Below, piece by piece: positions 1 through 64,000 of a DNA stretch of 64,000 bases. The position numbers and the translations under genes were made by a program. Origin of the DNA: Haloferax massiliensis (GTDB lineage Archaea; Halobacteriota; Halobacteria; Halobacteriales; Haloferacaceae); NCBI RefSeq assembly GCF_001368915.1, contig NZ_CSTE01000002.1, forward strand, positions 162,248 to 226,247. Direction: 5' to 3'. Below the pieces are notes generated by a model. The model did no database searches and was not told the DNA's origin. It saw only the letters and a program-made list of their open reading frames with translations. Numbering within the stretch: position 1 is the first letter of the stretch; every line of letters starts with the position of its first letter.

Positions 1-774
1 GACCACGTCCGCGCCCTCGCTGGCGAGACTCCCGGCGGCGAGGCCCGCCACGCTCGACTTCCCGCGGCCGCGGTCGGCCTCCACGACGACGGCGGTGCCC
101 GGTTCGGTCAGAGCTTCGAGCGCGGCGAGCGCGTCCGACTGGTCGGCGGTGAGGCAGTCCTCGTAGGCGCGCCGCGGGAATCTGCGGTCCCCCTCTCTCG
201 GCACCCGCGGCGGCGCGGCGTCGAAGCTGATTCCCTGCCGGTACGCGCCGTCGCGCTCGACGGTCCCCGAATCGAGGGCGACGAGCGCGATGCCGGGGTG
301 GTCCCGGAGCGTCGAGACGAGTCGGCCGCGGAAGCGACCGGCCACGTCGTCGACGGAGAACGGCGGGACCGCCAATCGCTCGTCGAACGAGTCGCGGCGG
401 GCCGGCCAGCCGTCGAGAGAGGGGGTGAGCAAAACGAGCAGGCCGCCGCCGTCGACCGCGCCGGCGACGCGGCCGAGCGCGTTCGCCGAGAAGTCCTCGT
501 GGGCGTCGAGGACGATGAGCGTCCGGGTCGTTCCGAGGAGCGACGAGGCGCGCTTCGGTTCGACGCGGTGGAAGCGAAAGCCCTCGCGGGCGGTGACGAA
601 CGTCACCTCGTCGTCGGGCACGTCGGCCCCGCGAACCGCGTCGAAGGCGGCGTCGATACCGGCGTCTCGGTCGCCGGCGAGGACGAGGAGGCGTCGCTGG
701 TTCGTCGCCAGCGCCTCCTCGCGACGGGCGGCGGCGAGCGCCTCGACGTCGGGGTCGTCGCCGAGTTCGGTCAT
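1..774 (-). CDS. tmcA: tRNA(Met) cytidine acetyltransferase TmcA, N-terminal part (runs off left edge)
   Basis: The 258 codons present match the start of TmcA, which uses ATP and acetyl-CoA to make N4-acetylcytidine at the wobble base of elongator tRNA-Met (and other RNAs in some archaea). The first ~190 residues form the N-terminal DUF1726-like domain. Near residues 232-242 a P-loop of the form ADRGRGKSS begins the helicase-like ATPase module; the rest of that module and the GNAT domain lie outside the window. The ATG is preceded by a TATA-like GAATAG about 30 bases upstream, consistent with a leaderless transcript, and the gene is divergent from rpl7ae. The assignment rests on the P-loop form and overall pattern. 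Confidence 0.88.
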   Translation of the reverse strand, partial: MTELGDDPDVEALAAARREEALATNQRRLLVLAGDRDAGIDAAFDAVRGADVPDDEVTFVTAREGFRFHRVEPKRASSLLGTTRTLIVLDAHEDFSANALGRVAGAVDGGGLLVLLTPSLDGWPARRDSFDERLAVPPFSVDDVAGRFRGRLVSTLRDHPGIALVALDSGTVERDGAYRQGISFDAAPPRVPREGDRRFPRRAYEDCLTADQSDALAALEALTEPGTAVVVEADRGRGKSSVAGLAAGSLASEGADVV

Positions 775-1143
775 AGAGGCGATACGCCGGCGCGGCTATT
801 CACTTCCTTCGGTCGGGCGAGGGCCCCGCGTTCCGGTCGACACAGCGGTGGTTCCGGTGCGGCGTCACGCTCCGCCGAAAGTGGATTGCGCGAGCAATCG
901 ACACGAAAACCCGGGCGCTGTGGTCGGCGAGAGATCGGGCGATTCGCGGGTCGTGCGGACGCGTCGCACGGCGCTACGATTTTGAAAGCGCTTTTATGGG
1001 GGCCGGAGCAAAGGATGGTTACAGCCTGTCCGGGGTTGATGAACCTCCTCGCCGTAGGGAAATCGTTGACCGGTCGCGACCGACCGACCGGTGTGATACC
1101 GGCGAGGGAGTCGAGCCCGCGAGCAGGATATAGGTGAACAACA
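775..1143 (+). promoter_or_regulatory. Divergent tmcA / rpl7ae intergenic region with rpl7ae promoter and long leader
   Basis: No gene is seen here. A TATA-like CTTTTATGG at 991-999 should start rpl7ae transcription near 1020, leaving a 5' leader of about 120 bases, long for a haloarchaeal gene. The leader ends with an AGGTGA ribosome-binding site 6 bases before the ATG, so rpl7ae is not leaderless. A perfect 6-bp hairpin with a GCGA tetraloop (GATTGC/GCAATC, 884-899) lies upstream of the TATA box. A TTGATGA resembling box C occurs near 1036-1042, but no matching box D was found. Confidence 0.5.
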
Positions 1144-1506
1144 ATGGCTGTCTACGTAGACTTCGACGTACCGGCCGACCTCGCTGACAGCGCCGTCGAG
1201 GCGCTTGAGGTCGCCCGAGATACTGGTATCGTGAAGAAAGGAACCAACGAAACGACCAAGTCCATCGAGCGGGGCAACGCCCAGCTCGTCCTCATCGCGG
1301 AAGACGTTTCCCCCGAGGAAATCGTCATGCACCTGCCCGAACTCGCCGACGAGAAGGGCATTCCGTTCATCTTCGTCGAGACGCAGGACGACATCGGCCA
1401 CGCCGCCGGCCTCGAAGTCGGCAGTGCCGCGGCCGCCATCGTCGACGCCGGCGACGCGTCCGACGATGTCGAGGACATCGCGACTAAGGTCGAGGACCTT
1501 CGATAA
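1144..1506 (+). CDS. rpl7ae: 50S ribosomal protein L7Ae
   Basis: 120 residues, the normal archaeal length. L7Ae binds kink-turn RNA in 23S rRNA and is also a core subunit of box C/D and H/ACA guide RNPs and of archaeal RNase P. The typical core is visible: a [12 protein letters not shown]-type RNA-binding segment at about 34-45 followed by the [12 protein letters not shown] strand-helix. It is first in a tight rightward cluster with rps28e, rpl24e and ndk, with gaps of only a few bases, implying one transcript. In other archaea L7Ae can bind its own leader; the long leader here makes that possible but no kink-turn is demonstrated. Confidence 0.97.
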
Positions 1507-1512
1507 CCGACC

Positions 1513-1737
1513 ATGAGCGCGGACGAACAAGCCAGCGACTCGACGCCTGCCGAAGTCATCGAAGTCGTTGGAAAGACTGGGATGCACGGCGAGGCCATGC
1601 AGGTCAAGTGCCGCATCCGCGAAGGCTCCAACCAGGGCCGTATCATCACGCGAAACGTGCTGGGTCCCGTCCGCGAGGGCGACATCCTCCAGCTCCGCGA
1701 GACCCAGCGTGACGCCGACTCCATCGGAGGGCAGTAA
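1513..1737 (+). CDS. rps28e: 30S ribosomal protein S28e
   Basis: A 74-residue OB-fold protein of the small subunit platform, specific to archaea and eukaryotes. The family signature is clear: a [10 protein letters not shown] stretch near residue 19, then a CRIREG motif and the C-terminal [10 protein letters not shown] with LRETQRDA. It begins 6 bases after the rpl7ae stop and ends 2 bases before rpl24e, so it is translated from the shared mRNA. Halophilic adaptation shows as an acidic N-terminus. Confidence 0.97.
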
Positions 1738-1739
1738 CA

Positions 1740-1940
1740 ATGGTCGAGAAGCGCACGTGCGACTACAGCGGTGAAGAGATCGAGCCCGGCACGGGCACGA
1801 TGTACGTCAAAACCGACGGCACCATCCTCCACTTCAAGGACTCGAAGGCCGAGAAGAACTACTTCCTCGGCCGCGAGGCCCGCGACCTCGAATGGACGGA
1901 GGCCGGCCGCCGCGCGAGCGGCAAGTCGGAGGACAACTGA
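1740..1940 (+). CDS. rpl24e: 50S ribosomal protein L24e
   Basis: 66 residues with the zinc-ribbon-like N-terminus of L24e ([13 protein letters not shown]) and the [11 protein letters not shown] motif. Archaeal L24e usually has two CxxC pairs, but here only the first cysteine is kept, as is common in haloarchaea, so zinc binding is doubtful. Its stop codon overlaps the ATG of ndk by one base (TGATG), indicating coupled translation. Confidence 0.96.
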
Positions 1941-2404
1941 TGTCCGACGCTGAGCGCACCTTCGTGATGGTCAAGCCCGACGGCGTCCAGCGCGGCCTCA
2001 TCGGAGACATCGTCTCCCGCTTCGAGGACCGCGGTCTCAAGATGGTCGCCGGCAAGTTCATGCAGATCGACGAGGAGCTCGCCCACGACCACTACGGCGA
2101 GCACGAGGGCAAGCCCTTCTTCGAGGGTCTCGTCGAGTTCATCACGTCCGGTCCCGTCTTCGCGATGGTCTGGGAAGGACAGGATGCGACGCGACAGGTC
2201 CGCGGCATGATGGGCGAGACGGACCCCGCAGAGTCCGCCCCCGGCACCATCCGCGGCGACTACGGTCTCGACCTCGGCCGGAACGTCATCCACGGCTCCG
2301 ACCACGAGGACGAGGGCGCGAACGAGCGCGAAATCGCGCTCTTCTTCGACGAGGACGAACTCGTCGACTACGAGCGCGTCGACGAGACCTGGCTCTACGA
2401 GTAA
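1940..2404 (+). CDS. ndk: Nucleoside diphosphate kinase
   Basis: 154 residues, standard for Ndk, which transfers the gamma phosphate from ATP to NDPs through a phosphohistidine. The N-terminal [16 protein letters not shown] motif and the C-terminal NVIHGSD active-site segment with the catalytic histidine are intact. Halophile-specific acidic residues are frequent. The ATG overlaps the rpl24e stop by one base; the alternative upstream start at 1892 would overlap rpl24e heavily and is rejected. It is the last gene of the rpl7ae cluster. Confidence 0.97.
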
Positions 2405-2619
2405 GTCTCGTCTCGCGGTTCTCACGCTTTCTTCCGAGAGGAGCGACGGCCACGTCTCCCCTCTCGTCCGCGCTCCAGCCGTCGAGAGGGTGTTCTCGTC
2501 GGTCCAGTGTGCGGGATTCTACCACTGGTCATCCGCGGTCGACGGCGACCCTCACCGCGCCCTGACCGTCATCCCCGCGGCGAACAACGGTTTTCTCGCC
2601 GCCCGGCGAAACGTGTCAC

Positions 2620-3024
2620 ATGGTCGAAGTGGAACTCGTGCTCCTCGCGCTCGCGGTGGTGTTCGTCGGCGGTGCGGTGGCGATGCTCGGCGCGACCGCG
2701 GTTGCGGCGTGGACCGCTGCGCGGCTGGCGGCGACGCTCTCGACGCTCGTGCGGCCGGTCGTCCTCGGGCCGACCGACATCCGCGACGTGGAACTCCGCG
2801 TGGCCGGCCTGCGCGCGCTCGACCACGTCGACTCGGGGGTCGTCACGAACGTCGTCCCCGAGCGGCGGCGGGGCGCGAGCGGCCTCGCCCGGCTCTCCCG
2901 GAGCGACGGCGTGCGGTTCGACCTCGCGCTCGCGACTCCCGACGACCGGACCGCGACCGTCTGGGTGCCGGTACCGGAGGCGCTGACCGGCGGGTCGCGG
3001 TTCGAGCGCATCGCCCCGGCGTGA
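2620..3024 (+). CDS. Hypothetical membrane-anchored protein, possibly truncated at its C-terminus
   Basis: 134 residues with one hydrophobic N-terminal segment (about residues 4-35) and a soluble remainder rich in Arg and Asp; no family is recognised. It converges on the downstream methionine-synthase gene. The stop codon TGA arises within sequence that, read on the other strand, encodes the conserved EKLT stretch of that enzyme, so the present stop may have been created by the same deletion that truncated the enzyme. Whether the ancestral protein was longer cannot be told from this window. Confidence 0.6.
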   Translation: MVEVELVLLALAVVFVGGAVAMLGATAVAAWTAARLAATLSTLVRPVVLGPTDIRDVELRVAGLRALDHVDSGVVTNVVPERRRGASGLARLSRSDGVRFDLALATPDDRTATVWVPVPEALTGGSRFERIAPA

Positions 3025-3946
3025 GCTTCTCCGGCGGGACGACCTTCAGGCCCTGCTTGATGTTCTCCTTTATCTCCTCGACGGTCTCGACTTCGGCGGT
3101 ATGCACGTCCACGACGCCGAGCGCGAGGTCCGGCTCGAACTCGGGGTCGGTGAACACGTCTATCTGCTCGTAGCCGCCGTTGCAGAGTTCCACGTCGAAC
3201 TCGTCGATGGGGTAGTCGTTGAGTTCGGGGTAGATGCGGGAGTAGTCGCCGTAACAGACGTGGAGGCCGATGCGGACCTCGTCGGGGACGCCCGCGACGA
3301 TGCGTTCGAGACACTCGCCGACGATGGCGTGGTCGTCGGGCGTCGTCGCCAGCGCGGGCTCGTCGATCTGGATGTAGGTCGCGCCCGCCTCGACGAGCTG
3401 TTCGATTTCCTCGTTGACGAGGTCGGCCAGCGCGTACGCGAGGTCCGCCTCGGAGTCGTAGTGTTCGTTGAACGACCAGCTAGCCAGCGTGTACGGGCCG
3501 GTGATGGGCACCTTGACCGGCTTGGAGGCCACGTCGCTCGTGAACTCGAACTCGTCGACCAGCCACGGCTCGTCGTACTCGACCTCGCCGACGACGGAGG
3601 GCTTGTCGAAGTAGTTGTGGCCCCACACCTTCACCGGGCCGTTGAACTCGTAGCCGGGGATGCGGTGGGCGAAGTACTCGACCATCTCTTCGCGGCGCAT
3701 CTCGCCGTCGACGACGGTGTCGAGGCCGGAGCGCTCGTGTTCGTGGGTGATGACGCGACAGGCGTCGTCGTGGGCCTCGTGGAGGTGCTCCTGGGTGAAC
3801 TTGGAGTCGGGGTCCTCCGCGAGGTCGTTGGCGCGGTTGAGCCACTTGGGCTTGGGGTAGGAGCCGACGACGGTCGTGAGCAGGAAGTGCTCGGTGTCGT
3901 GGCCCTCGGGGCGGAACTGCTCGCGGTTCTCGGTGTCGCGGCTCAT
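2843..3946 (-). CDS. MetE-like methionine synthase with aberrant C-terminus (probably inactivated)
   Basis: Residues 1 to about 306 match the cobalamin-independent methionine synthase catalytic barrel (Meth_synt_2): TTVVGSYPKPKWL at the start, the zinc-ligand HVCYG motif near residue 240 and the ELCNGGYE strand. Family members then have a VSPDCG-type segment whose cysteine completes the zinc site. Here, directly after EKLT, the reading frame enters unrelated Arg-rich sequence that is antisense to the convergent gene and runs about 60 residues to a chance stop. This looks like a deletion junction near 3021-3027, so the protein probably lacks activity. Its ATG overlaps the upstream paralogue stop by 4 bases, so the two are co-translated. 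Confidence 0.8.
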   Translation of the reverse strand: MSRDTENREQFRPEGHDTEHFLLTTVVGSYPKPKWLNRANDLAEDPDSKFTQEHLHEAHDDACRVITHEHERSGLDTVVDGEMRREEMVEYFAHRIPGYEFNGPVKVWGHNYFDKPSVVGEVEYDEPWLVDEFEFTSDVASKPVKVPITGPYTLASWSFNEHYDSEADLAYALADLVNEEIEQLVEAGATYIQIDEPALATTPDDHAIVGECLERIVAGVPDEVRIGLHVCYGDYSRIYPELNDYPIDEFDVELCNGGYEQIDVFTDPEFEPDLALGVVDVHTAEVETVEEIKENIKQGLKVVPPEKLTPGRCARTATRRSAPPVPAPRRSRSGRRESRARGRTARRRSGRAGRGRSRPAAARGRRS

Positions 3947-4950
3947 GCTTCCACCTCCAGTTCGTCCTCCGTGGCGGCCGCGAGCGCGGCCAGTTTCTCC
4001 GTCGCGCGGTTCTCCGGCAGGTAGAACAGTTCGGTGTTGGAGGTCACGTAGGCGGTGTCGAACGTCTGGCTCTGGATGTTGTCGAGGGTCCACTCGACGC
4101 GCTCGCGGACCGTCTCGGGGTCTTCGACCAGCGTGTTCTGGCCGTCGACGAGACCCAGGGCGATGTCGTCTTTCGTACCGTACTCGTTGATGTTGTAGAG
4201 CGTCTGGTCGCGGTCGCCGGCGACGAAGTCGAAGCCGATGGCGTCGACGTCGGCGTCCATGAGGTGCGCGTAGACCTTCTCGTCGAGCGCGCCCCAGTAG
4301 GTGTGGACGACCACGTCGGCGTCGGTCGCGTCGGAGACGGCCGAGATTGCCTCGGCGACGCGCTCGTCGACGTCCTCGCCCGGCGGCGAGAACACGAGCG
4401 AGGGTTCGAGGAGGAACAGCGTCTCGTGGTCGGGGAAGGCGTCGACCTCGCCCGCGAGGAACTCGCTGACGGCGTCGAGGAAGTCGGCCTCGTCGCCGTA
4501 GTGCTCGTCGGTGGCGAGGTCGGAAAGCGAGTACGGGCCGGGGAGGACCGCCTGCAGCGACTCGTCGCCGAGGAGGTCGGCGGTGGCGTCGAGTTCGGCC
4601 GCGACGTCGCCGGAGAAGGTGAGTTCGCCGCGGACCTGCGGGTCGCGGTAGAAGTTGTTGTTGTCGTAGTAGCGGACGATGCCCCCGGTCTCGACGTTCT
4701 CGTGGACCGTCAGCGGGTGCGCGAGCATGTCGTCCCAGCGGAGTTGCCCCTCGACGACGCGGTCGAGGCCGGCGTCGCGCTGCTCGGAGACGACCTCCTC
4801 GCGGGCGCGGTCGTACGCGCCCACGATGTCGCCGCTCTCGTTACCGGAGATGAGGTCGTGTTTCTGGTGACCCTTGAGGTCGGAAAGCTCCTGCTTCACC
4901 CAATCCGGGAGGGGATACAGTCCCGGTGTCGTCGAGACGAGTTCAGTCAT
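3943..4950 (-). CDS. MetE-family methionine synthase paralogue
   Basis: 335 residues in the UROD/MetE-like fold, beginning with a TPGLYPLPDW motif, equivalent to the N-terminal partner of the two-gene methionine synthase-like pair seen in haloarchaea. The C-terminal zinc-binding cysteine motif of catalytic MetE is also absent here, but here the domain ends naturally, so it may be an accessory or substrate-binding half rather than a broken enzyme. The ATG at 4950 follows a GGAG ribosome-binding site; a GTG one codon upstream is an alternative. It overlaps the next gene by ATGA. The role in methionine synthesis is inferred from family and context. Confidence 0.82.
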   Translation of the reverse strand: MTELVSTTPGLYPLPDWVKQELSDLKGHQKHDLISGNESGDIVGAYDRAREEVVSEQRDAGLDRVVEGQLRWDDMLAHPLTVHENVETGGIVRYYDNNNFYRDPQVRGELTFSGDVAAELDATADLLGDESLQAVLPGPYSLSDLATDEHYGDEADFLDAVSEFLAGEVDAFPDHETLFLLEPSLVFSPPGEDVDERVAEAISAVSDATDADVVVHTYWGALDEKVYAHLMDADVDAIGFDFVAGDRDQTLYNINEYGTKDDIALGLVDGQNTLVEDPETVRERVEWTLDNIQSQTFDTAYVTSNTELFYLPENRATEKLAALAAATEDELEVEA

Positions 4951-5009
4951 CACTCCTGGCTAAGAAATGACGGTGTATAATATTTCCTGTATCAACATAT
5001 GCGCATTGG

Positions 5010-5606
5010 TTATCCCAACGCGAGCACCGTGAGCGTCTCGTAGGGGTACGACTCCCGAACGACGACCTCGTGGTCGAAGCCGTTGGCCTCGGCGCGCGCG
5101 AGCACCTCGTCGTAGCCGGTGAAGCTACTCACGAGGAGGAAGACCGTGCCGCCCGGTTTGAGGACGCGCCCGACCGTGTCGAGGAAGGGGTCGATGATTT
5201 CGCGGCCGTCCTCGCCGCCGGTGAGCGCGACCTCCATCCAGTCGTCGCGCGCGGCTTCGAGGTCTTCTGGGAGGTACGGCGGGTTGAACGCCACCGCGTC
5301 GAAGGCGTCGTCGCGGAACGGTTCGACGAGGCTCCCGCGGACCACCTCGAACCCGCGGTGGCCGTCGGCCCGGAGGGAAGCGGCGCGGTCGGCGGCCTGC
5401 CGGCAGGCGTGGGGGTTGAGGTCGCTGGCGACCACGTCGGCGTCGGTCTTCGTCGCGAGTTGTTCTGCGACCCAGCCCGACCCGGTCCCGACTTCGAGGA
5501 CGCGCCCCGAGACGCGGCCGACCGCGGCCTGTGCGAGCAGGCCCGAGTCCTCCGCGGGCTGATAGACCGAGGTGTTCATCCCGCGTCGCTCGGCGAGGTC
5601 GGTCAT
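5010..5606 (-). CDS. hemK2: HemK2/Mtq2-type protein glutamine N5-methyltransferase
   Basis: 198 residues, a compact class I SAM methyltransferase. The SAM loop VGTGSGWV is near residues 39-46 and the NPPY motif (108-111), diagnostic of N5-glutamine/N6-adenine type enzymes, is intact. The short form without the bacterial PrmC N-terminal helical domain corresponds to archaeal and eukaryotic HemK2/Mtq2, which with Trm112 methylates the GGQ glutamine of release factor aRF1. Its ATG overlaps the mscS stop by 4 bases, so they share a message. Its substrate here is inferred from the family. Confidence 0.88.
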   Translation of the reverse strand: MTDLAERRGMNTSVYQPAEDSGLLAQAAVGRVSGRVLEVGTGSGWVAEQLATKTDADVVASDLNPHACRQAADRAASLRADGHRGFEVVRGSLVEPFRDDAFDAVAFNPPYLPEDLEAARDDWMEVALTGGEDGREIIDPFLDTVGRVLKPGGTVFLLVSSFTGYDEVLARAEANGFDHEVVVRESYPYETLTVLALG

Positions 5607-6841
5607 CGGTCCGCCTCCGCGGAACCGGGCGAGGCGTCGTCGCCTTCCCCGCCTTCCTCGCTCTCGCCGCCGCCGTCGGCCTCGGGACTCGCTTCGGGCC
5701 GCGCGTCGGTGAGCGGAACCGGACCCGAGGGGTCGCGCTCGGACAGCGCGCGCTGCGGGAACGGGATGGTGATTCCCTCCTCGTCGAACGCCTCGCTGAC
5801 GGCCGAGATGGTCGCGGTGCGCGCGCGCCACCACCGGCGGGCGCTCGGGCGGTCTATCCACGGGCGCACCCCGAGGACGACGGCGGAGTCGCCGAACCGC
5901 TTTGCGACGACCTGCGGCTTCGGCACCGAAAGCACCTCGTCGAGGTCTTCGACGGCCGCCTGCGCCACCTCGGCGGCGCGGTCGACGTCGGTGTCGTAGT
6001 CGACGCCGACCTCGATGTCGAGGCGGAGCCGCCCCTTTCGGCTCCGGTTGACGAGGCTCTCCGAACTCACCACGTCGTTCGGAATCATCACGAACTCGCC
6101 GTCGAACGTCTGGATGCGCGTGTTCACGACCGTGATTTCGGTGACGATGCCCTCGTGGTCGCCGAGCTCGACCCAGTCGCCGATTTCGAACGGCCGGGAG
6201 AACATGATGACGAAGCCCGCGATGAGCGCGCCGAGAGTCTGTCTCGCCGCCATCCCGACCACGATGCCGAGGAAGCCAGCCCCGACGAGGAAGCCGCCGA
6301 GGTCGGCCCGCCAGATGCCGAGGATGACCGCGAGCGTGGCGAGGTAGGTCGTCACCTGCGCGATTCGGTAGATGACCTCGCGCTGGTGGTCCGAAATCTC
6401 CGGGCGCGTGCTCGCGATTTCCTTGATGAACCGGCCGAGGACGCTCGTGAGGACGTACGCGCCGACGATGAACGCCGCAGACAGCACGATGCGGACGAAC
6501 GTCTGCCGGTTGACGTCGTACTGCTCGGAGAACGTGCCGATGTCGCCCGACAGCGACCAGACCGCGAAGACGAACGCCCCGCCGCCGGCGACGACGACGA
6601 GGCGGAGAACCGTCACCGAGAGGTGCCACACCGGCATCGAGACTGCCTCTACCTCCTTGTCGTGGAGGCGGGCACCGACCCGCCAGACGGCGACGACGGC
6701 GACGGTCACGAGGACGCTCGCGGCGACGCGGAGTTCGAACGTCGGGAACAGCGACGCGATGTCGAGGACGGCGTCGCTCTGGAGGGGCGTTCCCGTCGAG
6801 GCGAGGCGGAGAAGCACCGCGGCGAGTGCGGGGAGCGTCAT
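5603..6841 (-). CDS. mscS: MscS-family mechanosensitive ion channel
   Basis: 412 residues with about five membrane segments (roughly 38-55, 73-95, 115-137, 160-177, 181-215). The last is the Gly/Ala-rich pore helix leading into the FSRPFEIGDWVEL beta domain typical of MscS, followed by the alpha/beta vestibule region. The C-terminal ~60 residues are acidic and low-complexity, likely cytoplasmic tail. These channels open under membrane tension and release solutes on hypo-osmotic shock, which fits a halophile. It lies between ksgA and hemK2 on one strand with tight spacing, a common haloarchaeal arrangement. Confidence 0.93.
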   Translation of the reverse strand: MTLPALAAVLLRLASTGTPLQSDAVLDIASLFPTFELRVAASVLVTVAVVAVWRVGARLHDKEVEAVSMPVWHLSVTVLRLVVVAGGGAFVFAVWSLSGDIGTFSEQYDVNRQTFVRIVLSAAFIVGAYVLTSVLGRFIKEIASTRPEISDHQREVIYRIAQVTTYLATLAVILGIWRADLGGFLVGAGFLGIVVGMAARQTLGALIAGFVIMFSRPFEIGDWVELGDHEGIVTEITVVNTRIQTFDGEFVMIPNDVVSSESLVNRSRKGRLRLDIEVGVDYDTDVDRAAEVAQAAVEDLDEVLSVPKPQVVAKRFGDSAVVLGVRPWIDRPSARRWWRARTATISAVSEAFDEEGITIPFPQRALSERDPSGPVPLTDARPEASPEADGGGESEEGGEGDDASPGSAEADR

Positions 6842-6844
6842 GGA

Positions 6845-7708
6845 TTACAGGCCGACCGACGCGGCGAGTTGCGCGAGTTCGGCGAACTCCGCGGGAGCCA
6901 TGTTGCCGGCGCGCTTTCGGAGGACGTCTTCGTCCGCGGCCTCGACGACCGCTTCGGGGTCCGACAGCCCGGAGATGTGCGCCGTGTTACGGATGCCGTT
7001 TCTGATGGTCTTGCGTCGCTGGGTGAACAGCGCCTTCACGAAGTCGAGGAAGAACGCCTCGTCGTCGACCTCGTAGTCCGGGTCGCGCGGCGTGATGCGG
7101 ACGACGACGCTCTGGACCGCGGGCTTGGGGTCGAACGCCTCGCGGGGGACGTGCTCGCAGACCGCCACGTCGCCGTAGTGTTGGGTGCTCACCGAGAGGC
7201 GACCGTACTCCGAGGTGCCCGCCTCGGCGGCCATCCGCTCGCCGAACTCCTTTTGGAACATCAACACGAGCGGCTTGCCTCGGGGGAGCAGGCGGAATGA
7301 AATCTCCGAGGAGATGCCGTAGGGGAGGTTCGAGACGCACGCCGTGAACTCGGGCAGGTCGACGTCGAGCGCGTCGCCCTCGACGACCGCGAGTCGCCCC
7401 GCGTCGACCTCGTCGGCGAACTCGCGGCGCAGGTGCTCGGCGAACGTCCGGTCCTGTTCGACGACGGTCACGCGGTCGGCGACGCCGAGCAGCCGGTCCG
7501 TGAGGACGCCCGGCCCGCCGCCGATTTCGAGGACGTGCGAGCGGTCTGCCTCCTCGGGGAGATACGTCGGGATTCGGTCGACGACGCGGTCGTCGACGAG
7601 GAAGTGCTGGTCGTGGTCCGGGTTCCCGCGAGCGCCCGCCCGCCGGATGAGGGCGTCCGGGTCGCGCGCGGCGGCCCCGCGGACCTGTTCGCTGCCGTCG
7701 CTCGTCAT
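6845..7708 (-). CDS. ksgA: 16S rRNA dimethyladenosine transferase KsgA/RsmA
   Basis: 287 residues. SAM-dependent enzyme that dimethylates two adjacent adenines near the 3' end of 16S rRNA during small-subunit assembly. The QHFLVD motif (35-40), SAM loop EIGGGPGVLT (61-70) and catalytic NLPY (127-130) are all present, with the C-terminal helical domain containing the TQRRKTIRN segment. It sits in a leftward run DUF655-ksgA-mscS-hemK2; conserved linkage with DUF655 and rpl21e/rpoF supports a ribosome-biogenesis operon. Confidence 0.96.
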   Translation of the reverse strand: MTSDGSEQVRGAAARDPDALIRRAGARGNPDHDQHFLVDDRVVDRIPTYLPEEADRSHVLEIGGGPGVLTDRLLGVADRVTVVEQDRTFAEHLRREFADEVDAGRLAVVEGDALDVDLPEFTACVSNLPYGISSEISFRLLPRGKPLVLMFQKEFGERMAAEAGTSEYGRLSVSTQHYGDVAVCEHVPREAFDPKPAVQSVVVRITPRDPDYEVDDEAFFLDFVKALFTQRRKTIRNGIRNTAHISGLSDPEAVVEAADEDVLRKRAGNMAPAEFAELAQLAASVGL

Positions 7709-7750
7709 TGGGAGAGGTATCGTGCGGGAGCGGGTAAAAGTCCCGTTCCG

Positions 7751-8344
7751 CTACCGCCCGTCGCGTCCGACGAACGTCTTGTACTTCACGTCGTTGTCGC
7801 GGAGTTCGTCGAGGATGCGCTCGACGATGACCTCCTTCGGGCGGTGGAGCCCGGAGACGCGCTCTTCGAGGTCTTCGAACGACTCGAACGGCCCCTGTCG
7901 CTTGCGCGATTCGAGAATCTTGTCGCGGAGCTTCTTCCCGATGCCGGGAAGCAAGTTGAGTTGGTGGAGCCGAAGCGTGATGGGCTGTGCGTCGTTGTAG
8001 AAGTCGACGAACCGCCGTTCGTCGGCCTCGACGATGTCCTCGACGACGTAGTCGACTTCGGCCGTCGCCGTGTTCGAGAGGTCGCCGTACGAGAGTTCTT
8101 CGACGGACTGAATCAGCTCGCGGTCGGCGGCCGGCGAGACGACGAGCCGGTCGCCGATACTCACGTCGGCGTCTTCGACGAGGGTCAACTCCAGGAGACG
8201 GAAATCGGACTCTCCGAGCGCGTACGCGATGGGTGCCGCGTCGAAGCGCCGTCGGTCGTCCCCCTGACGCCCGTGGCGGAGTACGTCGAGTACGACGACG
8301 TACTCGGTCGTGGCGTCGGCGTCACCGCTCTCCGTACGTGTCAT
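7751..8344 (-). CDS. DUF655 family putative RNA-binding protein
   Basis: 197 residues of the archaeal DUF655 family. The N-terminal half resembles an OB-like beta domain; residues about 125-165 form helix-hairpin-helix nucleic-acid-binding motifs around LPGIGKKLRDKILE. The family is nearly always encoded beside rpl21e, rpoF and ksgA in archaea, as here, which suggests a role in ribosome assembly or translation, but no activity is established to my knowledge. The start ATG is preceded by an AT-rich TATA-like ATTTAAA about 20-30 bases upstream, indicating a near-leaderless start. Confidence 0.88.
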   Translation of the reverse strand: MTRTESGDADATTEYVVVLDVLRHGRQGDDRRRFDAAPIAYALGESDFRLLELTLVEDADVSIGDRLVVSPAADRELIQSVEELSYGDLSNTATAEVDYVVEDIVEADERRFVDFYNDAQPITLRLHQLNLLPGIGKKLRDKILESRKRQGPFESFEDLEERVSGLHRPKEVIVERILDELRDNDVKYKTFVGRDGR

Positions 8345-8397
8345 ACCAGTAGTTACGGCGAGCCGATATTTAAAGAGTTGGCCGCGCCGTCACGCGG

Positions 8398-8754
8398 TCA
8401 GACGTACTTCGCGACGACGTTGAGGATTTCGTCGAGTTCGTCGCCCGACAGCGCGTAGCGCTGCTGAGCGAACACCGCGCGAAGCTCGTCGCGCGACTGC
8501 GGAAGGAGGTCCGCGATTTTGATGGCGGTCGGACCGTCGACCTTCTCCAGTTCGGCGAGCTCCTCGACGAGTTCGCGAGACTCCTCGGGGTCGAGGTGGG
8601 CGAACCGGTTGACGTGTTCTATCGCACGGGCCAGTTCGTAGCGCATCTCGCGCTCTTCGTCGGCGGCGCGTTCCGCCTCAACCTCGGCGAGCAGTTCCTT
8701 GACCTCGGAGGTCGTCAGATACTCCTCGTCGAGCTTTTCTTTGAAGATGGTCAT
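8398..8754 (-). CDS. rpoF: DNA-directed RNA polymerase subunit F (Rpo4)
   Basis: 118 residues matching archaeal Rpo4/RpoF, homologue of eukaryotic Rpb4, which with Rpo7 forms the stalk of RNA polymerase and helps promoter opening and RNA binding. The YLTTSEVKELL start, the central coiled helix and the C-terminal HRDC-like segment (LPQSRDELRAVF, then LDEILNVV) are recognisable. It starts 3 bases after the rpl21e stop; the rpl21e-rpoF pair is conserved in archaea. Confidence 0.94.
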   Translation of the reverse strand: MTIFKEKLDEEYLTTSEVKELLAEVEAERAADEEREMRYELARAIEHVNRFAHLDPEESRELVEELAELEKVDGPTAIKIADLLPQSRDELRAVFAQQRYALSGDELDEILNVVAKYV

Positions 8755-8757
8755 CGC

Positions 8758-9048
8758 TTACTGCTGGGCGCGCAGGTGAGCGGGACGGACGATGACCGTC
8801 TTCTCTTTGCCGCCGTCGTTGATCTGCACCTTGAATGCGCGGCCCTGCTTCCCGGTGACTTCACCGGTGAGACCGTTGAAGCGCGGGTGGAAGCGACCCT
8901 CGCGAACGCTCGGGTCGATGTTGAGGTGGACCTTCTGGCCCTCCTCGAATTCCGCGATAGCGCGCTGCGGCGGCGAAGTGCCGCGCTCGCGCGGCTTGTT
9001 CGAGAGCTTTCCTCGCGTCCCCTTCATCGGACCGTTGGAGCTCGGCAT
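8758..9048 (-). CDS. rpl21e: 50S ribosomal protein L21e
   Basis: 96 residues, correct length for archaeal L21e, with the characteristic [15 protein letters not shown]-terminus, the [14 protein letters not shown] core and the C-terminal VRPAHLRAQ tail. Ribosomal large-subunit protein contacting 5S and 23S rRNA. The same frame stays open far upstream, but the N-terminal [10 protein letters not shown] start fits the family and sits 9 bases downstream of an open TATA-like region. First gene of the rpl21e-rpoF pair. Confidence 0.95.
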
Positions 9049-9171
9049 AGTCGTGAGAACGAATACTTGCGTCGCCATTATAAATTGCACGTTACGAACC
9101 GCGCGTGTGTGTCTCCCGCGTGGTCGCGCGGGAGGGACGGACTTAACCCGAGTCGGCGCGGCGCTCTTTGT

Positions 9172-10332
9172 ATGTCCGAAGACGAGCGACGCATCGAGAC
9201 GCGCGCCATCCACGCGGGTCAGGAGCCCGACGAGGAGACGGGGGCGCTCATGACGCCCATCTACGCGAACTCGACGTACGCCCAAGACGGGCCGGGCGAC
9301 CACCGCGGCTACGAGTACTCCCGCACCGGGAACCCGACGCGGACCGACCTCGAATCGAACCTCGCGGCGCTCGAACACGGCTCGCACGGCCGCGCCTTCT
9401 CCTCGGGGATGGGGTCGATAAACACCGTGCTCAACCTCCTCGAAGCGGGCGACCACGTCGTCGCCGGCAACGACGTCTACGGCGGCACCCACCGCATCTT
9501 CACGCAGGTGTACGAGAAGTACGACCTTGAGTTCGACTTCGTCGACACCACCGACCACGACGCCGTCCGCGACGCCGTCCGAGAGGAGACCGAACTCGTG
9601 TGGGTCGAGACGCCGACGAACCCCCTCATGCGCGTCAACGACATCGGCGCGCTCGCCGACATCGCCCACGAGGTCGACGCGCTCTGCGCCGTCGACAACA
9701 CCTTCGCCACGCCGTACCTCCAGCGGCCCCTCGACCACGGCGCGGACATCGTCTCGCACTCGCTGACGAAGTACCTCGGCGGCCACTCCGACGTCGTCGG
9801 CGGCGCGCTCGTCACCGACGACGCCGACCTTGACGAGGAAATCGGCTTCTACCAGAACTCCGTCGGCGCGACGCCCTCGCCGTTCGACTGCTTCCTCGTC
9901 CTTCGGGGAACGAAGACGCTCCCGGTCCGGATGGACCGCCACTGCGACAACACCCGCGAACTCGCCGCGTGGCTCGACGACCACGAGGCGGTCGCCGAGG
10001 TGTTCTATCCCGGCCTCGACTCCCACCCGCAACACGACCTCGCGGCCGAGCAGATGGACGACTTCGGCGGCATGCTCTCGTTCGAACTCGACGGCTCGCT
10101 CGAACAGGCCTCGACCGTCGTCGAGGAGACCGAGGTGTTCACGCTCGCCGAGAGCCTCGGCGGCGTCGAGAGCCTCATCGAACAGCCCGCGGCGATGACC
10201 CACGCGGCCATCCCCCGCGAGGAACGGCTCGAAGCCGGTCTCACCGACGGCCTCATCCGCGTCTCGGTCGGTATCGAGCACATCGACGACATGAAGGACG
10301 ACCTTCAGCGGGCGTTCGACGCGGCGTTCTGA
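9172..10332 (+). CDS. Cystathionine gamma-synthase/lyase-type PLP enzyme
   Basis: 386 residues, the normal length of the Cys/Met metabolism PLP family (MetB/MetC/MetY/CGL). The [11 protein letters not shown] motif near residues 47-57, VDNTFATPY (174-182, PLP-binding Asp175) and SLTKYLGGH with the Schiff-base Lys200 are intact, as is the C-terminal [11 protein letters not shown]. It acts in cytosolic transsulfuration, either cystathionine synthesis or cleavage; sequence alone does not decide which. It is transcribed alone, apparently leaderless, with a TTAAC-containing element about 26 bases before the ATG. Its 3' end is tandemly duplicated (see repeat). Confidence 0.93.
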
Positions 10333-10401
10333 GGTCGCCCCGCGTCCGCCGGGCGTTCGACGCGGCGTTCTGAGGTCGCCCCGCGTCCGCCGGGCGTTCG
10401 A
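10310..10401 (+). repeat. 41-bp tandem duplication, 2.2 copies, spanning a stop codon
   Basis: Copies begin at 10310, 10351 and (10 bases only) 10392. The unit starts GGGCGTTCGACGCGGCG and includes the last codons and TGA of the transsulfuration gene plus downstream bases. Two copies are identical over all 41 bases. Because the first copy keeps the true stop, the protein is unchanged; the second copy is a non-coding echo of the gene end. It looks like a recent slippage or unequal-exchange event. Confidence 0.95.
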
Positions 10402-10499
10402 GCCGCGCGATTTCACTCATTCCCGCGTTCAGGTTCCAGCGTTGCCGGAAACTGGGAACGCGAGTAAGGGTTATTGAATAGCACGATGAATAATGAGGT

Positions 10500-10757
10500 A
10501 TGTCCCAAGAGACGTTCACCCTGAGCGCGGAGTCCGCACAGCGACAGAGCTACGGCGAACCCGCAGACCGCGTGACGGTCGATTCCGACGACCACGAGGG
10601 GTCGAGCCACAGCGCCGAGCAGTTCGGTATCGGGCTGGCCATCGGCTTCCTCCTCGGCGGCGTCGCGGGGGTCATCGGCAACTCCCTTCCCATCGGCGTG
10701 ATGCTCGGGCTCACGTTCGGCGTCGTCCTCGGCGTCTACCTCATGGAGCACCGCTGA
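10500..10757 (+). CDS. Small hypothetical membrane protein
   Basis: 85 residues. The first ~42 are polar and acidic with no recognised domain; residues about 43-80 form two closely spaced Gly-rich hydrophobic segments (GLAIGFLLGGVAGVIGNSL and a second), a glycine-zipper-like pair. It is preceded by an AT-rich stretch (TTATTGAATAG at 10471-10481) that could be its TATA element, giving a near-leaderless transcript. Function is unknown. Confidence 0.72.
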   Translation: MSQETFTLSAESAQRQSYGEPADRVTVDSDDHEGSSHSAEQFGIGLAIGFLLGGVAGVIGNSLPIGVMLGLTFGVVLGVYLMEHR

Positions 10758-10819
10758 CGGCGGGCGAGCGCGGCGGCTCCGGGGACGAGACGGAACTGCG
10801 AAAAAGGTCGGTCGTCAGT

Positions 10820-11086
10820 TCAGATACGGCCGACGTTCTCGACGGAGACGCTCTCGACGCCGTCGACTTCGATGAACGCTTCCTCGACGGCCTCGGTGCC
10901 GCCGGCGTCGTCGGGGACGATGACGGTCGGCAGGAGGGCGACGAGACCGAACGCGACGTCGTCGCGTTCGAAGCCCTTGATTTTCGCACCCTCGGGCAGG
11001 GAGTCTTCGAGCGCGTCCTCGAGGTTGTCGAGGTCCAGCTCGGGACTGTTCGGCATGACCTTGATTTTGGCGGCTACCTTTCCCAT
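10820..11086 (-). CDS. ef1b: Translation elongation factor 1-beta
   Basis: 88 residues, the archaeal aEF-1beta size. This is the guanine-nucleotide exchange factor that recycles EF-1alpha from GDP to GTP form. The [12 protein letters not shown] start, the [15 protein letters not shown] core and the C-terminal [11 protein letters not shown] strand are diagnostic. It begins 2 bases after the stop of the small zinc-finger gene, so the two are co-transcribed; the pairing is conserved in haloarchaea. Confidence 0.95.
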
Positions 11087-11088
11087 GA

Positions 11089-11268
11089 TTATGGACCCAT
11101 GAACCCGCAGTCGGGGCACTCGTAGAGGTTACTCTGCTTGCGGCACTTGGAACAACGCGAAATCTCCTGGCCACAGTCGGGGCACTTGAACGTCGCCGCG
11201 CTCATGCCGGCGATGTTGATGCCACAGGACACACACTGGTGCGCGTGTCGCTGTTCGGACTCGCTCAT
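11089..11268 (-). CDS. Small double zinc-finger protein (HVO_2753-type)
   Basis: A 59-residue microprotein with four CxxC-type half sites (C12/C15, C29/C32, C39/C42 and C51/C54), enough for two zinc fingers. The sequence matches my memory of the characterised H. volcanii zinc-finger protein HVO_2753, reported to affect biofilm formation and swarming. Its position directly before the EF-1beta gene on one transcript suggests a translation-linked role. An ATAAAC-containing TATA element sits about 10-25 bases upstream of the ATG. The frame continues upstream into the permease gene, but the start chosen here fits the family. Confidence 0.9.
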
Positions 11269-11351
11269 ACGCTCATAAACCGGCGCGCGACTTTTAACCG
11301 TTGTCTTTCCGGGTTCCCGCGGGGGAAATCCGTGTCCCGCGTGGACACGTC

Positions 11352-12582
11352 TCACCCGAGTATCAGCGGCCCCATGAGGACGCACATCAGGTGGACGCGC
11401 CGACAGCCGAACCGGACGGGGATGTGACCGACGACGCCGGCGACCGCGAGGACGACGACGCCGGCGACGCCCGCGAACGCCCACGAGAGAACGACGAGGA
11501 GGGCGCAGACGGCGGCGACGAGTCGGCGCTGGTCGAGCCTCCCGACGACCGCGAGCGCCCGGTCGCCGACGACCGGCACCAACACCGCCCCGCAAAGCCC
11601 CGCGACGACCGTCACCGGCACCGCGAGGCCGAGTCCGGTCGGGAGCTCCGCCTCGGTGAGCGCGACGAGCGCCCCCGTTCTGGGCGTCCCCAGCCCGGCG
11701 AGCGCGAACAGCGCGAACACCGTCGTCGCCGTCGTGGCGGCGCTGGTCGCTGTGACGTAGGCCCGCGTCGATTCGTCGGGGTCGCGGCCGGGGAGAACGG
11801 CCAGCGCGAGCGTGCCCGCGACCCCCGCGGAGACGCCCGGGAGGTAGCCGACGAACGCGCCCCCGCCGGTCGCCCTGCGGCGGCACGCCCCCGCCGCGTC
11901 GCGCCGCCAATAGAACCGGTACGCCGAACAGGCCGGCCAACAGCGGGGCCAACACGCCGCCGACGGGGAGCGGCCCCCCGAACGACCTGTCGAGGACGGC
12001 GAGACCCAGCCCCGTCGAGGCGGCGATGGTCACGCAGGCCGCCAGCGTCGCCCGACGGCTCGGTTCGGTCCAGACGAGCGCGACGACGACGCCCGCGAGC
12101 ACCAGCCACAGGTGGTCGCGGACGACGGGGTAGCCCTCGACCAGCACGTCGGTGAGCGGCACCGCGACCGGCACGGCCAGACAGAGCGCCGCGCCGCTTC
12201 CGAGCGCCGACAGCCGAAGCGCCTCTCGCCCTCGCCCGCCGAGGACGAGTTCGTGCGCCGGCAACGCGCCCGGCGCGAGCGCGGCGTCGGGCACGCCGAG
12301 CGTCAGCGCCGGCACCACGTCGAGGAACGTGTGGACCGTCGACGCGGCGAGCACGGCGGCCGCGACGGCGACGGGCGGCCCCGGCGCGTCGGACGCGACG
12401 CCGGCGAGAAGCAGGGCAAAGGCGTTCGCGTGGAGGCCGGGGACGAGACCCGAACAGGTCCCGAGCAAGACGCCGACGGCCACGCCGAGGAGGGCGGCGG
12501 TCGTCGGGTCGACCGCGGCGGGAGCCGCGAGCGCCGCCGCTCGGCCGAGGAGAGACACGACCGCCCCGCCGGTGAGGAACAT
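11352..12582 (-). pseudogene. TctA/DUF112-like membrane permease, frameshifted
   Basis: The first ~235 codons encode a hydrophobic protein with Gly/Pro-rich repeats of the tripartite tricarboxylate transporter TctA type ([14 protein letters not shown] near residues 41-54, [16 protein letters not shown]). Around 11860-11864 the frame must shift by one base: downstream, the neighbouring frame reads a proper second TctA half starting [13 protein letters not shown] and ending in a hydrophobic tail [12 protein letters not shown]. Removing one base of the five-C run (plus strand) restores one ~410-residue protein. Either a real inactivating mutation or a homopolymer sequencing error. The substrate is unknown. 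Confidence 0.78.
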
Positions 12583-12726
12583 CGCGCCGGAGTGGCCGCG
12601 GCCTCGGGTATGAAGCTACGGGGTCGGCACCGACGCTGACGGCGTCGTGGCCCGTATCCGAGTCGGCGGGCGTGCGACCGGGGTCGTCAGATGCGCGGAC
12701 AGAACCGCCGCTGGCGGGTTGCGTCG

Positions 12727-12770
12727 AAAGAAAGCGGAGTTTCGAAGCGAGCGTCGCCGCGGACGCGGCG
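12727..12770 (-). terminator. Putative terminator of the rpl1-rplP0-rpl12 operon
   Basis: Just past the rpl12 stop, on the minus strand, a 6-bp CGCCGC/GCGGCG hairpin with a GTCC loop (12755-12770) is followed about 20 bases later by a pyrimidine tract containing CTTTCTTTC (12727-12735). Archaeal termination needs mainly T-rich tracts, so the tract may be the functional part. The rest of the 12583-12784 gap holds nothing recognisable. Confidence 0.4.
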
Positions 12771-12784
12771 GGGTCTCGCGGGAG

Positions 12785-13123
12785 TTAGCCGAAGAGCGCG
12801 CCGAGGCCCTCGCCGTCGGCCTCTTCGTCGTCGTCGTCGTCGTCGCCGCCTTCGTCAGCGGCCTCTTCTTCGGCGTCTTCCTCGTCGTCGTCGTCAGCGG
12901 CCTCGACTTCGCCACCGGCGGAACCGCCCGCGGCGGGCGCGGGGGCGGCGGCGGCCGTCTCGATGGCCTCTTCGATGTCGACGTCCTCCAGCGCGGCGAC
13001 GAGCGCCTTGACGCGGGATTCTTCGACATCGACACCGGCGGCTTCGAGGACCGCGGTGATGTTCTCTTCGTTGACCTCTTCGTCCGACTCGTTCAGGATG
13101 AGCGCAGCGTAGACGTATTCCAT
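12785..13123 (-). CDS. rpl12: 50S ribosomal protein P1/L12 (stalk)
   Basis: 112 residues. The [22 protein letters not shown] dimerisation domain is followed by an Ala/Gly hinge and a very acidic Asp/Glu tail ending GEGLGALFG, the typical C-terminus that binds translation factors. Several dimers attach to P0 to form the ribosomal stalk that recruits EF-2 and EF-1alpha. It is the third gene of the rpl1 operon, 21 bases after rplP0. GC-rich repeated codons in the tail cause long spurious open frames on the other strand. Confidence 0.96.
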
Positions 13124-13144
13124 TGTTGTGTACCTTGTGTGTTG

Positions 13145-14191
13145 TTAGAACAGGGAGCCGAGGGCGTCGCCGGCGTCTTCGTCGTCGTCGCCGTCGTCTT
13201 CGGCGGCGTCGTCGGCGTCGGCGTCTGCCTCGTCGGCGTCCGCTGTTTCTTCGTCAGTCGATTCTTCTTCCTCGGCGGCACCCGTGTCAGCCGCGGACAC
13301 GCCGCGGAGTTCCTCGGGAAGCGCCTCTTCGTCGTCGATGTTCGCCGCGAGCGCCCGAAGCTGGGCGTCCGCCTTCGAGATGAGCTCGGGCATGAAGTCC
13401 GGGCTCTCGATGTTGGCGAACAGACCGACGGCCTTGGCCTCGCTCGTCGCCTTGGCGATGAGCGTCGGCGCGGTCTGGGCGGTCGGGTAGACCGCGTTGA
13501 CCGACAGGTTCGTCGCGGCGGAGACGGCCGACTGGATGTCGGCGCGGTACTCGTCCACGTCGATGGCGAGTTCGTCGGGCTCGAACAGGACGCCTTCGGA
13601 GAAGACGCCGCGGAGGTCGAGACCGACCTCCTTGGGCTCGATGCCGAGTTCCGCCAGGACGTTCGCGAGTTCCTCGGAGACTTCCTCGCCCGCCGAAAGG
13701 ACGTTGGAGTCTTCCGTCACCTTGATCGAGCCGTCCATGATGCGGGCGGACGCCCCGACCTGCTGGAGTTCGCCGACGAACGGACCCGGGTCGACACCGG
13801 TGTCACCCTCGGGGATGACGATGTCGTTCGGGGCGACTTCACCGGCGTTGATGGGCGCGGGCGTCTTCGACGCCTCAAGCTCCTTGAACAGGGCGAACGG
13901 GTTGTCGTTCGTGCCGATGAGGGCGACCTGCCCGGCGATGTACTCCTTGAGTTCCTCGAAGCCGTCGTTGACCTCGTCGAGCGCGCGGTTGACGAGCGTG
14001 TTACGGCTCATGCGCACCGCGGCCGAGCCGTGAAGCTCGCGGCGCATGGCCTGGAGCTGGCGGCTCGGGATGCCCGCGACGCCGACGACGCCGACGGATT
14101 CGTAGGATTCGATGAAGTCGACGAGCTCGTCGACCTCTTCACGCTTCCACTGCGGGATGACCTCGGTCTGCCGAACCTCGGATTCGCTCAT
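13145..14191 (-). CDS. rplP0: 50S ribosomal protein P0/L10 (stalk base)
   Basis: 348 residues, normal for haloarchaeal P0. The N-terminal rRNA-binding domain (to ~residue 110) includes the [12 protein letters not shown] motif, the middle insertion domain contacts factors, then helices that bind P1 dimers, and an acidic tail ending DALGSLF that parallels the rpl12 tail. Anchors the stalk on 23S rRNA. Its ATG overlaps the rpl1 stop by 4 bases, so translation is coupled to rpl1 and any rpl1 autoregulation would extend to it. Confidence 0.96.
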
Positions 14192-14826
14192 TCGGGCACC
14201 TCCACGGACGGCCCCATCGTCGTCTTCACGTAGACGGAGTCGATGTTGAGCGGGCCCTTTTCGAGCGTCGCTTCGAGACGACGGACGATGACGTCGATGT
14301 TCTCCGCGATCTCGTCGGGCGTCATGTCGTCTGCGCCGACGCGCGTGTGGAACGTGCGACGGTCACGCGAGCGGAGCTGCACCGTGTTCTTCATCCGGTT
14401 CACCGTCTCGACGACGTCGTCGTCGGGCTGAAGCGGGGTCGGCATCTTACCACGGGGACCGAGCACGGTACCGAGGTAGCGACCGATGTCCTGCATCAGT
14501 CCAGCCTCGGCAACGAAGAAGTCGGTCTCGTCGGCAAGGTCTTTCGCCGCATCGGTGTCGTCGCCGAAGTCTTCGAGCTCGTCGGGCCCGAGAACTTCGT
14601 CGGCGACATCCTCTGCGCGGAGCGCGGTTTCACCGGTCGCGAACACCACAATCTGGGTGTCCTGGCCGGTGCCAGACGGGAGCACGATGCTCTCGTCGAC
14701 ACGCTTCGACGGGTCGTTAAGATCTAAGTCTCGCAAGTTCACGGCGAGGTCAACCGTTTCGCGGAAGTTCCGCCCGGGTGCCTCGTCGAGTGCGCGAGAG
14801 ACTGCGTCAACTATTGTGTCTGCCAT
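14188..14826 (-). CDS. rpl1: 50S ribosomal protein L1
   Basis: 212 residues, usual size. L1 forms the mobile stalk at the E site and in archaea is the translational repressor of its own operon. The RNA-binding domain I residues are visible at both ends ([17 protein letters not shown] near 20 and the MGPSVEV tail) with [10 protein letters not shown] in the hinge-domain region. A very strong GGAGGTGA Shine-Dalgarno lies 3 bases before the ATG, unusual in a genome dominated by leaderless genes, and sits at the edge of a hairpin. First gene of rpl1-rplP0-rpl12. Confidence 0.96.
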
Positions 14827-14829
14827 TAT

Positions 14830-14922
14830 TCACCTCCGTAGTACGCAGGATTGCTCCTACGGGTCAGTGAAACAGGCTACTGCCTGCCTCGTCCGGCAGG
14901 ACGAGTAGGCTCAACTTAAGTC
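14830..14922 (-). promoter_or_regulatory. rpl1 promoter and structured leader (candidate L1 autoregulatory site)
   Basis: On the minus strand a TATA-like CTTAAGTTGA (14911-14920) is followed by a hairpin of 7 bp (CTCGTCC/GGACGAG with a 4-base loop, 14888-14905, extendable outward) and then a second hairpin of 6 bp (CCGTAG/CTACGG, 14836-14862) whose 3' arm overlaps the Shine-Dalgarno GGAGGTGA (14830-14837). Known in Halobacterium and methanogens: L1 represses its operon by binding mRNA mimicking its rRNA site. That this hairpin is the L1 site is inference from position and SD overlap. Confidence 0.55.
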
Positions 14923-14939
14923 CGTCGAACCACGGGAGC

Positions 14940-14965
14940 CGAAACCCCCGAATTCGGGGGTTTCG
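14940..14965. repeat. 26-bp perfect palindrome between rpl11 and rpl1
   Basis: The half-site CGAAACCCCCGAA is followed by its exact reverse complement, centred on GAATTC with no spacer. It lies about 25-35 bases upstream of the rpl1 TATA element and about 165 bases beyond the rpl11 stop. It could be a protein-binding operator or a transcript-ending structure; it has no T-tract on the minus side. Confidence 0.9.
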
Positions 14966-15057
14966 CGTGCCACAGCCACACATGCGAACCGGCGGGCACG
15001 CGAGCGACGTGAGGCCGTCGACGGTCGGGCCGCTCCGGGTCGAGTCGGGTCCGTGGA

Positions 15058-15113
15058 GAGAAGAAAGCGGGCCGAGTCGGCTCGGCCCGACGGAAAGGGC
15101 GGTTCGAACCGCC
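15058..15113 (-). terminator. Putative rpl11 terminator with adjacent palindrome
   Basis: Reading leftwards from the rpl11 stop, a 16-bp perfect palindrome GGCGGTTCGAACCGCC (15098-15113) is followed by a 9-bp hairpin, CGGGCCGAG/CTCGGCCCG with a 4-base loop (15068-15089), and then a pyrimidine run CTTTCTTCTC (15058-15067). The hairpin plus tract resembles a terminator separating rpl11 from the rpl1 operon. The rest of the 305-base rpl11-rpl1 gap holds the palindrome and rpl1 leader described separately. Confidence 0.5.
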
Positions 15114-15131
15114 GAGGCGGGTCCGAGACGA

Positions 15132-15611
15132 TTACTCGTCGTCGTAGTAGTCGTCGAACTCGCCGCCGTCGATGCGCTCTTTGAACGTGCGGGCGTCCTC
15201 GCCTTCGACGGTGACGCCGAGGGACGCGCACGTGCCGGCGACTTCCTTCGAGGCGTTCTTGAGGTCGTACGAAAGCAGGTCAGAGGACTTCTGCTCTGCG
15301 ACCTTCTTCAGCTGTTCGATGGACATGTCGGCGACGAAGTTCTCCTGGGGTTCGCCGCTGCCGGTGTCGAATCCGACTTCGTCCTTGATGAGGGCGGCCG
15401 TCGGCGGGACGCCGACCTCGATGCTGAACGAGCCGTCGTCGTCGTATTCGACGGTGACGGGCACTTCCATGCCGTCGAACGCGGACGTCTGGTCGTTGAT
15501 CTGGTTGACGACGTCCTGCACGTCGACGGGGGTCGGGCCGAGTTCCGGGCCGAGCGGCGGACCGGGGTTCGCCTTCCCGCCGGGAACGAGTACTTCGATA
15601 GTTCCAGCCAT
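15132..15611 (-). CDS. rpl11: 50S ribosomal protein L11
   Basis: 159 residues. L11 binds the GTPase-associated region of 23S rRNA. The GGKANPGPPLGPELGP motif near residues 12-27 and the C-terminal KNASKEVAGTCASLGV RNA-binding helix are intact, followed by a short acidic tail. The ATG at 15611 gives the canonical MAGTIEVLVPGG start; a longer version starting four codons upstream is unlikely. It appears to be a single-gene transcript because terminator-like structures follow, while the stalk operon has its own promoter. Confidence 0.96.
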   Translation of the reverse strand: MAGTIEVLVPGGKANPGPPLGPELGPTPVDVQDVVNQINDQTSAFDGMEVPVTVEYDDDGSFSIEVGVPPTAALIKDEVGFDTGSGEPQENFVADMSIEQLKKVAEQKSSDLLSYDLKNASKEVAGTCASLGVTVEGEDARTFKERIDGGEFDDYYDDE

Positions 15612-15710
15612 ACGTGGAAACACCGTGTGGCGACTTTTAACGGTTTTCTTTCGGCCGGAGCCGTATGCGACAACTACGCACAGGCGAGACGCCGCTCGGC
15701 GACGTCCCGC

Positions 15711-16775
15711 TTAGAGGTCGACGCCGAACGAGTCCACGTCGCCCGCGAGCGCGGCCATCGACCCGAGGAGCGCGGCCACGTCGTCGAGGTCGCTCGTGGA
15801 GACGACCTCCACGGGCGTGTGCATGTAGCGGTTCGGGATGCCGATGTTGAGCGAGGGGATGCCGGAGCGACTCGTGTAGAAGGCGTCCGCGTCGGTGCCC
15901 GTGCGGACGCCGGCGGCCTGCAACTGCACGCCGATGTCGGCCTCCTCGGCCGCGTCGCGGGCGAGCGAGACGACGTTCGGGTGGTTCGCGCTCCCGCGGG
16001 AGACGACCGGTCCCTCGCCGAGTTCGACCGGGCCCTTGCGCTTGCCGGGCACGTCGGGGTTGTCCGTGGCGTGGGTCACGTCGACGGCGACCATCGCGTC
16101 GGGGTCGAGGTCGTAGCCGACCATCTTCGCGCCCTGCACGCCGACTTCCTCCTGTACCGTGCTGACGGCGTACACCGTCGCGTCCACGTCGGCCTCGACG
16201 GCGGCGCGGAGGCCCTCCGCGGCCGACCACGTGCCGACGCGGTTGTCCATCCCGTTGGCCGCGACGCGGTCGCCCGCGAGGTCGCGGACCCGCGCTTCGA
16301 CCGTCACGGGGTCGCCGACTTCGACGTGGTCCTTCGCGTCGCCCTTGCTCGTCGCGCCGATGTCGACGAACTGCTCTTCGAGGTCGTCGTACTCCTCGCT
16401 CCCCACGTCGCGGAGGTGGATGGCCGTCTGGCCGATGACGCCCGCCACGTCGCCGTCGTCGCCGTGGACCGTCACGTGCTGGCCCTTCGAGACGGTGCGG
16501 TCCGCGCCGCCGATGGGGCCGATGCGGACGAAGCCGTCGTCGTCGATGTCGCGGACGATGTAGCCGATTTGGTCCGCGTGGCCGGTGAAGGCGATTTCGG
16601 GGCCCCCGCCGGTTCCCTCGTGGACCGCGACGGCGTTGCCGTAGTCGTCGACCGTCACGTCGTCGGCGAACTGCGAGACGTAGTCCACCCACACGCGCTG
16701 GCCGGCGACCTCGTAGCCGGACGGACTGGGTGTGGTGAGCAGGTCTTCGAGGAAGGCGCGTCGGTCGTCGTCCAT
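15711..16775 (-). CDS. M42-family metallo-aminopeptidase (tetrahedral aminopeptidase-like)
   Basis: 354 residues, standard for M42 (TET/FrvX/endoglucanase-like) peptidases, which assemble into dodecameric tetrahedra and trim peptides in the cytosol. Metal ligands are in place: AFTGHADQIG near residue 60, GMDNRVG (second metal Asp), VSTVQEEVGVQGA with the catalytic Glu pair, VDVTHATD and the C-terminal RYMHTPVE histidine. The ATG at 16775 precedes MDDDRRAFLEDLL, matching the family; upstream in-frame sequence is Arg-rich and rejected. It is divergent from the next gene. Confidence 0.9.
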   Translation of the reverse strand: MDDDRRAFLEDLLTTPSPSGYEVAGQRVWVDYVSQFADDVTVDDYGNAVAVHEGTGGGPEIAFTGHADQIGYIVRDIDDDGFVRIGPIGGADRTVSKGQHVTVHGDDGDVAGVIGQTAIHLRDVGSEEYDDLEEQFVDIGATSKGDAKDHVEVGDPVTVEARVRDLAGDRVAANGMDNRVGTWSAAEGLRAAVEADVDATVYAVSTVQEEVGVQGAKMVGYDLDPDAMVAVDVTHATDNPDVPGKRKGPVELGEGPVVSRGSANHPNVVSLARDAAEEADIGVQLQAAGVRTGTDADAFYTSRSGIPSLNIGIPNRYMHTPVEVVSTSDLDDVAALLGSMAALAGDVDSFGVDL

Positions 16776-16927
16776 ACCGGACGTTCGCGGGCGGCGGGAC
16801 AAGAACACAGCGAATCCAGCACACCCCACCGGAAGCCGGTCTGGGCGTCGCGGTTCGGAGCGTCCCGCGAGGCTCGAATCCCCCCGTCGCCACAAGGCAT
16901 ATCCATCTTGTGAGCGTACTGATGGGT

Positions 16928-17269
16928 ATGGCCGACTTCACCCTCTTCGAGGTTCACCTGCACGACGGCTTCGAGTTCAGCCCGACCAACAGCGCGCCGC
17001 TGCTCTCCAAGGGCGCTGACGCGGAACTCGAAACCGACGACGAATCGAACGACGACTACGACGCCGAATTCGACGCCGACGAGGCTGACGAGACCGACGA
17101 GGCCGAGTCGGGCGGCCGTCCCGGACTGGGGCTACTCGTCGGGCTGGTCCTGCTCGTCGGCATCGCGGCGGCGGTCCGCTACATCCGCGGCGACGGCGAC
17201 GACCTCGACGAACTGGCCGACCTCGACGATTCCGACGAGGAGCGCGACGAAGTCGAAGTCGACGCCTGA
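16928..17269 (+). CDS. Acidic single-pass membrane protein, unknown function
   Basis: About 113 residues: a conserved-looking N-terminal stretch MADFTLFEVHLHDGFEF, an Asp/Glu-rich linker (roughly residues 30-65), one hydrophobic helix (about 70-86) and an acidic C-terminal tail. Alternative starts are an ATG two codons upstream and a GTG at 16910. A TATA-like GCATATCC about 25-30 bases upstream supports a near-leaderless start. It precedes mevalonate kinase but with a 118-base gap and a separate promoter there. No family recognised. Confidence 0.7.
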   Translation: MADFTLFEVHLHDGFEFSPTNSAPLLSKGADAELETDDESNDDYDAEFDADEADETDEAESGGRPGLGLLVGLVLLVGIAAAVRYIRGDGDDLDELADLDDSDEERDEVEVDA

Positions 17270-17387
17270 ACCGGCGTCCCGAACACCGTTTTTCCGCGGC
17301 CGTCCCCCGACCGTTACCGCCGACCACCACCGCCGAGTTCGGCCGCGGTCGGATACCCTTAAGCGAATCCCGTAGCAACTCCGGGGT

Positions 17388-18464
17388 ATGACCGTTTCGA
17401 GCGCTCCCGGCAAGGTGTACCTGTTCGGGGAGCACGCAGTCGTCTACGGCGAACCGGCGGTCCCCTGCGCGGTCGAGCGCCGGGCGACCGTCACCGTCTC
17501 CGCCCGCGAGGACGACCACGTCCGCGTCCGCGCCGAGGACCTGAGTCTCAACGGCTTCACCGTCGAGTACCGCGGCTCGACCGGCGACCGGCCCGACGTG
17601 GACGTTCCGGCACCGCTCGTGGAGGCCGCGATGGGCTACATCGACGCCGCGGTCGACGAGGCCCGCGACGCCGCCGACGCGCCCGACGCCGGCTTCGACA
17701 TCACCGTCGAAAGCGACATCCCGCTCGGGGCCGGCCTCGGCTCCTCCGCGGCGGTCGTCGTCGCCGGCATCGACGCCGCGACCCGCGAACTCGGCGTCGA
17801 ACTCGCGCCGCGCGAAATCGCGGAACGCGCCTACCGCGCCGAACACGAGGTCCAAGACGGACAGGCGTCCCGCGCCGATACCTTCTGTTCGGCGATGGGC
17901 GGGGCCGTCCGCGTCGAGGGCGACGACTGCCGGACCATCGACGCGCCGCCGCTCCCGTTCGTCATCGGCTTCGACGGCGGCGCGGGCGACACCGGCGCGC
18001 TCGTCTCCGGCGTCCGCGCGCTCCGCGAGGAGTACGACTTCGCCGCCGACACCGTCTCGACCGTCGGCGACGTCGTCCGCCGGGGCGAGGAACTGCTGGC
18101 CGAGGCGGTCCCCGACGCCGACGAACCCTCCGAGGAACTCCTCTCCGAACTCGGCCGCTTCATGAACTTCAACCACGGCCTGCTCGAAGCTCTCGGCGTC
18201 TCCTCGCGCTCGCTCGACTCGATGGTGTGGGCCGCCCGCGAGGCCGGCGCGTACGGCGCGAAACTGACCGGCGCGGGCGGCGGCGGCTGTATCGTCTCGC
18301 TCGACCCGACGCCCGAGACCCAGACCGCGCTCCGATTCACCCCCGGCTGCGAGGACGCCTTCCGCGCCGAACTCGCCACCGAGGGCGTCAGAGTCGAGGT
18401 GCCGCCCGGGGCCGAGGTTGACGCCGAGGGCGACTCCGAACCCGACCGGGGGGACTCGGCGTGA
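17388..18464 (+). CDS. mvk: Mevalonate kinase
   Basis: 358 residues, GHMP kinase fold. Phosphorylates mevalonate to mevalonate 5-phosphate in the isoprenoid pathway that supplies archaeal lipid chains. The SSAPGKVYLFGEHAVVYG start, ATP loop PLGAGLGSSAAVVV (about 112-125) and C-terminal KLTGAGGGGC motif are all conserved. A TATA-like CCTTAAGCG sits ~30 bases upstream of the ATG, giving a leaderless mRNA. It overlaps the next gene, isopentenyl phosphate kinase, by 4 bases (GTGA), coupling two steps of the modified archaeal mevalonate pathway. Confidence 0.96.
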   Translation: MTVSSAPGKVYLFGEHAVVYGEPAVPCAVERRATVTVSAREDDHVRVRAEDLSLNGFTVEYRGSTGDRPDVDVPAPLVEAAMGYIDAAVDEARDAADAPDAGFDITVESDIPLGAGLGSSAAVVVAGIDAATRELGVELAPREIAERAYRAEHEVQDGQASRADTFCSAMGGAVRVEGDDCRTIDAPPLPFVIGFDGGAGDTGALVSGVRALREEYDFAADTVSTVGDVVRRGEELLAEAVPDADEPSEELLSELGRFMNFNHGLLEALGVSSRSLDSMVWAAREAGAYGAKLTGAGGGGCIVSLDPTPETQTALRFTPGCEDAFRAELATEGVRVEVPPGAEVDAEGDSEPDRGDSA

Positions 18465-19207
18465 GTCTCGTCGTCCTCAAACTCGGCGGGAGCGTCGTCA
18501 CCGACAAGGACGAACCGGAGACCGTGGACGAGGCGGGGCTGGCGGCCGCGGCGGACGCGGTTTCGACCCTCGCCGAGTCGGGCCGCGTCGTCGTCGTCCA
18601 CGGCGGCGGGAGCTTCGGCCACCACCACGCCGCCGAACACGGCGTCTCCTCGGACTCCGGGAGCCGCGACGCCCGCGGCGTCCGCGCCATCCACGACGCG
18701 ATGAAGCGCCTCAACGACGCCGTCCTCGACGCCCTCGCGGACCGCGGCGTCGCGGCCCTGCCGGTCCACCCGCTTTCGGCCGGCGCGCGCGAGGCCGACG
18801 GCTCGCTGTCGCTTCCTCTCGCGGCGACCGAAACGATGCTCGACGAGGGCTTCGTCCCGGTCCTCCACGGGGACGTCATCGCGCACGCGGGGAAGGGCGC
18901 GACCATCGTCAGCGGCGACGACCTCGTGGTGTCGCTCGCGTCCGGTCTCGGCGCGGACCGCGTCGGGCTCTGTTCGACCGTCCCCGGCGTCCTCGACGCC
19001 GACGGCGACGTGATTCCCGAGATTACGGCGTTCGCGGACGCGGCCGACGCGCTCGGCGGGTCGGACTCGACCGACGTGACCGGCGGCATGGCCGCGAAGG
19101 TCAGAAAACTGCTCGCGCTCGGCGCGCCGGCGCACGTGTTCGGCCCCGAGGGGCTGTCGGCGTTCGTCGCCGGCGAGTCGCCGGGGACCGTCATCCGCGG
19201 GGAGTAG
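18461..19207 (+). CDS. ipk: Isopentenyl phosphate kinase
   Basis: 248 residues, amino-acid kinase fold, starting with GTG in the overlap with mvk. IPK phosphorylates isopentenyl phosphate to isopentenyl diphosphate, the last step of the alternative archaeal mevalonate route in which decarboxylation precedes the second phosphorylation. The VLKLGGSVVTDKD start, HGGGSFGHHHA loop (which includes the substrate-binding histidine) and SGDDLVVSLA / DVTGGMAAKV motifs identify it. Operonic linkage to mvk supports the pathway assignment. Confidence 0.95.
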   Translation: MSLVVLKLGGSVVTDKDEPETVDEAGLAAAADAVSTLAESGRVVVVHGGGSFGHHHAAEHGVSSDSGSRDARGVRAIHDAMKRLNDAVLDALADRGVAALPVHPLSAGAREADGSLSLPLAATETMLDEGFVPVLHGDVIAHAGKGATIVSGDDLVVSLASGLGADRVGLCSTVPGVLDADGDVIPEITAFADAADALGGSDSTDVTGGMAAKVRKLLALGAPAHVFGPEGLSAFVAGESPGTVIRGE

Positions 19208-19231
19208 CGCGTAGCCGGCGTCGAACGCGAC

Positions 19232-19978
19232 TCAGAGTTCGACGACCAATCCGTCTTCTGCGACTCGGACCTCGCCGTCGAAGCGCTCGCTCACGCCCGC
19301 CCGGAGGTCGTCGGTGACGCGGTCGGCGTGGGGGTAGAGATGCGTCAGGAAGACCGAATCGATGTCCCGACCGGCGAGCGCCTCGCCCACCTGCGACGGC
19401 GTCGGGTGGTTCGACACGTCCACGTCGTCCGGGAACGAGCAGTCGTGCGCGAGGACGCTCGCGCCGTCGGCGAAGTCGCCGAGGGCGGAGAACGCCTCGG
19501 TGTCTCCGGAGAAGACGAAATCGGCCTCGCCCCGCTCGTTGCTGAAGCGGTAGGCGAGCGTCGGCATCGAGTGGCGGACTTCGAACCCCATCACGTCGAA
19601 GCCGGCGACGCCGAACTCGGTCGGGCCGACCTCCCGAATCTGCACGTCGAGGCGGCCCCGCAGGTAGTCGTGGACGTCGAACAGCCCCTCGACGAGGGCT
19701 TCCGTCCCCTCCGGCCCGACGATTTCGAGGCTGTCAGCGCCGGCGAGCCACCGGGCTTTCACGAGCGCCATGAGGTCCGACACGTGGTCGAGGTGGTGGT
19801 GCGTGAGGAGGACCGACGAGACGCCCTCGTAGCCGACTTCCGTCTCGGCGAGGCGGGCGAGGACGCCCGACCCGCAGTCCACGAGGAGGGCGTTGCCGTC
19901 CGATTCGAGGAGGAGTCCGGTCTGGGCGCGGCCGGTGACGGGCATCGCGCTGCCGGTGCCGAGGAACGTGACGCGCAT
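19232..19978 (-). CDS. Metallo-beta-lactamase fold hydrolase, RNase Z-like
   Basis: 248 residues of the RNase Z / ElaC-like MBL branch. MRVTFLGTGSAMP at the N-terminus, the zinc motif THHHLDH (59-65), FSGDTEAF and the distal LTHLYPHAD histidine are conserved. At 248 residues it is shorter than most RNase Z and lacks a clear exosite arm, so tRNA 3' processing is not certain; an alternative is a general phosphodiesterase. It converges on ipk and diverges from the Lhr helicase gene. Confidence 0.82.
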   Translation of the reverse strand: MRVTFLGTGSAMPVTGRAQTGLLLESDGNALLVDCGSGVLARLAETEVGYEGVSSVLLTHHHLDHVSDLMALVKARWLAGADSLEIVGPEGTEALVEGLFDVHDYLRGRLDVQIREVGPTEFGVAGFDVMGFEVRHSMPTLAYRFSNERGEADFVFSGDTEAFSALGDFADGASVLAHDCSFPDDVDVSNHPTPSQVGEALAGRDIDSVFLTHLYPHADRVTDDLRAGVSERFDGEVRVAEDGLVVEL

Positions 19979-20082
19979 GCGCAGAGCTACCACGGCGGCG
20001 GCGTTAGTCCTTGTGCTCGCCGGGTCGGTCGTCCGCGGGGACAGGCACAACCCTCATACCCGCGCGGGCTAACCCCGAGGTA

Positions 20083-22839
20083 ATGACCCGGCGCGGCCGC
20101 TCGCTTCTCGCGTCGAGAGGCGGCGACTACGAGTTCGACCCCGAGTCGGTGTCCGTCGCCGACGAGGACGTCCTCGACCTGCTGGAGCCCGCCGTCCAAG
20201 CGTGGTGGGTCGACCGGTTCGGGGAGTTCGTCCCCGGCAACGGCGGCTTTTTCACCCCGCCGCAGCGCGGAGCCATCCCGCACATCCACGACGGCGACAA
20301 CGCCCTCATCTGCGCGCCGACGGGGTCGGGAAAGACCCTCGCCTCCTTCACGGCCATCATCAACGAGCTGTTCCGCCGCGACCGGGGGTCGCCCGACGGC
20401 CTCGACAACTCGGTGTACTGCCTCTACGTCTCGCCGCTGAAGTCGCTCGCGAACGACATCCACCGGAACCTGACCGAGCCGCTTTCGGGCATCGCCGACA
20501 TCGCCGAGGGCCGCGGCGAGACGGTTGACATCAGACACGCCATCCGCCACGGCGACACCTCCTCGGCGGACCGCCAGAAGATGCTGTCTGAGACGCCGCA
20601 CATCCTCAACACGACGCCCGAGACGCTGGCGATTCTGCTCAACTCGCCGAAGTTCAAAGAGAAGCTCCGAACCGTCGAGTACGTCGTCGTCGACGAGATT
20701 CACAGCCTCGCGGAGAACAAACGCGGCACGCACCTGTCGGTGTCGCTGGAGCGACTGGAGGACCTCGCCGAGTCGTCGCCGACGCGCATCGGCTGTTCGG
20801 CCACCGTCGAACCGCTCGACACGGTCGCGGAGTTCCTCGTCGGTTGCGAGGGCGGCGACCCCCGCGACTACGAACTCGTGGACACGCGGTTCGTCCGCGA
20901 CTTCGACGTCCGACTGGAGTGCCCGACCGACGACCTGATTCGGACGCCCCGAAGCGAGGTCCAGAGCCGGTTTTACGACCGCCTGCACGACCTCGTCGCC
21001 TCGCACACGAACACGCTCGTGTTCACCAACACCCGGTCTGGCGCGGAGCGCGTCCTCCACAACCTCCGCGAGGAGTTCGACGACATCGACGAGTCGAACT
21101 CGGGCTGCCACCACGGGAGCCTCTCGAAAGAGCGCAGACAGGAGATCGAGTCGAAGCTGAAGGCCGGCGAGCTTCGCGTCGTCACCACCTCCACGAGCCT
21201 CGAACTCGGCATCGACATGCCCCACATCGACCTCGTGGTGCAGGTCGGCTCTCCCAAATCCGTCGCCGCGCTCCTCCAGCGGGTCGGCCGCGCGGGCCAC
21301 CAGCTCGGCCAGACGGTCGAAGGCCGCGTCATCGCCCTCGACAGGGACGAACTCGTCGAGTGCGCGGTGATGCTCTCGAAGGCCGAGTCAGGGTTCGTCG
21401 ACCGGGTGTTCATCCCCGAGAACGCCTTCGACGTGGCCGCCCAGCAGGTGTACGGCATGGCCATCAACGCGATTCGCCCCGAGTCGGAACTCCGCGAGAC
21501 GCTCCGGCGGGCCTACCCCTATCGGAACTTCTCGGACGACGACTTCGAGCGCCTCTTTCGCTATCTCACCGCCGACTACGACGGCCTCGAAGACAAGAAC
21601 GTCTACGCGAAAATCTGGCGCGACACCAACGACCCGCCGGACGGCGAACACCACTACGAGGAGTACCCCGTCGGCGAGCCGCTCATCGGCAAACGCGGTC
21701 GGATGGCCCGCGTCATCTACATGACCAACATCGGCACGATTCCCGATTCCTTCACCTGTGACGTGCTGGTCCGCGGGGCCGACCAGTGGGTCGGCACGCT
21801 CGACGAGGGCTACCTCGACACGCTGGAGAAAGGCGACGTGTTCGTCCTCGGCGGCGACCACTTCGCGTACCGCTACCGCCGCGGGTCGAAGGTGTACGTC
21901 GACCGCACCGCCCAGCGCCCGACGGTCCCCTCGTGGTTCTCCGAGCGCCTGCCGCTTTCGTACGACCTCGGCCGCGAACTCGCGGCATTTCAGGCAGACC
22001 TCGTGGACCGACTCGACGCCGGCGGCGCGCCCGCCGTCAGGTCGTGGCTCCGGGAGTTCCCGCTCGACGAGAACAGCGTCCGCGCCGTCACGCGGATGTT
22101 CGACGAGCAGGTCAGATACGCCGGCCCCGAGAGCGTGGCGACGCCCGACAGACTCGTCGTCGAGACCGAACTCGACCGCGAGGCCTACCGCCGGCATTTC
22201 TACGTGCATTGCACCTACGGCCGGCGGTTCAACGACGGGCTCTCGCGGCTCCTCGCGTACCACGCGGCCCGCCGGACGAACGCGAACGTGCAGGTCGCCG
22301 TCGCCGACAACGGCTTTTCGCTGTCGATGCCGCTCAACCGCAAGGTCGACCTCGCGGGCGTCCTCCGCGACCTCAACCCCGAGGAAGTCGAGGACGACCT
22401 GCGGGCCGCCCTCGACGGGACCGACCTCCTGAAGCGCTACTTCCGCATCAACGCGACGCGCTCGCTCATGATTCTCAAGCGCTACAAGGGCTACGAGAAG
22501 TCGGCCGCCCAACAGCAGGTCTCCTCGGAGATGCTGCTGTCGTTCGCACAGGACCTCGACGAGTTCGCGGTGATAGAAGAGACCTACCGCGAGATTCTCG
22601 AAGACAAACTGAACCTCGACGCCATCGAGGACGCGGTTGCGGCGATTCGGGCGGGCGACGTGGACGTGGTCGGCCACCAGGTCTCGTCGCCGACGCCGCG
22701 GGCGTTCGGCCTCGCCACGCTGACGGCGAGCGACGTGGTCCTCGCCGAAGACGAGAGCGCGGCGCTCAGGGAGTTCCACGAGCGCGTCAAAGCGGAAATC
22801 GACGACGACGAGGCGGACCTCGATATCGACGTGAACTGA
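20083..22839 (+). CDS. lhr: Lhr-family ATP-dependent helicase
   Basis: 918 residues. Superfamily 2 helicase of the archaeal Lhr type: motif I APTGSGKT (78-85), DEIH box (204-207), motif III CSATV, RecA2 motifs TSTSLELGIDMPHIDLV and the QRVGRAGH motif VI, then the winged-helix and Lhr-core C-terminal domains. Lhr proteins unwind DNA/RNA hybrids and forks and are linked to DNA repair. The ATG at 20083 gives MTRRGRSLLA; the extra 24 codons upstream are Arg/Pro-rich and unlikely. It converges on the nuclease-helicase gene. Confidence 0.93.
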   Translation: MTRRGRSLLASRGGDYEFDPESVSVADEDVLDLLEPAVQAWWVDRFGEFVPGNGGFFTPPQRGAIPHIHDGDNALICAPTGSGKTLASFTAIINELFRRDRGSPDGLDNSVYCLYVSPLKSLANDIHRNLTEPLSGIADIAEGRGETVDIRHAIRHGDTSSADRQKMLSETPHILNTTPETLAILLNSPKFKEKLRTVEYVVVDEIHSLAENKRGTHLSVSLERLEDLAESSPTRIGCSATVEPLDTVAEFLVGCEGGDPRDYELVDTRFVRDFDVRLECPTDDLIRTPRSEVQSRFYDRLHDLVASHTNTLVFTNTRSGAERVLHNLREEFDDIDESNSGCHHGSLSKERRQEIESKLKAGELRVVTTSTSLELGIDMPHIDLVVQVGSPKSVAALLQRVGRAGHQLGQTVEGRVIALDRDELVECAVMLSKAESGFVDRVFIPENAFDVAAQQVYGMAINAIRPESELRETLRRAYPYRNFSDDDFERLFRYLTADYDGLEDKNVYAKIWRDTNDPPDGEHHYEEYPVGEPLIGKRGRMARVIYMTNIGTIPDSFTCDVLVRGADQWVGTLDEGYLDTLEKGDVFVLGGDHFAYRYRRGSKVYVDRTAQRPTVPSWFSERLPLSYDLGRELAAFQADLVDRLDAGGAPAVRSWLREFPLDENSVRAVTRMFDEQVRYAGPESVATPDRLVVETELDREAYRRHFYVHCTYGRRFNDGLSRLLAYHAARRTNANVQVAVADNGFSLSMPLNRKVDLAGVLRDLNPEEVEDDLRAALDGTDLLKRYFRINATRSLMILKRYKGYEKSAAQQQVSSEMLLSFAQDLDEFAVIEETYREILEDKLNLDAIEDAVAAIRAGDVDVVGHQVSSPTPRAFGLATLTASDVVLAEDESAALREFHERVKAEIDDDEADLDIDVN

Positions 22840-22864
22840 GAGTCGATTGGCCGCCGAGACGCCC

Positions 22865-25519
22865 TTACCGCCGCGCCCACGCGAGCATCCGGTCGTAGAA
22901 CGGGTCGGATTCGAGCGCGTCGGCGTCGCCGACGAGACACAGCGCCTTCTTCGCCCGCGTGAGGGCGACGTTGATGCGGCGGTGGTCCTCGAACAGCGGG
23001 CCGTCCAACTCGCCGGTGGCGACGAAGGAGACGACGATGACCTCCTTCGAGGAGCCCTGGAACCGGTCGACCGTGTCGACGGTGGCGTCGGTTCGGCGGG
23101 AGATTTCGGCGACCTGCGCCCGGAACGGGGCGATGACGCCGATGTCGTCGGTGTCGACGCCGGCGGCCTCGTAGGCGGCGACGACCTCGGCCACGCGGTC
23201 AGCCTCGACGGGGTTCGTGTTGCCGACGCGACGGCCGTCGGGGTCGACGAAGGAGACTTGGTCCGCGAGTTCGGCGGGGAGGTCCGCGGTGTCGACGCCG
23301 AGGTCGCGGAGGTGCTGAGCCGCGACGGCCCCCGTGGCCGGGCGGAGCGCGCCGTCGTAGAACTCCTTGGAGGCGAACGCCTGAATCCGCTGGGACATTC
23401 GGTACTGGCGGTCGAGCATGACCGAGGCGTCGGGGTAGGTCTCGATGAGCCGCTGGAACAGCGATGTCTGGAGGTCGTTTTCGGCGCGGACGACCGGCGG
23501 AAGCTGTTTGTGGTCGCCGACGAGGACGAACCGGTCGGCGAGGTTGACGGCGGCGAGCGTCCCCGGTTCGGTTATCTGCGACGCCTCGTCGACGAGCGCC
23601 GCGTCGAACGACTGCTCGCGCATCACGCGCGACCCGCAGGAGGCGGTGGTCGCGGCGACGACCGGCGCGTCGCGGAGGGCGGCGGCGAGCGCGTTCGGGT
23701 CGCCGCTCCGCGAGAGGCGCACGTCCTGCATGTCCTCGCGGACGCCCGATTCGGTGCCGACGCGAACAATGTCCTCGAAGCCTTGGTCGCGCAGGGCTTC
23801 GAGCGCGTTGTCGACCGCGCGGTTCGTGAAGGCCGAGAGCAAGACGCGGTTGCCGTCCTCGACGAGCGCGCGGATGGTCCGGGCGATGGTGTAGGTCTTG
23901 CCCGTCCCCGGCGGCCCGTGGATGAGCGCGAGGTCGTCGGCGTCGACCGCGAGGCGCACCGCGTCGTCCTGCGCGTCGTTGTTGTCGATGAACGTGCGAC
24001 CCGCAGAGCGGTCCGCAAACTCGGGGTCGCGGCGGCCGAACAGGGCGTCCTTGCGCTCGGGCGAGCCCTTGAGCACCGCGTCGTGGAGGGCGGTGAGCAG
24101 GCGGTCGACGGTGAGTTCGGAGGGGTAGGCGTCGAGGCGTCGGAGCGGGACGGGCTCGTCGGTCGTGACGACGATTTCGTCGCCGAGTTCGACGATGCGC
24201 GCGAGTTCGGCGTGCCCCTCGACGGGGTGGCCGTCGCTGGCGAGCGCCACGTCGCCCGCGCGGAGTTTCGACACCGCGTCGTCGGTCTGCTCCGCCCGGA
24301 GTTCCCACGTGCCGTCGGGGCGCTCGGTCCGGCCGAGTGGTTCGAGGCCGATGAGCGCCCGGTCGTCGTCGGCGCGCTCCTCGGCGCTCTGGTCCCAGAG
24401 TTTGCGGTACTCGTTGTGGACCGCCCGGCGCTCCTCCTCGACCGCGCGGTAGAAGCGGTCGAAGTAGTCGCGTTCGTCATCGGGAACCGGAGTCCCGATT
24501 GCGCCGGCTTTCGACTCCTGTCCGAGCCTGCCGGAGACGACCATGCAGGTGTCCTTCTCGAAGCAGTACTCGCACTTCGAGTTCACCTCGTAGCCGGTCG
24601 GCACCGACATGTCGTGTTCCATCGCCGCGATTTCGTTGCGGGTGCGGACGACGAATTCGAGGAGGCCGCGACCGATGGAGAAGTCCTTCGCCGGCGAGAG
24701 GTCGCCCGACTCCTCGGTGCGGTCGAGCGTCGTGTTCTTCGTGTAGAGGAGCGTCCCCGTGTCGACCGGGACGCCCCGCTCTTCGAGGATGAGCGCGTAG
24801 GAGGCGGCCTGAATCTTGTCCTGAAACCGCGGGTCGCGGTTGAGGTTCTTACCGGTCTTGAGTTCGACGGGCGACCCCCGGCGGAGGGCGTCGGCGCGGC
24901 CCTTGATGCCGAACGTCGGCGAGATGAGGGTGTACTCCGAGCGCCACTCGTCCTCGTCGGTGAGGACGCCCTGCGAGAGCCAGCCCTCGATGGCGGCGGC
25001 GTTGCGGCGCACCTCGTCCGCGACCTCGTCGACCTCGCGGCCGAGCAGGCCGAGTTCGAGGCCGCGCTCGTCGATGCGCTCGTCGATGGACGAGTCGAGG
25101 TCGCGGCCGCGGAGGAGGTCGCCGAACACGTCGTGGACGATGGTCCCTTTCACAACCGGGTAGTTCAGCGGGATGCCCGAGAGCTTGTTCAGGTAGTACA
25201 TCCGCGAGCACTGCACCCACGAGCGGACGTCAGTCACGTCCACGAGGAAGTCGGGCTCGACGACGACGAACGACTCCGAGCCGGTCGAATACGTCGTCTC
25301 GCCGCGGTACTCGGACTCCTCGGCGTCGGTGACGAGGAGGTCCATGCCCGGTTCGGCGTGTTCGGCGGCGTGGGTCCACTTCCCCCAGAGGGTGACGGTC
25401 ACCGGCTCTCCGGTCCCGCGCTCGGGGCGGAGCGTCACCTCCGCCAGCGAGCGCTCGCCGTGCTTCGTTTCGACGTCGCGCGGCTCGCCGACCTCGACGA
25501 GCGGACCGCGAAGGTTCAC
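22865..25519 (-). CDS. Dna2-like fusion: Fe-S RecB-type nuclease plus SF1 helicase
   Basis: 884 residues from a GTG start about 25-30 bases downstream of a TATA-like CTATTTGC, so probably leaderless. Residues 1-85 form an OB-like domain (PVTVTLWGKW). Then a Cas4/RecB-family nuclease: a cysteine near 101 (WVQCSRMYY), the PD-(D/E)XK core GRADALRRGSPVELKTGK around 206-225, and CEYCFEKDTC near 311-320, giving four cysteines as in 4Fe-4S nucleases. The C-terminal half is an SF1B helicase with GPPGTGKT (~533), DEASQ, GDHKQLPPV, DRFQGSSKEV and VALTRAKKAL. This is the archaeal Dna2-type architecture for end or flap processing. Confidence 0.9.
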   Translation of the reverse strand: MNLRGPLVEVGEPRDVETKHGERSLAEVTLRPERGTGEPVTVTLWGKWTHAAEHAEPGMDLLVTDAEESEYRGETTYSTGSESFVVVEPDFLVDVTDVRSWVQCSRMYYLNKLSGIPLNYPVVKGTIVHDVFGDLLRGRDLDSSIDERIDERGLELGLLGREVDEVADEVRRNAAAIEGWLSQGVLTDEDEWRSEYTLISPTFGIKGRADALRRGSPVELKTGKNLNRDPRFQDKIQAASYALILEERGVPVDTGTLLYTKNTTLDRTEESGDLSPAKDFSIGRGLLEFVVRTRNEIAAMEHDMSVPTGYEVNSKCEYCFEKDTCMVVSGRLGQESKAGAIGTPVPDDERDYFDRFYRAVEEERRAVHNEYRKLWDQSAEERADDDRALIGLEPLGRTERPDGTWELRAEQTDDAVSKLRAGDVALASDGHPVEGHAELARIVELGDEIVVTTDEPVPLRRLDAYPSELTVDRLLTALHDAVLKGSPERKDALFGRRDPEFADRSAGRTFIDNNDAQDDAVRLAVDADDLALIHGPPGTGKTYTIARTIRALVEDGNRVLLSAFTNRAVDNALEALRDQGFEDIVRVGTESGVREDMQDVRLSRSGDPNALAAALRDAPVVAATTASCGSRVMREQSFDAALVDEASQITEPGTLAAVNLADRFVLVGDHKQLPPVVRAENDLQTSLFQRLIETYPDASVMLDRQYRMSQRIQAFASKEFYDGALRPATGAVAAQHLRDLGVDTADLPAELADQVSFVDPDGRRVGNTNPVEADRVAEVVAAYEAAGVDTDDIGVIAPFRAQVAEISRRTDATVDTVDRFQGSSKEVIVVSFVATGELDGPLFEDHRRINVALTRAKKALCLVGDADALESDPFYDRMLAWARR

Positions 25520-25639
25520 GTCGAAAGCGTGGGTGAGGCGCGGGCAAATAGCCGTCGGTGGGCGCGGGCAGTTCGGCAGGTCGCGTGTGTGAATCCCCCG
25601 ACCGTCACGCTCTTTCTCTCTCGCGCGGTACGCACTCCC

Positions 25640-26212
25640 ATGCGCGTCAGAGATTGGCAGGACATCCTCTCGGAGGTCGTCGACGACGACCGCAACCGCG
25701 ACCCCGACGGGTGGCGGGCCGTCGCGGGGAGTCGCCGCCGAAGCCTCGGCGAAGACCTCTTTCTCGCCCACCCCGACGCCGGCGTCTACCAACTGAAGAC
25801 GTACGCGAAGAACCCCTACGAGGTCCGCGGCGTCGGCGCTCGCGTCGCCCGCCGCGTCGACGACGACCTCGACCCGCTGTTCCCGCGCCGGCGCGACGGC
25901 GGCGAGGGCGACGCCGGCCGGTTCGCCGTCCAGCGACCGCCCGAAGACGAGTCGCAGGCCGAGTCGATGGCGCGGCGACTCGAAGAGACCGTGAAGGTCC
26001 ACGCCGACGCGCCGACCACCGCCGACGACTTCTTCACCGACGTGATGGAGGCGCTCGAAAGCCCGGCGTTCGGCCCGATGGACTACGAGTTCGACGCCCG
26101 GCCCGACCGCCTCGACGACCTCTCCGATGAGTTCGCGGACGCCGACGAGTTGCTCTCATCGGACCTCGACGACCTCATCGAGTCCGACGGCATCGACCGC
26201 GGCTTCCAGTAG
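25640..26212 (+). CDS. Conserved haloarchaeal hypothetical protein
   Basis: 190 residues, acidic, no transmembrane segment or recognised fold. The first ~65 residues (MRVRDWQDIL, then LFLAHPDAGVYQLKTYAKNP) look like a small folded domain; residues 75-115 are charged and low-complexity; the C-terminus is Asp-rich. It is divergent from the nuclease-helicase with about 120 bases between starts. Only the last part of a much longer open frame is real; the upstream part is antisense to the helicase. Function unknown. Confidence 0.72.
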   Translation: MRVRDWQDILSEVVDDDRNRDPDGWRAVAGSRRRSLGEDLFLAHPDAGVYQLKTYAKNPYEVRGVGARVARRVDDDLDPLFPRRRDGGEGDAGRFAVQRPPEDESQAESMARRLEETVKVHADAPTTADDFFTDVMEALESPAFGPMDYEFDARPDRLDDLSDEFADADELLSSDLDDLIESDGIDRGFQ

Positions 26213-26330
26213 GAGTCATCGGTTTCAAACCCTCGCACTCCCATTAGCCACGCATGGACGATAGGCTCCGCGGGCGGGCGCGACGACCGCCCCACTGCGG
26301 GACTTCGGAGGGACGATGGTCGGGTCGAGC

Positions 26331-26543
26331 ATGAGCGACGACGAGACGCGGCTCGCCAACAACCGGCTCAAAATCGGCTTCACCCTGCTGGTCGGCGTGT
26401 CGGCCGCGCTCGTCGCCGCGCAGGCGGGCGCGACGCTCGTTCAGGGCGCAATCGCGCTCCTCGCCGGACTGGTCATCGGCGGCCTCCTCACGTGGTACAT
26501 GAGCCGGTGGGCGCGCGAGTTCACCGCCGTGAACCGCCGGTAG
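26331..26543 (+). CDS. Small two-helix membrane protein
   Basis: 70 residues. After a short acidic N-terminus, two hydrophobic segments (about 18-35 and 38-57) are separated by a single turn, and the C-terminus is basic (SRWAREFTAVNRR), suggesting both ends face the cytoplasm. Start chosen at MSDDETRLAN; an ATG five codons upstream is possible. It converges on the zincin-like gene with 6 bases between stops. No family recognised. Confidence 0.65.
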   Translation: MSDDETRLANNRLKIGFTLLVGVSAALVAAQAGATLVQGAIALLAGLVIGGLLTWYMSRWAREFTAVNRR

Positions 26544-26549
26544 GGGGAC

Positions 26550-27512
26550 TCAGGGCGACACCCGAGCGAGCCATCGCTCGGGGGCGTCCAGTTCCGCGTC
26601 GGTCGGTAAGTTCTCCGGATGGTCCCACACCCGCGACGCGGCGGCGACGCCGCGCTCGTCGGCGACGTGCTCGAAGAAGCGAGCGCCGCGTTCGTACTGC
26701 CGGCGCTTGAGTCCGAGGCCGAGGAGTCGCCGCGCGAGTTTGGCGACCGGGCCGCCGCCCTGCCGACGCTCGTCGAGTTTCCGGCGGAGGTCCTCGTAGT
26801 CGTCGTCGAACGCTCGGTCCATCAGCAGTTCCGCGTAGCCCTCGACGGCGGTCATCGCCGTGTCGAGTTCGCGGAACGCGTCGCGGTCGATGTCGCCGTC
26901 GACGAGGGCGTCGACGCCGCGTTGCATCCGCGATTCGAGGTGCGTCGAGAGCCACGGGGCCGCGCCGAACTCCGCGGCGTGCGCCACCTCGTGGAAGGCG
27001 ATCCAACGGCGGAACCGCGGGTAGTCCACGTCGAGGCTGTCGGCGACCCGGCGGATGTTCGGGTGGACGAAGTACAGGCCGTGGTCGTCGTCGCCCTCGG
27101 CGAGGAGGAGCGGGTCGTACTGCCCGAGGACGTTGTTGCCGAGAAACGAGAGGACGAAGGCGAACGACCCGGTGTTGACCGCGCGCGTGACGCCGGGGAG
27201 GACCGCGGGACCGTGTTCTTCGAACGGGGCCATCACCCGGCGGAACGTCGCCACGTTCGCGTCTATCCAGTGGTGTCGGTTCTGGACTTCGACGACCTCG
27301 GGCACGTCGAACTCGACCTCGGCGACGGCCGACAGTCGGTCGCGCGCGTCGCGAACGTCGGCCGCGTAGCCCGCGCGCTCGGCGTCCGTGAGGTCGAGCG
27401 ACCCGGGCTCGGTCGCTGACTTCGCGGCCTCGGTGACGGCGTCCCAGTCGATGGTGCCGGAGCCGGTCGCCGAAGCGTCCGCGACCGCTCTGACGCTCCG
27501 AAAGAGGTTCAT
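26550..27512 (-). CDS. Zincin-like protein (coenzyme F420 biosynthesis-associated family)
   Basis: 320 residues of the family annotated as zinc-dependent metallohydrolase or coenzyme F420 biosynthesis-associated (Zincin_2). A canonical HExxH motif occurs in FHEVAHAAEF near residue 172, with downstream Glu-containing VEGYAELLMDRAF as a likely third ligand. The N-terminal region contains NRHHWIDANV, conserved in the family. Actual peptidase activity is unproven for these proteins. The ATG at 27512 begins MNLFRSVRAV. Genes around it give no functional clue. Confidence 0.8.
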   Translation of the reverse strand: MNLFRSVRAVADASATGSGTIDWDAVTEAAKSATEPGSLDLTDAERAGYAADVRDARDRLSAVAEVEFDVPEVVEVQNRHHWIDANVATFRRVMAPFEEHGPAVLPGVTRAVNTGSFAFVLSFLGNNVLGQYDPLLLAEGDDDHGLYFVHPNIRRVADSLDVDYPRFRRWIAFHEVAHAAEFGAAPWLSTHLESRMQRGVDALVDGDIDRDAFRELDTAMTAVEGYAELLMDRAFDDDYEDLRRKLDERRQGGGPVAKLARRLLGLGLKRRQYERGARFFEHVADERGVAAASRVWDHPENLPTDAELDAPERWLARVSP

Positions 27513-27622
27513 ACCGTATCGTGGCGGTCCGGACGCAAAACGCTTCGGTCGGGGTGTTCGAACCCGCCGATTCGCAGACACGACGACCCTAGACACTATA
27601 TCGAGTCAGACGTGGGGGGCGT

Positions 27623-28441
27623 ATGGACCGAACCATCGACCACGTCGCGTTCGGTGGTACCGAGCTGTACGAACTCCGGGCGGCCGCGAACGAGGTCGGT
27701 CTCACGCCGACCTACGGCGGCGAACACGGGACCGGAACGACCCACATGGCCGTCGTTCCGTTCCCCGACGGGTCGTACCTCGAACTCATCGCGCCGACGC
27801 TCGGGACCGACGCCGAGGACGCCGGCTTCTGGCCCGACCACCTCGCGACCGACGCCGGCCCCGCGGCGTGGTGTCTGGAGACCGACGACGCCGCCGCCAG
27901 CGCCAAGGCCGCCATCGACGCCGGTCTTCCAGTCGACGGCCCGCACGAGGCCTCCCGCGCCCGCCCGGACGGCCGCCTCGTCGAGTGGGACATGTGCTTC
28001 GAGGGCACAGACCAGCGACTCCCCTTTTTCATCCGCGACCGCACCCCGCGGGGCTACCGCGTTCCGACCGCTGTGCGAAACGCCGCCGTCCGCGGACTCC
28101 GCACTGTCGTCGTCGCAACCGCCGACCGCGAGGCGACCGCGGCGCTGTTCGCCCGGCGACACCGCTACCCCTCGCCGGTCGATATCAACGGCCCGTTCTC
28201 GGCGTTCGCCACGCTTCCCGGCACGCCGCTCGCCCTGTGCGAACCCGGCGACGGCGCGCTCGGGGAACGCATCGAGGCGGTCGGCGAGGGGCCGTGCGCG
28301 TTCCTCGTCGGCGTCACCGACCTCGACCGGGCACGGAACTCGCTGTCGCTCGGCCCCGAGATTCGCTACAGCGACCGCCGCATGGCGTGGTTCGACCACG
28401 ACCTGTTCGACGGTCGGTTGGGTGCGGTGGAACTCCCCTGA
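27623..28441 (+). CDS. VOC/glyoxalase-like domain protein
   Basis: 272 residues resembling the Glyoxalase_3 (glyoxalase-like) branch of vicinal-oxygen-chelate proteins: N-terminal IDHVAFGG, then a GTTHMAVVPFPDGSYLELIAP strand pair that carries the usual His/Glu metal-ligand positions, and a second half with repeated beta-alpha-beta units. The substrate is unknown; such proteins include dioxygenases and resistance proteins. A TATA-like ACACTATATCG about 25-30 bases upstream gives a near-leaderless start. Confidence 0.8.
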   Translation: MDRTIDHVAFGGTELYELRAAANEVGLTPTYGGEHGTGTTHMAVVPFPDGSYLELIAPTLGTDAEDAGFWPDHLATDAGPAAWCLETDDAAASAKAAIDAGLPVDGPHEASRARPDGRLVEWDMCFEGTDQRLPFFIRDRTPRGYRVPTAVRNAAVRGLRTVVVATADREATAALFARRHRYPSPVDINGPFSAFATLPGTPLALCEPGDGALGERIEAVGEGPCAFLVGVTDLDRARNSLSLGPEIRYSDRRMAWFDHDLFDGRLGAVELP

Positions 28442-28468
28442 ACCGCCGATTGAATCCGGACGACGGGC

Positions 28469-29629
28469 TCAGGCGGCGCAGTTGTTCGGGCCGAGTTCGA
28501 GTTCGGTCGCCTCCTCCTCGTCGCCGACCGCGGCGCGGCCGGTGTTGATGTCGATGACGCGCTCGTAGTTCGCCGGCTTTTCCGGCGTGTCCTCGGAGAC
28601 GCGAGAGACGAACGCCGCCTCGTCCATCGACAGGAGGTCGAGTTCCGAACGCAGGTCGCCGAGCGTCGCGCTCACGAGTTCGCCCGGCGCGGCGACCCCG
28701 TAGCGCCCGTCCGCCCCGACGGAGACGTGGCCGGGGAGGACGCGCGTCTCGTCGGGAAGCGACAACAGCGTGTCGTGGAGCGTCTCGTAGAGGAGTTCCG
28801 CGCCCGTCGACGCGTCCGCATCGCCGAACTGGAGTTCCGTCCGGCCGACCGACTCGACGAACAGCGTGTCACCGGTGCAGAGGAACCGCCCGTCGACGAG
28901 GTAGTTCGTCATGTCCGAGGTGTGCCCCGGCGCGTGAATCGCCTCGACCTCGTAGTCGCCGACGGCCAGCGTCTCGCCGTCGTCCAGCGCGGTGAACTCG
29001 TAGGCCACGTCGCGGTCGGTTGCCTCCGACCCGAGGTAGTACGGCACGCCGAGTCGGTCGGCGAGCGCGCGTCCCCCCGAGACGTGGTCGGCGTGGATGT
29101 GTGTGTCGAGCACACCAGTGATCGTCAGCCCCGCGTCGGCGGCGACGAGTTCGAACTCGTGGGTCTGACGGGTCGCGTCCACGACGACCGCCTCGCGGGC
29201 CGACCGCGAGCCGACGACGTAGCCGAGACAGCCCTTCGCGCGGCGCTGGACCTGCGCGACGAACAGGTCGTCGTCGCCGGTGTCGAGTTCGACCACCTCG
29301 TACAGTTTGCTCCAGTCTTCCATGCCGCCTTTGACGACCTCCACGTCGTCGTAGTCGCGCGCCGCGAGTTCAAAGCCGAACGACGTCGAGGACAGTCCTT
29401 TCCCGCAGATAGCGACGACCGGCCCCTCCGCGGCGAGGTCGCCGACGCGGTCCCAGTCCCAGTCGCCGCCGAGCCCGTCGACGGGGTGGAAGGGGACGTT
29501 GACCGCGCCCTCGATGTGCCACGACTCGAAGCTCTCCGGCGGCCGCGTGTCGATCACGGTGAACGAGTCGCCCGCGTCCAGTCGGTCGGCGAGTTCGCCC
29601 ACGGTGAGCTGGTGGAGGAGTTTGCTCAT
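28469..29629 (-). CDS. Rhodanese-metallo-beta-lactamase fusion (persulfide dioxygenase-like)
   Basis: 386 residues. Residues ~5-110 are a rhodanese domain with the active cysteine in AICGKGLSS; residues ~120-330 are an MBL domain with THIHADH (176-182), the HAPGHTSDM and CTGDTLF metal motifs, and LPGHV. The pair matches sulfurtransferase-persulfide dioxygenase (ETHE1-like) fusions that oxidise glutathione-type persulfides; haloarchaea use gamma-glutamylcysteine instead, so the carrier is inferred. Domain order is rhodanese first, the reverse of most bacterial fusions. The protein ends in NNCAA. Single gene, leaderless-looking. Confidence 0.86.
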   Translation of the reverse strand: MSKLLHQLTVGELADRLDAGDSFTVIDTRPPESFESWHIEGAVNVPFHPVDGLGGDWDWDRVGDLAAEGPVVAICGKGLSSTSFGFELAARDYDDVEVVKGGMEDWSKLYEVVELDTGDDDLFVAQVQRRAKGCLGYVVGSRSAREAVVVDATRQTHEFELVAADAGLTITGVLDTHIHADHVSGGRALADRLGVPYYLGSEATDRDVAYEFTALDDGETLAVGDYEVEAIHAPGHTSDMTNYLVDGRFLCTGDTLFVESVGRTELQFGDADASTGAELLYETLHDTLLSLPDETRVLPGHVSVGADGRYGVAAPGELVSATLGDLRSELDLLSMDEAAFVSRVSEDTPEKPANYERVIDINTGRAAVGDEEEATELELGPNNCAA

Positions 29630-29806
29630 GTGCCTAGCTATGGGAACGACGCACAAAACCGTTTGTGGCGGGCGCGGCTGACACGGCTCTCGCGCGGCGG
29701 CGAATCGACGCGCGGTCGGCGTTTCGCAACCGCGGCTGACCCGAAAGAGAGCGCCGCCGCTCACCGGGCGGGCGTCAGAAAAGTCGAATCGAAAGGTCGT
29801 CCCGAA

Positions 29807-30592
29807 CTACAGTTCGGCCTCGAAGTCTTCGAGGGCGTAGACGGTGTCGGAGCCGCGGCGGTCGAGCGTCTCGTTGGCCAGCAGCCAGTAGACGACCGAC
29901 AGCGCGCGCCGACCCTTGTTGTTCGTCGGGACGACGAGGTCGACGTTCGACGTCTGGTTGTTGGAGTCGCACATCGCGATGACCGGGATGCCGACCGTGA
30001 TGGCCTCCTTGACGGCCTGCGCGTCACCGATGGGGTCGGTGACGACGACCACGTCGGGTTCGATGTAGCCGGCGTAGTCCGGGTTCGTCAGGGTTCCCGG
30101 GATGAAGCGGCCCGTGCGGGCGCGAGCGCCGACGGCGTCGGCGAACTTCTCGGCCGGGAAGCGACCGTACTGGCGGGAGGACGTGACCAGAATCTGCTCC
30201 GGACTGTAGTTCGCGAGGAAGTCCGCGGCGGTGCGGATTCGCGAGTCCGTCTGGCTGACGTCGAGCACGTAGAGCCCGTCGTCGCGGACACGGTGGATGA
30301 ACCGGACCATGTCCTTGGTCTTCTGCTGGGTACCGATGTGGACACCGGCGGCCAGGTAGTCCTCGACCGGGATGAGCAGGTCGGCGTCTTCGTCGGGCAT
30401 GACGTCCTCGTCGAAGGCCGGTTCCGGCTCTGCTTCTTCTTCGGCCTCGGCGGCGTCGTCGGCCGCCTCGGCGGTCTCTGCTGTCTCGTCTTCGGTGGCG
30501 GCCTCGGCGGGTTCCGTCTCGGCGACCGCTTCGGTCTCCGTCTCGGGTTCCTCGTCGGCGACCTCCACCGCGTCGTTTTCGTTGTCGCTCAT
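29807..30592 (-). CDS. rpsB: 30S ribosomal protein S2
   Basis: 261 residues with a ~60-residue acidic N-terminal extension typical of haloarchaeal S2, then the conserved core: [41 protein letters not shown] and [15 protein letters not shown]2 completes the small subunit head-body junction. Its ATG overlaps the eno stop by 4 bases and it is the last gene of the long leftward ribosomal/RNA-polymerase operon, followed by a T-rich GACTTTTCTG stretch that may end transcription. Confidence 0.97.
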
Positions 30593-31788
30593 ACTGCGTC
30601 GTCCGCGATGCGGATGAGTTCGTTCAGTTTGGCGGTTCGCTCGCCCTGCACCGTGCCAGTCTTGATGAACGGCGCGTCGGTTGCGACGGCGAGGTGTGCG
30701 ATGGTCGCGTCTTCCGTCTCACCGGAGCGGTGAGAGATGACGGCGTCCATCCCGTTTCGGGAGGCCAGTTCGACGGCGTCGAACGCGTCGGTCAGCGTCC
30801 CGATCTGGTTCGGCTTGATGAGGATGGAGTTCGCGGCGCCCACGTCGATGCCGTCCTGCAGACGGTCGACGTTGGTGACGAACAGGTCGTCACCGCAGAT
30901 GAGCGTGCGGTCGCCCACGCGCTCTGTGAGTTCCGCGAAGCCCTCGTAGTCGTTCTCGTCGAGGGGGTCTTCGACGTAGACGAGGTCGTACTCGTCGACC
31001 ATCTCGGCGACGTAGTCGATCTGCTCGTCGGTCGTCTTCGTCTCGTCACCGTAGTGGTAGACGCCGTCTTCGAACATCTCCGAGGCCGCGATGTCGAGAC
31101 CGAAGCCGATCTCGAAGCCGAGTTCGTCCTCGACGTCGGAGACCGCTTCGCCCATGATTTCGAACGCGTCGGCGTCCGACACCGGCGGCGCCCACGCACC
31201 CTCGTCGCCCTTCGCGGCGGGCACGTCGCGCTCGTCGAGAATCTCGGACGCGCGGGCGTGGACCTTCGCGTTGGCGAAGACGGCTTCGGAGACGCTCGGC
31301 GCGCCGACCGGCGCGGCGAGGAACTCCTGGATGTTCGTCGCTTCCTTGGCGTGTTCACCGCCACCGATGACGTTCCCGAGCGGCGTCGGGAAGTTGTCGC
31401 CGCGGAACGCGCCGCCGAGGTGCTGGTACAGGGGCGCACCGAGCACGTCGGCACCGGCCTTGGCCGCCGCCATCGAGATGGCGACCGCGCTGTTCGCGCC
31501 GATTTCCGAGAAGTTCTCGGAGCCGTCGGCGGCGCGGAGCGTCGCGTCGACCTCGCGCTGGTTGCCCGCGTGGACCTCGTCCACGAGTCGGGGAACCGCG
31601 TGTCGCCGCGCGGCGGCGATTGCTTCGGTCGGCGGCAGTTCGATTGCCTCGTACTCGCCGGTGGACGCCCCGCTGGGGGCCGCAGCGCGACCGAACCCAC
31701 CGGATTCGGTGAGCACGTCGGCTTCGACAGTCGGGTTCCCACGGGAGTCGAGCACGCGGCGCAGAGCTACGGATGTGATTCGTGTCAT
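30589..31788 (-). CDS. eno: Enolase (phosphopyruvate hydratase)
   Basis: 399 residues. Interconverts 2-phosphoglycerate and phosphoenolpyruvate with Mg2+. The [11 protein letters not shown] loop, [16 protein letters not shown] with metal Asp, the catalytic-lysine segment [10 protein letters not shown] and [10 protein letters not shown] are intact. Placement of eno between rpoK and rpsB in a ribosomal operon is conserved in many archaea. The start ATG at 31788 gives [19 protein letters not shown], the family N-terminus; it follows the rpoK stop by 4 bases. Confidence 0.97.
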
Positions 31789-31792
31789 GTTG

Positions 31793-31969
31793 TCACTTAC
31801 CCTCTCGTTTGACGGTGAACGGAAGTACACCTGCGTCGTACTCCTCGGCAGCGATTAATATCGGTTCTGTCTGTTCCGAATCGACGAGAACCGGTGCCCC
31901 GTAGGAGACCTGCAGCGCTCGCGCGCCGAGGATGCGTGCCTTCTCGTATCGGTTGTACCGTTGCATCAT
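31793..31969 (-). CDS. rpoK: DNA-directed RNA polymerase subunit K (Rpo6)
   Basis: 58 residues, too short for many gene finders. It is the Rpb6/omega homologue that clamps the largest subunit during polymerase assembly. The N-terminal [21 protein letters not shown] helix motif and C-terminal [16 protein letters not shown] are diagnostic. The ATG at 31969 overlaps the rpoN stop by ATGA; a second ATG follows immediately. Downstream, eno begins 4 bases after the stop. Confidence 0.95.
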
Positions 31970-32160
31970 TGGTAGGGGGATACGACGTCCACGAGGTCCT
32001 TGTGCGACACCATCATCCGCCGGCAGCAGGCACGCGTGACCCCGAGGTCGTCGAGGACATCAGCGGGGTCCTCGTCTCCCTCGCGAGCACGGGCTTTGAA
32101 CTCGTCCCAGTGTTCGCCGATCACTGTGCCGCAGGTGAAACACCGGACGGGAATCATCAT
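31966..32160 (-). CDS. rpoN: DNA-directed RNA polymerase subunit N (Rpo10)
   Basis: 64 residues, homologue of eukaryotic Rpb10. The zinc-binding cysteines are in IPVRCFTCG (7 and 10) and RACCRRM near 45-46, forming the atypical zinc bundle needed for assembly of the Rpo3-Rpo11 platform. A GAGGTGAT ribosome-binding site lies about 7 bases before the ATG, unlike the neighbouring overlapped genes. It belongs to rplM-rpsI-rpoN-rpoK, an order shared by archaea. Confidence 0.96.
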
Positions 32161-32172
32161 GGTTAGATCACC

Positions 32173-32571
32173 TCAGCGGTAGGACTTCTGGTAACGAGCG
32201 CGCGCGCCCGGTCCGCCCCACTTCTTGGGTTCGGACTGGCGAACGTCGTTGACCAGAAGCGAGCGGTCGAACTCCATGTACGCGTCGCGAAGCTCCGCGT
32301 CGTTCAGGTGCTGCACCAGCCCACGAGCGAGCGCGGTGCGGACTGCGTCGGCCTGACCGGCCACGCCGCCGCCGTTGACGCGCACGTCGATGTCGACCTG
32401 CGAGCGGAGGTCCTCGCCTGCGATGCGGAACGGCTCCAGCATCTTGAGGCGGGCCATCTCCGGCTCGACCAGCTCGACCGGCTGGGAGTTGATTCGGACT
32501 CGACCCTCGCCCTCGCGCACGGTGGCGCGGGCGATTGCGGTCTTCTTCTTACCGGACGTGTTCGTTACCAT
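32173..32571 (-). CDS. rpsI: 30S ribosomal protein S9
   Basis: 132 residues. The [22 protein letters not shown] start and the C-terminal [20 protein letters not shown] tail, which reaches into the P-site tRNA anticodon region, are intact. Its start overlaps the rplM stop by 7 bases (the ATG at 32571 lies inside rplM). Part of the conserved L13-S9 pair. Confidence 0.97.
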
Positions 32572-33002
32572 GTGACGTTAGCACCCAGCTTCTCGGAGAC
32601 CTCTCCGAGCGAGATGAACTTGATGTTCGAAAGGCGGTCCAGCGAGGTGTCTTCGAGCATCTCGCCGTCTTCGTCGTACGGATTGCCGACGTAGACGCGG
32701 ACGTTCGAGAGCGCCTCGCGGCCGCGGGGCTTCTTGTACGGAAGCATGCCGCGGATGGCACGCTTGAAGATGCGGTCGGGACGCTTCGGGTAGTACGGAC
32801 CCTGGTCCGAACCGACTTCGACGCGCTTTCTGTACTTGGCCATCACGTCCTCTTCCGAGCCCGTGATGACGGCGTCTTCCGCGTTGACGACGGCGACCGT
32901 ATCGCCCGCGAGGGCGCGCTGTGCGACCTCCGAGGCGACGCGGCCGACGATGCAGTTTCGAGCGTCGACAACGACGTCTGCGTCGAATTCTGCGAGGCTC
33001 AT
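32565..33002 (-). CDS. rplM: 50S ribosomal protein L13
   Basis: 145 residues. Archaeal L13 motifs: [21 protein letters not shown] near the N-terminus, then [24 protein letters not shown]. It binds 23S rRNA early in large-subunit assembly. It overlaps rpl18e by 4 bases upstream and rpsI downstream, so all three are coupled. Confidence 0.97.
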
Positions 33003-33349
33003 CGGATCACCCGTACGTTGGACCCGTCGGGGTTCTGTTCAGCGAGTTGTTCTAGCGTCACGGTGTCGCCGACCTGCTCGATCTTCTTTCGAGCGGTGGA
33101 CGAGAAGTCCACGGCCGCGACTGTGACGTTCTTCTGCAGCACACCGCTACCCAGCACCTTGCCGGGCACGACGACGGTCTCGTCTTCCTGAGCGTATCGT
33201 TCGATACGACCAAGGTTGACTTCCGCGTGGGTGCGCCGTGGCTTTTCGAGACGGTCCGCGACATCCTGCCAGACGTTGGCACCGGACTCACGCGAGACCG
33301 CCTTCAGCTCGGCGATGAGACTGTTGAGTCTCGGGTTCGTCTTACTCAT
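32999..33349 (-). CDS. rpl18e: 50S ribosomal protein L18e
   Basis: 116 residues, archaeal/eukaryotic L18e (L15-like fold). Recognised by [18 protein letters not shown], the [18 protein letters not shown] basic stretch and [18 protein letters not shown]. First protein gene downstream of the embedded tRNA-Leu; the arrangement tRNA-Leu, L18e, L13, S9 is long known in haloarchaea. Confidence 0.96.
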
Positions 33350-33375
33350 TGTCTACCTCCAGAGAGAAAGCGGAG

Positions 33376-33460
33376 TGCAGGGAGCAGGATTTGAACCTGC
33401 GGACTCCTATGAGACAGCGCCCTGAACGCTGCGCCGTTGGCCAGACTTGGCTATCCCTGC
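33376..33460 (-). tRNA. tRNA-Leu (anticodon CAG)
   Basis: An 85-base class II tRNA. Acceptor GCAGGGA pairs with TCCCTGC; the anticodon loop TTCAGGG gives CAG; a long variable arm follows (CTGTCTCATAGGAGTC), then a T-arm with GGTTCAAATCC. No CCA is encoded. It is embedded between rpoD and rpl18e on the same strand and must be released from, or transcribed with, the operon; a TTTTTACG element about 40 bases upstream may give it its own promoter. Confidence 0.96.
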
Positions 33461-33604
33461 AAGCATTCCGCTGTACTTCATGCCCCGTAAAAACACCTTC
33501 GGTCCGACCCGCCGTCGTGAGGGAGTCACACGCCACGCTATCGGTGGCAGTGACCCCTCGCGGGGCGGGCGAACGTCGGTGTTGAGACGGGGCAGCGTTC
33601 ATTC

Positions 33605-34384
33605 TTACAGTGCGACCTTCTCTTCGAGTTCGGCCGCGCGGTCGCCCAAGGAGGCGACGGCGCGCGTCACGAGCTCGTCGACGTCGAACGAACCGTCCGT
33701 CTCCACACTGAAGACGAACGCTCCGGGCACGTCGTGTACTTCGACCTCTTTACCGGGGTACCGCTCCGTCAGGTCGTTGCCGAACGTCTCCGTCGCGACG
33801 AGGTCGCCGTCTGCGGCGTCCCCCTCGGCGTGCTCCGCCGCGGCCTCTTCGATGACGCCGCGGAGGATGTTCGGCTCCTGTTCATCGAACTCGCCGGCGT
33901 CGCCGACGACCTCCACGCGCTGGAGGTGTCGGTAGCCGACGGCGACCCCGCCTTGGTTCTTGGCGTGGTCCTTTCCGTAACCGAGGACGGCGTCGGCCTC
34001 AAATTCGAGGCGCTGGCCCTCCTTCAGCTCGATAATGGGGATGTTCTCGTCCGCCGGGACGACCATGTCGTCCGCGGATTCGATGTCCCCGGAGTAGGCG
34101 GTTGCCGGCCCGTCGACTTCGAGCGCGACGGTGACGGTGTCACCGGGCTCGAAGTCGTCGAGAGGCGTGGTCAACGGAACCAGACCGAGACGAAGCCCGA
34201 TCATCTCGTCGAACATGACCGAGGTGTTCTCCACGAACCGAACGGTGTCGATGGAGAACGTCGGCACGTCGGCGACCATCGCCCGGCGAATGCCGTTGGC
34301 TAGCGCCGGGGTCAGACCGCGCGCGACGAAACGGGCGCGTCGGTCTTCGCGTTCGATGAACTCGACCTGGAAGTCGTTTACCAT
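33605..34384 (-). CDS. rpoD: DNA-directed RNA polymerase subunit D (Rpo3)
   Basis: 259 residues, alpha-like subunit (homologue of Rpb3) that dimerises with Rpo11 to nucleate polymerase assembly. The [18 protein letters not shown] motif near 30-47 and the C-terminal [15 protein letters not shown] dimerisation strand are clear. The protein has no cysteine at all, so the 4Fe-4S cluster found in domain 3 of some archaeal Rpo3 is absent, as expected for this group. The gene follows rps11 by 6 bases. Confidence 0.96.
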
Positions 34385-34390
34385 GGTGTG

Positions 34391-34783
34391 TTAGAGTCGG
34401 CTGTTTTTCGGCGCGCGAGTTCCGTCGTGCGGAATCGGCGTCACGTCCTCGATGCGACCGATTTCGAGACCGGCGCGAGCGAGGGCGCGAATCGTTGCCT
34501 GTGCGCCGGGTCCGGGGCTCTTGTTACCGTTGCCACCGGGACCGCGAACGCGGACGTGCAGACCGGCGATGCCCGCCGCCTTGATCTGGTCGGCGACGCT
34601 CTCTGCCATCTGCATGGCCGCGTACGGAGATGCCTCGTCACGGTTCTGCTTGACGACGGAACCGCCGGACGACTTGACGATCGTCTCGGCGCCCGTGATG
34701 TCAGTCACCGTGATGAGCGTGTTGTTGAACGATGCGTGAACGTGGGCGATGCCCCACTTGTCACCGGTTTCGGATTCGCTCAT
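34391..34783 (-). CDS. rps11: 30S ribosomal protein S11
   Basis: 130 residues. The platform protein S11 with [42 protein letters not shown] and the C-terminal [16 protein letters not shown], a near-invariant archaeal tail. Start overlaps the rps4 stop by 4 bases. Confidence 0.98.
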
Positions 34784-35307
34784 TCTTGGGCCTCCGCGCG
34801 CTCAGGGTGCAGTTCGTCCGCGAGCTTCGACGTCTCGTCGAACGCCACGGTGTCCTCTTCGTCGACCTCGACCTTGCGGGAGGGGACGGTCGTCCGCGCA
34901 CCGTCGACGGTCACGTGACCGTGGACGATGAACTGACGGGCCTGCTGGGGCGTCTGTGCGAGCCCCTTGCGGTAGGCGACCGTCTGGAACCGACGTTCGA
35001 GGATGTCGGTCACGTCGAGACGCAGCGTCTGGGAGATGTCGTCCTCCGCAGAGAGGATGCCGTAGCGGCGCATGCGCGCCATGAACTCGGCACCGAGCGA
35101 CTCGGCTTCTTCGACGTCACCCTGGGCCTCGCCGAGGAGGCGTCGCGCCTCGCGGCGGAGGTTGCGCAGTTCGGACTGCGCGCGCCAGAGTTCTTCCTTG
35201 TTCTTGAGACCGTACCGAGAGAGGAGGTCCGATTCCTGCGCGATGCGCTCGCCCTGGAACGGGTGGTTCGGGGTCTCGTAGAACTTGGTGTTGTTACCCG
35301 TCGTCAT
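34780..35307 (-). CDS. rps4: 30S ribosomal protein S4
   Basis: 175 residues. Primary 16S rRNA binder. N-terminal [20 protein letters not shown] and central S4 RNA-binding domain ([37 protein letters not shown]) are all present, matching archaeal/eukaryotic S4 (S9e) type lacking the zinc-binding N-terminus. Overlaps rps13 and rps11 by 4 bases each. Confidence 0.98.
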
Positions 35308-35807
35308 TCTTCAGCCTGCGCCTCCTTGATCTCCTCGACGTTGACACCGATGGTGCCTTCGGTACGTCCAGTGGACTTCGTCCGCTGGCCGCGAACCTTC
35401 TGGCCGCGCTGGTGTCGAACGCCCTTGTAGGAGCTGATCATCTTCATGCGGTTGATATCATGCCGCCGCTTCTCTTCGAGGTCCGAGCCCGTGATGTGGT
35501 CGGTCTCACCGGAGAAGAAGTCCTTCCGTCGGTTTGCCATCCACTCGGGGGCGTGGTCCTCGAAGTTCTCGACGACATCGACAACGGAGTCGATCTCGCC
35601 TTCGGGGAGCTTACCGAACAGCGCCGTTCGGTTCACTTCCGCGGCGTCGGCGATGATGCGCGCTGTGCGCTTGCCGATACCCTTCATGTCCGTCAGACTG
35701 CGCTCTACCGTCTTCGTTCCGTCAAGGTCGGTCTGACCAATTCGGATGAAGTAACGGAGGTCCTCTTCCTCCTCCGGAGAGCCGTCCTGTGGTTCTTCTG
35801 CACTCAT
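35304..35807 (-). CDS. rps13: 30S ribosomal protein S13
   Basis: 167 residues with a short acidic haloarchaeal N-terminal extension. S13 lies in the head and contacts P-site tRNA and the large subunit. RYFIRIGQTDLDGTK, the helix-two-turns-helix MKGIGKRTARII and the tail HQRGQKVRGQRTKSTGR are diagnostic. The ATG at 35807 yields MSAEEPQDGS; the frame upstream overlaps tRNA-Ser and is not coding. First protein gene of the operon after tRNA-Ser. Confidence 0.97.
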   Translation of the reverse strand: MSAEEPQDGSPEEEEDLRYFIRIGQTDLDGTKTVERSLTDMKGIGKRTARIIADAAEVNRTALFGKLPEGEIDSVVDVVENFEDHAPEWMANRRKDFFSGETDHITGSDLEEKRRHDINRMKMISSYKGVRHQRGQKVRGQRTKSTGRTEGTIGVNVEEIKEAQAEE

Positions 35808-35830
35808 GACTTTGGAAGTCGTGTTGTGAG

Positions 35831-35915
35831 CGTTGCGGCGGGGATTCGAACCCCGGGGGCTTGACGCCACTGAGTTAGCAACCCAGCGCCTTGGGCCAGG
35901 CTTGGCTACCGCAAC
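35831..35915 (-). tRNA. tRNA-Ser (anticodon GCT)
   Basis: An 85-base class II tRNA: acceptor GTTGCGG/CCGCAAC, anticodon loop TTGCTAA giving GCT, long variable arm, T-arm GGGGTTCGAATCCCC, discriminator G. No encoded CCA. It is the first element of the rps13-rpsB operon, 23 bases before the rps13 ATG, an arrangement known from other haloarchaea. Confidence 0.96.
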
Positions 35916-35997
35916 ACTTCGGTCGTGTTAGTTTCGCCCTTCCGGACTCGGGGACGACATTCCCCTACATCGATTGCATCCGTTACGAGACGGGGGC

Positions 35998-36008
35998 ATT
36001 ACTTAAAC
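35998..36008 (-). promoter_or_regulatory. TATA element of the tRNA-Ser/rps13 operon
   Basis: On the minus strand GTTTAAGTAAT matches a haloarchaeal TATA box. Initiation ~25 bases downstream would be near 35975, about 60 bases before the tRNA-Ser 5' end, leaving a leader to be removed by RNase P. The remaining bases up to the thioredoxin gene include a separate rightward AATCATAATAACTG element for that gene. Confidence 0.55.
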
Positions 36009-36121
36009 ATCACGAAAGGGACCTCGCGTGACAGCCCGAGTCACCGCCGCTCGCCGCCGAACTGTGGCGTGTTACACAATCTCACCAAAATCATAATAAC
36101 TGCGGTTACGTATTCCCGCCA

Positions 36122-36469
36122 ATGAGTTCGACAGAGTCCGCGACCGCGCCGACGAAGCCCGTGCGAATCGACACCGCCGAGGAGCTCGACGCCCTCGTGG
36201 CCGAACACGACCGCGTCCTCCTCGACATCTACACGAAGGGCTGTACGCTGTGTCAGAGCATCGAACCCGTCCTCGGCAACGTCTCGAAAGCCACCGACGT
36301 GGTCGTCGCGATGCTGAACCCGCAGACGGATATGTCGGTCGCGGAGCGGTACACGATTCGGAGCGTCCCGACGCTCCTCCTGTTCGAAGACGGCGAACTC
36401 GTCGACCGCCTCGCCGACGGCTTCCAAGGGGCGCAGGCGGTCGTCGACTTCGTCGAGAAAGAGCGGTAA
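36122..36469 (+). CDS. Thioredoxin-family protein
   Basis: 115 residues, a single thioredoxin fold. The active site is CTLC in YTKGCTLCQSIEP rather than the classical CGPC, and the cis-proline loop IRSVPTLLLF is intact, so redox or disulfide-exchange activity is likely but with altered potential. A TATA-like CATAATAAC about 30 bases upstream implies a leaderless mRNA. It is divergent from the ribosomal operon. Partners unknown. Confidence 0.9.
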   Translation: MSSTESATAPTKPVRIDTAEELDALVAEHDRVLLDIYTKGCTLCQSIEPVLGNVSKATDVVVAMLNPQTDMSVAERYTIRSVPTLLLFEDGELVDRLADGFQGAQAVVDFVEKER

Positions 36470-36528
36470 GGTCGGTCGCGTCGGTTCGGCCTCCGTGGGG
36501 GCGCTCTTTCGACCCCGCGGTGGCAGTC

Positions 36529-37029
36529 TCAGCGGTCGGTCGGTTCGTCGAGGCGGGTCGTACACCAGTGACAGAAGCCGAGATCAGCGTCGACCTCACG
36601 GCCGCACTCGGGGCACGTGACGGTGTCCGAATCGGGGTCGGCGACGGTCGCCGCCGAGGCGTCGGTGTCGGCGTCTTCGGCGGCGGAGCGGTCGGCCTGC
36701 GCCTGCGCTTCGGCGGCCTGTCGCAGGCCGAGGAAGAAGGCGTCGAGGACGCTCACGAAGCTCACCGCGAGGATGGGCACCAGTTCCGAGAGGACCGCGA
36801 CGAACTCCGACGGCGGTATCGCCTCCCCGACGGACAGCGGGTCGAACGCCTCCGGCGGAACGAACAGCGCGGACACCGCGAACGTGAGAAGCACCCAGAG
36901 AGCGGCCCGCCGCCAGCGTCGCAGATACAGATGCCCGAGCCCCGTGAGTATGAGGCCGAGTATCGCGGCGAGCCAGGGGCGGTGTTTCGTGAGTGCGGAC
37001 ATACGTGGATTGGGTTGGTTCTCGCTCAT
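36529..37029 (-). CDS. Membrane protein with C-terminal zinc ribbon
   Basis: 166 residues. Two to three hydrophobic segments (about residues 18-32, 40-58 and 76-97) with RRWRRAAL between the first two, a linker rich in Ala/Asp, then a zinc ribbon CPECGREVDADLGFCHWC at the C-terminus with two CxxC pairs. Similar TM plus zinc-ribbon proteins are common and uncharacterised in haloarchaea. The ATG at 37029 (MSENQPNPRM) is preferred over an upstream start that runs into Arg-rich non-coding sequence. Confidence 0.78.
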   Translation of the reverse strand: MSENQPNPRMSALTKHRPWLAAILGLILTGLGHLYLRRWRRAALWVLLTFAVSALFVPPEAFDPLSVGEAIPPSEFVAVLSELVPILAVSFVSVLDAFFLGLRQAAEAQAQADRSAAEDADTDASAATVADPDSDTVTCPECGREVDADLGFCHWCTTRLDEPTDR

Positions 37030-37187
37030 GAGAGTTCCGTTCGTGAGACGCGGCGAGCGAACGCGGTCGCACGTCCGCCTCTGACGCCGAGTGACCGAAC
37101 GCACATGGACACGTGAACCGACGTGGAGCGGACACATAAAGTGAGCCACGCGAACCGGCGCGGCGCTCCCGAAACAGTCTCAGCGAG

Positions 37188-38057
37188 TTATCGTCGCCCG
37201 GGCGAGTCGATGGTATCGCCGTCGCCCGCGCTCGGAACGACGAGCGCCGGAACCCCGACGTGGCGGACGATTCGCCCGGCAACGGTTCTCGCGGTGCGGT
37301 CCCCGCCGCCCTGAGCCTCATCGGCCCCGTCGACGCCGACGACGACCACATCGGCTCCCGTCCGTTCGACGTGCGCCAGCAGTTCGGCCGCGGGAACGCC
37401 GGTTCGGACGGTCCCACCGGACTCGACGGCGTCTCTCGCGGCCGCGGCAGCGACGGCGTTCACGCGGCCTCTCGCCTCGGTTTCGAGCGTCCGGCGCGTG
37501 TCGGGCGACGCCGTCTCGACGGCGCGCTCGTCGATGACCGCGAGCGGTTCGAGAACCCCGCGAGTCGCCGCGGCGATGCGGCGAGCGAACGTTGCGGCCG
37601 GCTCCGCCGAGGGCACGTCGTCGGCGAAGAGCGCAATCCGTCGGTACGTCGGTCGAGGCGACGCCGACGGGACCACGAGCGTCGGGACCGGCGGCGCGTC
37701 GAGGACGCGCTCGGCGACCGACCCGACGAGGAACCGACCGGGGCCGGACCGGCCGTGGCGACCGAGGACGACGGCCGGGCCGCCGACGACTGCCGAGGTC
37801 AGACGGACGCCCGCGAGGAGCGCCCGACGCGTGACCGCGCCGACGGCCTCCTCCGCTTCGACGGCGGCGCTGGCGGACGGCCCGGCGGTCTCGGTTTCAG
37901 TCGTCCCGGACGCGGCGGTGGACGGCACACCGGTCGCGGAGACGACGTGGAGCGGCGCATCGAGGACGCCGGCGAGAAACAGCGCGTGGGCCGCGGCGGT
38001 CGCCGCGGCGGCGCTTCCGTCCGTCGCGAGGACCACTCGCTCGGCGGTGACAGTCAT
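37188..38057 (-). CDS. UspA-type universal stress protein, two domains
   Basis: 289 residues containing two Usp domains in tandem. The first begins ERVVLATDGSAAAATAA and has GRHGRSGPGRFLVGSVAERVL, matching the ATP-binding G-x2-G-x9-G(S/T) pattern; the second (from ~residue 140) contains VVVVGVDGADEA and ends IVRHVGVPALVVP with a degenerate nucleotide loop. Tandem Usp proteins are frequent in haloarchaea and respond to varied stresses. It is transcribed leftward downstream of moaA on the opposite side; no operon partner. Confidence 0.87.
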   Translation of the reverse strand: MTVTAERVVLATDGSAAAATAAAHALFLAGVLDAPLHVVSATGVPSTAASGTTETETAGPSASAAVEAEEAVGAVTRRALLAGVRLTSAVVGGPAVVLGRHGRSGPGRFLVGSVAERVLDAPPVPTLVVPSASPRPTYRRIALFADDVPSAEPAATFARRIAAATRGVLEPLAVIDERAVETASPDTRRTLETEARGRVNAVAAAAARDAVESGGTVRTGVPAAELLAHVERTGADVVVVGVDGADEAQGGGDRTARTVAGRIVRHVGVPALVVPSAGDGDTIDSPGRR

Positions 38058-38111
38058 GCGCCCCGAGAGGTCGTCGGAGGAGAAAAGTTCGCGCGTCGGG
38101 GCGACCGACGC

Positions 38112-39074
38112 TCAGGCGCCGATGTACTCCTCGTTTATCGTCCAGCCGTCGTCGCCGTCGCGGACGAGGTACTCGCCGTAGTACGGGACGCGGTTGGCGA
38201 CGACCGCCTCGAACGTCTCGCGGATGTCCTCCCGGGTCATCTCGCCCATCGGGCGCAGGTCGTCGTTGCGGTTGAGACAGCCCTTCAGGTATCCCTCGTG
38301 CGTCACGCGCACGCGGTGGCAGTTGGCGCAGAACTCGGGGTTCTCGACGGGGTCGACGATTTCGACCATGCCCTTGCCGACGTAGTAGCGGCGGCGGTGG
38401 TGCATGTCGCGGACCTCCACCTCGTCGGCGAGGTCGGCCAGCCACCGGTGGACGCGCTCGATGTCGATGTTCCACTCCGGGCGGCCCGTCAGTTCGGGCA
38501 TGTACTGGATGAGTTGGAGCTGTAGCCCCTCGTTTTCGGCGACGTACTCGACCATCTCCTCGACGTGGCCGGCGGTCTTCGTGAACACGACCATGTTGAG
38601 CTTCACGGGCGTGAGGCCGGCGTCGACCGCGGCCTTGACGCCCTCCATCACCTTGTCGTACGCCCCGGACTTCGTGATTTGCGCGAACGCCTCGGGGTCG
38701 AGGGCGTCCTGCGAGACGTTCACGCGGTCGAGGCCGGCCGCGACGAGGTCCTCTGCGCGGTCGCCGAGGAACGTCCCGTTGGTGGTAAGCGAGGTCTCCA
38801 TCGAGTCCGGCGTCCGCCGGATAATCTCTTCGAGGTCCGCGCGGAGCATCGGCTCGCCGCCGGTGAATTTCACCTTCTCGACGCCGTACTCCTCGACGAC
38901 TTCGAGAAAGCGGACCACGTCGTCGGCGCTCATCTCCTCGTCGGAGGCGTCCATCGGCCCGCGGGTGTCGCCCAGTCCCTCGTTGTGGCAGTAGACGCAG
39001 TCGAAGTTACACCGGTCGGTCAGAGAGATTCGAACGCCAGTTACCTCGCGGTCGAAGTCGTCCACCAGCACCAT
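38112..39074 (-). CDS. moaA: GTP 3',8-cyclase MoaA
   Basis: 320 residues. Radical-SAM enzyme that converts GTP to 3',8-cyclo-GTP, the first step of molybdopterin cofactor synthesis. The N-terminal cluster CNFDCVYC (CxxxCxxC), GGEPMLR SAM motif, and C-terminal 4Fe-4S motif [19 protein letters not shown] are intact. The usual C-terminal GG-like tail is not present; archaeal forms end variably. It is divergent from the Mrp gene. Confidence 0.93.
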
Positions 39075-39267
39075 ATACCGAATCCTGGGAGTGTACGTTG
39101 ATAAATTCGCTGTCGATGACCGGAACGGAGTAACTGGAACCCGTTACGTTCTCGGGGTCTCGAAGTCGGTGGCGGTGTGGGCGGCGATGCGGGTCGCCAC
39201 CTGCGACCGTCACCGCGCGACGAGACCTTACAAAACCCTTATCGGCCGCACCGCCGGAGTGACGGAC

Positions 39268-40308
39268 ATGGACGAAGCCGACGTACGCGACCGCTTGCGG
39301 TCGGTCGAGGACCCCGACCTCGGAGACGATATCGTCTCGCTCGGACTGGTGAACGCCGTCGAGGTGGACGGCGACACCGCCCGCATCTCGCTCGCGCTCG
39401 GTGCCCCGTACTCCCCGGCGGAGACGGACATCGGCCGTCGAATCCGCGAGGTCCTCGCCGAGGACGGGTTGGAGGCCGACCTCACCGCCAAGATTCCGAC
39501 CGACCGCGACCCCGACGAGGAGGTGCTCCCCGGCGTGAAGAACATCATCGCCGTCGCCTCCGGGAAAGGCGGCGTCGGGAAATCGACGGTCGCCGTGAAC
39601 CTCGCGGCGGGCCTCTCGAAGCTCGGCGCGCGCGTCGGTCTGTTCGACGCCGACATCTACGGACCGAACGTCCCGCGCATGGTCGCCGCCGAGGAAGCGC
39701 CGCAGGCGACCCAAGACCAGACCATCGTCCCGCCAGAGAAGTACGGGATGAAGCTCATGTCGATGGCCTTCCTCGTCGGCGACGACGACCCGGTCATCTG
39801 GCGCGGCCCGATGGTCCACCAACTGCTCACGCAACTCGTTGAGGACGTGGAGTGGGGCAGTCTCGACTACCTCGTCCTCGACCTGCCGCCGGGCACCGGT
39901 GACACACAACTGTCTATCCTCCAGACGCTCCCGCTCACGGGCGCGGTCATCGTCACGACCCCGCAGAACGTCGCCCTCGACGACGCCAACAAGGGGCTTC
40001 GGATGTTCGGCAAGCACGACACGAACGTCCTCGGCATCGTCGAGAACATGAGCACGTTCCGGTGTCCCGACTGCGGCAACCGCCACGACATCTTCGGCGC
40101 GGGCGGCGGCCGCGAGTTCGCCGCGTCGAACGACCTGCCGTTCCTCGGGGCGCTCCCGCTCGACCCGGCCGTCCGCGAGGGCGGCGACGGCGGCAAGCCC
40201 ATCGTCCTCGAAGACGACGACGAGACGGCCGACGCGTTCCGCGTGATGACCGAGAACATCGCCGACATGGTCGGCGTCGTCCAGCGGCGGACCGTCAGCG
40301 AGCGATGA
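39268..40308 (+). CDS. mrp: Mrp/NBP35-type Fe-S cluster carrier ATPase
   Basis: 346 residues. N-terminal MIP18/DUF59 domain (residues ~1-80: VEDPDLGDDIVSLGLV) fused to a deviant-P-loop ATPase with GKGGVGKST (98-106), DADIYGPNVPRM and LDLPPGTGD. A CPDC motif around residue 267 (FRCPDCGNR) provides the bridging cluster ligands. It transfers Fe-S clusters to apoproteins. A GGAG ribosome-binding site precedes the ATG. The 3' end overlaps the following small gene by 4 bases, so the two are coupled. Confidence 0.94.
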   Translation: MDEADVRDRLRSVEDPDLGDDIVSLGLVNAVEVDGDTARISLALGAPYSPAETDIGRRIREVLAEDGLEADLTAKIPTDRDPDEEVLPGVKNIIAVASGKGGVGKSTVAVNLAAGLSKLGARVGLFDADIYGPNVPRMVAAEEAPQATQDQTIVPPEKYGMKLMSMAFLVGDDDPVIWRGPMVHQLLTQLVEDVEWGSLDYLVLDLPPGTGDTQLSILQTLPLTGAVIVTTPQNVALDDANKGLRMFGKHDTNVLGIVENMSTFRCPDCGNRHDIFGAGGGREFAASNDLPFLGALPLDPAVREGGDGGKPIVLEDDDETADAFRVMTENIADMVGVVQRRTVSER

Positions 40309-40604
40309 GCGACGACGGCCGACTGGACGGTGACGCCGACGTGAACGGCGACGCCGACGAAGTCGACTGGGAGATGGCTCCGGACTCGGACGCCGATTTC
40401 CCCGCGGACCCCGAGCGCGTCGCGTTCCTCCGCGACATCGCCGACGACATCTACGGCGAGTCCTCCGAGAGCCGACAGGTGTCGGCCATCCTCTACCGCG
40501 TCAGCGACCTCTACGACCCCGACGGCGACACCTCGCCCGAGGAGATATACCTGAACGTCCGTCACATCATGGACATCAAGGCCCAGGGCGGCATCGACCG
40601 CTGA
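40305..40604 (+). CDS. Small acidic protein coupled to Mrp
   Basis: 99 residues with ATGA overlap to mrp. The first ~35 residues are very acidic and probably disordered; residues 38-95 form a helical domain (AFLRDIADDIYGESSESRQVSAIL, then PEEIYLNVRHIMDIKA). No cysteine, so not itself an Fe-S protein. Coupling to mrp suggests a partner in cluster delivery, but this is inference; the domain is not one I can name. Confidence 0.72.
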   Translation: MSDDGRLDGDADVNGDADEVDWEMAPDSDADFPADPERVAFLRDIADDIYGESSESRQVSAILYRVSDLYDPDGDTSPEEIYLNVRHIMDIKAQGGIDR

Positions 40605-40860
40605 AGCGTTCGAAACCACGTCTCCCAAGCCCCCGACGGGCGTCCGCCCCCGGACGTTCACTTCCGCTTTCTTCGAGTCCGTGATTCGACCGCCAGCGTC
40701 GCCGCCGGCGACTCATCCGCCCGGTCGCCTCGTGTTCACTTTCACCGCGGACTGGAGGTCGGACGAACTGAGAACCTGCGCCGACCGGGCGGGTTTTGGT
40801 TCCGGAGCCGAATTCGAGGGTGTGGACGCACACCAACGCCAGTTCCGGAACCCCTTCTCG

Positions 40861-41457
40861 ATGGACACCGATTGCACGAACTGCTCGGCGCTCTGCGAGA
40901 CGCGCGAGCGGGTCGTCCACGGCTACGGCGACGTGGGCGCGGAGTTCCTGTTCGTCGGCGAGGCTCCGACCGCGGCCGCGGAGCGGGCGGGCGTTCCCTT
41001 CACCGGCGACGAGGCCGGCCAGCGCGTCCAGCGCGTCCTCGGCGACCTCGGGTTCGTTCGCTCCGACCCGGACGCCGACGAGCCGGACGTACAGAACGTC
41101 TTTTTCACGTACCTCACGCGCTGTCGACACCCCGACCGCGGGCCGACCGACGACGAAGTGGCGACCTGCGAGCCCTACCTGAACGCGGAGATTCGGATGA
41201 TAAACCCGCACATCATCGTCCCCGTCGGACAGGCCGCACTGGAGGCGCTCGCCTTCGATTACACCACGCGCGCGGCCGACAGTTTCGACGTCGACGCGGA
41301 GCACGCGACGACCATCCGCGGCCGCGGCTTCGAACTCGTCCCGATGAAGGAGCCGGAGCGCCTGACCGACGCCGACGCCGAGGCATTCGTCGAACACGTC
41401 CGCGAGTCCGTGTTCGCCCGGGACTACCGGCAGACGAAGGGGCGGCAGAGTCGCTGA
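40861..41457 (+). CDS. Uracil-DNA glycosylase superfamily protein (family 4/5-like)
   Basis: 198 residues from ATG at 40861. The N-terminus DCTNCSALCETR supplies Fe-S cysteines (C4, C7, C12) as in 4Fe-4S UDGs, followed by EFLFVGEAPTAAAE, the GEAP motif 1, and PFTGDEAGQRVQRVL. Later TYLTRCRHPDRGPTDDE and IIVPVGQAALEAL also fit. The usual C-terminal HP(S/A) leucine-loop motif is replaced by ELVPMKEPERL, so glycosylase activity may be altered or lost. An in-frame extension upstream to 40681 exists but has no family similarity. Confidence 0.8.
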   Translation: MDTDCTNCSALCETRERVVHGYGDVGAEFLFVGEAPTAAAERAGVPFTGDEAGQRVQRVLGDLGFVRSDPDADEPDVQNVFFTYLTRCRHPDRGPTDDEVATCEPYLNAEIRMINPHIIVPVGQAALEALAFDYTTRAADSFDVDAEHATTIRGRGFELVPMKEPERLTDADAEAFVEHVRESVFARDYRQTKGRQSR

Positions 41458-41538
41458 GGCGGCCCGCCGGGTTCGAGGCGTCCGCGACTGCGCCCCGCAA
41501 GCGGCGGGTTCAAGGGTTCCCCGGCGCGAGGGGAGGGT

Positions 41539-42294
41539 ATGACGGTCATCGCCGTACTCGCCGAACCGCCGCGGCCGGGACTGGTGCTTTCGGAACTCGC
41601 TGAGACGAGTCCGCTCTCCGAGTCCGAAGCCGCGGAGCTCTACGCCGCGATGCTCAAAGACGTCTGTATCGCCGTCGAGCGGTCGGGCGGCGACCTCCTC
41701 GTCAACTACCGCGCCGAGGACGACATCCCCGACGAGTTCGCCGGGGACCACGACTCGGAGGCCGAGGTTCGGAGCGTCGTCGCCGACGCCCTCGGCGGCA
41801 CCGACGACGCGCGGTTCGAGCCGCAGGTCGGCTCGACGTTCTCCGCCCGAGCGGGCAACACCGTCTCGCACCTCCTCACCGAAGAGGAAGTTCACTCGGT
41901 CGCCGTCGTCCGCCCGGTCGCGCCGCTTCTCGGCCGCACCCATATCGACAGCGCGGCGATGAAGCTCCGGAGCACGCCGGTCGTCCTCGGTCCCTCGACG
42001 GAAGGTCGGGTCTACTTCTCGGGCTTCCTCGACCCAATCGACTTCACCGACGCCTACGCGGAGCCGGAAGTCGAGACGCTCGCCGAGGCGGCCGACGACG
42101 CGGGCCACGGCCTCGACTACGTCCCGATGTTGCCCGTCCTCGAAACGGGCGCGGACCTCGCCACGGTCGTCCCGATGCTCCGCTCGCGGGTCGAATCCGA
42201 GCGGCTCGTCCCCGAGCACACGACGACGTTCGTCTTCGAGAAGGGGCTTCGGGTCGAATCGACCGACGGCGTGTTGGAACTCGTCCGCGACTGA
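41539..42294 (+). CDS. Conserved hypothetical protein, possible nucleotidyl/glycosyltransferase-like (DUF2064-like)
   Basis: 251 residues, acidic, no membrane segment. The N-terminal TVIAVLAEPPRPGLVLSEL and the middle VAVVRPVAPLLGRTHIDSAAMKL loosely resemble DUF2064/GT-A-like proteins, in which a Rossmann half binds a nucleotide, but a clear DxD is not seen, so the assignment is weak. The C-terminal third (VPMLPVLETGADLATVVPMLRSR) fits that family better. The ATG is preceded by a GAGGGG element. It is followed 46 bases later by tRNA-Ser. Confidence 0.6.
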   Translation: MTVIAVLAEPPRPGLVLSELAETSPLSESEAAELYAAMLKDVCIAVERSGGDLLVNYRAEDDIPDEFAGDHDSEAEVRSVVADALGGTDDARFEPQVGSTFSARAGNTVSHLLTEEEVHSVAVVRPVAPLLGRTHIDSAAMKLRSTPVVLGPSTEGRVYFSGFLDPIDFTDAYAEPEVETLAEAADDAGHGLDYVPMLPVLETGADLATVVPMLRSRVESERLVPEHTTTFVFEKGLRVESTDGVLELVRD

Positions 42295-42340
42295 GCGAAG
42301 CGACAACACTTAGGTGTCCGACTCAAAATTCCCGTGTGAA

Positions 42341-42424
42341 GGTGGGATGGCGGAGTGGCCTAACGCGCCTGCCTTGAAAGCAGGTTTCCTCACGGAATCC
42401 TGGGTTCAAATCCCAGTCCCACCG
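42341..42424 (+). tRNA. tRNA-Ser (anticodon TGA)
   Basis: An 84-base class II tRNA. Acceptor GGTGGGA/TCCCACC, anticodon stem CCTGC/GCAGG with loop CTTGAAA giving TGA, a variable arm, T-arm TGGGTTCAAATCCCA and discriminator G. No full CCA is encoded. Its 3' end is duplicated downstream (see repeat), which marks it as a past integration target. Confidence 0.95.
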
Positions 42425-42574
42425 CATTCTCAGAGAACCGAGACGCGCAGGTTTAGCTGCGCGTCTCCGGTGAACGCGTGACGCGGAGACGGACTGTGAT
42501 TTGAACGAGACGAGTCGCAGCCCGAGCGGGGCGAGGGACCGTCTCGGCGTTGTTCAAATCCCAGTCCCACCGCA
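42404..42574 (+). repeat. 23-bp direct repeat of the tRNA-Ser 3' end (putative attL/attR scar)
   Basis: The segment GTTCAAATCCCAGTCCCACC plus GCA at 42404-42426 (T-loop, T-stem and acceptor strand of tRNA-Ser) recurs exactly at 42552-42574. Only 125 bases lie between the copies, with no coding potential. This is the classical signature left by an integrase acting on a tRNA gene; the element itself has been reduced to a scar, or the intervening DNA is a minimal remnant. Confidence 0.85.
42440..42467 (+). terminator. Strong hairpin after tRNA-Ser
   Basis: An 11-bp perfect inverted repeat, GAGACGCGCAG / CTGCGCGTCTC, with a 6-base GTTTAG loop, begins 15 bases past the tRNA. No T-run follows, so it may be a processing or recombination structure within the scar rather than a terminator. 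The remaining bases to 42629 hold the second att copy and nothing else recognised. Confidence 0.45.
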
Positions 42575-42629
42575 CTTACTACGCGACACCAACGACCCCA
42601 CAAAAAGCGACTAACAGCCCCCGACCAAC

Positions 42630-43361
42630 TCAGAACTGATACGCCATCATCACCTCGTCGATGTGTTCGTCGCCGATGGTGTAGTGGTCTCTGCGAATCG
42701 CCTCGGTCTCCCAGCCGTGGTCGCCGAGGAACTCCAGCGCGCGGTCGTTCGTCATCGGAACGCTGTTGTACACCTTCCGGAAGCCGTTGGCCTCGGCCCA
42801 GTCGAGGCCGCGACGAAGCAGGAGGCTCCCGATGCCCGACCCGCGGTAGTCCTCCTTGACGCCGACGGTCTGCTGGGCGGTCTCGCGGATGCGCGACACC
42901 TGCGGGAGGTCGAGATGCGTCCAGCCGACGACCTCCTCGCCGATGGTGGCGACGAAGAACACGCGGGACTCGACGCGGTTGTGGCGCGTGACCGCCTCGT
43001 CGTAGAGGAGCTGTTCGGCGATGGTCTCGGCGACGACGTACGTCTCCTCGGAGGTCACGTCGCGAATCGCGTCGATGAGGCCCTCGAAGTCGCGCTGGCG
43101 GCCCGGCCGGATGGTGACGACGCCGGCGTCGGTCTCGTGTTCCTCGATAGCGCCCACGTCGAGCGCCAACTGGAGCGTGCCGCCGTCTTCTTCGAGATAG
43201 CCGCGGGACTTCAGCCGGTCGAGTTCGCTCCGGAACTCGTCGGAGGGAACGGGCGCGACGTCGAGGAGGACGTTTCGCTTGGCGGTGCCGTGCCGCTCGA
43301 CGTACTCGTAAATCAGCTTGCTGGCCTCGGATTCGAACGTCGGGCGCTCGGTCGCTCGCAT
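42630..43361 (-). CDS. GNAT acetyltransferase with N-terminal wHTH-like region
   Basis: 243 residues. Residues 1-75 (FESEASKLIYEYVERHGTA, then RSELDRLKSRGYLEEDGG) resemble a winged-helix fold; residues ~88-243 are a GNAT domain with TIRPGRQRDFEGLIDAIRDV and the acetyl-CoA loop QTVGVKEDYRGSGIGSLLLRR. Such fusions in haloarchaea are suspected protein acetyltransferases or regulators; the substrate is unknown. The ATG at 43361 follows a GGAGTC ribosome-binding site, and upstream in-frame codons are rejected as non-conserved. Confidence 0.82.
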   Translation of the reverse strand: MRATERPTFESEASKLIYEYVERHGTAKRNVLLDVAPVPSDEFRSELDRLKSRGYLEEDGGTLQLALDVGAIEEHETDAGVVTIRPGRQRDFEGLIDAIRDVTSEETYVVAETIAEQLLYDEAVTRHNRVESRVFFVATIGEEVVGWTHLDLPQVSRIRETAQQTVGVKEDYRGSGIGSLLLRRGLDWAEANGFRKVYNSVPMTNDRALEFLGDHGWETEAIRRDHYTIGDEHIDEVMMAYQF

Positions 43362-43507
43362 GACTCCAAGAACGATAGTGTGCCACGCGTATATTTCTTG
43401 TTCATGGATAGCAAACAGCATAGTCGGCGCGGCTCGGCAGCGGCGTCCCGCATGACAGATATCAACAGATGCGTAACGGCTTTGAATCGGCCTGCCAACA
43501 CTCGGGT

Positions 43508-43828
43508 ATGGATTGGCCACACGACCCGGACGGCGAAGAGGGGAGCGAAGGCGGACGCAAGTACGGCCAGGCGGTCATCGCGAAGAAGATCGACGAGGAC
43601 GAGGACTTCCCGCTGAACAAAGCGGCGTTCGTCGAGGAGTTCGGCGACCACCCCATCCGACTCGACTACGAGCGCGTCGTCTCGCTTTCGGACATCTTCG
43701 AGCACGTCGAAGGCGAGGAGTTCGGCGACTTCGTCGAGCTCCACAAGGCCGTCGGCAAGGCGATGCGCGAGAACGGCTTTTGGTTCTACGAGGGCGCGGA
43801 GCAGTTCGTCACCGGCAAGAAGGCGTAA
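43508..43828 (+). CDS. Conserved small haloarchaeal protein (DUF5785-like)
   Basis: 106 residues starting MDWPHDPDGEEGSEGGRKYG, a strongly conserved haloarchaeal N-terminus that I associate tentatively with DUF5785. The rest is mixed alpha/beta: FPLNKAAFVEEFGDHPIRL and ENGFWFYEGAEQFVTG. No cysteine or membrane segment. The ATG follows a TAACGGCTTTGAA promoter-like stretch at about 35 bases. It converges on udk. Function unknown. Confidence 0.78.
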   Translation: MDWPHDPDGEEGSEGGRKYGQAVIAKKIDEDEDFPLNKAAFVEEFGDHPIRLDYERVVSLSDIFEHVEGEEFGDFVELHKAVGKAMRENGFWFYEGAEQFVTGKKA

Positions 43829-43864
43829 TCTTCGCGGCCCGGACTTTCGACCCGCGACGGCGAG

Positions 43865-44560
43865 TTAGTTGCCGGACCCGCGGAACGAGGTCCGCTCTTT
43901 GACCTCCCGTTCGATAGCGTCGCGCTCCCACGTGCGCGTCTCGTCGCCCTCCACTTCGGCTTGGACCTTCTCTTCGAGCAGCGTGACCGCGACGCTGTTG
44001 GCTCCCTCGGGGATGATGAGGTCCGCGTGCTTCTTCGTCGGCTCGATGAACTGCTCGTGCATCGGCTTGACCGTCGAGAGGTACTGGTCGATGACGCCCT
44101 GCAGGTCGCGCCCGCGGTCGATGGCGTCGCGTTGGATGCGCCGGAGGATGCGCACGTCGGCGTCGGTCTCCACGTAGAGCCGGAGGTCGAGCATCTCGTT
44201 TACGTCCTCGTCGTAGAGCGCGAGAATCCCTTCGAGGATGATGACGTCGGTCGGCTCGACGGTCTCCCGCTCGGGCTTCCGGTTGTGAATCTCGAAGTCG
44301 TACTGGGGCATTTCGACCGCTCTTCCCTCCAACAGCTCCGAGAGCTGTTCGTACAGCAGGTCCCACTCGAACGCCGAGGGGTGGTCGTAGTTCAACTGCT
44401 CGCGTTCCGCCATTTCGAGATGGCTCCGGTCTTTGTAGTAGTTGTCAATCGGAATCCGCGTCACGGACTCGCCGACGTTCTCCGTGATGAGTCGGGCCAC
44501 GGTGGTCTTTCCGGCACCGCTCCCCCCCGCGATACCGATGACGAACGACGGGATAGTCAT
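43865..44560 (-). CDS. udk: Uridine kinase
   Basis: 231 residues. Phosphorylates uridine and cytidine in pyrimidine salvage. P-loop GIAGGSGAGKTT (9-20), IPIDNYYKDRSHL, FEWDLL, ILEGILALYDE with the catalytic Asp/Glu, and the LID segment RRIQRDAIDRGRD are all in place. Haloarchaeal form carries a slightly longer C-terminus. The ATG at 44560 begins MTIPSFVIGIAGG. Confidence 0.95.
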   Translation of the reverse strand: MTIPSFVIGIAGGSGAGKTTVARLITENVGESVTRIPIDNYYKDRSHLEMAEREQLNYDHPSAFEWDLLYEQLSELLEGRAVEMPQYDFEIHNRKPERETVEPTDVIILEGILALYDEDVNEMLDLRLYVETDADVRILRRIQRDAIDRGRDLQGVIDQYLSTVKPMHEQFIEPTKKHADLIIPEGANSVAVTLLEEKVQAEVEGDETRTWERDAIEREVKERTSFRGSGN

Positions 44561-44714
44561 TGTCCCAAAGACGCCCGCGAACGGGTTTGAACGCAGCGGT
44601 TCGCCGGCTTCACCGCCTTGGTACTTAAAGGAGGATGTGTGGTAGTTTCACGCAACCGATTCTCGCACCGCCGTCGGTCGCAATTATCATGGCTTTTCAA
44701 ACGCAGGGAGTAAG

Positions 44715-44722
44715 GCTTATAA
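44715..44722 (+). promoter_or_regulatory. TATA element of the solute-binding protein gene
   Basis: CTTATAAG centred ~28 bases before the ATG is a near-consensus archaeal TATA box. Initiation would fall at or within 2-3 bases of the ATG, so the mRNA is leaderless. It is among the strongest TATA matches in the window, in keeping with high expression of binding proteins. Confidence 0.7.
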
Positions 44723-44746
44723 GTAGTAGTTGCTATTGCCTTTCAC

Positions 44747-46057
44747 ATGGTACGTGATATCGTACGCCGCGACTTCCTCAAGGGAGTGGGAGCCGCGGGC
44801 GCGGCAGGCTTGACTGGCTTATCCGGATGCATCGGTGGCGGCGGCGGCGGCGGCCCCGAGGGGCTCGTCGTCATCGGCTACCCCGAAAGCGGTATTCAAC
44901 TGTTCCGTGACTACTACAGCGCGTCCGACGGGAGCCAGGAGATTCTCGTGCCCGACGGGATGCGCTCCGGGTCGATGCCCGGGCAAGTCGGTAACGACAT
45001 GGCGAACGTGACCGGGACGGCGCCCGCGGCGGGCGGCCCGAATCAAGACACGTTCAATCAGCTGTTCGAAGACGAGTACGATGCGGCACCGGGCGTCTTC
45101 ACGTCGCAGACGTACGACTCGGTCGCGATTCAGTTGCTCGCGAACGCCGCCGCCGGGGAGAACTCCGGGCCGGCCATCAAAGATCAGATGCGCCGGATGG
45201 CGAACCCCGGCGGGATGACCGTCGGACCAGACAACCTCGTCGAGGGTATCGAGGCCGCCGCGAACGGCGAAGACATCGACTACCAGGGCGCGTCGTCGTC
45301 GGTCAACTTCGACGAGAACGGCGACCCGGCGGAGGCCGCGTACGCCATCTGGACGTTCGACGCCGACAACAACGCGACGAGCCAAGAGGACGTCCAGAGC
45401 TTCGAGGGCGAGAACCCGGACGGCTCCGGGCCGGCGGCCGACAGCGGCCCGGGCGGTTCCGACCGCGAGATGTCGATCGGTATCCTCCTACCGGAGACCG
45501 GCGACCTCGCGGCCGTCGGTGCGCCGATGATTCAGGCCGGACAGATTCCGGTCATGCAGGTCAACGACGCCAACCCGGCCGGCCTCTCGGTCAACGCGCA
45601 GATCGAAGACACCCAGACGTCCCCTGACGCCGGTGTCTCCGCCGCGAGTTCGCTCGTCTCCGCGGGCGTTCCCTCGGTCTGTGGGTCCGCGTCGTCCGGC
45701 GTGAACGTCCCCGTCTCACAGCAGGCGTTCATCCCGAACGAAATCGTCGGCTGTTCGCCGTCCTCGACGGCGCTGTCCGTCTCGAACCTCGACGACAACG
45801 ACTTCATCTTCCGGACCGCGCCCTCGGACTTCCTGCAGGGCCGCGTCATGGCGCAGGTCATGGCCGAGCGCCTCGAAGCCAGTTCGGTCTCGACGCTGTA
45901 CGTCAACAACGACTACGGCCAGCAGCTCTCCGAACGCTTCGCGAACGTGTTCAGCGACTCGTTCGACGGCGAGGTGTACAACCAAGTCGCGTTCAACATC
46001 GGCGAGTCCTCGTACTCCTCGGTCATCGAGACGGCGCTGTCCGGCCCGGAGAACTAA
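44747..46057 (+). CDS. Branched-chain amino-acid type ABC solute-binding lipoprotein, circularly permuted
   Basis: 436 residues, an uninterrupted frame. Residues 1-36 are a twin-arginine lipoprotein signal (RRDFLKG, lipobox LSGC with C28) and a Gly run. Then comes the C-terminal half of a LivJ/LivK-type protein (37-~222: PEGLVVIGYPESGIQLFRDYY, GVFTSQTYDSVAIQLLANAAAG, ANPGG, DIDYQGASSSVNFD), a Gly/Ser/Asp linker, and only then the N-terminal half (239-436: MSIGILLPETGDLAAVGAP, AQIEDTQTSPDAGV, IVGCSPSSTA, FIFRTAPSD, STLYVNNDYGQ), ending SGPEN. In homologues this end continues directly into the PEGLVVIG strand. Total length is that of a normal protein, so nothing is lost, only reordered. Confidence 0.88.
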   Translation: MVRDIVRRDFLKGVGAAGAAGLTGLSGCIGGGGGGGPEGLVVIGYPESGIQLFRDYYSASDGSQEILVPDGMRSGSMPGQVGNDMANVTGTAPAAGGPNQDTFNQLFEDEYDAAPGVFTSQTYDSVAIQLLANAAAGENSGPAIKDQMRRMANPGGMTVGPDNLVEGIEAAANGEDIDYQGASSSVNFDENGDPAEAAYAIWTFDADNNATSQEDVQSFEGENPDGSGPAADSGPGGSDREMSIGILLPETGDLAAVGAPMIQAGQIPVMQVNDANPAGLSVNAQIEDTQTSPDAGVSAASSLVSAGVPSVCGSASSGVNVPVSQQAFIPNEIVGCSPSSTALSVSNLDDNDFIFRTAPSDFLQGRVMAQVMAERLEASSVSTLYVNNDYGQQLSERFANVFSDSFDGEVYNQVAFNIGESSYSSVIETALSGPEN

Positions 46058-46225
46058 CCCGACGACAACCCCGGATTTTCTTTCGTCGCCGCCGACGCGA
46101 GCGGCCGCGCCCGGTCGTCGCGCCCGCGTTCCGGTTCGCGTCTCTGTTCGTGATTCTGTTCCGCTCTCGCCACACGCCCCCGGGGGACACAAGACATACA
46201 TACCCCCGTTGACAGATTCGAGTCG

Positions 46226-47404
46226 ATGAAGCGACGCGCCCTCCTCTCGACCGTCGCCGGGTCGGCTCTCGGACTCGCCGGCGGCTGTCTCTCCGACGCC
46301 GACGAAGCGACCGAGACCCCCGCGAACCCACAGACCACCGCGACCGGCTCTCCGACCGGTTCGCCGACCGAGACGGACACGTCGGACCCGGAGGCCGACC
46401 CCGACGTCGGCCTCTCGGTCGTCAACGAGGACGACGAACCGCACGCGCTGTCGGTTCGAGTGACCGACGGCGGCGGGACGCGCGTCGACAGTTCGCTCGA
46501 CGTCGGGGCCGGGCCCGGCTACGGGCGGAACGTCGCGAACGACCTCGTCGGCGACGGCAGCTACCGCGTCGTCGCGGAACTCGAAACGGGCGCGACGCTC
46601 GACTACGAGTGGACGGTCACGAACGAGGCGCGCCGCCTCGAACTCGTCGTCACGCCCGACGCCGACCTCGAACCGCGGCAGCGCGTGACGCCGGCATTCG
46701 ACGACGCCGACCTGCCGTACTCGGTGCCGGATGCGGCGGACATCTTCTCGCCGCCGACCGCGGGGATTCGGAACCGGAGCGACGCCGACGCCCGGCTTAC
46801 GGTCGCCATCGAACACGACGGGACCCTCTTTTTCGAGCACGCGTTCGACGCGGCGACCGACAGGGAGATTTCGACGCCGTCGCTCGTCGAGTCCCACGGC
46901 ACCTACGAGGTGTTCGTGGAGGCCGAAGACGGGCGCACCGCGACCCACGAGTGGCGCATCCCCGAGAAGTGGGCGTGGCCGACGCTCGCGGTACTCGTCG
47001 CGGACGACGGCTCGCTCCGGGTCGGCTCTGGATGGCCCAAGATGGCCTCGGTCCACGTCGAAAACGAGGGCGAGGCGGAACGCGACCTGACGGTGACGCT
47101 CGTTCGACCCGACGACGCGGACGCCGCCGGCGACGACGCCGGCGGGACCGGCACCGGCTCTGGTGGCACGGTCGTCTCGGAGACGAGCCGGACTGTCTCG
47201 CCCGGTGAGTCGAATCTCGCGTTCGACGTTCCCATCGGCGACGAGTACGAACTCAGTATCGAGACGCCCGCGGGCTCGGAGACGGTCGACTACCCGGCGT
47301 GTTACTGCTGGAGCACGAACGTGACGGTGACGCTCGAAGGTGGTTCGAGCGGCGGTAATGGCGGCGGCCCGTCGGTCGAGTCGTCCCAGTACGTCTGCGA
47401 GTGA
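46226..47404 (+). CDS. Hypothetical secreted lipoprotein
   Basis: 392 residues. N-terminal MKRRALLSTVAGSALGLAGGC is a Sec-type or weak Tat-like lipoprotein signal with cysteine at position 21, followed by a Thr/Pro/Ser-rich linker to ~60 and then three repeats of a beta-sandwich-like unit (VNEDDEPHALSVRV..., IRNRSDADARLTVAIEHDG..., VHVENEGEAERDLTVTLV). The repeats resemble haloarchaeal surface proteins rather than a transport component. It lies between the binding protein and the convergent liv operon but has its own spacing, so functional linkage is uncertain. Confidence 0.75.
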   Translation: MKRRALLSTVAGSALGLAGGCLSDADEATETPANPQTTATGSPTGSPTETDTSDPEADPDVGLSVVNEDDEPHALSVRVTDGGGTRVDSSLDVGAGPGYGRNVANDLVGDGSYRVVAELETGATLDYEWTVTNEARRLELVVTPDADLEPRQRVTPAFDDADLPYSVPDAADIFSPPTAGIRNRSDADARLTVAIEHDGTLFFEHAFDAATDREISTPSLVESHGTYEVFVEAEDGRTATHEWRIPEKWAWPTLAVLVADDGSLRVGSGWPKMASVHVENEGEAERDLTVTLVRPDDADAAGDDAGGTGTGSGGTVVSETSRTVSPGESNLAFDVPIGDEYELSIETPAGSETVDYPACYCWSTNVTVTLEGGSSGGNGGGPSVESSQYVCE

Positions 47405-47445
47405 CCGCCGAAACATAACGCGGCCTCCCGGAGGCGGGAGACGGA

Positions 47446-48207
47446 CTATCCGCCGAGGAAGTCCTGCCGGACCTGTTCGTCTTCGAGGAGCGCGGTCCCG
47501 GTGTCCATGTAGCGGTTCTGCCCGTTGGCGAGGACGTAGCCGCGGTCACAGCGCCGGAGCGCCTCCTTGGCGTTCTGTTCGACCATCAGGATGGCCGTGC
47601 CGGCCTCGTTGATCTCGTCGATTTTGTCGAACATCTCCTCGACGAGGTCGGGCGCGAGCCCCGCCGACGGCTCGTCTAACAGCAGCAGGTCGGGGTCGAG
47701 CATGAGCGCGCGACCCATCGCGAGCATCTGCTGTTGCCCGCCGGACATGGTGCCCGCCTTCTGGTCTTTCCGCTCTCTGAGGATGGGGAACCGCTCGTAG
47801 ACCGCCTCCATGGCATCCTGCGGCACCTCGTCGAGGATGTACGCGCCCATTTCGAGGTTCTCTTCGACCGTCAGCGTCGGGAAGATGTTGTCGTTCTGCG
47901 GGACGTAGCCGATGCCGACGTGGATGATGTCCTCGGGGCGACGGCCGGTGATGTCCTCGTCTTTGAACCGGACGTTGCCGCCCATGTGGGCGGTCAGTCC
48001 GAAGACGGATTTCATCGTCGTCGACTTGCCGGCCCCGTTCGGCCCGACGATGGTGACGTACTCGCCGTCGAACACGTCCATGTCGACGTCGGTGAGTATC
48101 TGGAGGTCGCCGTAGCCGGCGTCGAGGTCGCGGACGCGCAAGAGCACGTCGTCGCGGCCCTCGACGCCCGCGCCGCTCGTCGCGTCGGTGTTGGCGTCGA
48201 CGCTCAT
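47446..48207 (-). CDS. livF: Branched-chain amino-acid type ABC transporter ATPase LivF
   Basis: 253 residues with an acidic N-terminal extension. Walker A GPNGAGKSTTMKSVFG, the MSGGQQQML signature, LLLDEPSAGLAPD Walker B and MVEQN H-loop are in place. Pairs with LivG as the nucleotide-binding dimer energising LivH/LivM. Its ATG overlaps the livG stop by 4 bases; last gene of livH-M-G-F. Confidence 0.93.
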   Translation of the reverse strand: MSVDANTDATSGAGVEGRDDVLLRVRDLDAGYGDLQILTDVDMDVFDGEYVTIVGPNGAGKSTTMKSVFGLTAHMGGNVRFKDEDITGRRPEDIIHVGIGYVPQNDNIFPTLTVEENLEMGAYILDEVPQDAMEAVYERFPILRERKDQKAGTMSGGQQQMLAMGRALMLDPDLLLLDEPSAGLAPDLVEEMFDKIDEINEAGTAILMVEQNAKEALRRCDRGYVLANGQNRYMDTGTALLEDEQVRQDFLGG

Positions 48208-49067
48208 ACGTTGCCTCCGAGGTAGGCCTCGATGACCTCTTCGTTGCTCCGAATCTCGTCGGGCGTCCCCTCGGTGAGCACTTTGCCCTGGTGGAGGACG
48301 ATGACGTGTTCACAGTTGTCCATGATGAGGTCCATGTCGTGTTCGACGAGCAGGAACGTGTAACCCTGTTCGCGGAGTTCGTGTACGTGTTCGAGCAGCT
48401 TCTTCTCCAGCGTGGGGTTGACCCCGGCGAACGGCTCGTCCAAAAGCAGCATGTCGGGGTCGGTCAGAAGCGCCCGCGCCATTTCGAGGAGTTTGCGCTG
48501 ACCGCCGGAGAGGTTGCCCGCGTACTCCTCCGCGATGTGGGCGATGTCGAAGAAGTCGAGCACCTCCCAGACGCGTTCGAGCAGTTCTTCTTCCTGTTCG
48601 CGGACGTCGTCGCGGACGCCCGGCATGACCGAGCGCCACAGCGCCTCGCCGCGCTGGTGTTTCGGCGCGAGCATCATGTTTTCGAGGACGGTCATCTCGC
48701 TCAGTTCGCGGGCGATTTGGAACGTCCGGACCATCCCGCGGTTGGCGATTTGGTGGGGTTCCTCGCCGGTGATGTCCTCGCCGTTGAACGTGACCGTGCC
48801 GGCATCGGGCTTGAGCATCCCCGTGATGAGGTTGAACGTCGTCGACTTACCGGCCCCGTTCGGCCCGATAAGCCCCGTGAGCGTCCCGGATTCGACCTCG
48901 AAGGTCGCGCCGTCGACGGCGGTGATTCCGCCGAAGGACTTCTCCAGTCCCTCGACCTGAAGCGGGTAGTCGACCGACGTGTCGACGCCGGAGGCGAACG
49001 CGCCGAGCGCGCCCTCGTCGACCTTGTTCGCCACGTCTTCGACGGGCTGGTCGGCGGCGTCACTCAT
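48204..49067 (-). CDS. livG: Branched-chain amino-acid type ABC transporter ATPase LivG
   Basis: 287 residues. Walker A GPNGAGKSTTFNLITG, signature LSGGQRKLLE, LLLDEPFAGVNP and LVEHDMD; the C-terminal ELGGNV-like AYLGGNV end is typical. The acidic ~35-residue N-terminus precedes the ABC core. The start MSDAADQPVE at 49067 overlaps the livM stop by 8 bases; a start three codons upstream is an alternative. Confidence 0.93.
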   Translation of the reverse strand: MSDAADQPVEDVANKVDEGALGAFASGVDTSVDYPLQVEGLEKSFGGITAVDGATFEVESGTLTGLIGPNGAGKSTTFNLITGMLKPDAGTVTFNGEDITGEEPHQIANRGMVRTFQIARELSEMTVLENMMLAPKHQRGEALWRSVMPGVRDDVREQEEELLERVWEVLDFFDIAHIAEEYAGNLSGGQRKLLEMARALLTDPDMLLLDEPFAGVNPTLEKKLLEHVHELREQGYTFLLVEHDMDLIMDNCEHVIVLHQGKVLTEGTPDEIRSNEEVIEAYLGGNV

Positions 49068-50427
49068 CGGTCTCACCCCCCTCGGCCGCGGCGTCGACGC
49101 CGCCGTCGGTGCGGACCGAGTCGTCGTCGCCGCCGTCCGCGGCCATCGACTTCGGCCGCGACAGCGGGATGACGGACGCCGTCTCCTTGCGGTAGCCGAG
49201 CATCCCCTCCGGCCGGTTGTGCATCAGCCAGATGAGCACGAGCCCCATCACGACCAACTGGAGCTGCCGGATGCTGTCGACCGTGTACAGGAGGAACGGC
49301 ACGGGGTCGAACTGCGAGATGAGCGGCGAGATAGCCTGTCCGAAGCCGGACGGCGAGTCGAGGTTGGGGAACACCGCCGTCACGAGGTTCTGGAAGTACC
49401 GCGGCCCCTGGTAGAGCACCGCGGCGAAGACGGCCCCGCCGAGGACGCTCCCCGTGTTCGAGCCGGCACCGCCGATGATGAGCGCGATCCAGACGAAGAA
49501 CGTCACGCGCGGCCGGAAGAAGTTCGGCGTCACCGCGCCCTGCGGGACGAGCCAGAGGATGCCGGCGAGCCCCATGAGCGCACAGCCGAGCATGAACGAC
49601 TTGATTTTGAACCGGTCGGTGTTCTTGCCGAGGGCGTTCGCCACGTCCTCGTCCTCGCGGATGGCCTTCAGGACGCGACCGAACGGCGACTCGCCGGTGC
49701 GCTTGAGCAGCCAGTAGAACGCCGCGACGAAGCCGAGGAGCAACAGCCCGTAGATGAGGCCGTCGACGACCGGCTTGGGGTTCCTCGGCACCACCACTTG
49801 GAAGGCGTCGACGAAGCCGAGGTACGCGTTCCAAAGGCCGACGCCGCGGAGCAGCGCCTCCAGCGGCGGGGCGAAGTCGAGGATGAGGCCCGACCCGCCG
49901 CCGAAGCCGACGCGGTTGCCGAACAGCTGGAACTGCTGGAGTTCGCCGGAGAGGAAGCTGAACCGGACGATTTCCGACATGGCGATGGTGACGATAGCGA
50001 GGTAGTCGGCCCGCAACCGGAGCGCCGGGAGCGCGACCACGAGCCCCAAGAGCGCGGCCGCGAGCATCCCGGCGAGGATGCCGACCCAAAGCGGCAGGCC
50101 GAGGCCGCCGACCTGCGCCGCGCCGCCGGCGACGTACGTCGGTTTCGTCACGATTGCCGTGACGTAGACGCCGACGGCCATGAAGCCGACGATGCCGATG
50201 TTGAACAGCCCGGTGTACCCCCAATGGAGGTTGAGCGCGAGCGACAGCATGGCGAAGACGCCGATGTAGAACGTCAGCGTCGCGATGGAGTTGAGCTGTC
50301 CGCGGAGCGTGTAGCCGAGGACGAACCCGGCGAGGACGTACGCGAGGTACGTCGCGAGGAGGACCAGCACGATGAGGCCCGCGTCGCCGCCCGGAATGCG
50401 GTCGGTGAAGTCGTCGCGGACGCTCAT
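49060..50427 (-). CDS. livM: Branched-chain amino-acid type ABC transporter permease LivM
   Basis: 455 residues with about 8-10 hydrophobic helices. LivM-type motifs: WGYTGLFNIGIVGFMAVG, LALNLHWG, and the coupling-helix region FGRVLKAIREDEDVANALGKNTDRFKIKSF that contacts the ATPases. Insertions and a ~45-residue acidic C-terminal tail make it longer than bacterial LivM. The start at 50427 overlaps livH by 4 bases. Confidence 0.92.
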   Translation of the reverse strand: MSVRDDFTDRIPGGDAGLIVLVLLATYLAYVLAGFVLGYTLRGQLNSIATLTFYIGVFAMLSLALNLHWGYTGLFNIGIVGFMAVGVYVTAIVTKPTYVAGGAAQVGGLGLPLWVGILAGMLAAALLGLVVALPALRLRADYLAIVTIAMSEIVRFSFLSGELQQFQLFGNRVGFGGGSGLILDFAPPLEALLRGVGLWNAYLGFVDAFQVVVPRNPKPVVDGLIYGLLLLGFVAAFYWLLKRTGESPFGRVLKAIREDEDVANALGKNTDRFKIKSFMLGCALMGLAGILWLVPQGAVTPNFFRPRVTFFVWIALIIGGAGSNTGSVLGGAVFAAVLYQGPRYFQNLVTAVFPNLDSPSGFGQAISPLISQFDPVPFLLYTVDSIRQLQLVVMGLVLIWLMHNRPEGMLGYRKETASVIPLSRPKSMAADGGDDDSVRTDGGVDAAAEGGETDE

Positions 50428-51530
50428 GCGGTCGCCCTCCCGCTGAACAGCCCGGACGGTTTCACGAGCAGGATGACGATCATGACGACGAAGGCGGCGG
50501 CCCGCGAGAACGCCGAGGGAATCCACAGGACCGACATGGACGCCGTCAGCCCGATGACGAGGCCACCGGCGATGGCCCCGTAGATGGAGCCGATGCCGCC
50601 GAGGATGACCGCGGCGAAGATGAGAAGCAACAGGAGCCACCCGTCGTTGAACCCGAGTGTCCCCTTCCAGAGGATGAACATGTACCCGGCGACGCCGGTC
50701 AGTCCGCCGCCGATAATCCACGTCGCGCGGACGACGCGCTCGGTGGAGATACCGGTGATGAGCGCGAGGTCCTTGTTGTCGGCCATCGCGCGCATCGCCT
50801 TCCCGAGTTTCGTCCGCTGTAAGAGGACGTGAACGCCGAGCATCAGACCCGAGGCGACCACGAGGAGCGTGATGTCGTGGGCGTTGATGAAGACCGTTCC
50901 GTCGACGAAGTACAGCGATATCGAGGGCGGCTGGGCGGTCGTGCCGCGAACGTCGGAGCCGAAGACGAACTGCATCAGGTAGCGGAGCGCGAACGCGACC
51001 CCGATACTCGTGATGAGGAGCGTGATACCGTCCTCGTTCCGAATCGGTTTGAAGATGGTTCGGTCGACCGCGAGCGACAGCGCGATGGCGAAGCCGCCGG
51101 AGACGACGATGCCGGCGACGACCGCGAGCGGCGTCGAGAGCATCCCGATGCCGAGCGTCCCGCCGTAGACCGACCCCCCGGCCCCGACGAGCAGGAGCGC
51201 GCCGACGTCGGCGCGACCCAGTCCGGCGATGAGATACGTCGTCGCCCACCCCGAGAACGCTCCGGCCGTGATGTAGTCGCCGTGCGAGAAATTAGCGAAG
51301 TTTAGAATGCTGTACGTCATCGACAACCCGATGCCCGCGAGGCCGATTACGAGCCCCCGCATCAGACCGTCCCAGACCAGCGTGCCAATGTCGGCAAACT
51401 GCGTCTGCCCTGTTGCTAACCCGAGAAGCAAGTCACCGAGTAGTACGACTGCGATGACCGCCAAGACGAGCGCGAACGGACGCTCGATGGCGAGCTGCCT
51501 TCCCCGAGTGTAGGTTTCGGCAATACCCAT
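50424..51530 (-). CDS. livH: Branched-chain amino-acid type ABC transporter permease LivH
   Basis: 368 residues, about 8-9 membrane helices. LivH motifs: GLAGIGLSMTYSILNFANFSHGDYI near residues 61-85 and the EAA-like AMRAMADNKDLALITGISTERV loop. First gene of livH-M-G-F; a TATA-like GTTTATGG and ATTTATC elements lie 30-45 bases upstream and a GAGGATAG ribosome-binding site precedes the ATG. The matching solute-binding protein is encoded 4 kb away on the opposite strand, not inside this operon. Confidence 0.93.
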   Translation of the reverse strand: MGIAETYTRGRQLAIERPFALVLAVIAVVLLGDLLLGLATGQTQFADIGTLVWDGLMRGLVIGLAGIGLSMTYSILNFANFSHGDYITAGAFSGWATTYLIAGLGRADVGALLLVGAGGSVYGGTLGIGMLSTPLAVVAGIVVSGGFAIALSLAVDRTIFKPIRNEDGITLLITSIGVAFALRYLMQFVFGSDVRGTTAQPPSISLYFVDGTVFINAHDITLLVVASGLMLGVHVLLQRTKLGKAMRAMADNKDLALITGISTERVVRATWIIGGGLTGVAGYMFILWKGTLGFNDGWLLLLLIFAAVILGGIGSIYGAIAGGLVIGLTASMSVLWIPSAFSRAAAFVVMIVILLVKPSGLFSGRATA

Positions 51531-51690
51531 TGATAACTATCCTCATGATATGTGCGGACCATAAACATAGATAAATCTTTCCTCATCGGTCGTCTTTACT
51601 GACCCCACTCGGCACCCCGCAGGAATGCGATTCCCCGATTTGGAGTCGAATCGTCGACACTTAAAAGCGGATAGAGCCACGACAGACACC

Positions 51691-52218
51691 ATGCGCGTCA
51701 GTTCGGCGGCGTTTTCGGACCTCGACGCCCTCGCCGACCTGTGGGTCGAACTCGCCGCGGACCAGCGGGCGTTCGGGTCGCACCTCCGGGCCGACGCCAA
51801 CCGGACGTCGATTCGGGAGGCGCTGGCTCGGCACGTCGCCGCCGACGGCGTGCTCGTCGCCCGGGAGGGCGATGAGGCGGCCGGTTCGGGGTGCGGGACG
51901 GAACCCGCGGACGCGGACGGCCTCGTCGGGTTCGTCATGTTCGACATCGAGGCGGGGGCGTACGAACAGGACGCGACCCGCGGGATGGTTCGGAACCTGT
52001 TCGTCCGTCCGGCGTACCGGAACGCCGGCGTCGGCACGCGACTGCTGGCGGCCGCGGAGGACGCGCTCGGCGAGGCTGGAGCCGACACCGTCGCGCTGGA
52101 CGTGCTGGCGGCCAACGACGCCGCCCGCCGGTTCTACCGACGACACGGCTATCGACCCCACCGCGTCGAACTGGAGAAATCGATGCGAAGCGATACACAC
52201 TCAAAGGAGGACGGGTAA
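51691..52218 (+). CDS. GNAT-family N-acetyltransferase
   Basis: 175 residues, single GNAT domain. Starts with MRVSSAAFSDLDALADLW, then acetyl-CoA-binding MVRNLFVRPAYRNAGVGTRLLAAAEDAL (motif A) and LDVLAANDAARRFYRRHGYRPH (motif B), close to RimI-type N-terminal acetyltransferases. The start at 51691 follows a TTAAAAG element by ~30 bases; 22 additional codons upstream are possible but unlikely. It ends 11 bases before tRNA-Thr on the same strand. Confidence 0.85.
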   Translation: MRVSSAAFSDLDALADLWVELAADQRAFGSHLRADANRTSIREALARHVAADGVLVAREGDEAAGSGCGTEPADADGLVGFVMFDIEAGAYEQDATRGMVRNLFVRPAYRNAGVGTRLLAAAEDALGEAGADTVALDVLAANDAARRFYRRHGYRPHRVELEKSMRSDTHSKEDG

Positions 52219-52229
52219 CCGGCAGACGC

Positions 52230-52303
52230 GCCAGGAGAGCATGGGCGGTTCATGCACTCGACTTGTAATCGAGACTTCGTGGGTTCGAATCCCACTCCTG
52301 GCT
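52230..52303 (+). tRNA. tRNA-Thr (anticodon TGT)
   Basis: A 74-base class I tRNA: acceptor GCCAGGA/TCCTGGC, D-arm GAGCATGGGCGGTTCATGC, anticodon stem CTCGA/TCGAG with loop CTTGTAA giving TGT, T-arm GTGGGTTCGAATCCCAC, discriminator T. No encoded CCA. It reads ACA codons. Co-directional with the GNAT gene 11 bases upstream. Confidence 0.95.
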
Positions 52304-52386
52304 TCCCTCGGCGGTTCGCTCGGTCCTCTTGCGTCTCGTCGCCCACCGCGAGCCACCGCCGCGACCGGGGCCGAACCGCCGCGCCG

Positions 52387-52806
52387 TCAGTTCCGCCGGG
52401 CGGGCGACCGCACGCGGATGAGGAGGAGCGTTCCCGGGACGCCGAGGACGAGCGCGCGGAACGGGTTGTGCTTGATGATGACGTCGGGGTCGAGCGGCTC
52501 CGACTGGAGGTCGGTGATGCGGATACACGAGTAGTAGACCGTGACGTGAGTCAGTACGTACGCGAACGCCGCGGGGACGACGACCGGATACCGGATTCCC
52601 AGCATCATCAGCCCCTCGAACGCGAAGGCGGTGAGCGCCGAGATGAAAAGGAGATTCCCCAGTTGGAGCGTGACGCCGGTCAGCGCCGTTATCGCGGTGT
52701 CGAACAGCGACGCGCCGTAGGGCGTGTACGTGAGCGCGGTGACGACTGCCACCGCTCCGAGGAAGAGCCCGGCGAACAACCCAGACAGCGCGTACACGAA
52801 CTCCAT
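52387..52806 (-). CDS. Hypothetical multi-pass membrane protein
   Basis: 139 residues with four hydrophobic segments (about 4-28, 38-62, 66-90 and 112-130) and short polar ends. Contains YYSCIRITDLQSEPLDPDVI in a loop and a basic C-terminus RVRSPARRN. No family recognised. It is divergent from the 28-residue microprotein gene. Confidence 0.7.
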   Translation of the reverse strand: MEFVYALSGLFAGLFLGAVAVVTALTYTPYGASLFDTAITALTGVTLQLGNLLFISALTAFAFEGLMMLGIRYPVVVPAAFAYVLTHVTVYYSCIRITDLQSEPLDPDVIIKHNPFRALVLGVPGTLLLIRVRSPARRN

Positions 52807-52954
52807 TGGAGGACCGTTACGGGACCGACGGGTGCGAGGAATTTAGTTCTACCCCCCTCGTTATCGCGGTCGAAAATCAGAGAACCCCCACGAGAGCGGC
52901 GTGGACGCGGCGTCGAGACGGAATTTTATCTTTATCGGGAACGTCGTGCTCGGT

Positions 52955-53041
52955 ATGAACGGGACCGACCAATTCATGCTCGCCGTGACGCTTCTCATCT
53001 TCGCGCTCCTCGTCGTCGGCCTGCTTCTCGCAGTCGCGTAG
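52955..53041 (+). CDS. 28-residue single-helix membrane microprotein
   Basis: ATG at 52955 opens a 28-codon frame: a polar start MNGTDQF followed by about 19 hydrophobic residues (LAVTLLIFALLVVGLLLAV) and stop. A TATA-like TTTATCTTTATCG lies about 25 bases upstream, so it would be a leaderless mRNA with its own promoter, arguing for a real gene. Below most gene-calling size limits. Function unknown. Confidence 0.62.
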   Translation: MNGTDQFMLAVTLLIFALLVVGLLLAVA

Positions 53042-53082
53042 GGAGAAAACTTATGTGATATTCATGGAGGATACTAGATACC

Positions 53083-53241
53083 ATGCCGGAATGTCAGAAC
53101 TGTGGTTCGTTCGTGACGCCCGCATACGCCCGAGTGTTCGCTCCAGATGGCATGGAGAACCCGCGTGTCTGCCCGAACTGCGAGGATATGGTCCGCGACG
53201 GCGCACAGGTGCGGGCGGCGCGTTCGCCGAGAAATCACTGA
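53083..53241 (+). CDS. Small zinc-ribbon protein
   Basis: 52 residues. Two CxxC pairs, CQNC near residue 4 and CPNC near residue 32, define a zinc ribbon; between them VTPAYARVFAPDGMENPRV is characteristic of a widespread haloarchaeal small zinc-finger family (DUF7563-like, tentative). A TATA-like AACTTATGTG about 30 bases upstream implies a leaderless or short-leader mRNA. It converges on the winged-helix gene. Probably DNA- or RNA-binding. Confidence 0.82.
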   Translation: MPECQNCGSFVTPAYARVFAPDGMENPRVCPNCEDMVRDGAQVRAARSPRNH

Positions 53242-53253
53242 CTCGCCGAGCCG

Positions 53254-53484
53254 TCACTGCGCGACGTGGTAGCGTTCGGCGTCCTGCCGGACGAACCCGC
53301 GCTTCGAGAGCGTACTGAGGATGCTGTAGAGGGCGATTTTCTTCATCTCCAGCCCGTTTTGCAGGTCGGTGATGGACGCGCCGTCGTGCGTGGTGAGATA
53401 GAGGTACACGAGCTTGGCCGAGGGCGATTCGAGTTCGCCGGGGACTTCGATGGTCGGAACCGTCTGTTGCATGGTCGTTGTCAT
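53254..53484 (-). CDS. Winged-helix transcriptional regulator (TrmB/MarR-like)
   Basis: 76 residues. A polar N-terminus with TVPTIEVPGE, then a compact winged helix: SAKLVYLYLTTHDGASITDLQNGLEMKKIALYSILSTLSKRGFV, with the recognition helix around residues 46-60 and wing FVRQDAERYHV. Short haloarchaeal wHTH proteins of this type act as DNA-binding regulators. Its own promoter region is AT-rich. Neighbouring microproteins suggest it could regulate them, but nothing is shown. Confidence 0.82.
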   Translation of the reverse strand: MTTTMQQTVPTIEVPGELESPSAKLVYLYLTTHDGASITDLQNGLEMKKIALYSILSTLSKRGFVRQDAERYHVAQ

Positions 53485-53706
53485 CCTGTTTGCTTCGACG
53501 ATAATAAAACTCTCTTACAACAATCGTCGAAGAACCGAGGTTGGGGGTGAGGCGGCGAACGTCTCGAATTCGGGAGAATCGTCGAATTCGTCACGAACGT
53601 ACATCGGGTGAAATCCGCCGTTCGACGGCTCCAACTTCGACTGTCGTCGAAGGAATCGGGCCGGGGCGGTCGAGGAGCGAACGCCCCGAAGCGTCCGGTT
53701 CCGAGA

Positions 53707-53804
53707 CGGAAGGGGCGGGAGTCGAACCACGCGAAGCCATTGAAAACCACCGGTCCGACCGCGAGGGCCTGTACCGGTGTGCTCTACCACTGAGCCACCC
53801 TTCC
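53707..53804 (-). other. tRNA-like element, anticodon not assignable
   Basis: On the minus strand: 7-bp acceptor GGAAGGG/CCCTTCC, a standard D-arm GCTCAGTGGTAGAGC and a B-box GGTTCGACTCC, 98 bases overall. The interior does not fold normally: a 7-bp hairpin CACCGGT/ACCGGTG enclosing 4 further base pairs replaces a 7-base anticodon loop, 17 extra bases follow, and the T-stem has an extra base (GCGTGG against CCCGC). It could be an intron-containing tRNA with an unusual intron, or a decayed tRNA gene. The 53485-53706 stretch next to it shows nothing I can identify. Confidence 0.45.
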
Positions 53805-53955
53805 GGCCGGGCGTAGGGGTCGAGCGGGCAAATAGCCGTTGGTGGTCTCGGTCGCTGTCGCGCGGTTCGGCGGCGGTGAGCGCCCGCCGATGCGCCACTG
53901 AGCGGTCGAAGTCGAAAGAGACGTCGGTCTGGGACTCTGAGCGGTCGAAGTCGGC

Positions 53956-55803
53956 TCAGTAGCTCCGGACCTTCGGCTCGTAGGTCTTGTTCTCGCCTTC
54001 GAGGATGACCGGCTTGAACCAGAGTTCCGGGCGGCCGTCGTTCCACGAGAGCATCGTGTGCTTGAGCCACTCCTCGTCGCGGCGCTCCTGGTACTCCTTG
54101 CGCCAGTGGGCACCGCGGAACTCGTTGCGCGCGAGCGCGCCGAGCGTGATGGCCTCCGCGATGTCGAGGATGTTGCGCGTCTCCAGCGTCTGCAGCAGGT
54201 CGGTGTTGAACGTCCGCGACTTGTCGGCCACGAACACGTCCTGATAGAGTTCGCGCGCCTCGCGGATGTCGCGGAGCGCGTCCTTGAGGGCCGACTCCTC
54301 GCGGAAGACGTTCACGTTGCGCGTCATCGACTTCTGGACGCGCTCGCGGATTTCGGCCTGCTGGATGCCGTCGTCTCGCTCCAGGAGCGTCTCGATGGTC
54401 TCGCGCTCGTCTTCGACGGCGCGCTGGACGAGGTCGGTCCCGGAGGCTGACGCGCCGGCGTCGGCGGCCGTCCCGCCGTCCGCGACGGCGTCCTCGCCGA
54501 TGCCCGCTTCGCCGAGTTCGACCGGCGAGTCGACCTCGCCGAGTTCGTACTCGCCTTCTTTGCCGGTCGTGATTCTGGCCTCCTCCATGTCCTTGCCCGC
54601 GGCGTGGTGGCCGGCGCGCTTGCCGAAGACGATGAGTTCGGGGAGCGCGTTGCCGCCGAGGCGGTTGCCGCCGTGGACGGAGGCGCAGGCGCACTCGCCG
54701 GCCGCGTACAGGCCGGAGATACACGTCTCGCCGTTCTCGTCGGTCTCGATGCCGCCCATCGCGTAGTGCTGGCCGGGCTTGACCGGCATCGGCGCTTCGA
54801 GCGGGTTGACGCCCTCGAAGTCCTCCGAGAGGTGGACGATGTTTTCGAGGCGGTCGATGATGCGCTCCTCGCCGAGGTGGCGCATGTCGAGGTGGACGTA
54901 CTCGTCTTCGATGCCGCGGCCCTCGTTGACCTCGGTCAGTTCGGCCCGGGAGACCACGTCGCGGGACGCGAGTTCGCCGAGGTTGTTCGCGTAGCCGTAC
55001 TCGAACATGAAGCGCTCGCCGTTCTCGTTGTAGAGGATACCGCCCTCGCCGCGGACGCCCTCGGTGATGAGGACGCCCGTCGAGGGGAGCGTCGTCGGGT
55101 GGAACTGGATGAACTCCATGTCCTCCATCGGCGCGCCCGCGCGGTAGGCCATCGCGACGCCGTCGCCGGTGTTGGCGACCGCGTTGGTCGTGTGGTCGTA
55201 GACCTGTCCGAGACCGCCGGTGGCGAGGATGACGCCGTTGCGGGCGCGGAAGCCCTCGACCTGTCCGGTCTGAACGTCGTAGGCGACGATGCCGTGACAG
55301 TTTCGGTCCTCGGGCTTCTCCTCGTCGGAGACGGCCAGTCGGGTCACGTGCCACTCGTCGTACACCTTGATGCCGCGCTTGACGAGCTGCTCGTACATCG
55401 TGTGGAGCAGTTGGTGGCCCGTCTCCGCGCCCGCGTAGGTGGTCCGCGGGAACGAGAGTCCGCCGAACGGCCGCTGACTCACGCGACCGTCGTCGTCCCG
55501 GGAGAACGCCATTCCCCAGTGTTCGAGCTGGATGGTCTCTTTCGGGCTGTCCTTACAGAGGGTCTCGGCCGCCGGCGCGTCGGCGAGATAGTCCGAGCCC
55601 TTCATCGTGTCGTAAGCGTGGTCCTCCCACGAGTCGCCTTCGCGGAGCGCGGCGTTGATGCCGCCCTCCGCCGCGCCCGTGTGACTTCGGACCGGGTGGA
55701 GCTTCGACACGATGGCCACGTCGGCTCCTTCTTCGTGTGCCGCAATCGCCGCGCGCAGGCCCGCCCCGCCCGCGCCGACTACGATAACGTCGTGTTCGTA
55801 CAT
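53956..55803 (-). CDS. sdhA: Succinate dehydrogenase flavoprotein subunit
   Basis: 615 residues. FAD-binding VVGAGGAGLRAAIAA (8-22), the flavin-linked histidine in RSHTGAAEGG (H41), HTMYEQL, and the C-terminal RGAHWRKEYQERRDEEWLKHTML are conserved. A haloarchaeal insertion rich in Gly/Ala/Asp lies around residues 430-480. It oxidises succinate to fumarate in the TCA cycle and donates electrons to SdhB. Last gene of sdhC-D-B-A, preceded by a 55-base gap after sdhB that may hold a weak promoter or ribosome site. Confidence 0.96.
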   Translation of the reverse strand: MYEHDVIVVGAGGAGLRAAIAAHEEGADVAIVSKLHPVRSHTGAAEGGINAALREGDSWEDHAYDTMKGSDYLADAPAAETLCKDSPKETIQLEHWGMAFSRDDDGRVSQRPFGGLSFPRTTYAGAETGHQLLHTMYEQLVKRGIKVYDEWHVTRLAVSDEEKPEDRNCHGIVAYDVQTGQVEGFRARNGVILATGGLGQVYDHTTNAVANTGDGVAMAYRAGAPMEDMEFIQFHPTTLPSTGVLITEGVRGEGGILYNENGERFMFEYGYANNLGELASRDVVSRAELTEVNEGRGIEDEYVHLDMRHLGEERIIDRLENIVHLSEDFEGVNPLEAPMPVKPGQHYAMGGIETDENGETCISGLYAAGECACASVHGGNRLGGNALPELIVFGKRAGHHAAGKDMEEARITTGKEGEYELGEVDSPVELGEAGIGEDAVADGGTAADAGASASGTDLVQRAVEDERETIETLLERDDGIQQAEIRERVQKSMTRNVNVFREESALKDALRDIREARELYQDVFVADKSRTFNTDLLQTLETRNILDIAEAITLGALARNEFRGAHWRKEYQERRDEEWLKHTMLSWNDGRPELWFKPVILEGENKTYEPKVRSY

Positions 55804-55858
55804 GGTGTGTTTGGGTGTGTCGTAGGGTTGGTCGAACTTCAGGGTTTCACCGGGAAGT

Positions 55859-56740
55859 TCACCAGAACTTCAGGTTGTTCTTGATCGCCTCGCGCTTGAG
55901 CTCCTGGATGTGCTCCGTGAGGGGGATGTCCTTCGGGCACACCTCGGTACAGGAGAACTGGGTCTGACAGCGCCAGACGCCGTGTTCCTGTTCGAGGATT
56001 TCGAGGCGGCGCTGTTTCATGTCCTCGCCCTCGCGTTCGTCCATGGCGAAGCGGTAGGCCTTGTTGATGGCCGCGGGACCGAGGTACTCGTTGTCGCCGG
56101 CGGCGATGTTACACGAGGACATACACGCGCTACACCAGATGCAGCGGGTGGACATCTTGACCTTCTCGCGGTTCTCGCGCGTCTGCCGCTGCTCGTCGAG
56201 TTCGTCGTCCGGAAGCGAGTTCGTCTGGAAGTACGGCTCGACGGCCTCCATCTGGTCGTAGAAGTGCTCCATGTCGACCACGAGGTCCTTGACCACGTCG
56301 GCGTGCGGGAGCGGTTCGACCCGAACCGGCTCCGAGAGGTCCGACAGTTGGGTCTTACAGCCGAGTCGCTGCGAGCCGTTGACGAACAGCGCGTCGGACC
56401 CGCAGATCGCCTGCCGGCAGGAGTGCCGGAAGGTAAGCGAGGAGTCGTAGTGGTCCCGCGCCCACATGAGGGCGTCGAGAATCGTCATCCCCTGTTTGTA
56501 CGGGACGTGGAAGTCGTCGAAGCGGGGCTCCTGTTTCTCCGGCACCTCGGGGTCGTAACGGAAGACCTTGAGGTGGTAGGTGTCGTCCGCGGAGCGCGCT
56601 TTCTCGGCCGCCTCGGCCTCGCGCTGTTCTTGGACGCGCTCGGCGCGCTCGCGCTTTTTCGCGTCGCGCTTCTGCTTGCCGGCGGACGCGGTTTCGGTGG
56701 CCGATTCCTCTTCGACTGATTCGGGAACTTGCGTGCTCAT
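55859..56740 (-). CDS. sdhB: Succinate dehydrogenase iron-sulfur subunit
   Basis: 293 residues. Three clusters: 2Fe-2S (SCRQAICGSDALFVNGSQRLGC), 4Fe-4S (CIWCSACMSSC) and the 3Fe-4S ligands spread between there and CTEVCPKDIPLTEHI. An unusual ~55-residue N-terminal extension is rich in Lys/Arg/Glu (KQKRDAKKRERAERVQEQRE), predicted helical or coiled coil, strongly basic in part for a halophile. Its ATG overlaps the sdhD stop by one base. Confidence 0.95.
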   Translation of the reverse strand: MSTQVPESVEEESATETASAGKQKRDAKKRERAERVQEQREAEAAEKARSADDTYHLKVFRYDPEVPEKQEPRFDDFHVPYKQGMTILDALMWARDHYDSSLTFRHSCRQAICGSDALFVNGSQRLGCKTQLSDLSEPVRVEPLPHADVVKDLVVDMEHFYDQMEAVEPYFQTNSLPDDELDEQRQTRENREKVKMSTRCIWCSACMSSCNIAAGDNEYLGPAAINKAYRFAMDEREGEDMKQRRLEILEQEHGVWRCQTQFSCTEVCPKDIPLTEHIQELKREAIKNNLKFW

Positions 56741-57111
56741 TAGATGGGAACACCTCCGGCCCACGCGAGGGCCGTGCGGACGCCCTGCACGATGAGGAGG
56801 ACGCTCGCGAGACCGAGAATCGCCTTGACCGCCGTCTTCCGGGTGCCCGAGAGGCCCTGGTTGACGAGGGCGTTGTAGACGCCGTTGACCCCGTGGAACG
56901 TCGCGGTGACGAGGAACAGGATCATCAGCGAGAAGTACGTCAGTCGCTCCATGCGCGCCTGCGAGAGCGCGAACGTCACTTCGTCTGCGTGGTTGAGGAA
57001 GTGGAGCAGGAAGAAGTGGAACGCCAGCACCACGACGAGGAACGCGGCGGTCAGCCGCTGCCAGAGCCACCGCCGGCCGCCGGGCTCGAAGGACGTGTAT
57101 CGCTCCGCCAT
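56740..57111 (-). CDS. sdhD: Succinate dehydrogenase membrane anchor SdhD
   Basis: 123 residues with three hydrophobic segments (about 20-40, 55-76 and 95-115). LAFHFFLLHFLNHADEV supplies histidines that could ligate heme b or line the quinone site. The start follows sdhC with stop/start overlap; the stop overlaps the sdhB ATG. The assignment rests on operon position and topology. Confidence 0.9.
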   Translation of the reverse strand: MAERYTSFEPGGRRWLWQRLTAAFLVVVLAFHFFLLHFLNHADEVTFALSQARMERLTYFSLMILFLVTATFHGVNGVYNALVNQGLSGTRKTAVKAILGLASVLLIVQGVRTALAWAGGVPI

Positions 57112-57506
57112 CAGAGGCTCACCCCCGAGAGGAACGTGGGGACGCTCGCGACGACGATGACACCCGTGAGGATGAGCGACGCGTAGAAGCTCCTGTCCTG
57201 TGCTTCCAGCCCGACGCCCAGGTCGACGAACAGCAGTCGCAGTCCGTTGAGGATGTGAAACACCGCCACAGCGAGCAGTCCGACTTCGAGAATACGCACG
57301 ACCAAGAGGCTCTCCAGCGCCTGAATCGTGTTCGTGTACGCCGTCGCGCCCGAGAGGGCCGTCGACAACACGGCGATGTGGGTGAAGAGATACCCCACAA
57401 GCACCCAGCCGGTGAACTTGTGGAATATCCAGGCCCACATACCGGCCGAGAACTCCCGCCATCTGCTGAAGTCCTCGATGAGGCCCCGATTGTAAGACTG
57501 ACTCAT
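57111..57506 (-). CDS. sdhC: Succinate dehydrogenase cytochrome b556 subunit SdhC
   Basis: 131 residues, three membrane segments (about 27-49, 66-88 and 108-128). [20 protein letters not shown] and [17 protein letters not shown] carry the conserved His residues for heme b and quinone binding of the SdhC family. First gene of the operon; the ATG at 57506 is preceded by an AT-rich TATA-like TCTATAC stretch about 25-30 bases upstream. Confidence 0.92.
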
Positions 57507-57616
57507 GCTCTTGTGAGTGTCGGGAAGGGGAGGGTATAGAACTTACGTGTATGGAGTTTCGTGAGGGTCGGCAAAAATCGCCGGACTCCGTGTGTCTCGG
57601 TTCGGGTCGAACGGTC

Positions 57617-58642
57617 TCACCGCGTCGTCTCGGGGGAGCCGGACTGCTCGCGCTCGACGACGCGCCGAACCTTGTCCTTCAGTTCGACGAGGTGGCAAAG
57701 CGGGTTGCCGGGGTAGACGACTGGGTTTTCGAGGACGCCGACGAGCAGGCCCGTGAAGGGGGCGACGACGGTCACGTTGTCGTCCTTGAACGGGTTCGTA
57801 ATCGTACAGATGCGGTCGCCCTCGTGGACGAGCGCGCCGCGGTCGTGGTGCATGTCGACGATGCCGCCCACGTCGGCGCGGAGCCACGTCTTTTCGTTTT
57901 CGTCCGAGATGACGGTCCGCCAGCCCGGCCAGTTGACCGTCGAGGTTCCCCGGAGGCCGTACTCGGCGAAGACGCTCTCGACGCCCGCGAGCGCCTCGTC
58001 GATGAGTTCGCGCTGGAAGCGGTGGGCCTCGCCCATCTCGACGGTTATCGCCGGCGTCCCGTTCGCCGACGACTCGGTTCGGAGCATCCCGCTGGACCCG
58101 GAACTGTCGATGATGACGTGCGAGCCGAAGGCGTTGGCGAGGCGCGCGACCGCGGGGTCGGACATGTCGGCGCGGACGTGGAGCATGTTGGTTCGCCCCC
58201 GCGTCGAGGTGTGGAAGTCGATGCCGAGGTCGCAGGGCGCGATGAAGTTCTGGTAGATGCGGTGGGCCATCCGCTTTGCCCCCGTCGAGGTCTCGGAGCC
58301 CGGAAACGACCGGTTCAGGTCGCGGTCGTAGATGGGGAGGTACCGCTGTTGGGCGAGGAAGGCGGGGACGTTCATCACCGGCATGCAGACGAGCGTGCCC
58401 GCGAGGTCCGCGAGGTCCCACTCGTAGGCCACCTCGCGGACGACCTCGATACCGTTCAGTTCGTCGCCGTGGGCGGCGGCGGAGAGGAACACGGTCGGCC
58501 CCGCCCGCTCCCCGTTGATGATGGTGACGGGGATGCGAACCGGGTCACCGAGATACGTCTCGGAGATGCCGTACCGGATGTCCTGTGTCTCGCCCGGCTC
58601 GACCTTCCCGCCGTTGTAGGTGAAGGCCTCGTTGTCGGCCAT
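57617..58642 (-). CDS. M14-like succinylglutamate desuccinylase/aspartoacylase family deacylase
   Basis: 341 residues. Zinc-peptidase fold of the AstE/AspA branch: metal motif AAAHGDELNGIEVV (HxxE near residues 59-62), ARG/DLNRSFPG (108-116), IDFHTSTRGR (second His) and VEMGEAHR with the catalytic Glu; the C-terminal third is a beta-barrel (VAPFTGLLVGVLENPVVYPGNPL) as in AstE-like proteins. It is encoded divergently from the RimK fusion, and RimK neighbours of this fold are known elsewhere, so it may hydrolyse an amide made by that ligase. Inference from context. Confidence 0.84.
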   Translation of the reverse strand: MADNEAFTYNGGKVEPGETQDIRYGISETYLGDPVRIPVTIINGERAGPTVFLSAAAHGDELNGIEVVREVAYEWDLADLAGTLVCMPVMNVPAFLAQQRYLPIYDRDLNRSFPGSETSTGAKRMAHRIYQNFIAPCDLGIDFHTSTRGRTNMLHVRADMSDPAVARLANAFGSHVIIDSSGSSGMLRTESSANGTPAITVEMGEAHRFQRELIDEALAGVESVFAEYGLRGTSTVNWPGWRTVISDENEKTWLRADVGGIVDMHHDRGALVHEGDRICTITNPFKDDNVTVVAPFTGLLVGVLENPVVYPGNPLCHLVELKDKVRRVVEREQSGSPETTR

Positions 58643-58773
58643 GTGATGCGATGGGAGGGCCGGGGTTATAAACGGTCGCGACGGACCGCCCGACGCCGTC
58701 CTCGCGGGGTCGAACCACGGAGGCGCGGGTCTCGACCGTCATGTCTTTGAAACCGGAAGGATATCAACTGAGT

Positions 58774-60135
58774 ATGTCCACCACAGACGACGCCGTGCGT
58801 GTCGGCGTGCTTTCTCTGCACAACAGCAAGGAGACGAAGGCAATCCTCAACGCGGTCGAAGACCTCGGCCACGAGCCGGTGTGGCTCCGTCGGGAGAACG
58901 CGGCGGTCAGCATCGAAGACGGCGAGGTGACAGTCGAGCCTGAGGTGGACATCATCGCGAACCGACTGCTCCTGTCGAACACCGAGGAACCCGCGGAACT
59001 CCTCGGGCTGGCGACGACGTTCAACCGCATCCGACCGATGCTCAACGAGCCGGACGCGGTCCTCGCCGCCATCCACAAGTTCGCCACGGCCGCGACGCTC
59101 GCCAACTGGAACATCAAGGTGCCCGACGCGCTGCTCGCGCTCTCGAACGACCGGCTGAACAAGGGCCGCGAGCGCTTCGGCGACGTGGGCGTCTACAAGT
59201 CCGCCATCGGCACCCACGGCGGCGGGACGTGGAAGGTCGACCTGACCGAGCCCGTCAACCCGAAGGTCGGCAACCGGCAGGCGTTCCTCCAGAAGCTCAT
59301 CGACCGCGACGGCGACCGCCACCGCGACCTGCGCGTCTACATCGTCGACGGCGAAATCGTCGGCGCGATGTACCGCTACGCCCCGGAGGGCGACTGGCGG
59401 ACCAACGTCGCCCTCGGCGGCGACGTACTCGACGCGACCGACGAGATGCCCGAGGAGGCAAAGGAGACGGCGCTCTACGCCGCCGAAGTGATGGAGATGG
59501 ACTACGTCGGCGTCGACCTCGTCGAGGGCGACGACGGCTGGTTCGTCCTCGAAGCCAACCCGACCGCCGGCTTCAAGGGCCTCTATCAGGCGACGGGCAA
59601 GAGCCCCGCGCCGCACATCGCCAAGCTCGCAATCGAGCGCGCGGGCGGCGAGGTCGACGAGACGCGCGTCGAGGAACTGTCGGCGACGCTCGACGACTCC
59701 GTCCCCTCGTGTGCCCCCAACGAGTCGCCCATCATCGACGGCGAAGCGCCCCTCATCGGCTACATCGAGGAGGTCGTCGTCAACGGGACCAGCGGCTCCC
59801 AGCAGACTCTCGCCAAGTCCGACACCGGCGCGACCCGGACGAGCATCGACACGAGCCTCGCCGCCGAAATCGGCGCGGGGCCGATTAAGAGCATGACGCG
59901 CGTGAAGTCCGGGAGCCTCAAGAGCGGGAAGGCCCGCCCCGTGGTCGACCTCGTCATCGGTATCGGCGGCACCCAGCACACCGTGACCGCCAGCGTCGAG
60001 GACCGCTCGCACATGGACTACCCGCTGCTGCTCGGCCGCGACATCCTCGAACACTACCGCGTGGACGTGCGCCGCCGCGCCAACGCCGACCGCAACGACA
60101 GCGACGACGAAGAAGAGGAACTCCTCGAAGAGTAA
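58774..60135 (+). CDS. rimK: RimK-type ATP-grasp ligase fused to retropepsin-like (RimB/DUF785-type) domain
   Basis: 453 residues (an in-frame ATG 11 codons upstream is an alternative). Residues ~5-300 are a RimK-family ATP-grasp ligase: N-terminal VGVLSLHNSKETKAIL, the central KSAIGTHGGGTWKV ATP loop and LEANPTAGFKG metal site. Residues ~325-430 are a retropepsin-like domain with LAKSDTGATRTSIDTSLA (Asp near 350) and LLLGRDIL, the pattern of the putative ATP-dependent zinc protease family. RimK adds glutamate chains to protein or small-molecule carboxylates; the fused protease may trim them. Substrate unknown; ribosomal S6-type targets are absent in archaea. Confidence 0.87.
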   Translation: MSTTDDAVRVGVLSLHNSKETKAILNAVEDLGHEPVWLRRENAAVSIEDGEVTVEPEVDIIANRLLLSNTEEPAELLGLATTFNRIRPMLNEPDAVLAAIHKFATAATLANWNIKVPDALLALSNDRLNKGRERFGDVGVYKSAIGTHGGGTWKVDLTEPVNPKVGNRQAFLQKLIDRDGDRHRDLRVYIVDGEIVGAMYRYAPEGDWRTNVALGGDVLDATDEMPEEAKETALYAAEVMEMDYVGVDLVEGDDGWFVLEANPTAGFKGLYQATGKSPAPHIAKLAIERAGGEVDETRVEELSATLDDSVPSCAPNESPIIDGEAPLIGYIEEVVVNGTSGSQQTLAKSDTGATRTSIDTSLAAEIGAGPIKSMTRVKSGSLKSGKARPVVDLVIGIGGTQHTVTASVEDRSHMDYPLLLGRDILEHYRVDVRRRANADRNDSDDEEEELLEE

Positions 60136-60250
60136 GTCGGTCCGCCACGCCGCGGCCACCGGCGCGGTCACCGCCGTCGAACCGACCGGCGCCGCATCCG
60201 AACAACCGAGACACGCGCACTTTTCTCCCCGACGGCCCAACCACGAGTCG

Positions 60251-60832
60251 ATGAGCGACGACGCCTACCGCGAACTCCGGGCGGACCCCCACCTCGGCGA
60301 CGTGGTCGACGAACACGGCCCGCTCTCGCTCGACCCGGCCGACGACCCCTTCGAGCGACTGGTCGTCTCGATTGTCAACCAACAGCTCTCGACGACCGCG
60401 GCGGCGACGATTCGGGACCGCCTGTTCGACCGCGTCGAGGTCACCCCCGAGGGGATACTGGCCGCCGACGAGGCCGTTCTGCGCGACTGCGGCCTCTCGA
60501 ACCAGAAAGTGGGCTACGTCCGTAACGTCGCCGACGCGTTCCGAGACGGACTGTCGGCCGAATCGCTCCGGGCGATGGACGACGACGAAGTCGTCGCGGC
60601 GCTCACCGAGATTCGCGGGGTCGGCGACTGGACCGCGAAGATGTTTCTCATCTTCGTGCTCGCCCGCGAGGACGTGTTCCCGGTCGAAGACCTCGGGATT
60701 CGCCGCGGCATGGAACACGTCTTCGGGTTCGAACGCGACGCCGTCTCCCGCGGCGAGATGCGCGAGCGCGCCGAGCGATGGGCCCCCTATCGGAGCTACG
60801 CCAGCCGGTATCTCTGGCGGTGCGTCGACTAA
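60251..60832 (+). CDS. DNA glycosylase, AlkA/HhH-GPD family
   Basis: 193 residues. Base-excision repair glycosylase of the AlkA (3-methyladenine) branch: FERLVVSIVNQQLSTTAAATI, helix-hairpin-helix LTEIRGVGDWTAKMFLIF with the catalytic-region FPVEDLGIRRG (Asp near 155). The AlkA N-terminal beta domain is absent, as in many archaeal short forms, so specificity is uncertain. The ATG follows the RimK gene by 115 bases on the same strand with its own promoter-like CCAACCACG; likely independent. Confidence 0.88.
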   Translation: MSDDAYRELRADPHLGDVVDEHGPLSLDPADDPFERLVVSIVNQQLSTTAAATIRDRLFDRVEVTPEGILAADEAVLRDCGLSNQKVGYVRNVADAFRDGLSAESLRAMDDDEVVAALTEIRGVGDWTAKMFLIFVLAREDVFPVEDLGIRRGMEHVFGFERDAVSRGEMRERAERWAPYRSYASRYLWRCVD

Positions 60833-60973
60833 CCGTCAGTCGGTGGAAAGCCGACTCGACCGGAGTAATCGACAGACTGCGTCGGGGTTACCCACCGATA
60901 GAATAAACGCGAGTTTTGTTTATTTTTCCTGCGAGGGAAACGTTGAAACCGCGACGCAGTATAACGTTCTTCC

Positions 60974-62950
60974 ATGAACGTAGATGACGTCGACAGCATC
61001 ACCGTTCTCGGAGCGGGCAACATGGGCCACGGCATCGCGGAGGTCGCGGCACTCGCCGGCTACGACGTCGTGCTGCGCGACATCGAAGACGAGTTCGTCC
61101 GAAAGGGCTACGACCAAATCGAGTGGTCGCTGAACAAACTCGTCGAGAGAGACCGACTCTCGCAGGAGGACGCCGACGCCGCGCTCGCCCGCGTCTCGAC
61201 TGCGGTCGACCTCGGCGAGGCCGTCGCCGACGCCGACGTCGTCATCGAGGCCGTCCCCGAGAAGATGGCCATCAAAAAGGAGGTGTACACCGAGTTGGAG
61301 GACCACGCCCCCGACCACGCGGTGTTCGCCACCAACACCTCCAGCCTCTCTATCACCGAACTCTCCGAGGTGACGGCGCGACCCGAGCGCTTCTGCGGGA
61401 TGCACTTTTTCAACCCGCCGGTCCGCATGGACCTCGTCGAGGTCATCTCCGGCGCGCACACCGCCGACGAGACGCTCGACCTCGTCGAAGACCTCGCCGA
61501 GTCGATGGACAAGACGCCCGTCCGCGTCCGTAAGGACAGCCCCGGCTTCATCGTGAACCGCATCCTCGTCCCGCTGATGAACGAGGCCGCGTGGATCGTC
61601 CACGCCGGCGACGCGACGATGGCCGAAGTCGACGCCACGACGAAGTACGACATGGGCCTCCCGATGGGGAGCTTCGAACTCGCCGACTACGTCGGCATCG
61701 ACGTGGGCTACCACGTTCTCGAATACATGCACGAGGTGCTCGGCGACGCCTACGAGCCGTGTCCGCTCCTCTCGGAGAAGGTCGAGGCGGGCGACCTCGG
61801 CCAGAAGACCGGCAAGGGCTTCTACGACTACGAGGACGGCGAGGGCGCTGAGGTCCCCCACGACGAGGGGAGCGAGGCCGTCAAGAACCGCCTGCTGGGC
61901 GTCATGGCGAACGAGGTCGCCGGTCTCGTCGAAAACGACGTGGCCGACCCGGCCGCCATCGACCGCGCGGTCAAACTCGGCGGGCGCTTCCCCGACGGCC
62001 CGGCGAAGATGGCCGACGGCGCCGGTATCGACGCCCTTGTCGACGCGCTCGACGACCTGCACGACGAGACCGGCGAAGAGCGTTACGAGGCCGTCGCGTA
62101 CCTCCGCGACCTCGCGCAGTCCGGCGAGGGCTTCTACGGCGGCGAGGGGTCGTCCGACGACGCTCCCGCGTTCGACGACATCTCCGTCGAGGTTCGCGAC
62201 GGTATCGGCCACATCACCCTCGACCGCCCGCACCGTCTCAACACGATTAGCATCGAACTGATGGACGAACTCTCCGAGGCGCTCGACGCCCTCGCCGACG
62301 ACGACGAGGTCCGCGCCGTGCTTCTCACGGGGGCCGGCGACCGCGCGTTCTCCGCCGGGGCCGACGTGACGAGCATCGCCGCGGGCGGCGGCGACGCCGT
62401 CTCGGGCGTGGAAATCTCCCGGAAGGGCCAACAGACGTTCGGAAAGCTCGAAGCGCTCGACAAGCCGGTCATCGCCGGAATCGACGGCTTCTGTCTCGGC
62501 GGCGGAATGGAACTCGCCATGTGCGCCGACCTCCGCATCGCCACGGAGCGCTCCGAACTCGGCCAGCCAGAACACAACCTCGGGCTCCTCCCCGGCTGGG
62601 GCGGCACGGTCCGTCTCCAGCGCATCGTCGGTACCGGCCGCGCGAAGGAGATTATCTTCAGTGCCGACCGCTACGACGCCGAAACGATGGCCGATTACGG
62701 CTTCATCAACGAGGTCGTCGAGAACGACGGCTTCGAAGAACGGGCCTACGAGTACGCGAAGCGGTTCGCACAGGGACCGCCGGTCGCCCAGCGCTACACC
62801 AAGCGCGCCATGCACAACGGCTGGGAAGACACCGACTCCGGACTGGAAGTCGAAGCACAGGCGTTCGGCCTGCTGTTTACCACCTCCGACCTGATGGAGG
62901 GCATCGCGGCCTTCACGAGCGACCGCGACCCCGAGTTCACGGGCGAGTAA
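60974..62950 (+). CDS. 3-hydroxyacyl-CoA dehydrogenase / enoyl-CoA hydratase fusion
   Basis: 658 residues. Residues ~1-290 are 3-hydroxyacyl-CoA dehydrogenase: ITVLGAGNMGHGIAEVAALAGYDVVLRD (NAD fold), SSLSITELSEVT, FFNPP and GLPMGSFELADYVG; a second dehydrogenase-like C-terminal unit spans ~300-390. Residues ~400-658 are enoyl-CoA hydratase: VRDGIGHITLDRPHRLNTI, AFSAGADVTSIA, LGGGMELAMCADLRIA, LPGWGGT. Order is dehydrogenase then hydratase, reversed from bacterial FadB/FadJ. Acts in fatty acid beta-oxidation. TATA-like TTTATTTTTCC ~60 bases and AGTATAACG ~20 bases upstream. Confidence 0.92.
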   Translation: MNVDDVDSITVLGAGNMGHGIAEVAALAGYDVVLRDIEDEFVRKGYDQIEWSLNKLVERDRLSQEDADAALARVSTAVDLGEAVADADVVIEAVPEKMAIKKEVYTELEDHAPDHAVFATNTSSLSITELSEVTARPERFCGMHFFNPPVRMDLVEVISGAHTADETLDLVEDLAESMDKTPVRVRKDSPGFIVNRILVPLMNEAAWIVHAGDATMAEVDATTKYDMGLPMGSFELADYVGIDVGYHVLEYMHEVLGDAYEPCPLLSEKVEAGDLGQKTGKGFYDYEDGEGAEVPHDEGSEAVKNRLLGVMANEVAGLVENDVADPAAIDRAVKLGGRFPDGPAKMADGAGIDALVDALDDLHDETGEERYEAVAYLRDLAQSGEGFYGGEGSSDDAPAFDDISVEVRDGIGHITLDRPHRLNTISIELMDELSEALDALADDDEVRAVLLTGAGDRAFSAGADVTSIAAGGGDAVSGVEISRKGQQTFGKLEALDKPVIAGIDGFCLGGGMELAMCADLRIATERSELGQPEHNLGLLPGWGGTVRLQRIVGTGRAKEIIFSADRYDAETMADYGFINEVVENDGFEERAYEYAKRFAQGPPVAQRYTKRAMHNGWEDTDSGLEVEAQAFGLLFTTSDLMEGIAAFTSDRDPEFTGE

Positions 62951-63036
62951 GCCGCCGTCGTGGGTGGGTTCCTCTCACTTACCCACGATGGAACGCAACG
63001 CTTAAAATAGTCCAACGACCACTCGTGAATGCAGAC

Positions 63037-63111
<75 letters not shown>

Positions 63112-63297
63112 TACCATTCTACCGCCGTCCCGCGTTTTCGAGCCGTGAATCCGGTTGTGATAGCCAATGTTTCAGGCCAAGCCGATTCACTCGACTCGAC
63201 GAACTCGACGCCGTCTTGCGATTAGCCGTTTTGTCCGGCCACGTAGATTCGCCGGGTTCAAACAGAACCGCAGGTACGGCCGCTGGAGGCGGCGTTC
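63112..63297 (+). other. Gap between tRNA-Glu and integrase
   Basis: 186 bases with lower GC than neighbours and stop codons in all frames over most of its length. Nothing recognisable except a TATA-poor promoter region for the integrase. It likely belongs to the element rather than the chromosome. Confidence 0.4.
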
Positions 63298-64000
63298 ATG
63301 AGCGATCTGGACGAGCTACCGGTCGTCACCGACGCCTCGAAGGAGTACCTGAACCCCCGCCAGTTACTCGACTACCGAGCCGAACGAGAGGCGTGTCTCG
63401 ACTGGCTGCTCACCTTCGGGAAGAAGCCCGACGAGGCGAAGGGGTACGCCCTCGGGACCATCAAGACGGGTGCATACCGGATGGACCGATTCTACCGGTT
63501 CGTCTGGGAACGAGAGGGTGGGTACACCGCGAACGTCACCCATGAGCACGCCGACGCGTGGATGAAGCACCTCGCACGCGGCGAATCCGGTGCGGCGCAC
63601 AAGCGCAACTGCCAGAAATCGACCAAGCGACTGTTCAAATGGCGACAACACGAGCACGGCCTCGGAGAGTGGAAGCCCGATATAACGTTCGCCGCCGACT
63701 CAAGCACGAACCCTCGTGACTACTTGACACGCGACGAGCGCTCGGCCGTGCGTGAAGCGGCACTCGAATACGGATCCGTCCCACACTATGACAGTCTTAC
63801 ACCAGCTGAGCGTGACCGCTGGAAGCGGTACCTCGCCCAGCGGTTCGAGAAGCCGAAGTCCGAGGTGACGCCGGACGACTGGGGCCAAGCAAACGGGTGG
63901 AAGATTCCGTCGCTCGTCTGGACGAGCCTCGACGCCGGACTCCGGCCCATCGAGGTAGAACGCTCCACGGTTAGTTGGATCGATACGGACAACGCGGTGC
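63298..64000 (+). CDS. Tyrosine-recombinase integrase, N-terminal part (runs off right edge)
   Basis: 234 codons are present; the end is outside the window. The N-terminal SAM-like/core-binding domain (EYLNPRQLLDYRAEREACLDWLLTFGKKP, then HAWMKHLARG-like ADAWMKHLARGESGAAHKRN) is followed by the catalytic domain; the first catalytic arginine lies in SLDAGLRPIEVE near residue 214. The His-x-x-Arg and Tyr lie outside. Haloarchaeal SSV-like or phage integrases have this architecture. Downstream of tRNA-Glu, so it likely catalysed insertion there. Codon use and GC are lower than in the genes to the left. Confidence 0.88.
   Translation, partial: MSDLDELPVVTDASKEYLNPRQLLDYRAEREACLDWLLTFGKKPDEAKGYALGTIKTGAYRMDRFYRFVWEREGGYTANVTHEHADAWMKHLARGESGAAHKRNCQKSTKRLFKWRQHEHGLGEWKPDITFAADSSTNPRDYLTRDERSAVREAALEYGSVPHYDSLTPAERDRWKRYLAQRFEKPKSEVTPDDWGQANGWKIPSLVWTSLDAGLRPIEVERSTVSWIDTDNAV

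Follow-up and report, generated by a model that had tools for sequence, protein, structure and literature searches.

The 148-bp unit that follows the tRNA-Ser(TGA) gene of Haloferax massiliensis is, we conclude with moderate confidence, part of a class-wide family of mobile cassettes that are short, non-coding and palindromic and lie directly behind tRNA genes of Halobacteria. If this is true, close to half of a haloarchaeon's tRNA genes are followed by an unannotated insertion from a single undescribed, class-spanning family, and the family represents a new kind of mini-element in which the target copy is tailored to each tRNA. The unit was identified in a 64,000-nucleotide stretch of contig NZ_CSTE01000002.1 (hereafter the window), and the positions below are counted from its first nucleotide.

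An earlier, sequence-only reading of this DNA had reported a 23-bp perfect repeat of the tRNA 3′ end, and the repeat is real: GTTCAAATCCCAGTCCCACCGCA occurs at 42404–42426 and again at 42552–42574, 100% identical and with a spacing of 148. The first copy consists of the final 22 nt of the tRNA-Ser(TGA) gene (42341–42425) and one further base. Two features had been overlooked, namely a third, inverted copy of the tail (15 of 16 nt) at 42491–42506 and a perfect 11-bp hairpin at 42440–42467. Since this hairpin and the inverted T-loop sit between both copies, the second repeat forms one side of a larger hairpin. The locus has these features:

42341–42425, plus strand: tRNA-Ser(TGA) gene, the target (ARAGORN; Rfam tRNA, 61.5 bits)
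42404–42426, plus strand: tRNA tail copy 1, from the T-loop to the 3′ end, within the functional gene (repeat comparison)
42426–42551, plus strand: cassette, comprising all between the tRNA end and the second tail, with no gene proposed (repeat comparison)
42440–42467, plus strand: hairpin 1, GAGACGCGCAG, a 6-nt loop and CTGCGCGTCTC, 11 bp perfect (inverted-repeat comparison and fold)
42491–42506, plus strand: inverted T-loop/T-stem copy (GGACTGTGATTTGAAC), which makes up the left arm of hairpin 2 (complementary to both tails at 15 of 16 nt)
42507–42551, plus strand: exchangeable loop, with an inner stem of about 42506–42512 with 42540–42546 (fold; matches in other Haloferax; loop clusters)
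42552–42574, plus strand: tRNA tail copy 2, right arm of hairpin 2 (repeat comparison)

The inverted T-loop copy is placed 45 nt ahead of the second tail. The fold of positions 42426–42600 reaches -84.9 kcal/mol, compared with a mean of -59.4 kcal/mol for dinucleotide-shuffled sequences (z -6.4), and 0 of 200 shuffles were as good. An Rfam search over 42000–43000 placed the tRNA alone above the gathering score and detected no other known RNA family. Within its own genome, a 261-base query from the locus matched itself and a second tRNA-Ser only.

Repeated tails are frequent in the window's genome and are found on one side of the genes. Rfam assigns 51 tRNAs to this genome, and ARAGORN, run without introns on the fetched stretches, 49. 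With other tRNA genes masked, a copy of at least 14 nt of the gene's own tail is present within 400 nt downstream of 22 of these 49 genes and upstream of none, while the tails of other tRNAs, used as a control, gave a mean of 0.3 over 20 shuffles; the tail repeat is therefore more than chance. Inverted tail copies of at least 12 nt lie downstream of 12 of the 49 genes and upstream of 0. If the cassette reading is true, tail repeats behind haloarchaeal tRNA genes are, taken alone, no evidence of a provirus.

The same placement is seen beyond this genome. A same-strand tRNA gene lies upstream, within 900 nt, for 168 of the 176 distinct hairpins read; none is located only upstream of a tRNA gene, and eight have no tRNA, at least one of which, in the window's genome, and another, at L137, are units displaced by inserted DNA. 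The 168 tRNA-linked hairpins follow 164 plain tRNAs and 4 with introns, representing 29 isoacceptors, and lie 30–55 nt (70 hairpins), 56–80 nt (52) or more than 80 nt (46) from the tRNA end.

The distribution was surveyed with the pattern GGATTTGAA-(20 to 50)-TTCAAATCC, which joins the inverted and the direct T-loop. This strict pattern, which misses decayed and variant units, was located 44 times in Haloferax, where 14 of 15 genomes have it, and is present across Halobacteria in 301 of 391 genomes and 77 of 86 genera. A comparison within the phylum found it in 62 of 81 Halobacteria versus 0 of 311 other genomes, and its T-loop variant TTCGAATCC in 18 of 26 Halobacteria versus 0 of 131 others. 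The reversed pattern, included as a control, gave 0 in every row of these counts. The tRNA-Ser(TGA) query matched all 15 Haloferax genomes, with the hairpin design visible in most, and its loop region (query positions 195–278) was also matched behind tRNA-Gly, -Leu and -Phe in other Haloferax. No description of such units was found in searches of a full-text collection of open PMC papers.

The units share a common order, in which the tRNA end is followed by hairpin 1, the inverted T-loop, a loop of 20–50 nt containing an inner stem, and the second tail. Among 152 units with the strict T-loop, 131 have a second tail for which the unit's own tRNA ranks first or joint first of 26 isoacceptors, and in 21 the best match is not the own tRNA. 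The second tail starts 2 nt before TTCAAATCC in 86 of the 152 and extends 11–12 nt past this motif, up to the tRNA end, in 90. A first impression from Haloferax examples, that both arms are cognate, was too strong, and only the second tail is. Past GGATTTGAA, the inverted arm scores above 95% of other tails in just 34 of 159 units, and it is own-best in 29 of 152, so that this arm is mostly a generic T-loop. Of 116 non-redundant hairpins, 43 have the motif GCGNAGC in the same strand as the tRNA and 3 have it in the opposite one; in 106, the loop is rich in purines when read along the tRNA strand. The loop of one Ser(TGA) unit (L006) is of the type found in its relatives, but reversed.

Closely related genomes can differ in whether a unit follows a given tRNA. 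At tRNA-Thr(GGT), the 15 Haloferax genomes include three with a complete 97-bp unit (L330, L332 and L341), one with a truncated unit (L328), one with a different unit (L329), six others with no recognised unit, and four clean empty sites (L327, L335, L337 and L340). When one 97-bp unit is removed from the tRNA-Thr(GGT) locus of the window's genome, the remainder aligns to the four empty species with 172, 181, 173 and 177 identical positions in 200 nt and no gap. At tRNA-Ser(TGA), genome G011 contains two units (143 and 148 bp) and G004 none, and G011 minus both units is identical to G004 at 197 of 200 positions, with 0 gaps. The equivalent comparison of the window's allele, minus its unit, with the empty G004 is unclean (175 identical, 22 mismatches and 6 gaps). 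Of the two units in G011, the distal one shares 97% identity with the window's unit and the proximal one 67%; therefore, the extra unit of G011 is the one that adjoins the tRNA. These empty alleles prove exact loss and not gain, because simple deletion between 20-bp repeats can yield them.

Tandem units were encountered at several loci. Five tandem hairpins in the order A B A B C stand behind tRNA-Ser(TGA) at L436 (G021:C1:704500-706900), in a genome of 2.1 Mb with 16 hairpins in all. The tRNA-Tyr(GTA) gene of the window's genome (L308) is followed by two successive, apparently identical tandem units, probably a recent tandem expansion. Identical units that are not in tandem occur at L146 (G008:C1:672000-683000), behind two tRNA-Ala(GGC) genes separated by about 4 kb of DNA that contains a possible HNH-type gene.

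Compared with shuffled sequences, 46 of 85 hairpin-1 regions and 30 of 85 loops fold with a z below -1.64. This strong folding, the invariable placement downstream of the tRNA and in sense, and the fixed polarity (GCGNAGC, 43 versus 3 of 116) would suit a functional RNA structure in the tRNA 3′ trailer, serving tRNA processing, termination or a small RNA. We regard such a role as improbable, and as less likely than mobile cassettes, given that, in one genome, a unit is missing behind roughly every second tRNA gene, that units are gained or lost between close species, and that the tRNA is the only Rfam family at gathering score. Isolated mismatches in the hairpin stems also show no bias of G–T over A–C (22 versus 18, or 9 versus 6 distinct contexts, a weak test with few recurring contexts), compared with 35 to 1 in the tRNA acceptor stems of the same loci. 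The stem mismatch pattern points weakly to a constraint at the DNA level.

Cassettes behind different tRNAs are related to each other. Comparison of 153 cassettes identified at least 70% identity in 327 of 7327 pairs of similar length from different tRNAs, at least 75% in 59 and at least 80% in 7, and the maximum reached with shuffled partners was 61% in 400 trials. The best such pair, from tRNA-Arg(CCG) and tRNA-Gly(TCC), is 85% identical over the whole cassette, with each member ending in the tail of its own tRNA. The parts of the unit differ in how closely they follow the tRNA. For the 55 Haloferax units that have a same-tRNA partner in another genome, the best match is at the same tRNA in 47 for hairpin 1, 42 for the inverted-arm flank and 34 for the loop. 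Loops thus move more freely than frames. Some of the pattern is vertical, given that the units of any one tRNA are frequently orthologs throughout the genus, as the 47 of 55 for hairpin 1 indicate. Loop clusters, counted for 64 of 67 Haloferax units (3 with loops shortened by the search expression were left out), number six in eight genomes at Thr(CGT) and four in ten genomes at Ser(TGA), and the largest, with 18 units, covers seven tRNAs.

Loop exchange is also what would be expected if a polymerase, switching templates at a stalled tRNA/hairpin region, copied the tail both ways, matched the palindromes and swapped the loops, leaving the units as by-products that need no recombinase. Two further properties agree with this account, which we consider unlikely but worth weighing. 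The arms covary with the T-loop variant, with an inverted C facing a direct G in three of the four G-type direct arms and T facing A otherwise, and the inner stems remain paired despite different sequences. The match between the inverted arm and the T-loop variant would fit correction by template switching as well as selection on the fold. Template switching does not readily explain why entire cassettes that are related to one another follow different tRNAs, each ending in the tail of its tRNA, why the polarity is fixed (106 of 116 loops rich in purines on the strand of the tRNA) or why the units are restricted to the class; moreover, the second tails extend beyond what the inverted arm could template.

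Under the mobile cassette reading that we prefer, a cassette would insert at the 3′ end of the tRNA gene, duplicating the tail and leaving the tRNA intact. The tail duplication may be a long target-site duplication, or the shared core of a site-specific recombination, and would explain why cassettes are shared among tRNAs but each second tail suits its new tRNA. A cassette would be lost when its two tails recombine. The generic inverted T-loop, which can pair with the tail strand, may serve target recognition, and the tRNA-sense strand might fold as single-stranded DNA. If true, this reading predicts a class-restricted enzyme, which would have to act in trans and is probably confined to Halobacteria; candidate mechanisms are a tRNA-directed tyrosine recombinase supplied in trans, or a long target-site duplication like those of casposons and CRISPR. 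No enzyme, circle or transposition event was seen in the genomes examined. Palindromes flanked by direct repeats are readily deleted in E. coli. If this holds here, the wide persistence of the units implies either frequent gain or selection.

A more specific form of this reading is offered tentatively. The units could belong to a Halobacteria cassette system at tRNA 3′ ends, part CRISPR adaptation and part integron, in which a class-specific enzyme would insert small folded-DNA cassettes beside the tRNA and duplicate the tail of whichever tRNA is used, arrays would grow with the newest unit at the tRNA, loops would be exchanged between arrays, and the tails would act as spare attachment sites for viruses or plasmids. 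Remnants of one element are found at the tail of a unit instead of at the tRNA in four Haloferax genomes.

Large integrated elements use the same tRNAs. The tail of tRNA-Thr(CGT) also marks the right ends of large insertions. In G002, G006, G013 and G014, the right end of a large element lies 6.5 to 45 kb from Thr(CGT), its element side lacks an inverted T-loop, and a unit follows directly (a partial one in G006); the unit is therefore the older, and the element entered at the tRNA itself, separating it from the unit. One element type has its left end after the tail of a unit in L342, L350, L463 and L464, and after the tRNA in L345, L347 and L355. Thus, the tail of a unit has served as an attachment site. 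If the cassette reading is true, it bears on the preference of archaeal integrases for tRNA 3′ ends, with the units providing a second attachment site that spares the tRNA. Locus L469 encodes a candidate integrase of haloarchaeal type, judged by eye and by motif.

These elements bear on what the sequence-only reading had made of the repeat, namely the scar of a lost element. It correctly connected the repeat with an integration-type process acting on the 3′ end of the tRNA, and one of its options, a minimal satellite, is close to the reading favoured here. Its other options, a collapsed element or a hot spot now empty, did not stand, as the segment is a structured downstream unit in most Haloferax, where it occurs without a large element, which is the finding that the reading had itself named as its refutation. 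In its explicit form, the scar would consist of attL and attR of a large tRNA-integrated element from which nearly everything between was deleted. The tRNA 3′ end is indeed present as a direct repeat on both sides, the same tRNAs are used by large elements, and at L137 (G005:C19:693500-702500) a 3.6-kb insert lies between duplicated tRNA-Glu-plus-unit blocks, whose tRNA parts are 96% identical and which share 57 nt of the unit at 100%; a 93-residue N-terminal integrase-like fragment, recognized by eye, adjoins the left block. However, the right ends at Thr(CGT) described above lack the inverted T-loop and are followed by an intact unit 6.5–45 kb from the tRNA in four genomes, and it is not plausible that repeated collapse produced the same two-hairpin design behind 29 isoacceptors. 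Neither an integrase gene or remnant nor element ends were found between the repeats, which enclose 125 structured bases of a kind shared across the class. The scar is thus largely refuted, and we consider it very improbable.

An integrated element of about 55 kb probably begins at the right end of the window. Sequence of foreign appearance follows tRNA-Glu(TTC) (63037–63111), occupying 63112–64000 and continuing beyond (G000:C2:226247-280043). The hairpin unit of tRNA-Glu(TTC) and a near copy of the 3′ part of this tRNA are located about 55 kb downstream, with a recombinase-like ORF nearby.

On this reading, the cassettes would be a kind of short non-autonomous mobile DNA, unusual as a family and ordinary as a repeat. 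They are filed here as a new variety because none of the known families compared was matched in all of its defining features. MITEs and REP palindromes are likewise short, non-coding, palindromic repeats, but the cassettes differ in having ends without terminal inverted repeats, a strict position at tRNAs and a tail tailored to the tRNA. Terminal inverted repeats, as expected of a MITE, were not found in the unit, whose inverted repeats are internal hairpins; a target-site duplication is present, with a tail of about 20–23 bp on both sides and one copy at the empty site. Integron cassettes are arranged in tandem behind one fixed site, and their attC sites are hairpins of conserved structure with the core GTTRRRY, a variable loop and polarity. 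The tandem arrays behind a fixed site, hairpins, variable loop and polarity are shared by the tRNA cassettes, but these contain no gene, the tail has GTTCAAA in place of the GTTRRRY core, and the tails follow the target tRNA. A K-turn, a PBS-like retroelement and a protelomerase were also considered and were dropped for lack of fit.

Three further systems were compared through excerpts of published accounts. Archaeal elements with tRNA-targeting tyrosine integrases (SNJ2, HSTV2, pR1SE and others) include, in the excerpt of PMC8371274, three integrase families confined to Halobacteria, a range that would agree with that of the cassettes. As in the elements of that excerpt, the tRNA 3′ end is both the target and the flanking direct repeat, and the tRNA remains intact; unlike them, the cassettes have no integrase gene, measure about 80–150 bp, contain an inverted T-loop, occur at many isoacceptors and form tandem arrays. 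Large elements insert next to a unit and do not have the hairpin.

Casposases, as presented in the portion of PMC6977970 consulted, insert at the 3′ ends of archaeal tRNA genes with a target duplication of 14–15 bp, and CRISPR spacer integration duplicates repeats of generally 25–50 bp with tandem growth beside the leader. The cassettes resemble both, to the extent described in that portion, in the duplicated target, casposons in the proposed insertion at tRNA 3′ ends and CRISPR in the tandem growth; they differ in that the unit has no Cas1 gene or terminal inverted repeats and in the tail of about 20–23 bp, which spans the T-loop to the tRNA end. The unit is too short for Cas1, and the search for casposon-type terminal inverted repeats within it found none. 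PATEs, which are IS605-related elements of Haloquadratum, are characterized in the available section of PMC3119063 as having no target duplication, and this section does not present them as tRNA-bound. Like the PATEs of that section, the cassettes occur in haloarchaea, are too short to code and have near-terminal palindromes; unlike them, the cassettes have a direct repeat of 20–23 bp, and they lie only behind tRNAs in the copies read. The duplicated tail separates the cassettes from PATEs and IS605-type elements, for which near-terminal palindromes related to an IS605 element and no target duplication would be expected.

Viral carriers of the pattern were sought in IMG/VR, where 106 stretches matched, chiefly as weak hairpins on contigs rich in A+T. 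The seven best, on GC-rich contigs of bacterial appearance, consist of a single tRNA tail (ending ATGCCCCGCTAC) in palindromic form and are not haloarchaeal units. These near-perfect tRNA-tail palindromes (GGTTCAAATCCATGCCCCGCTAC) of 40–61 bp, on the apparently bacterial phage contigs L231, L243, L247, L262, L264, L291 and L302, are perhaps palindromic attachment sites.
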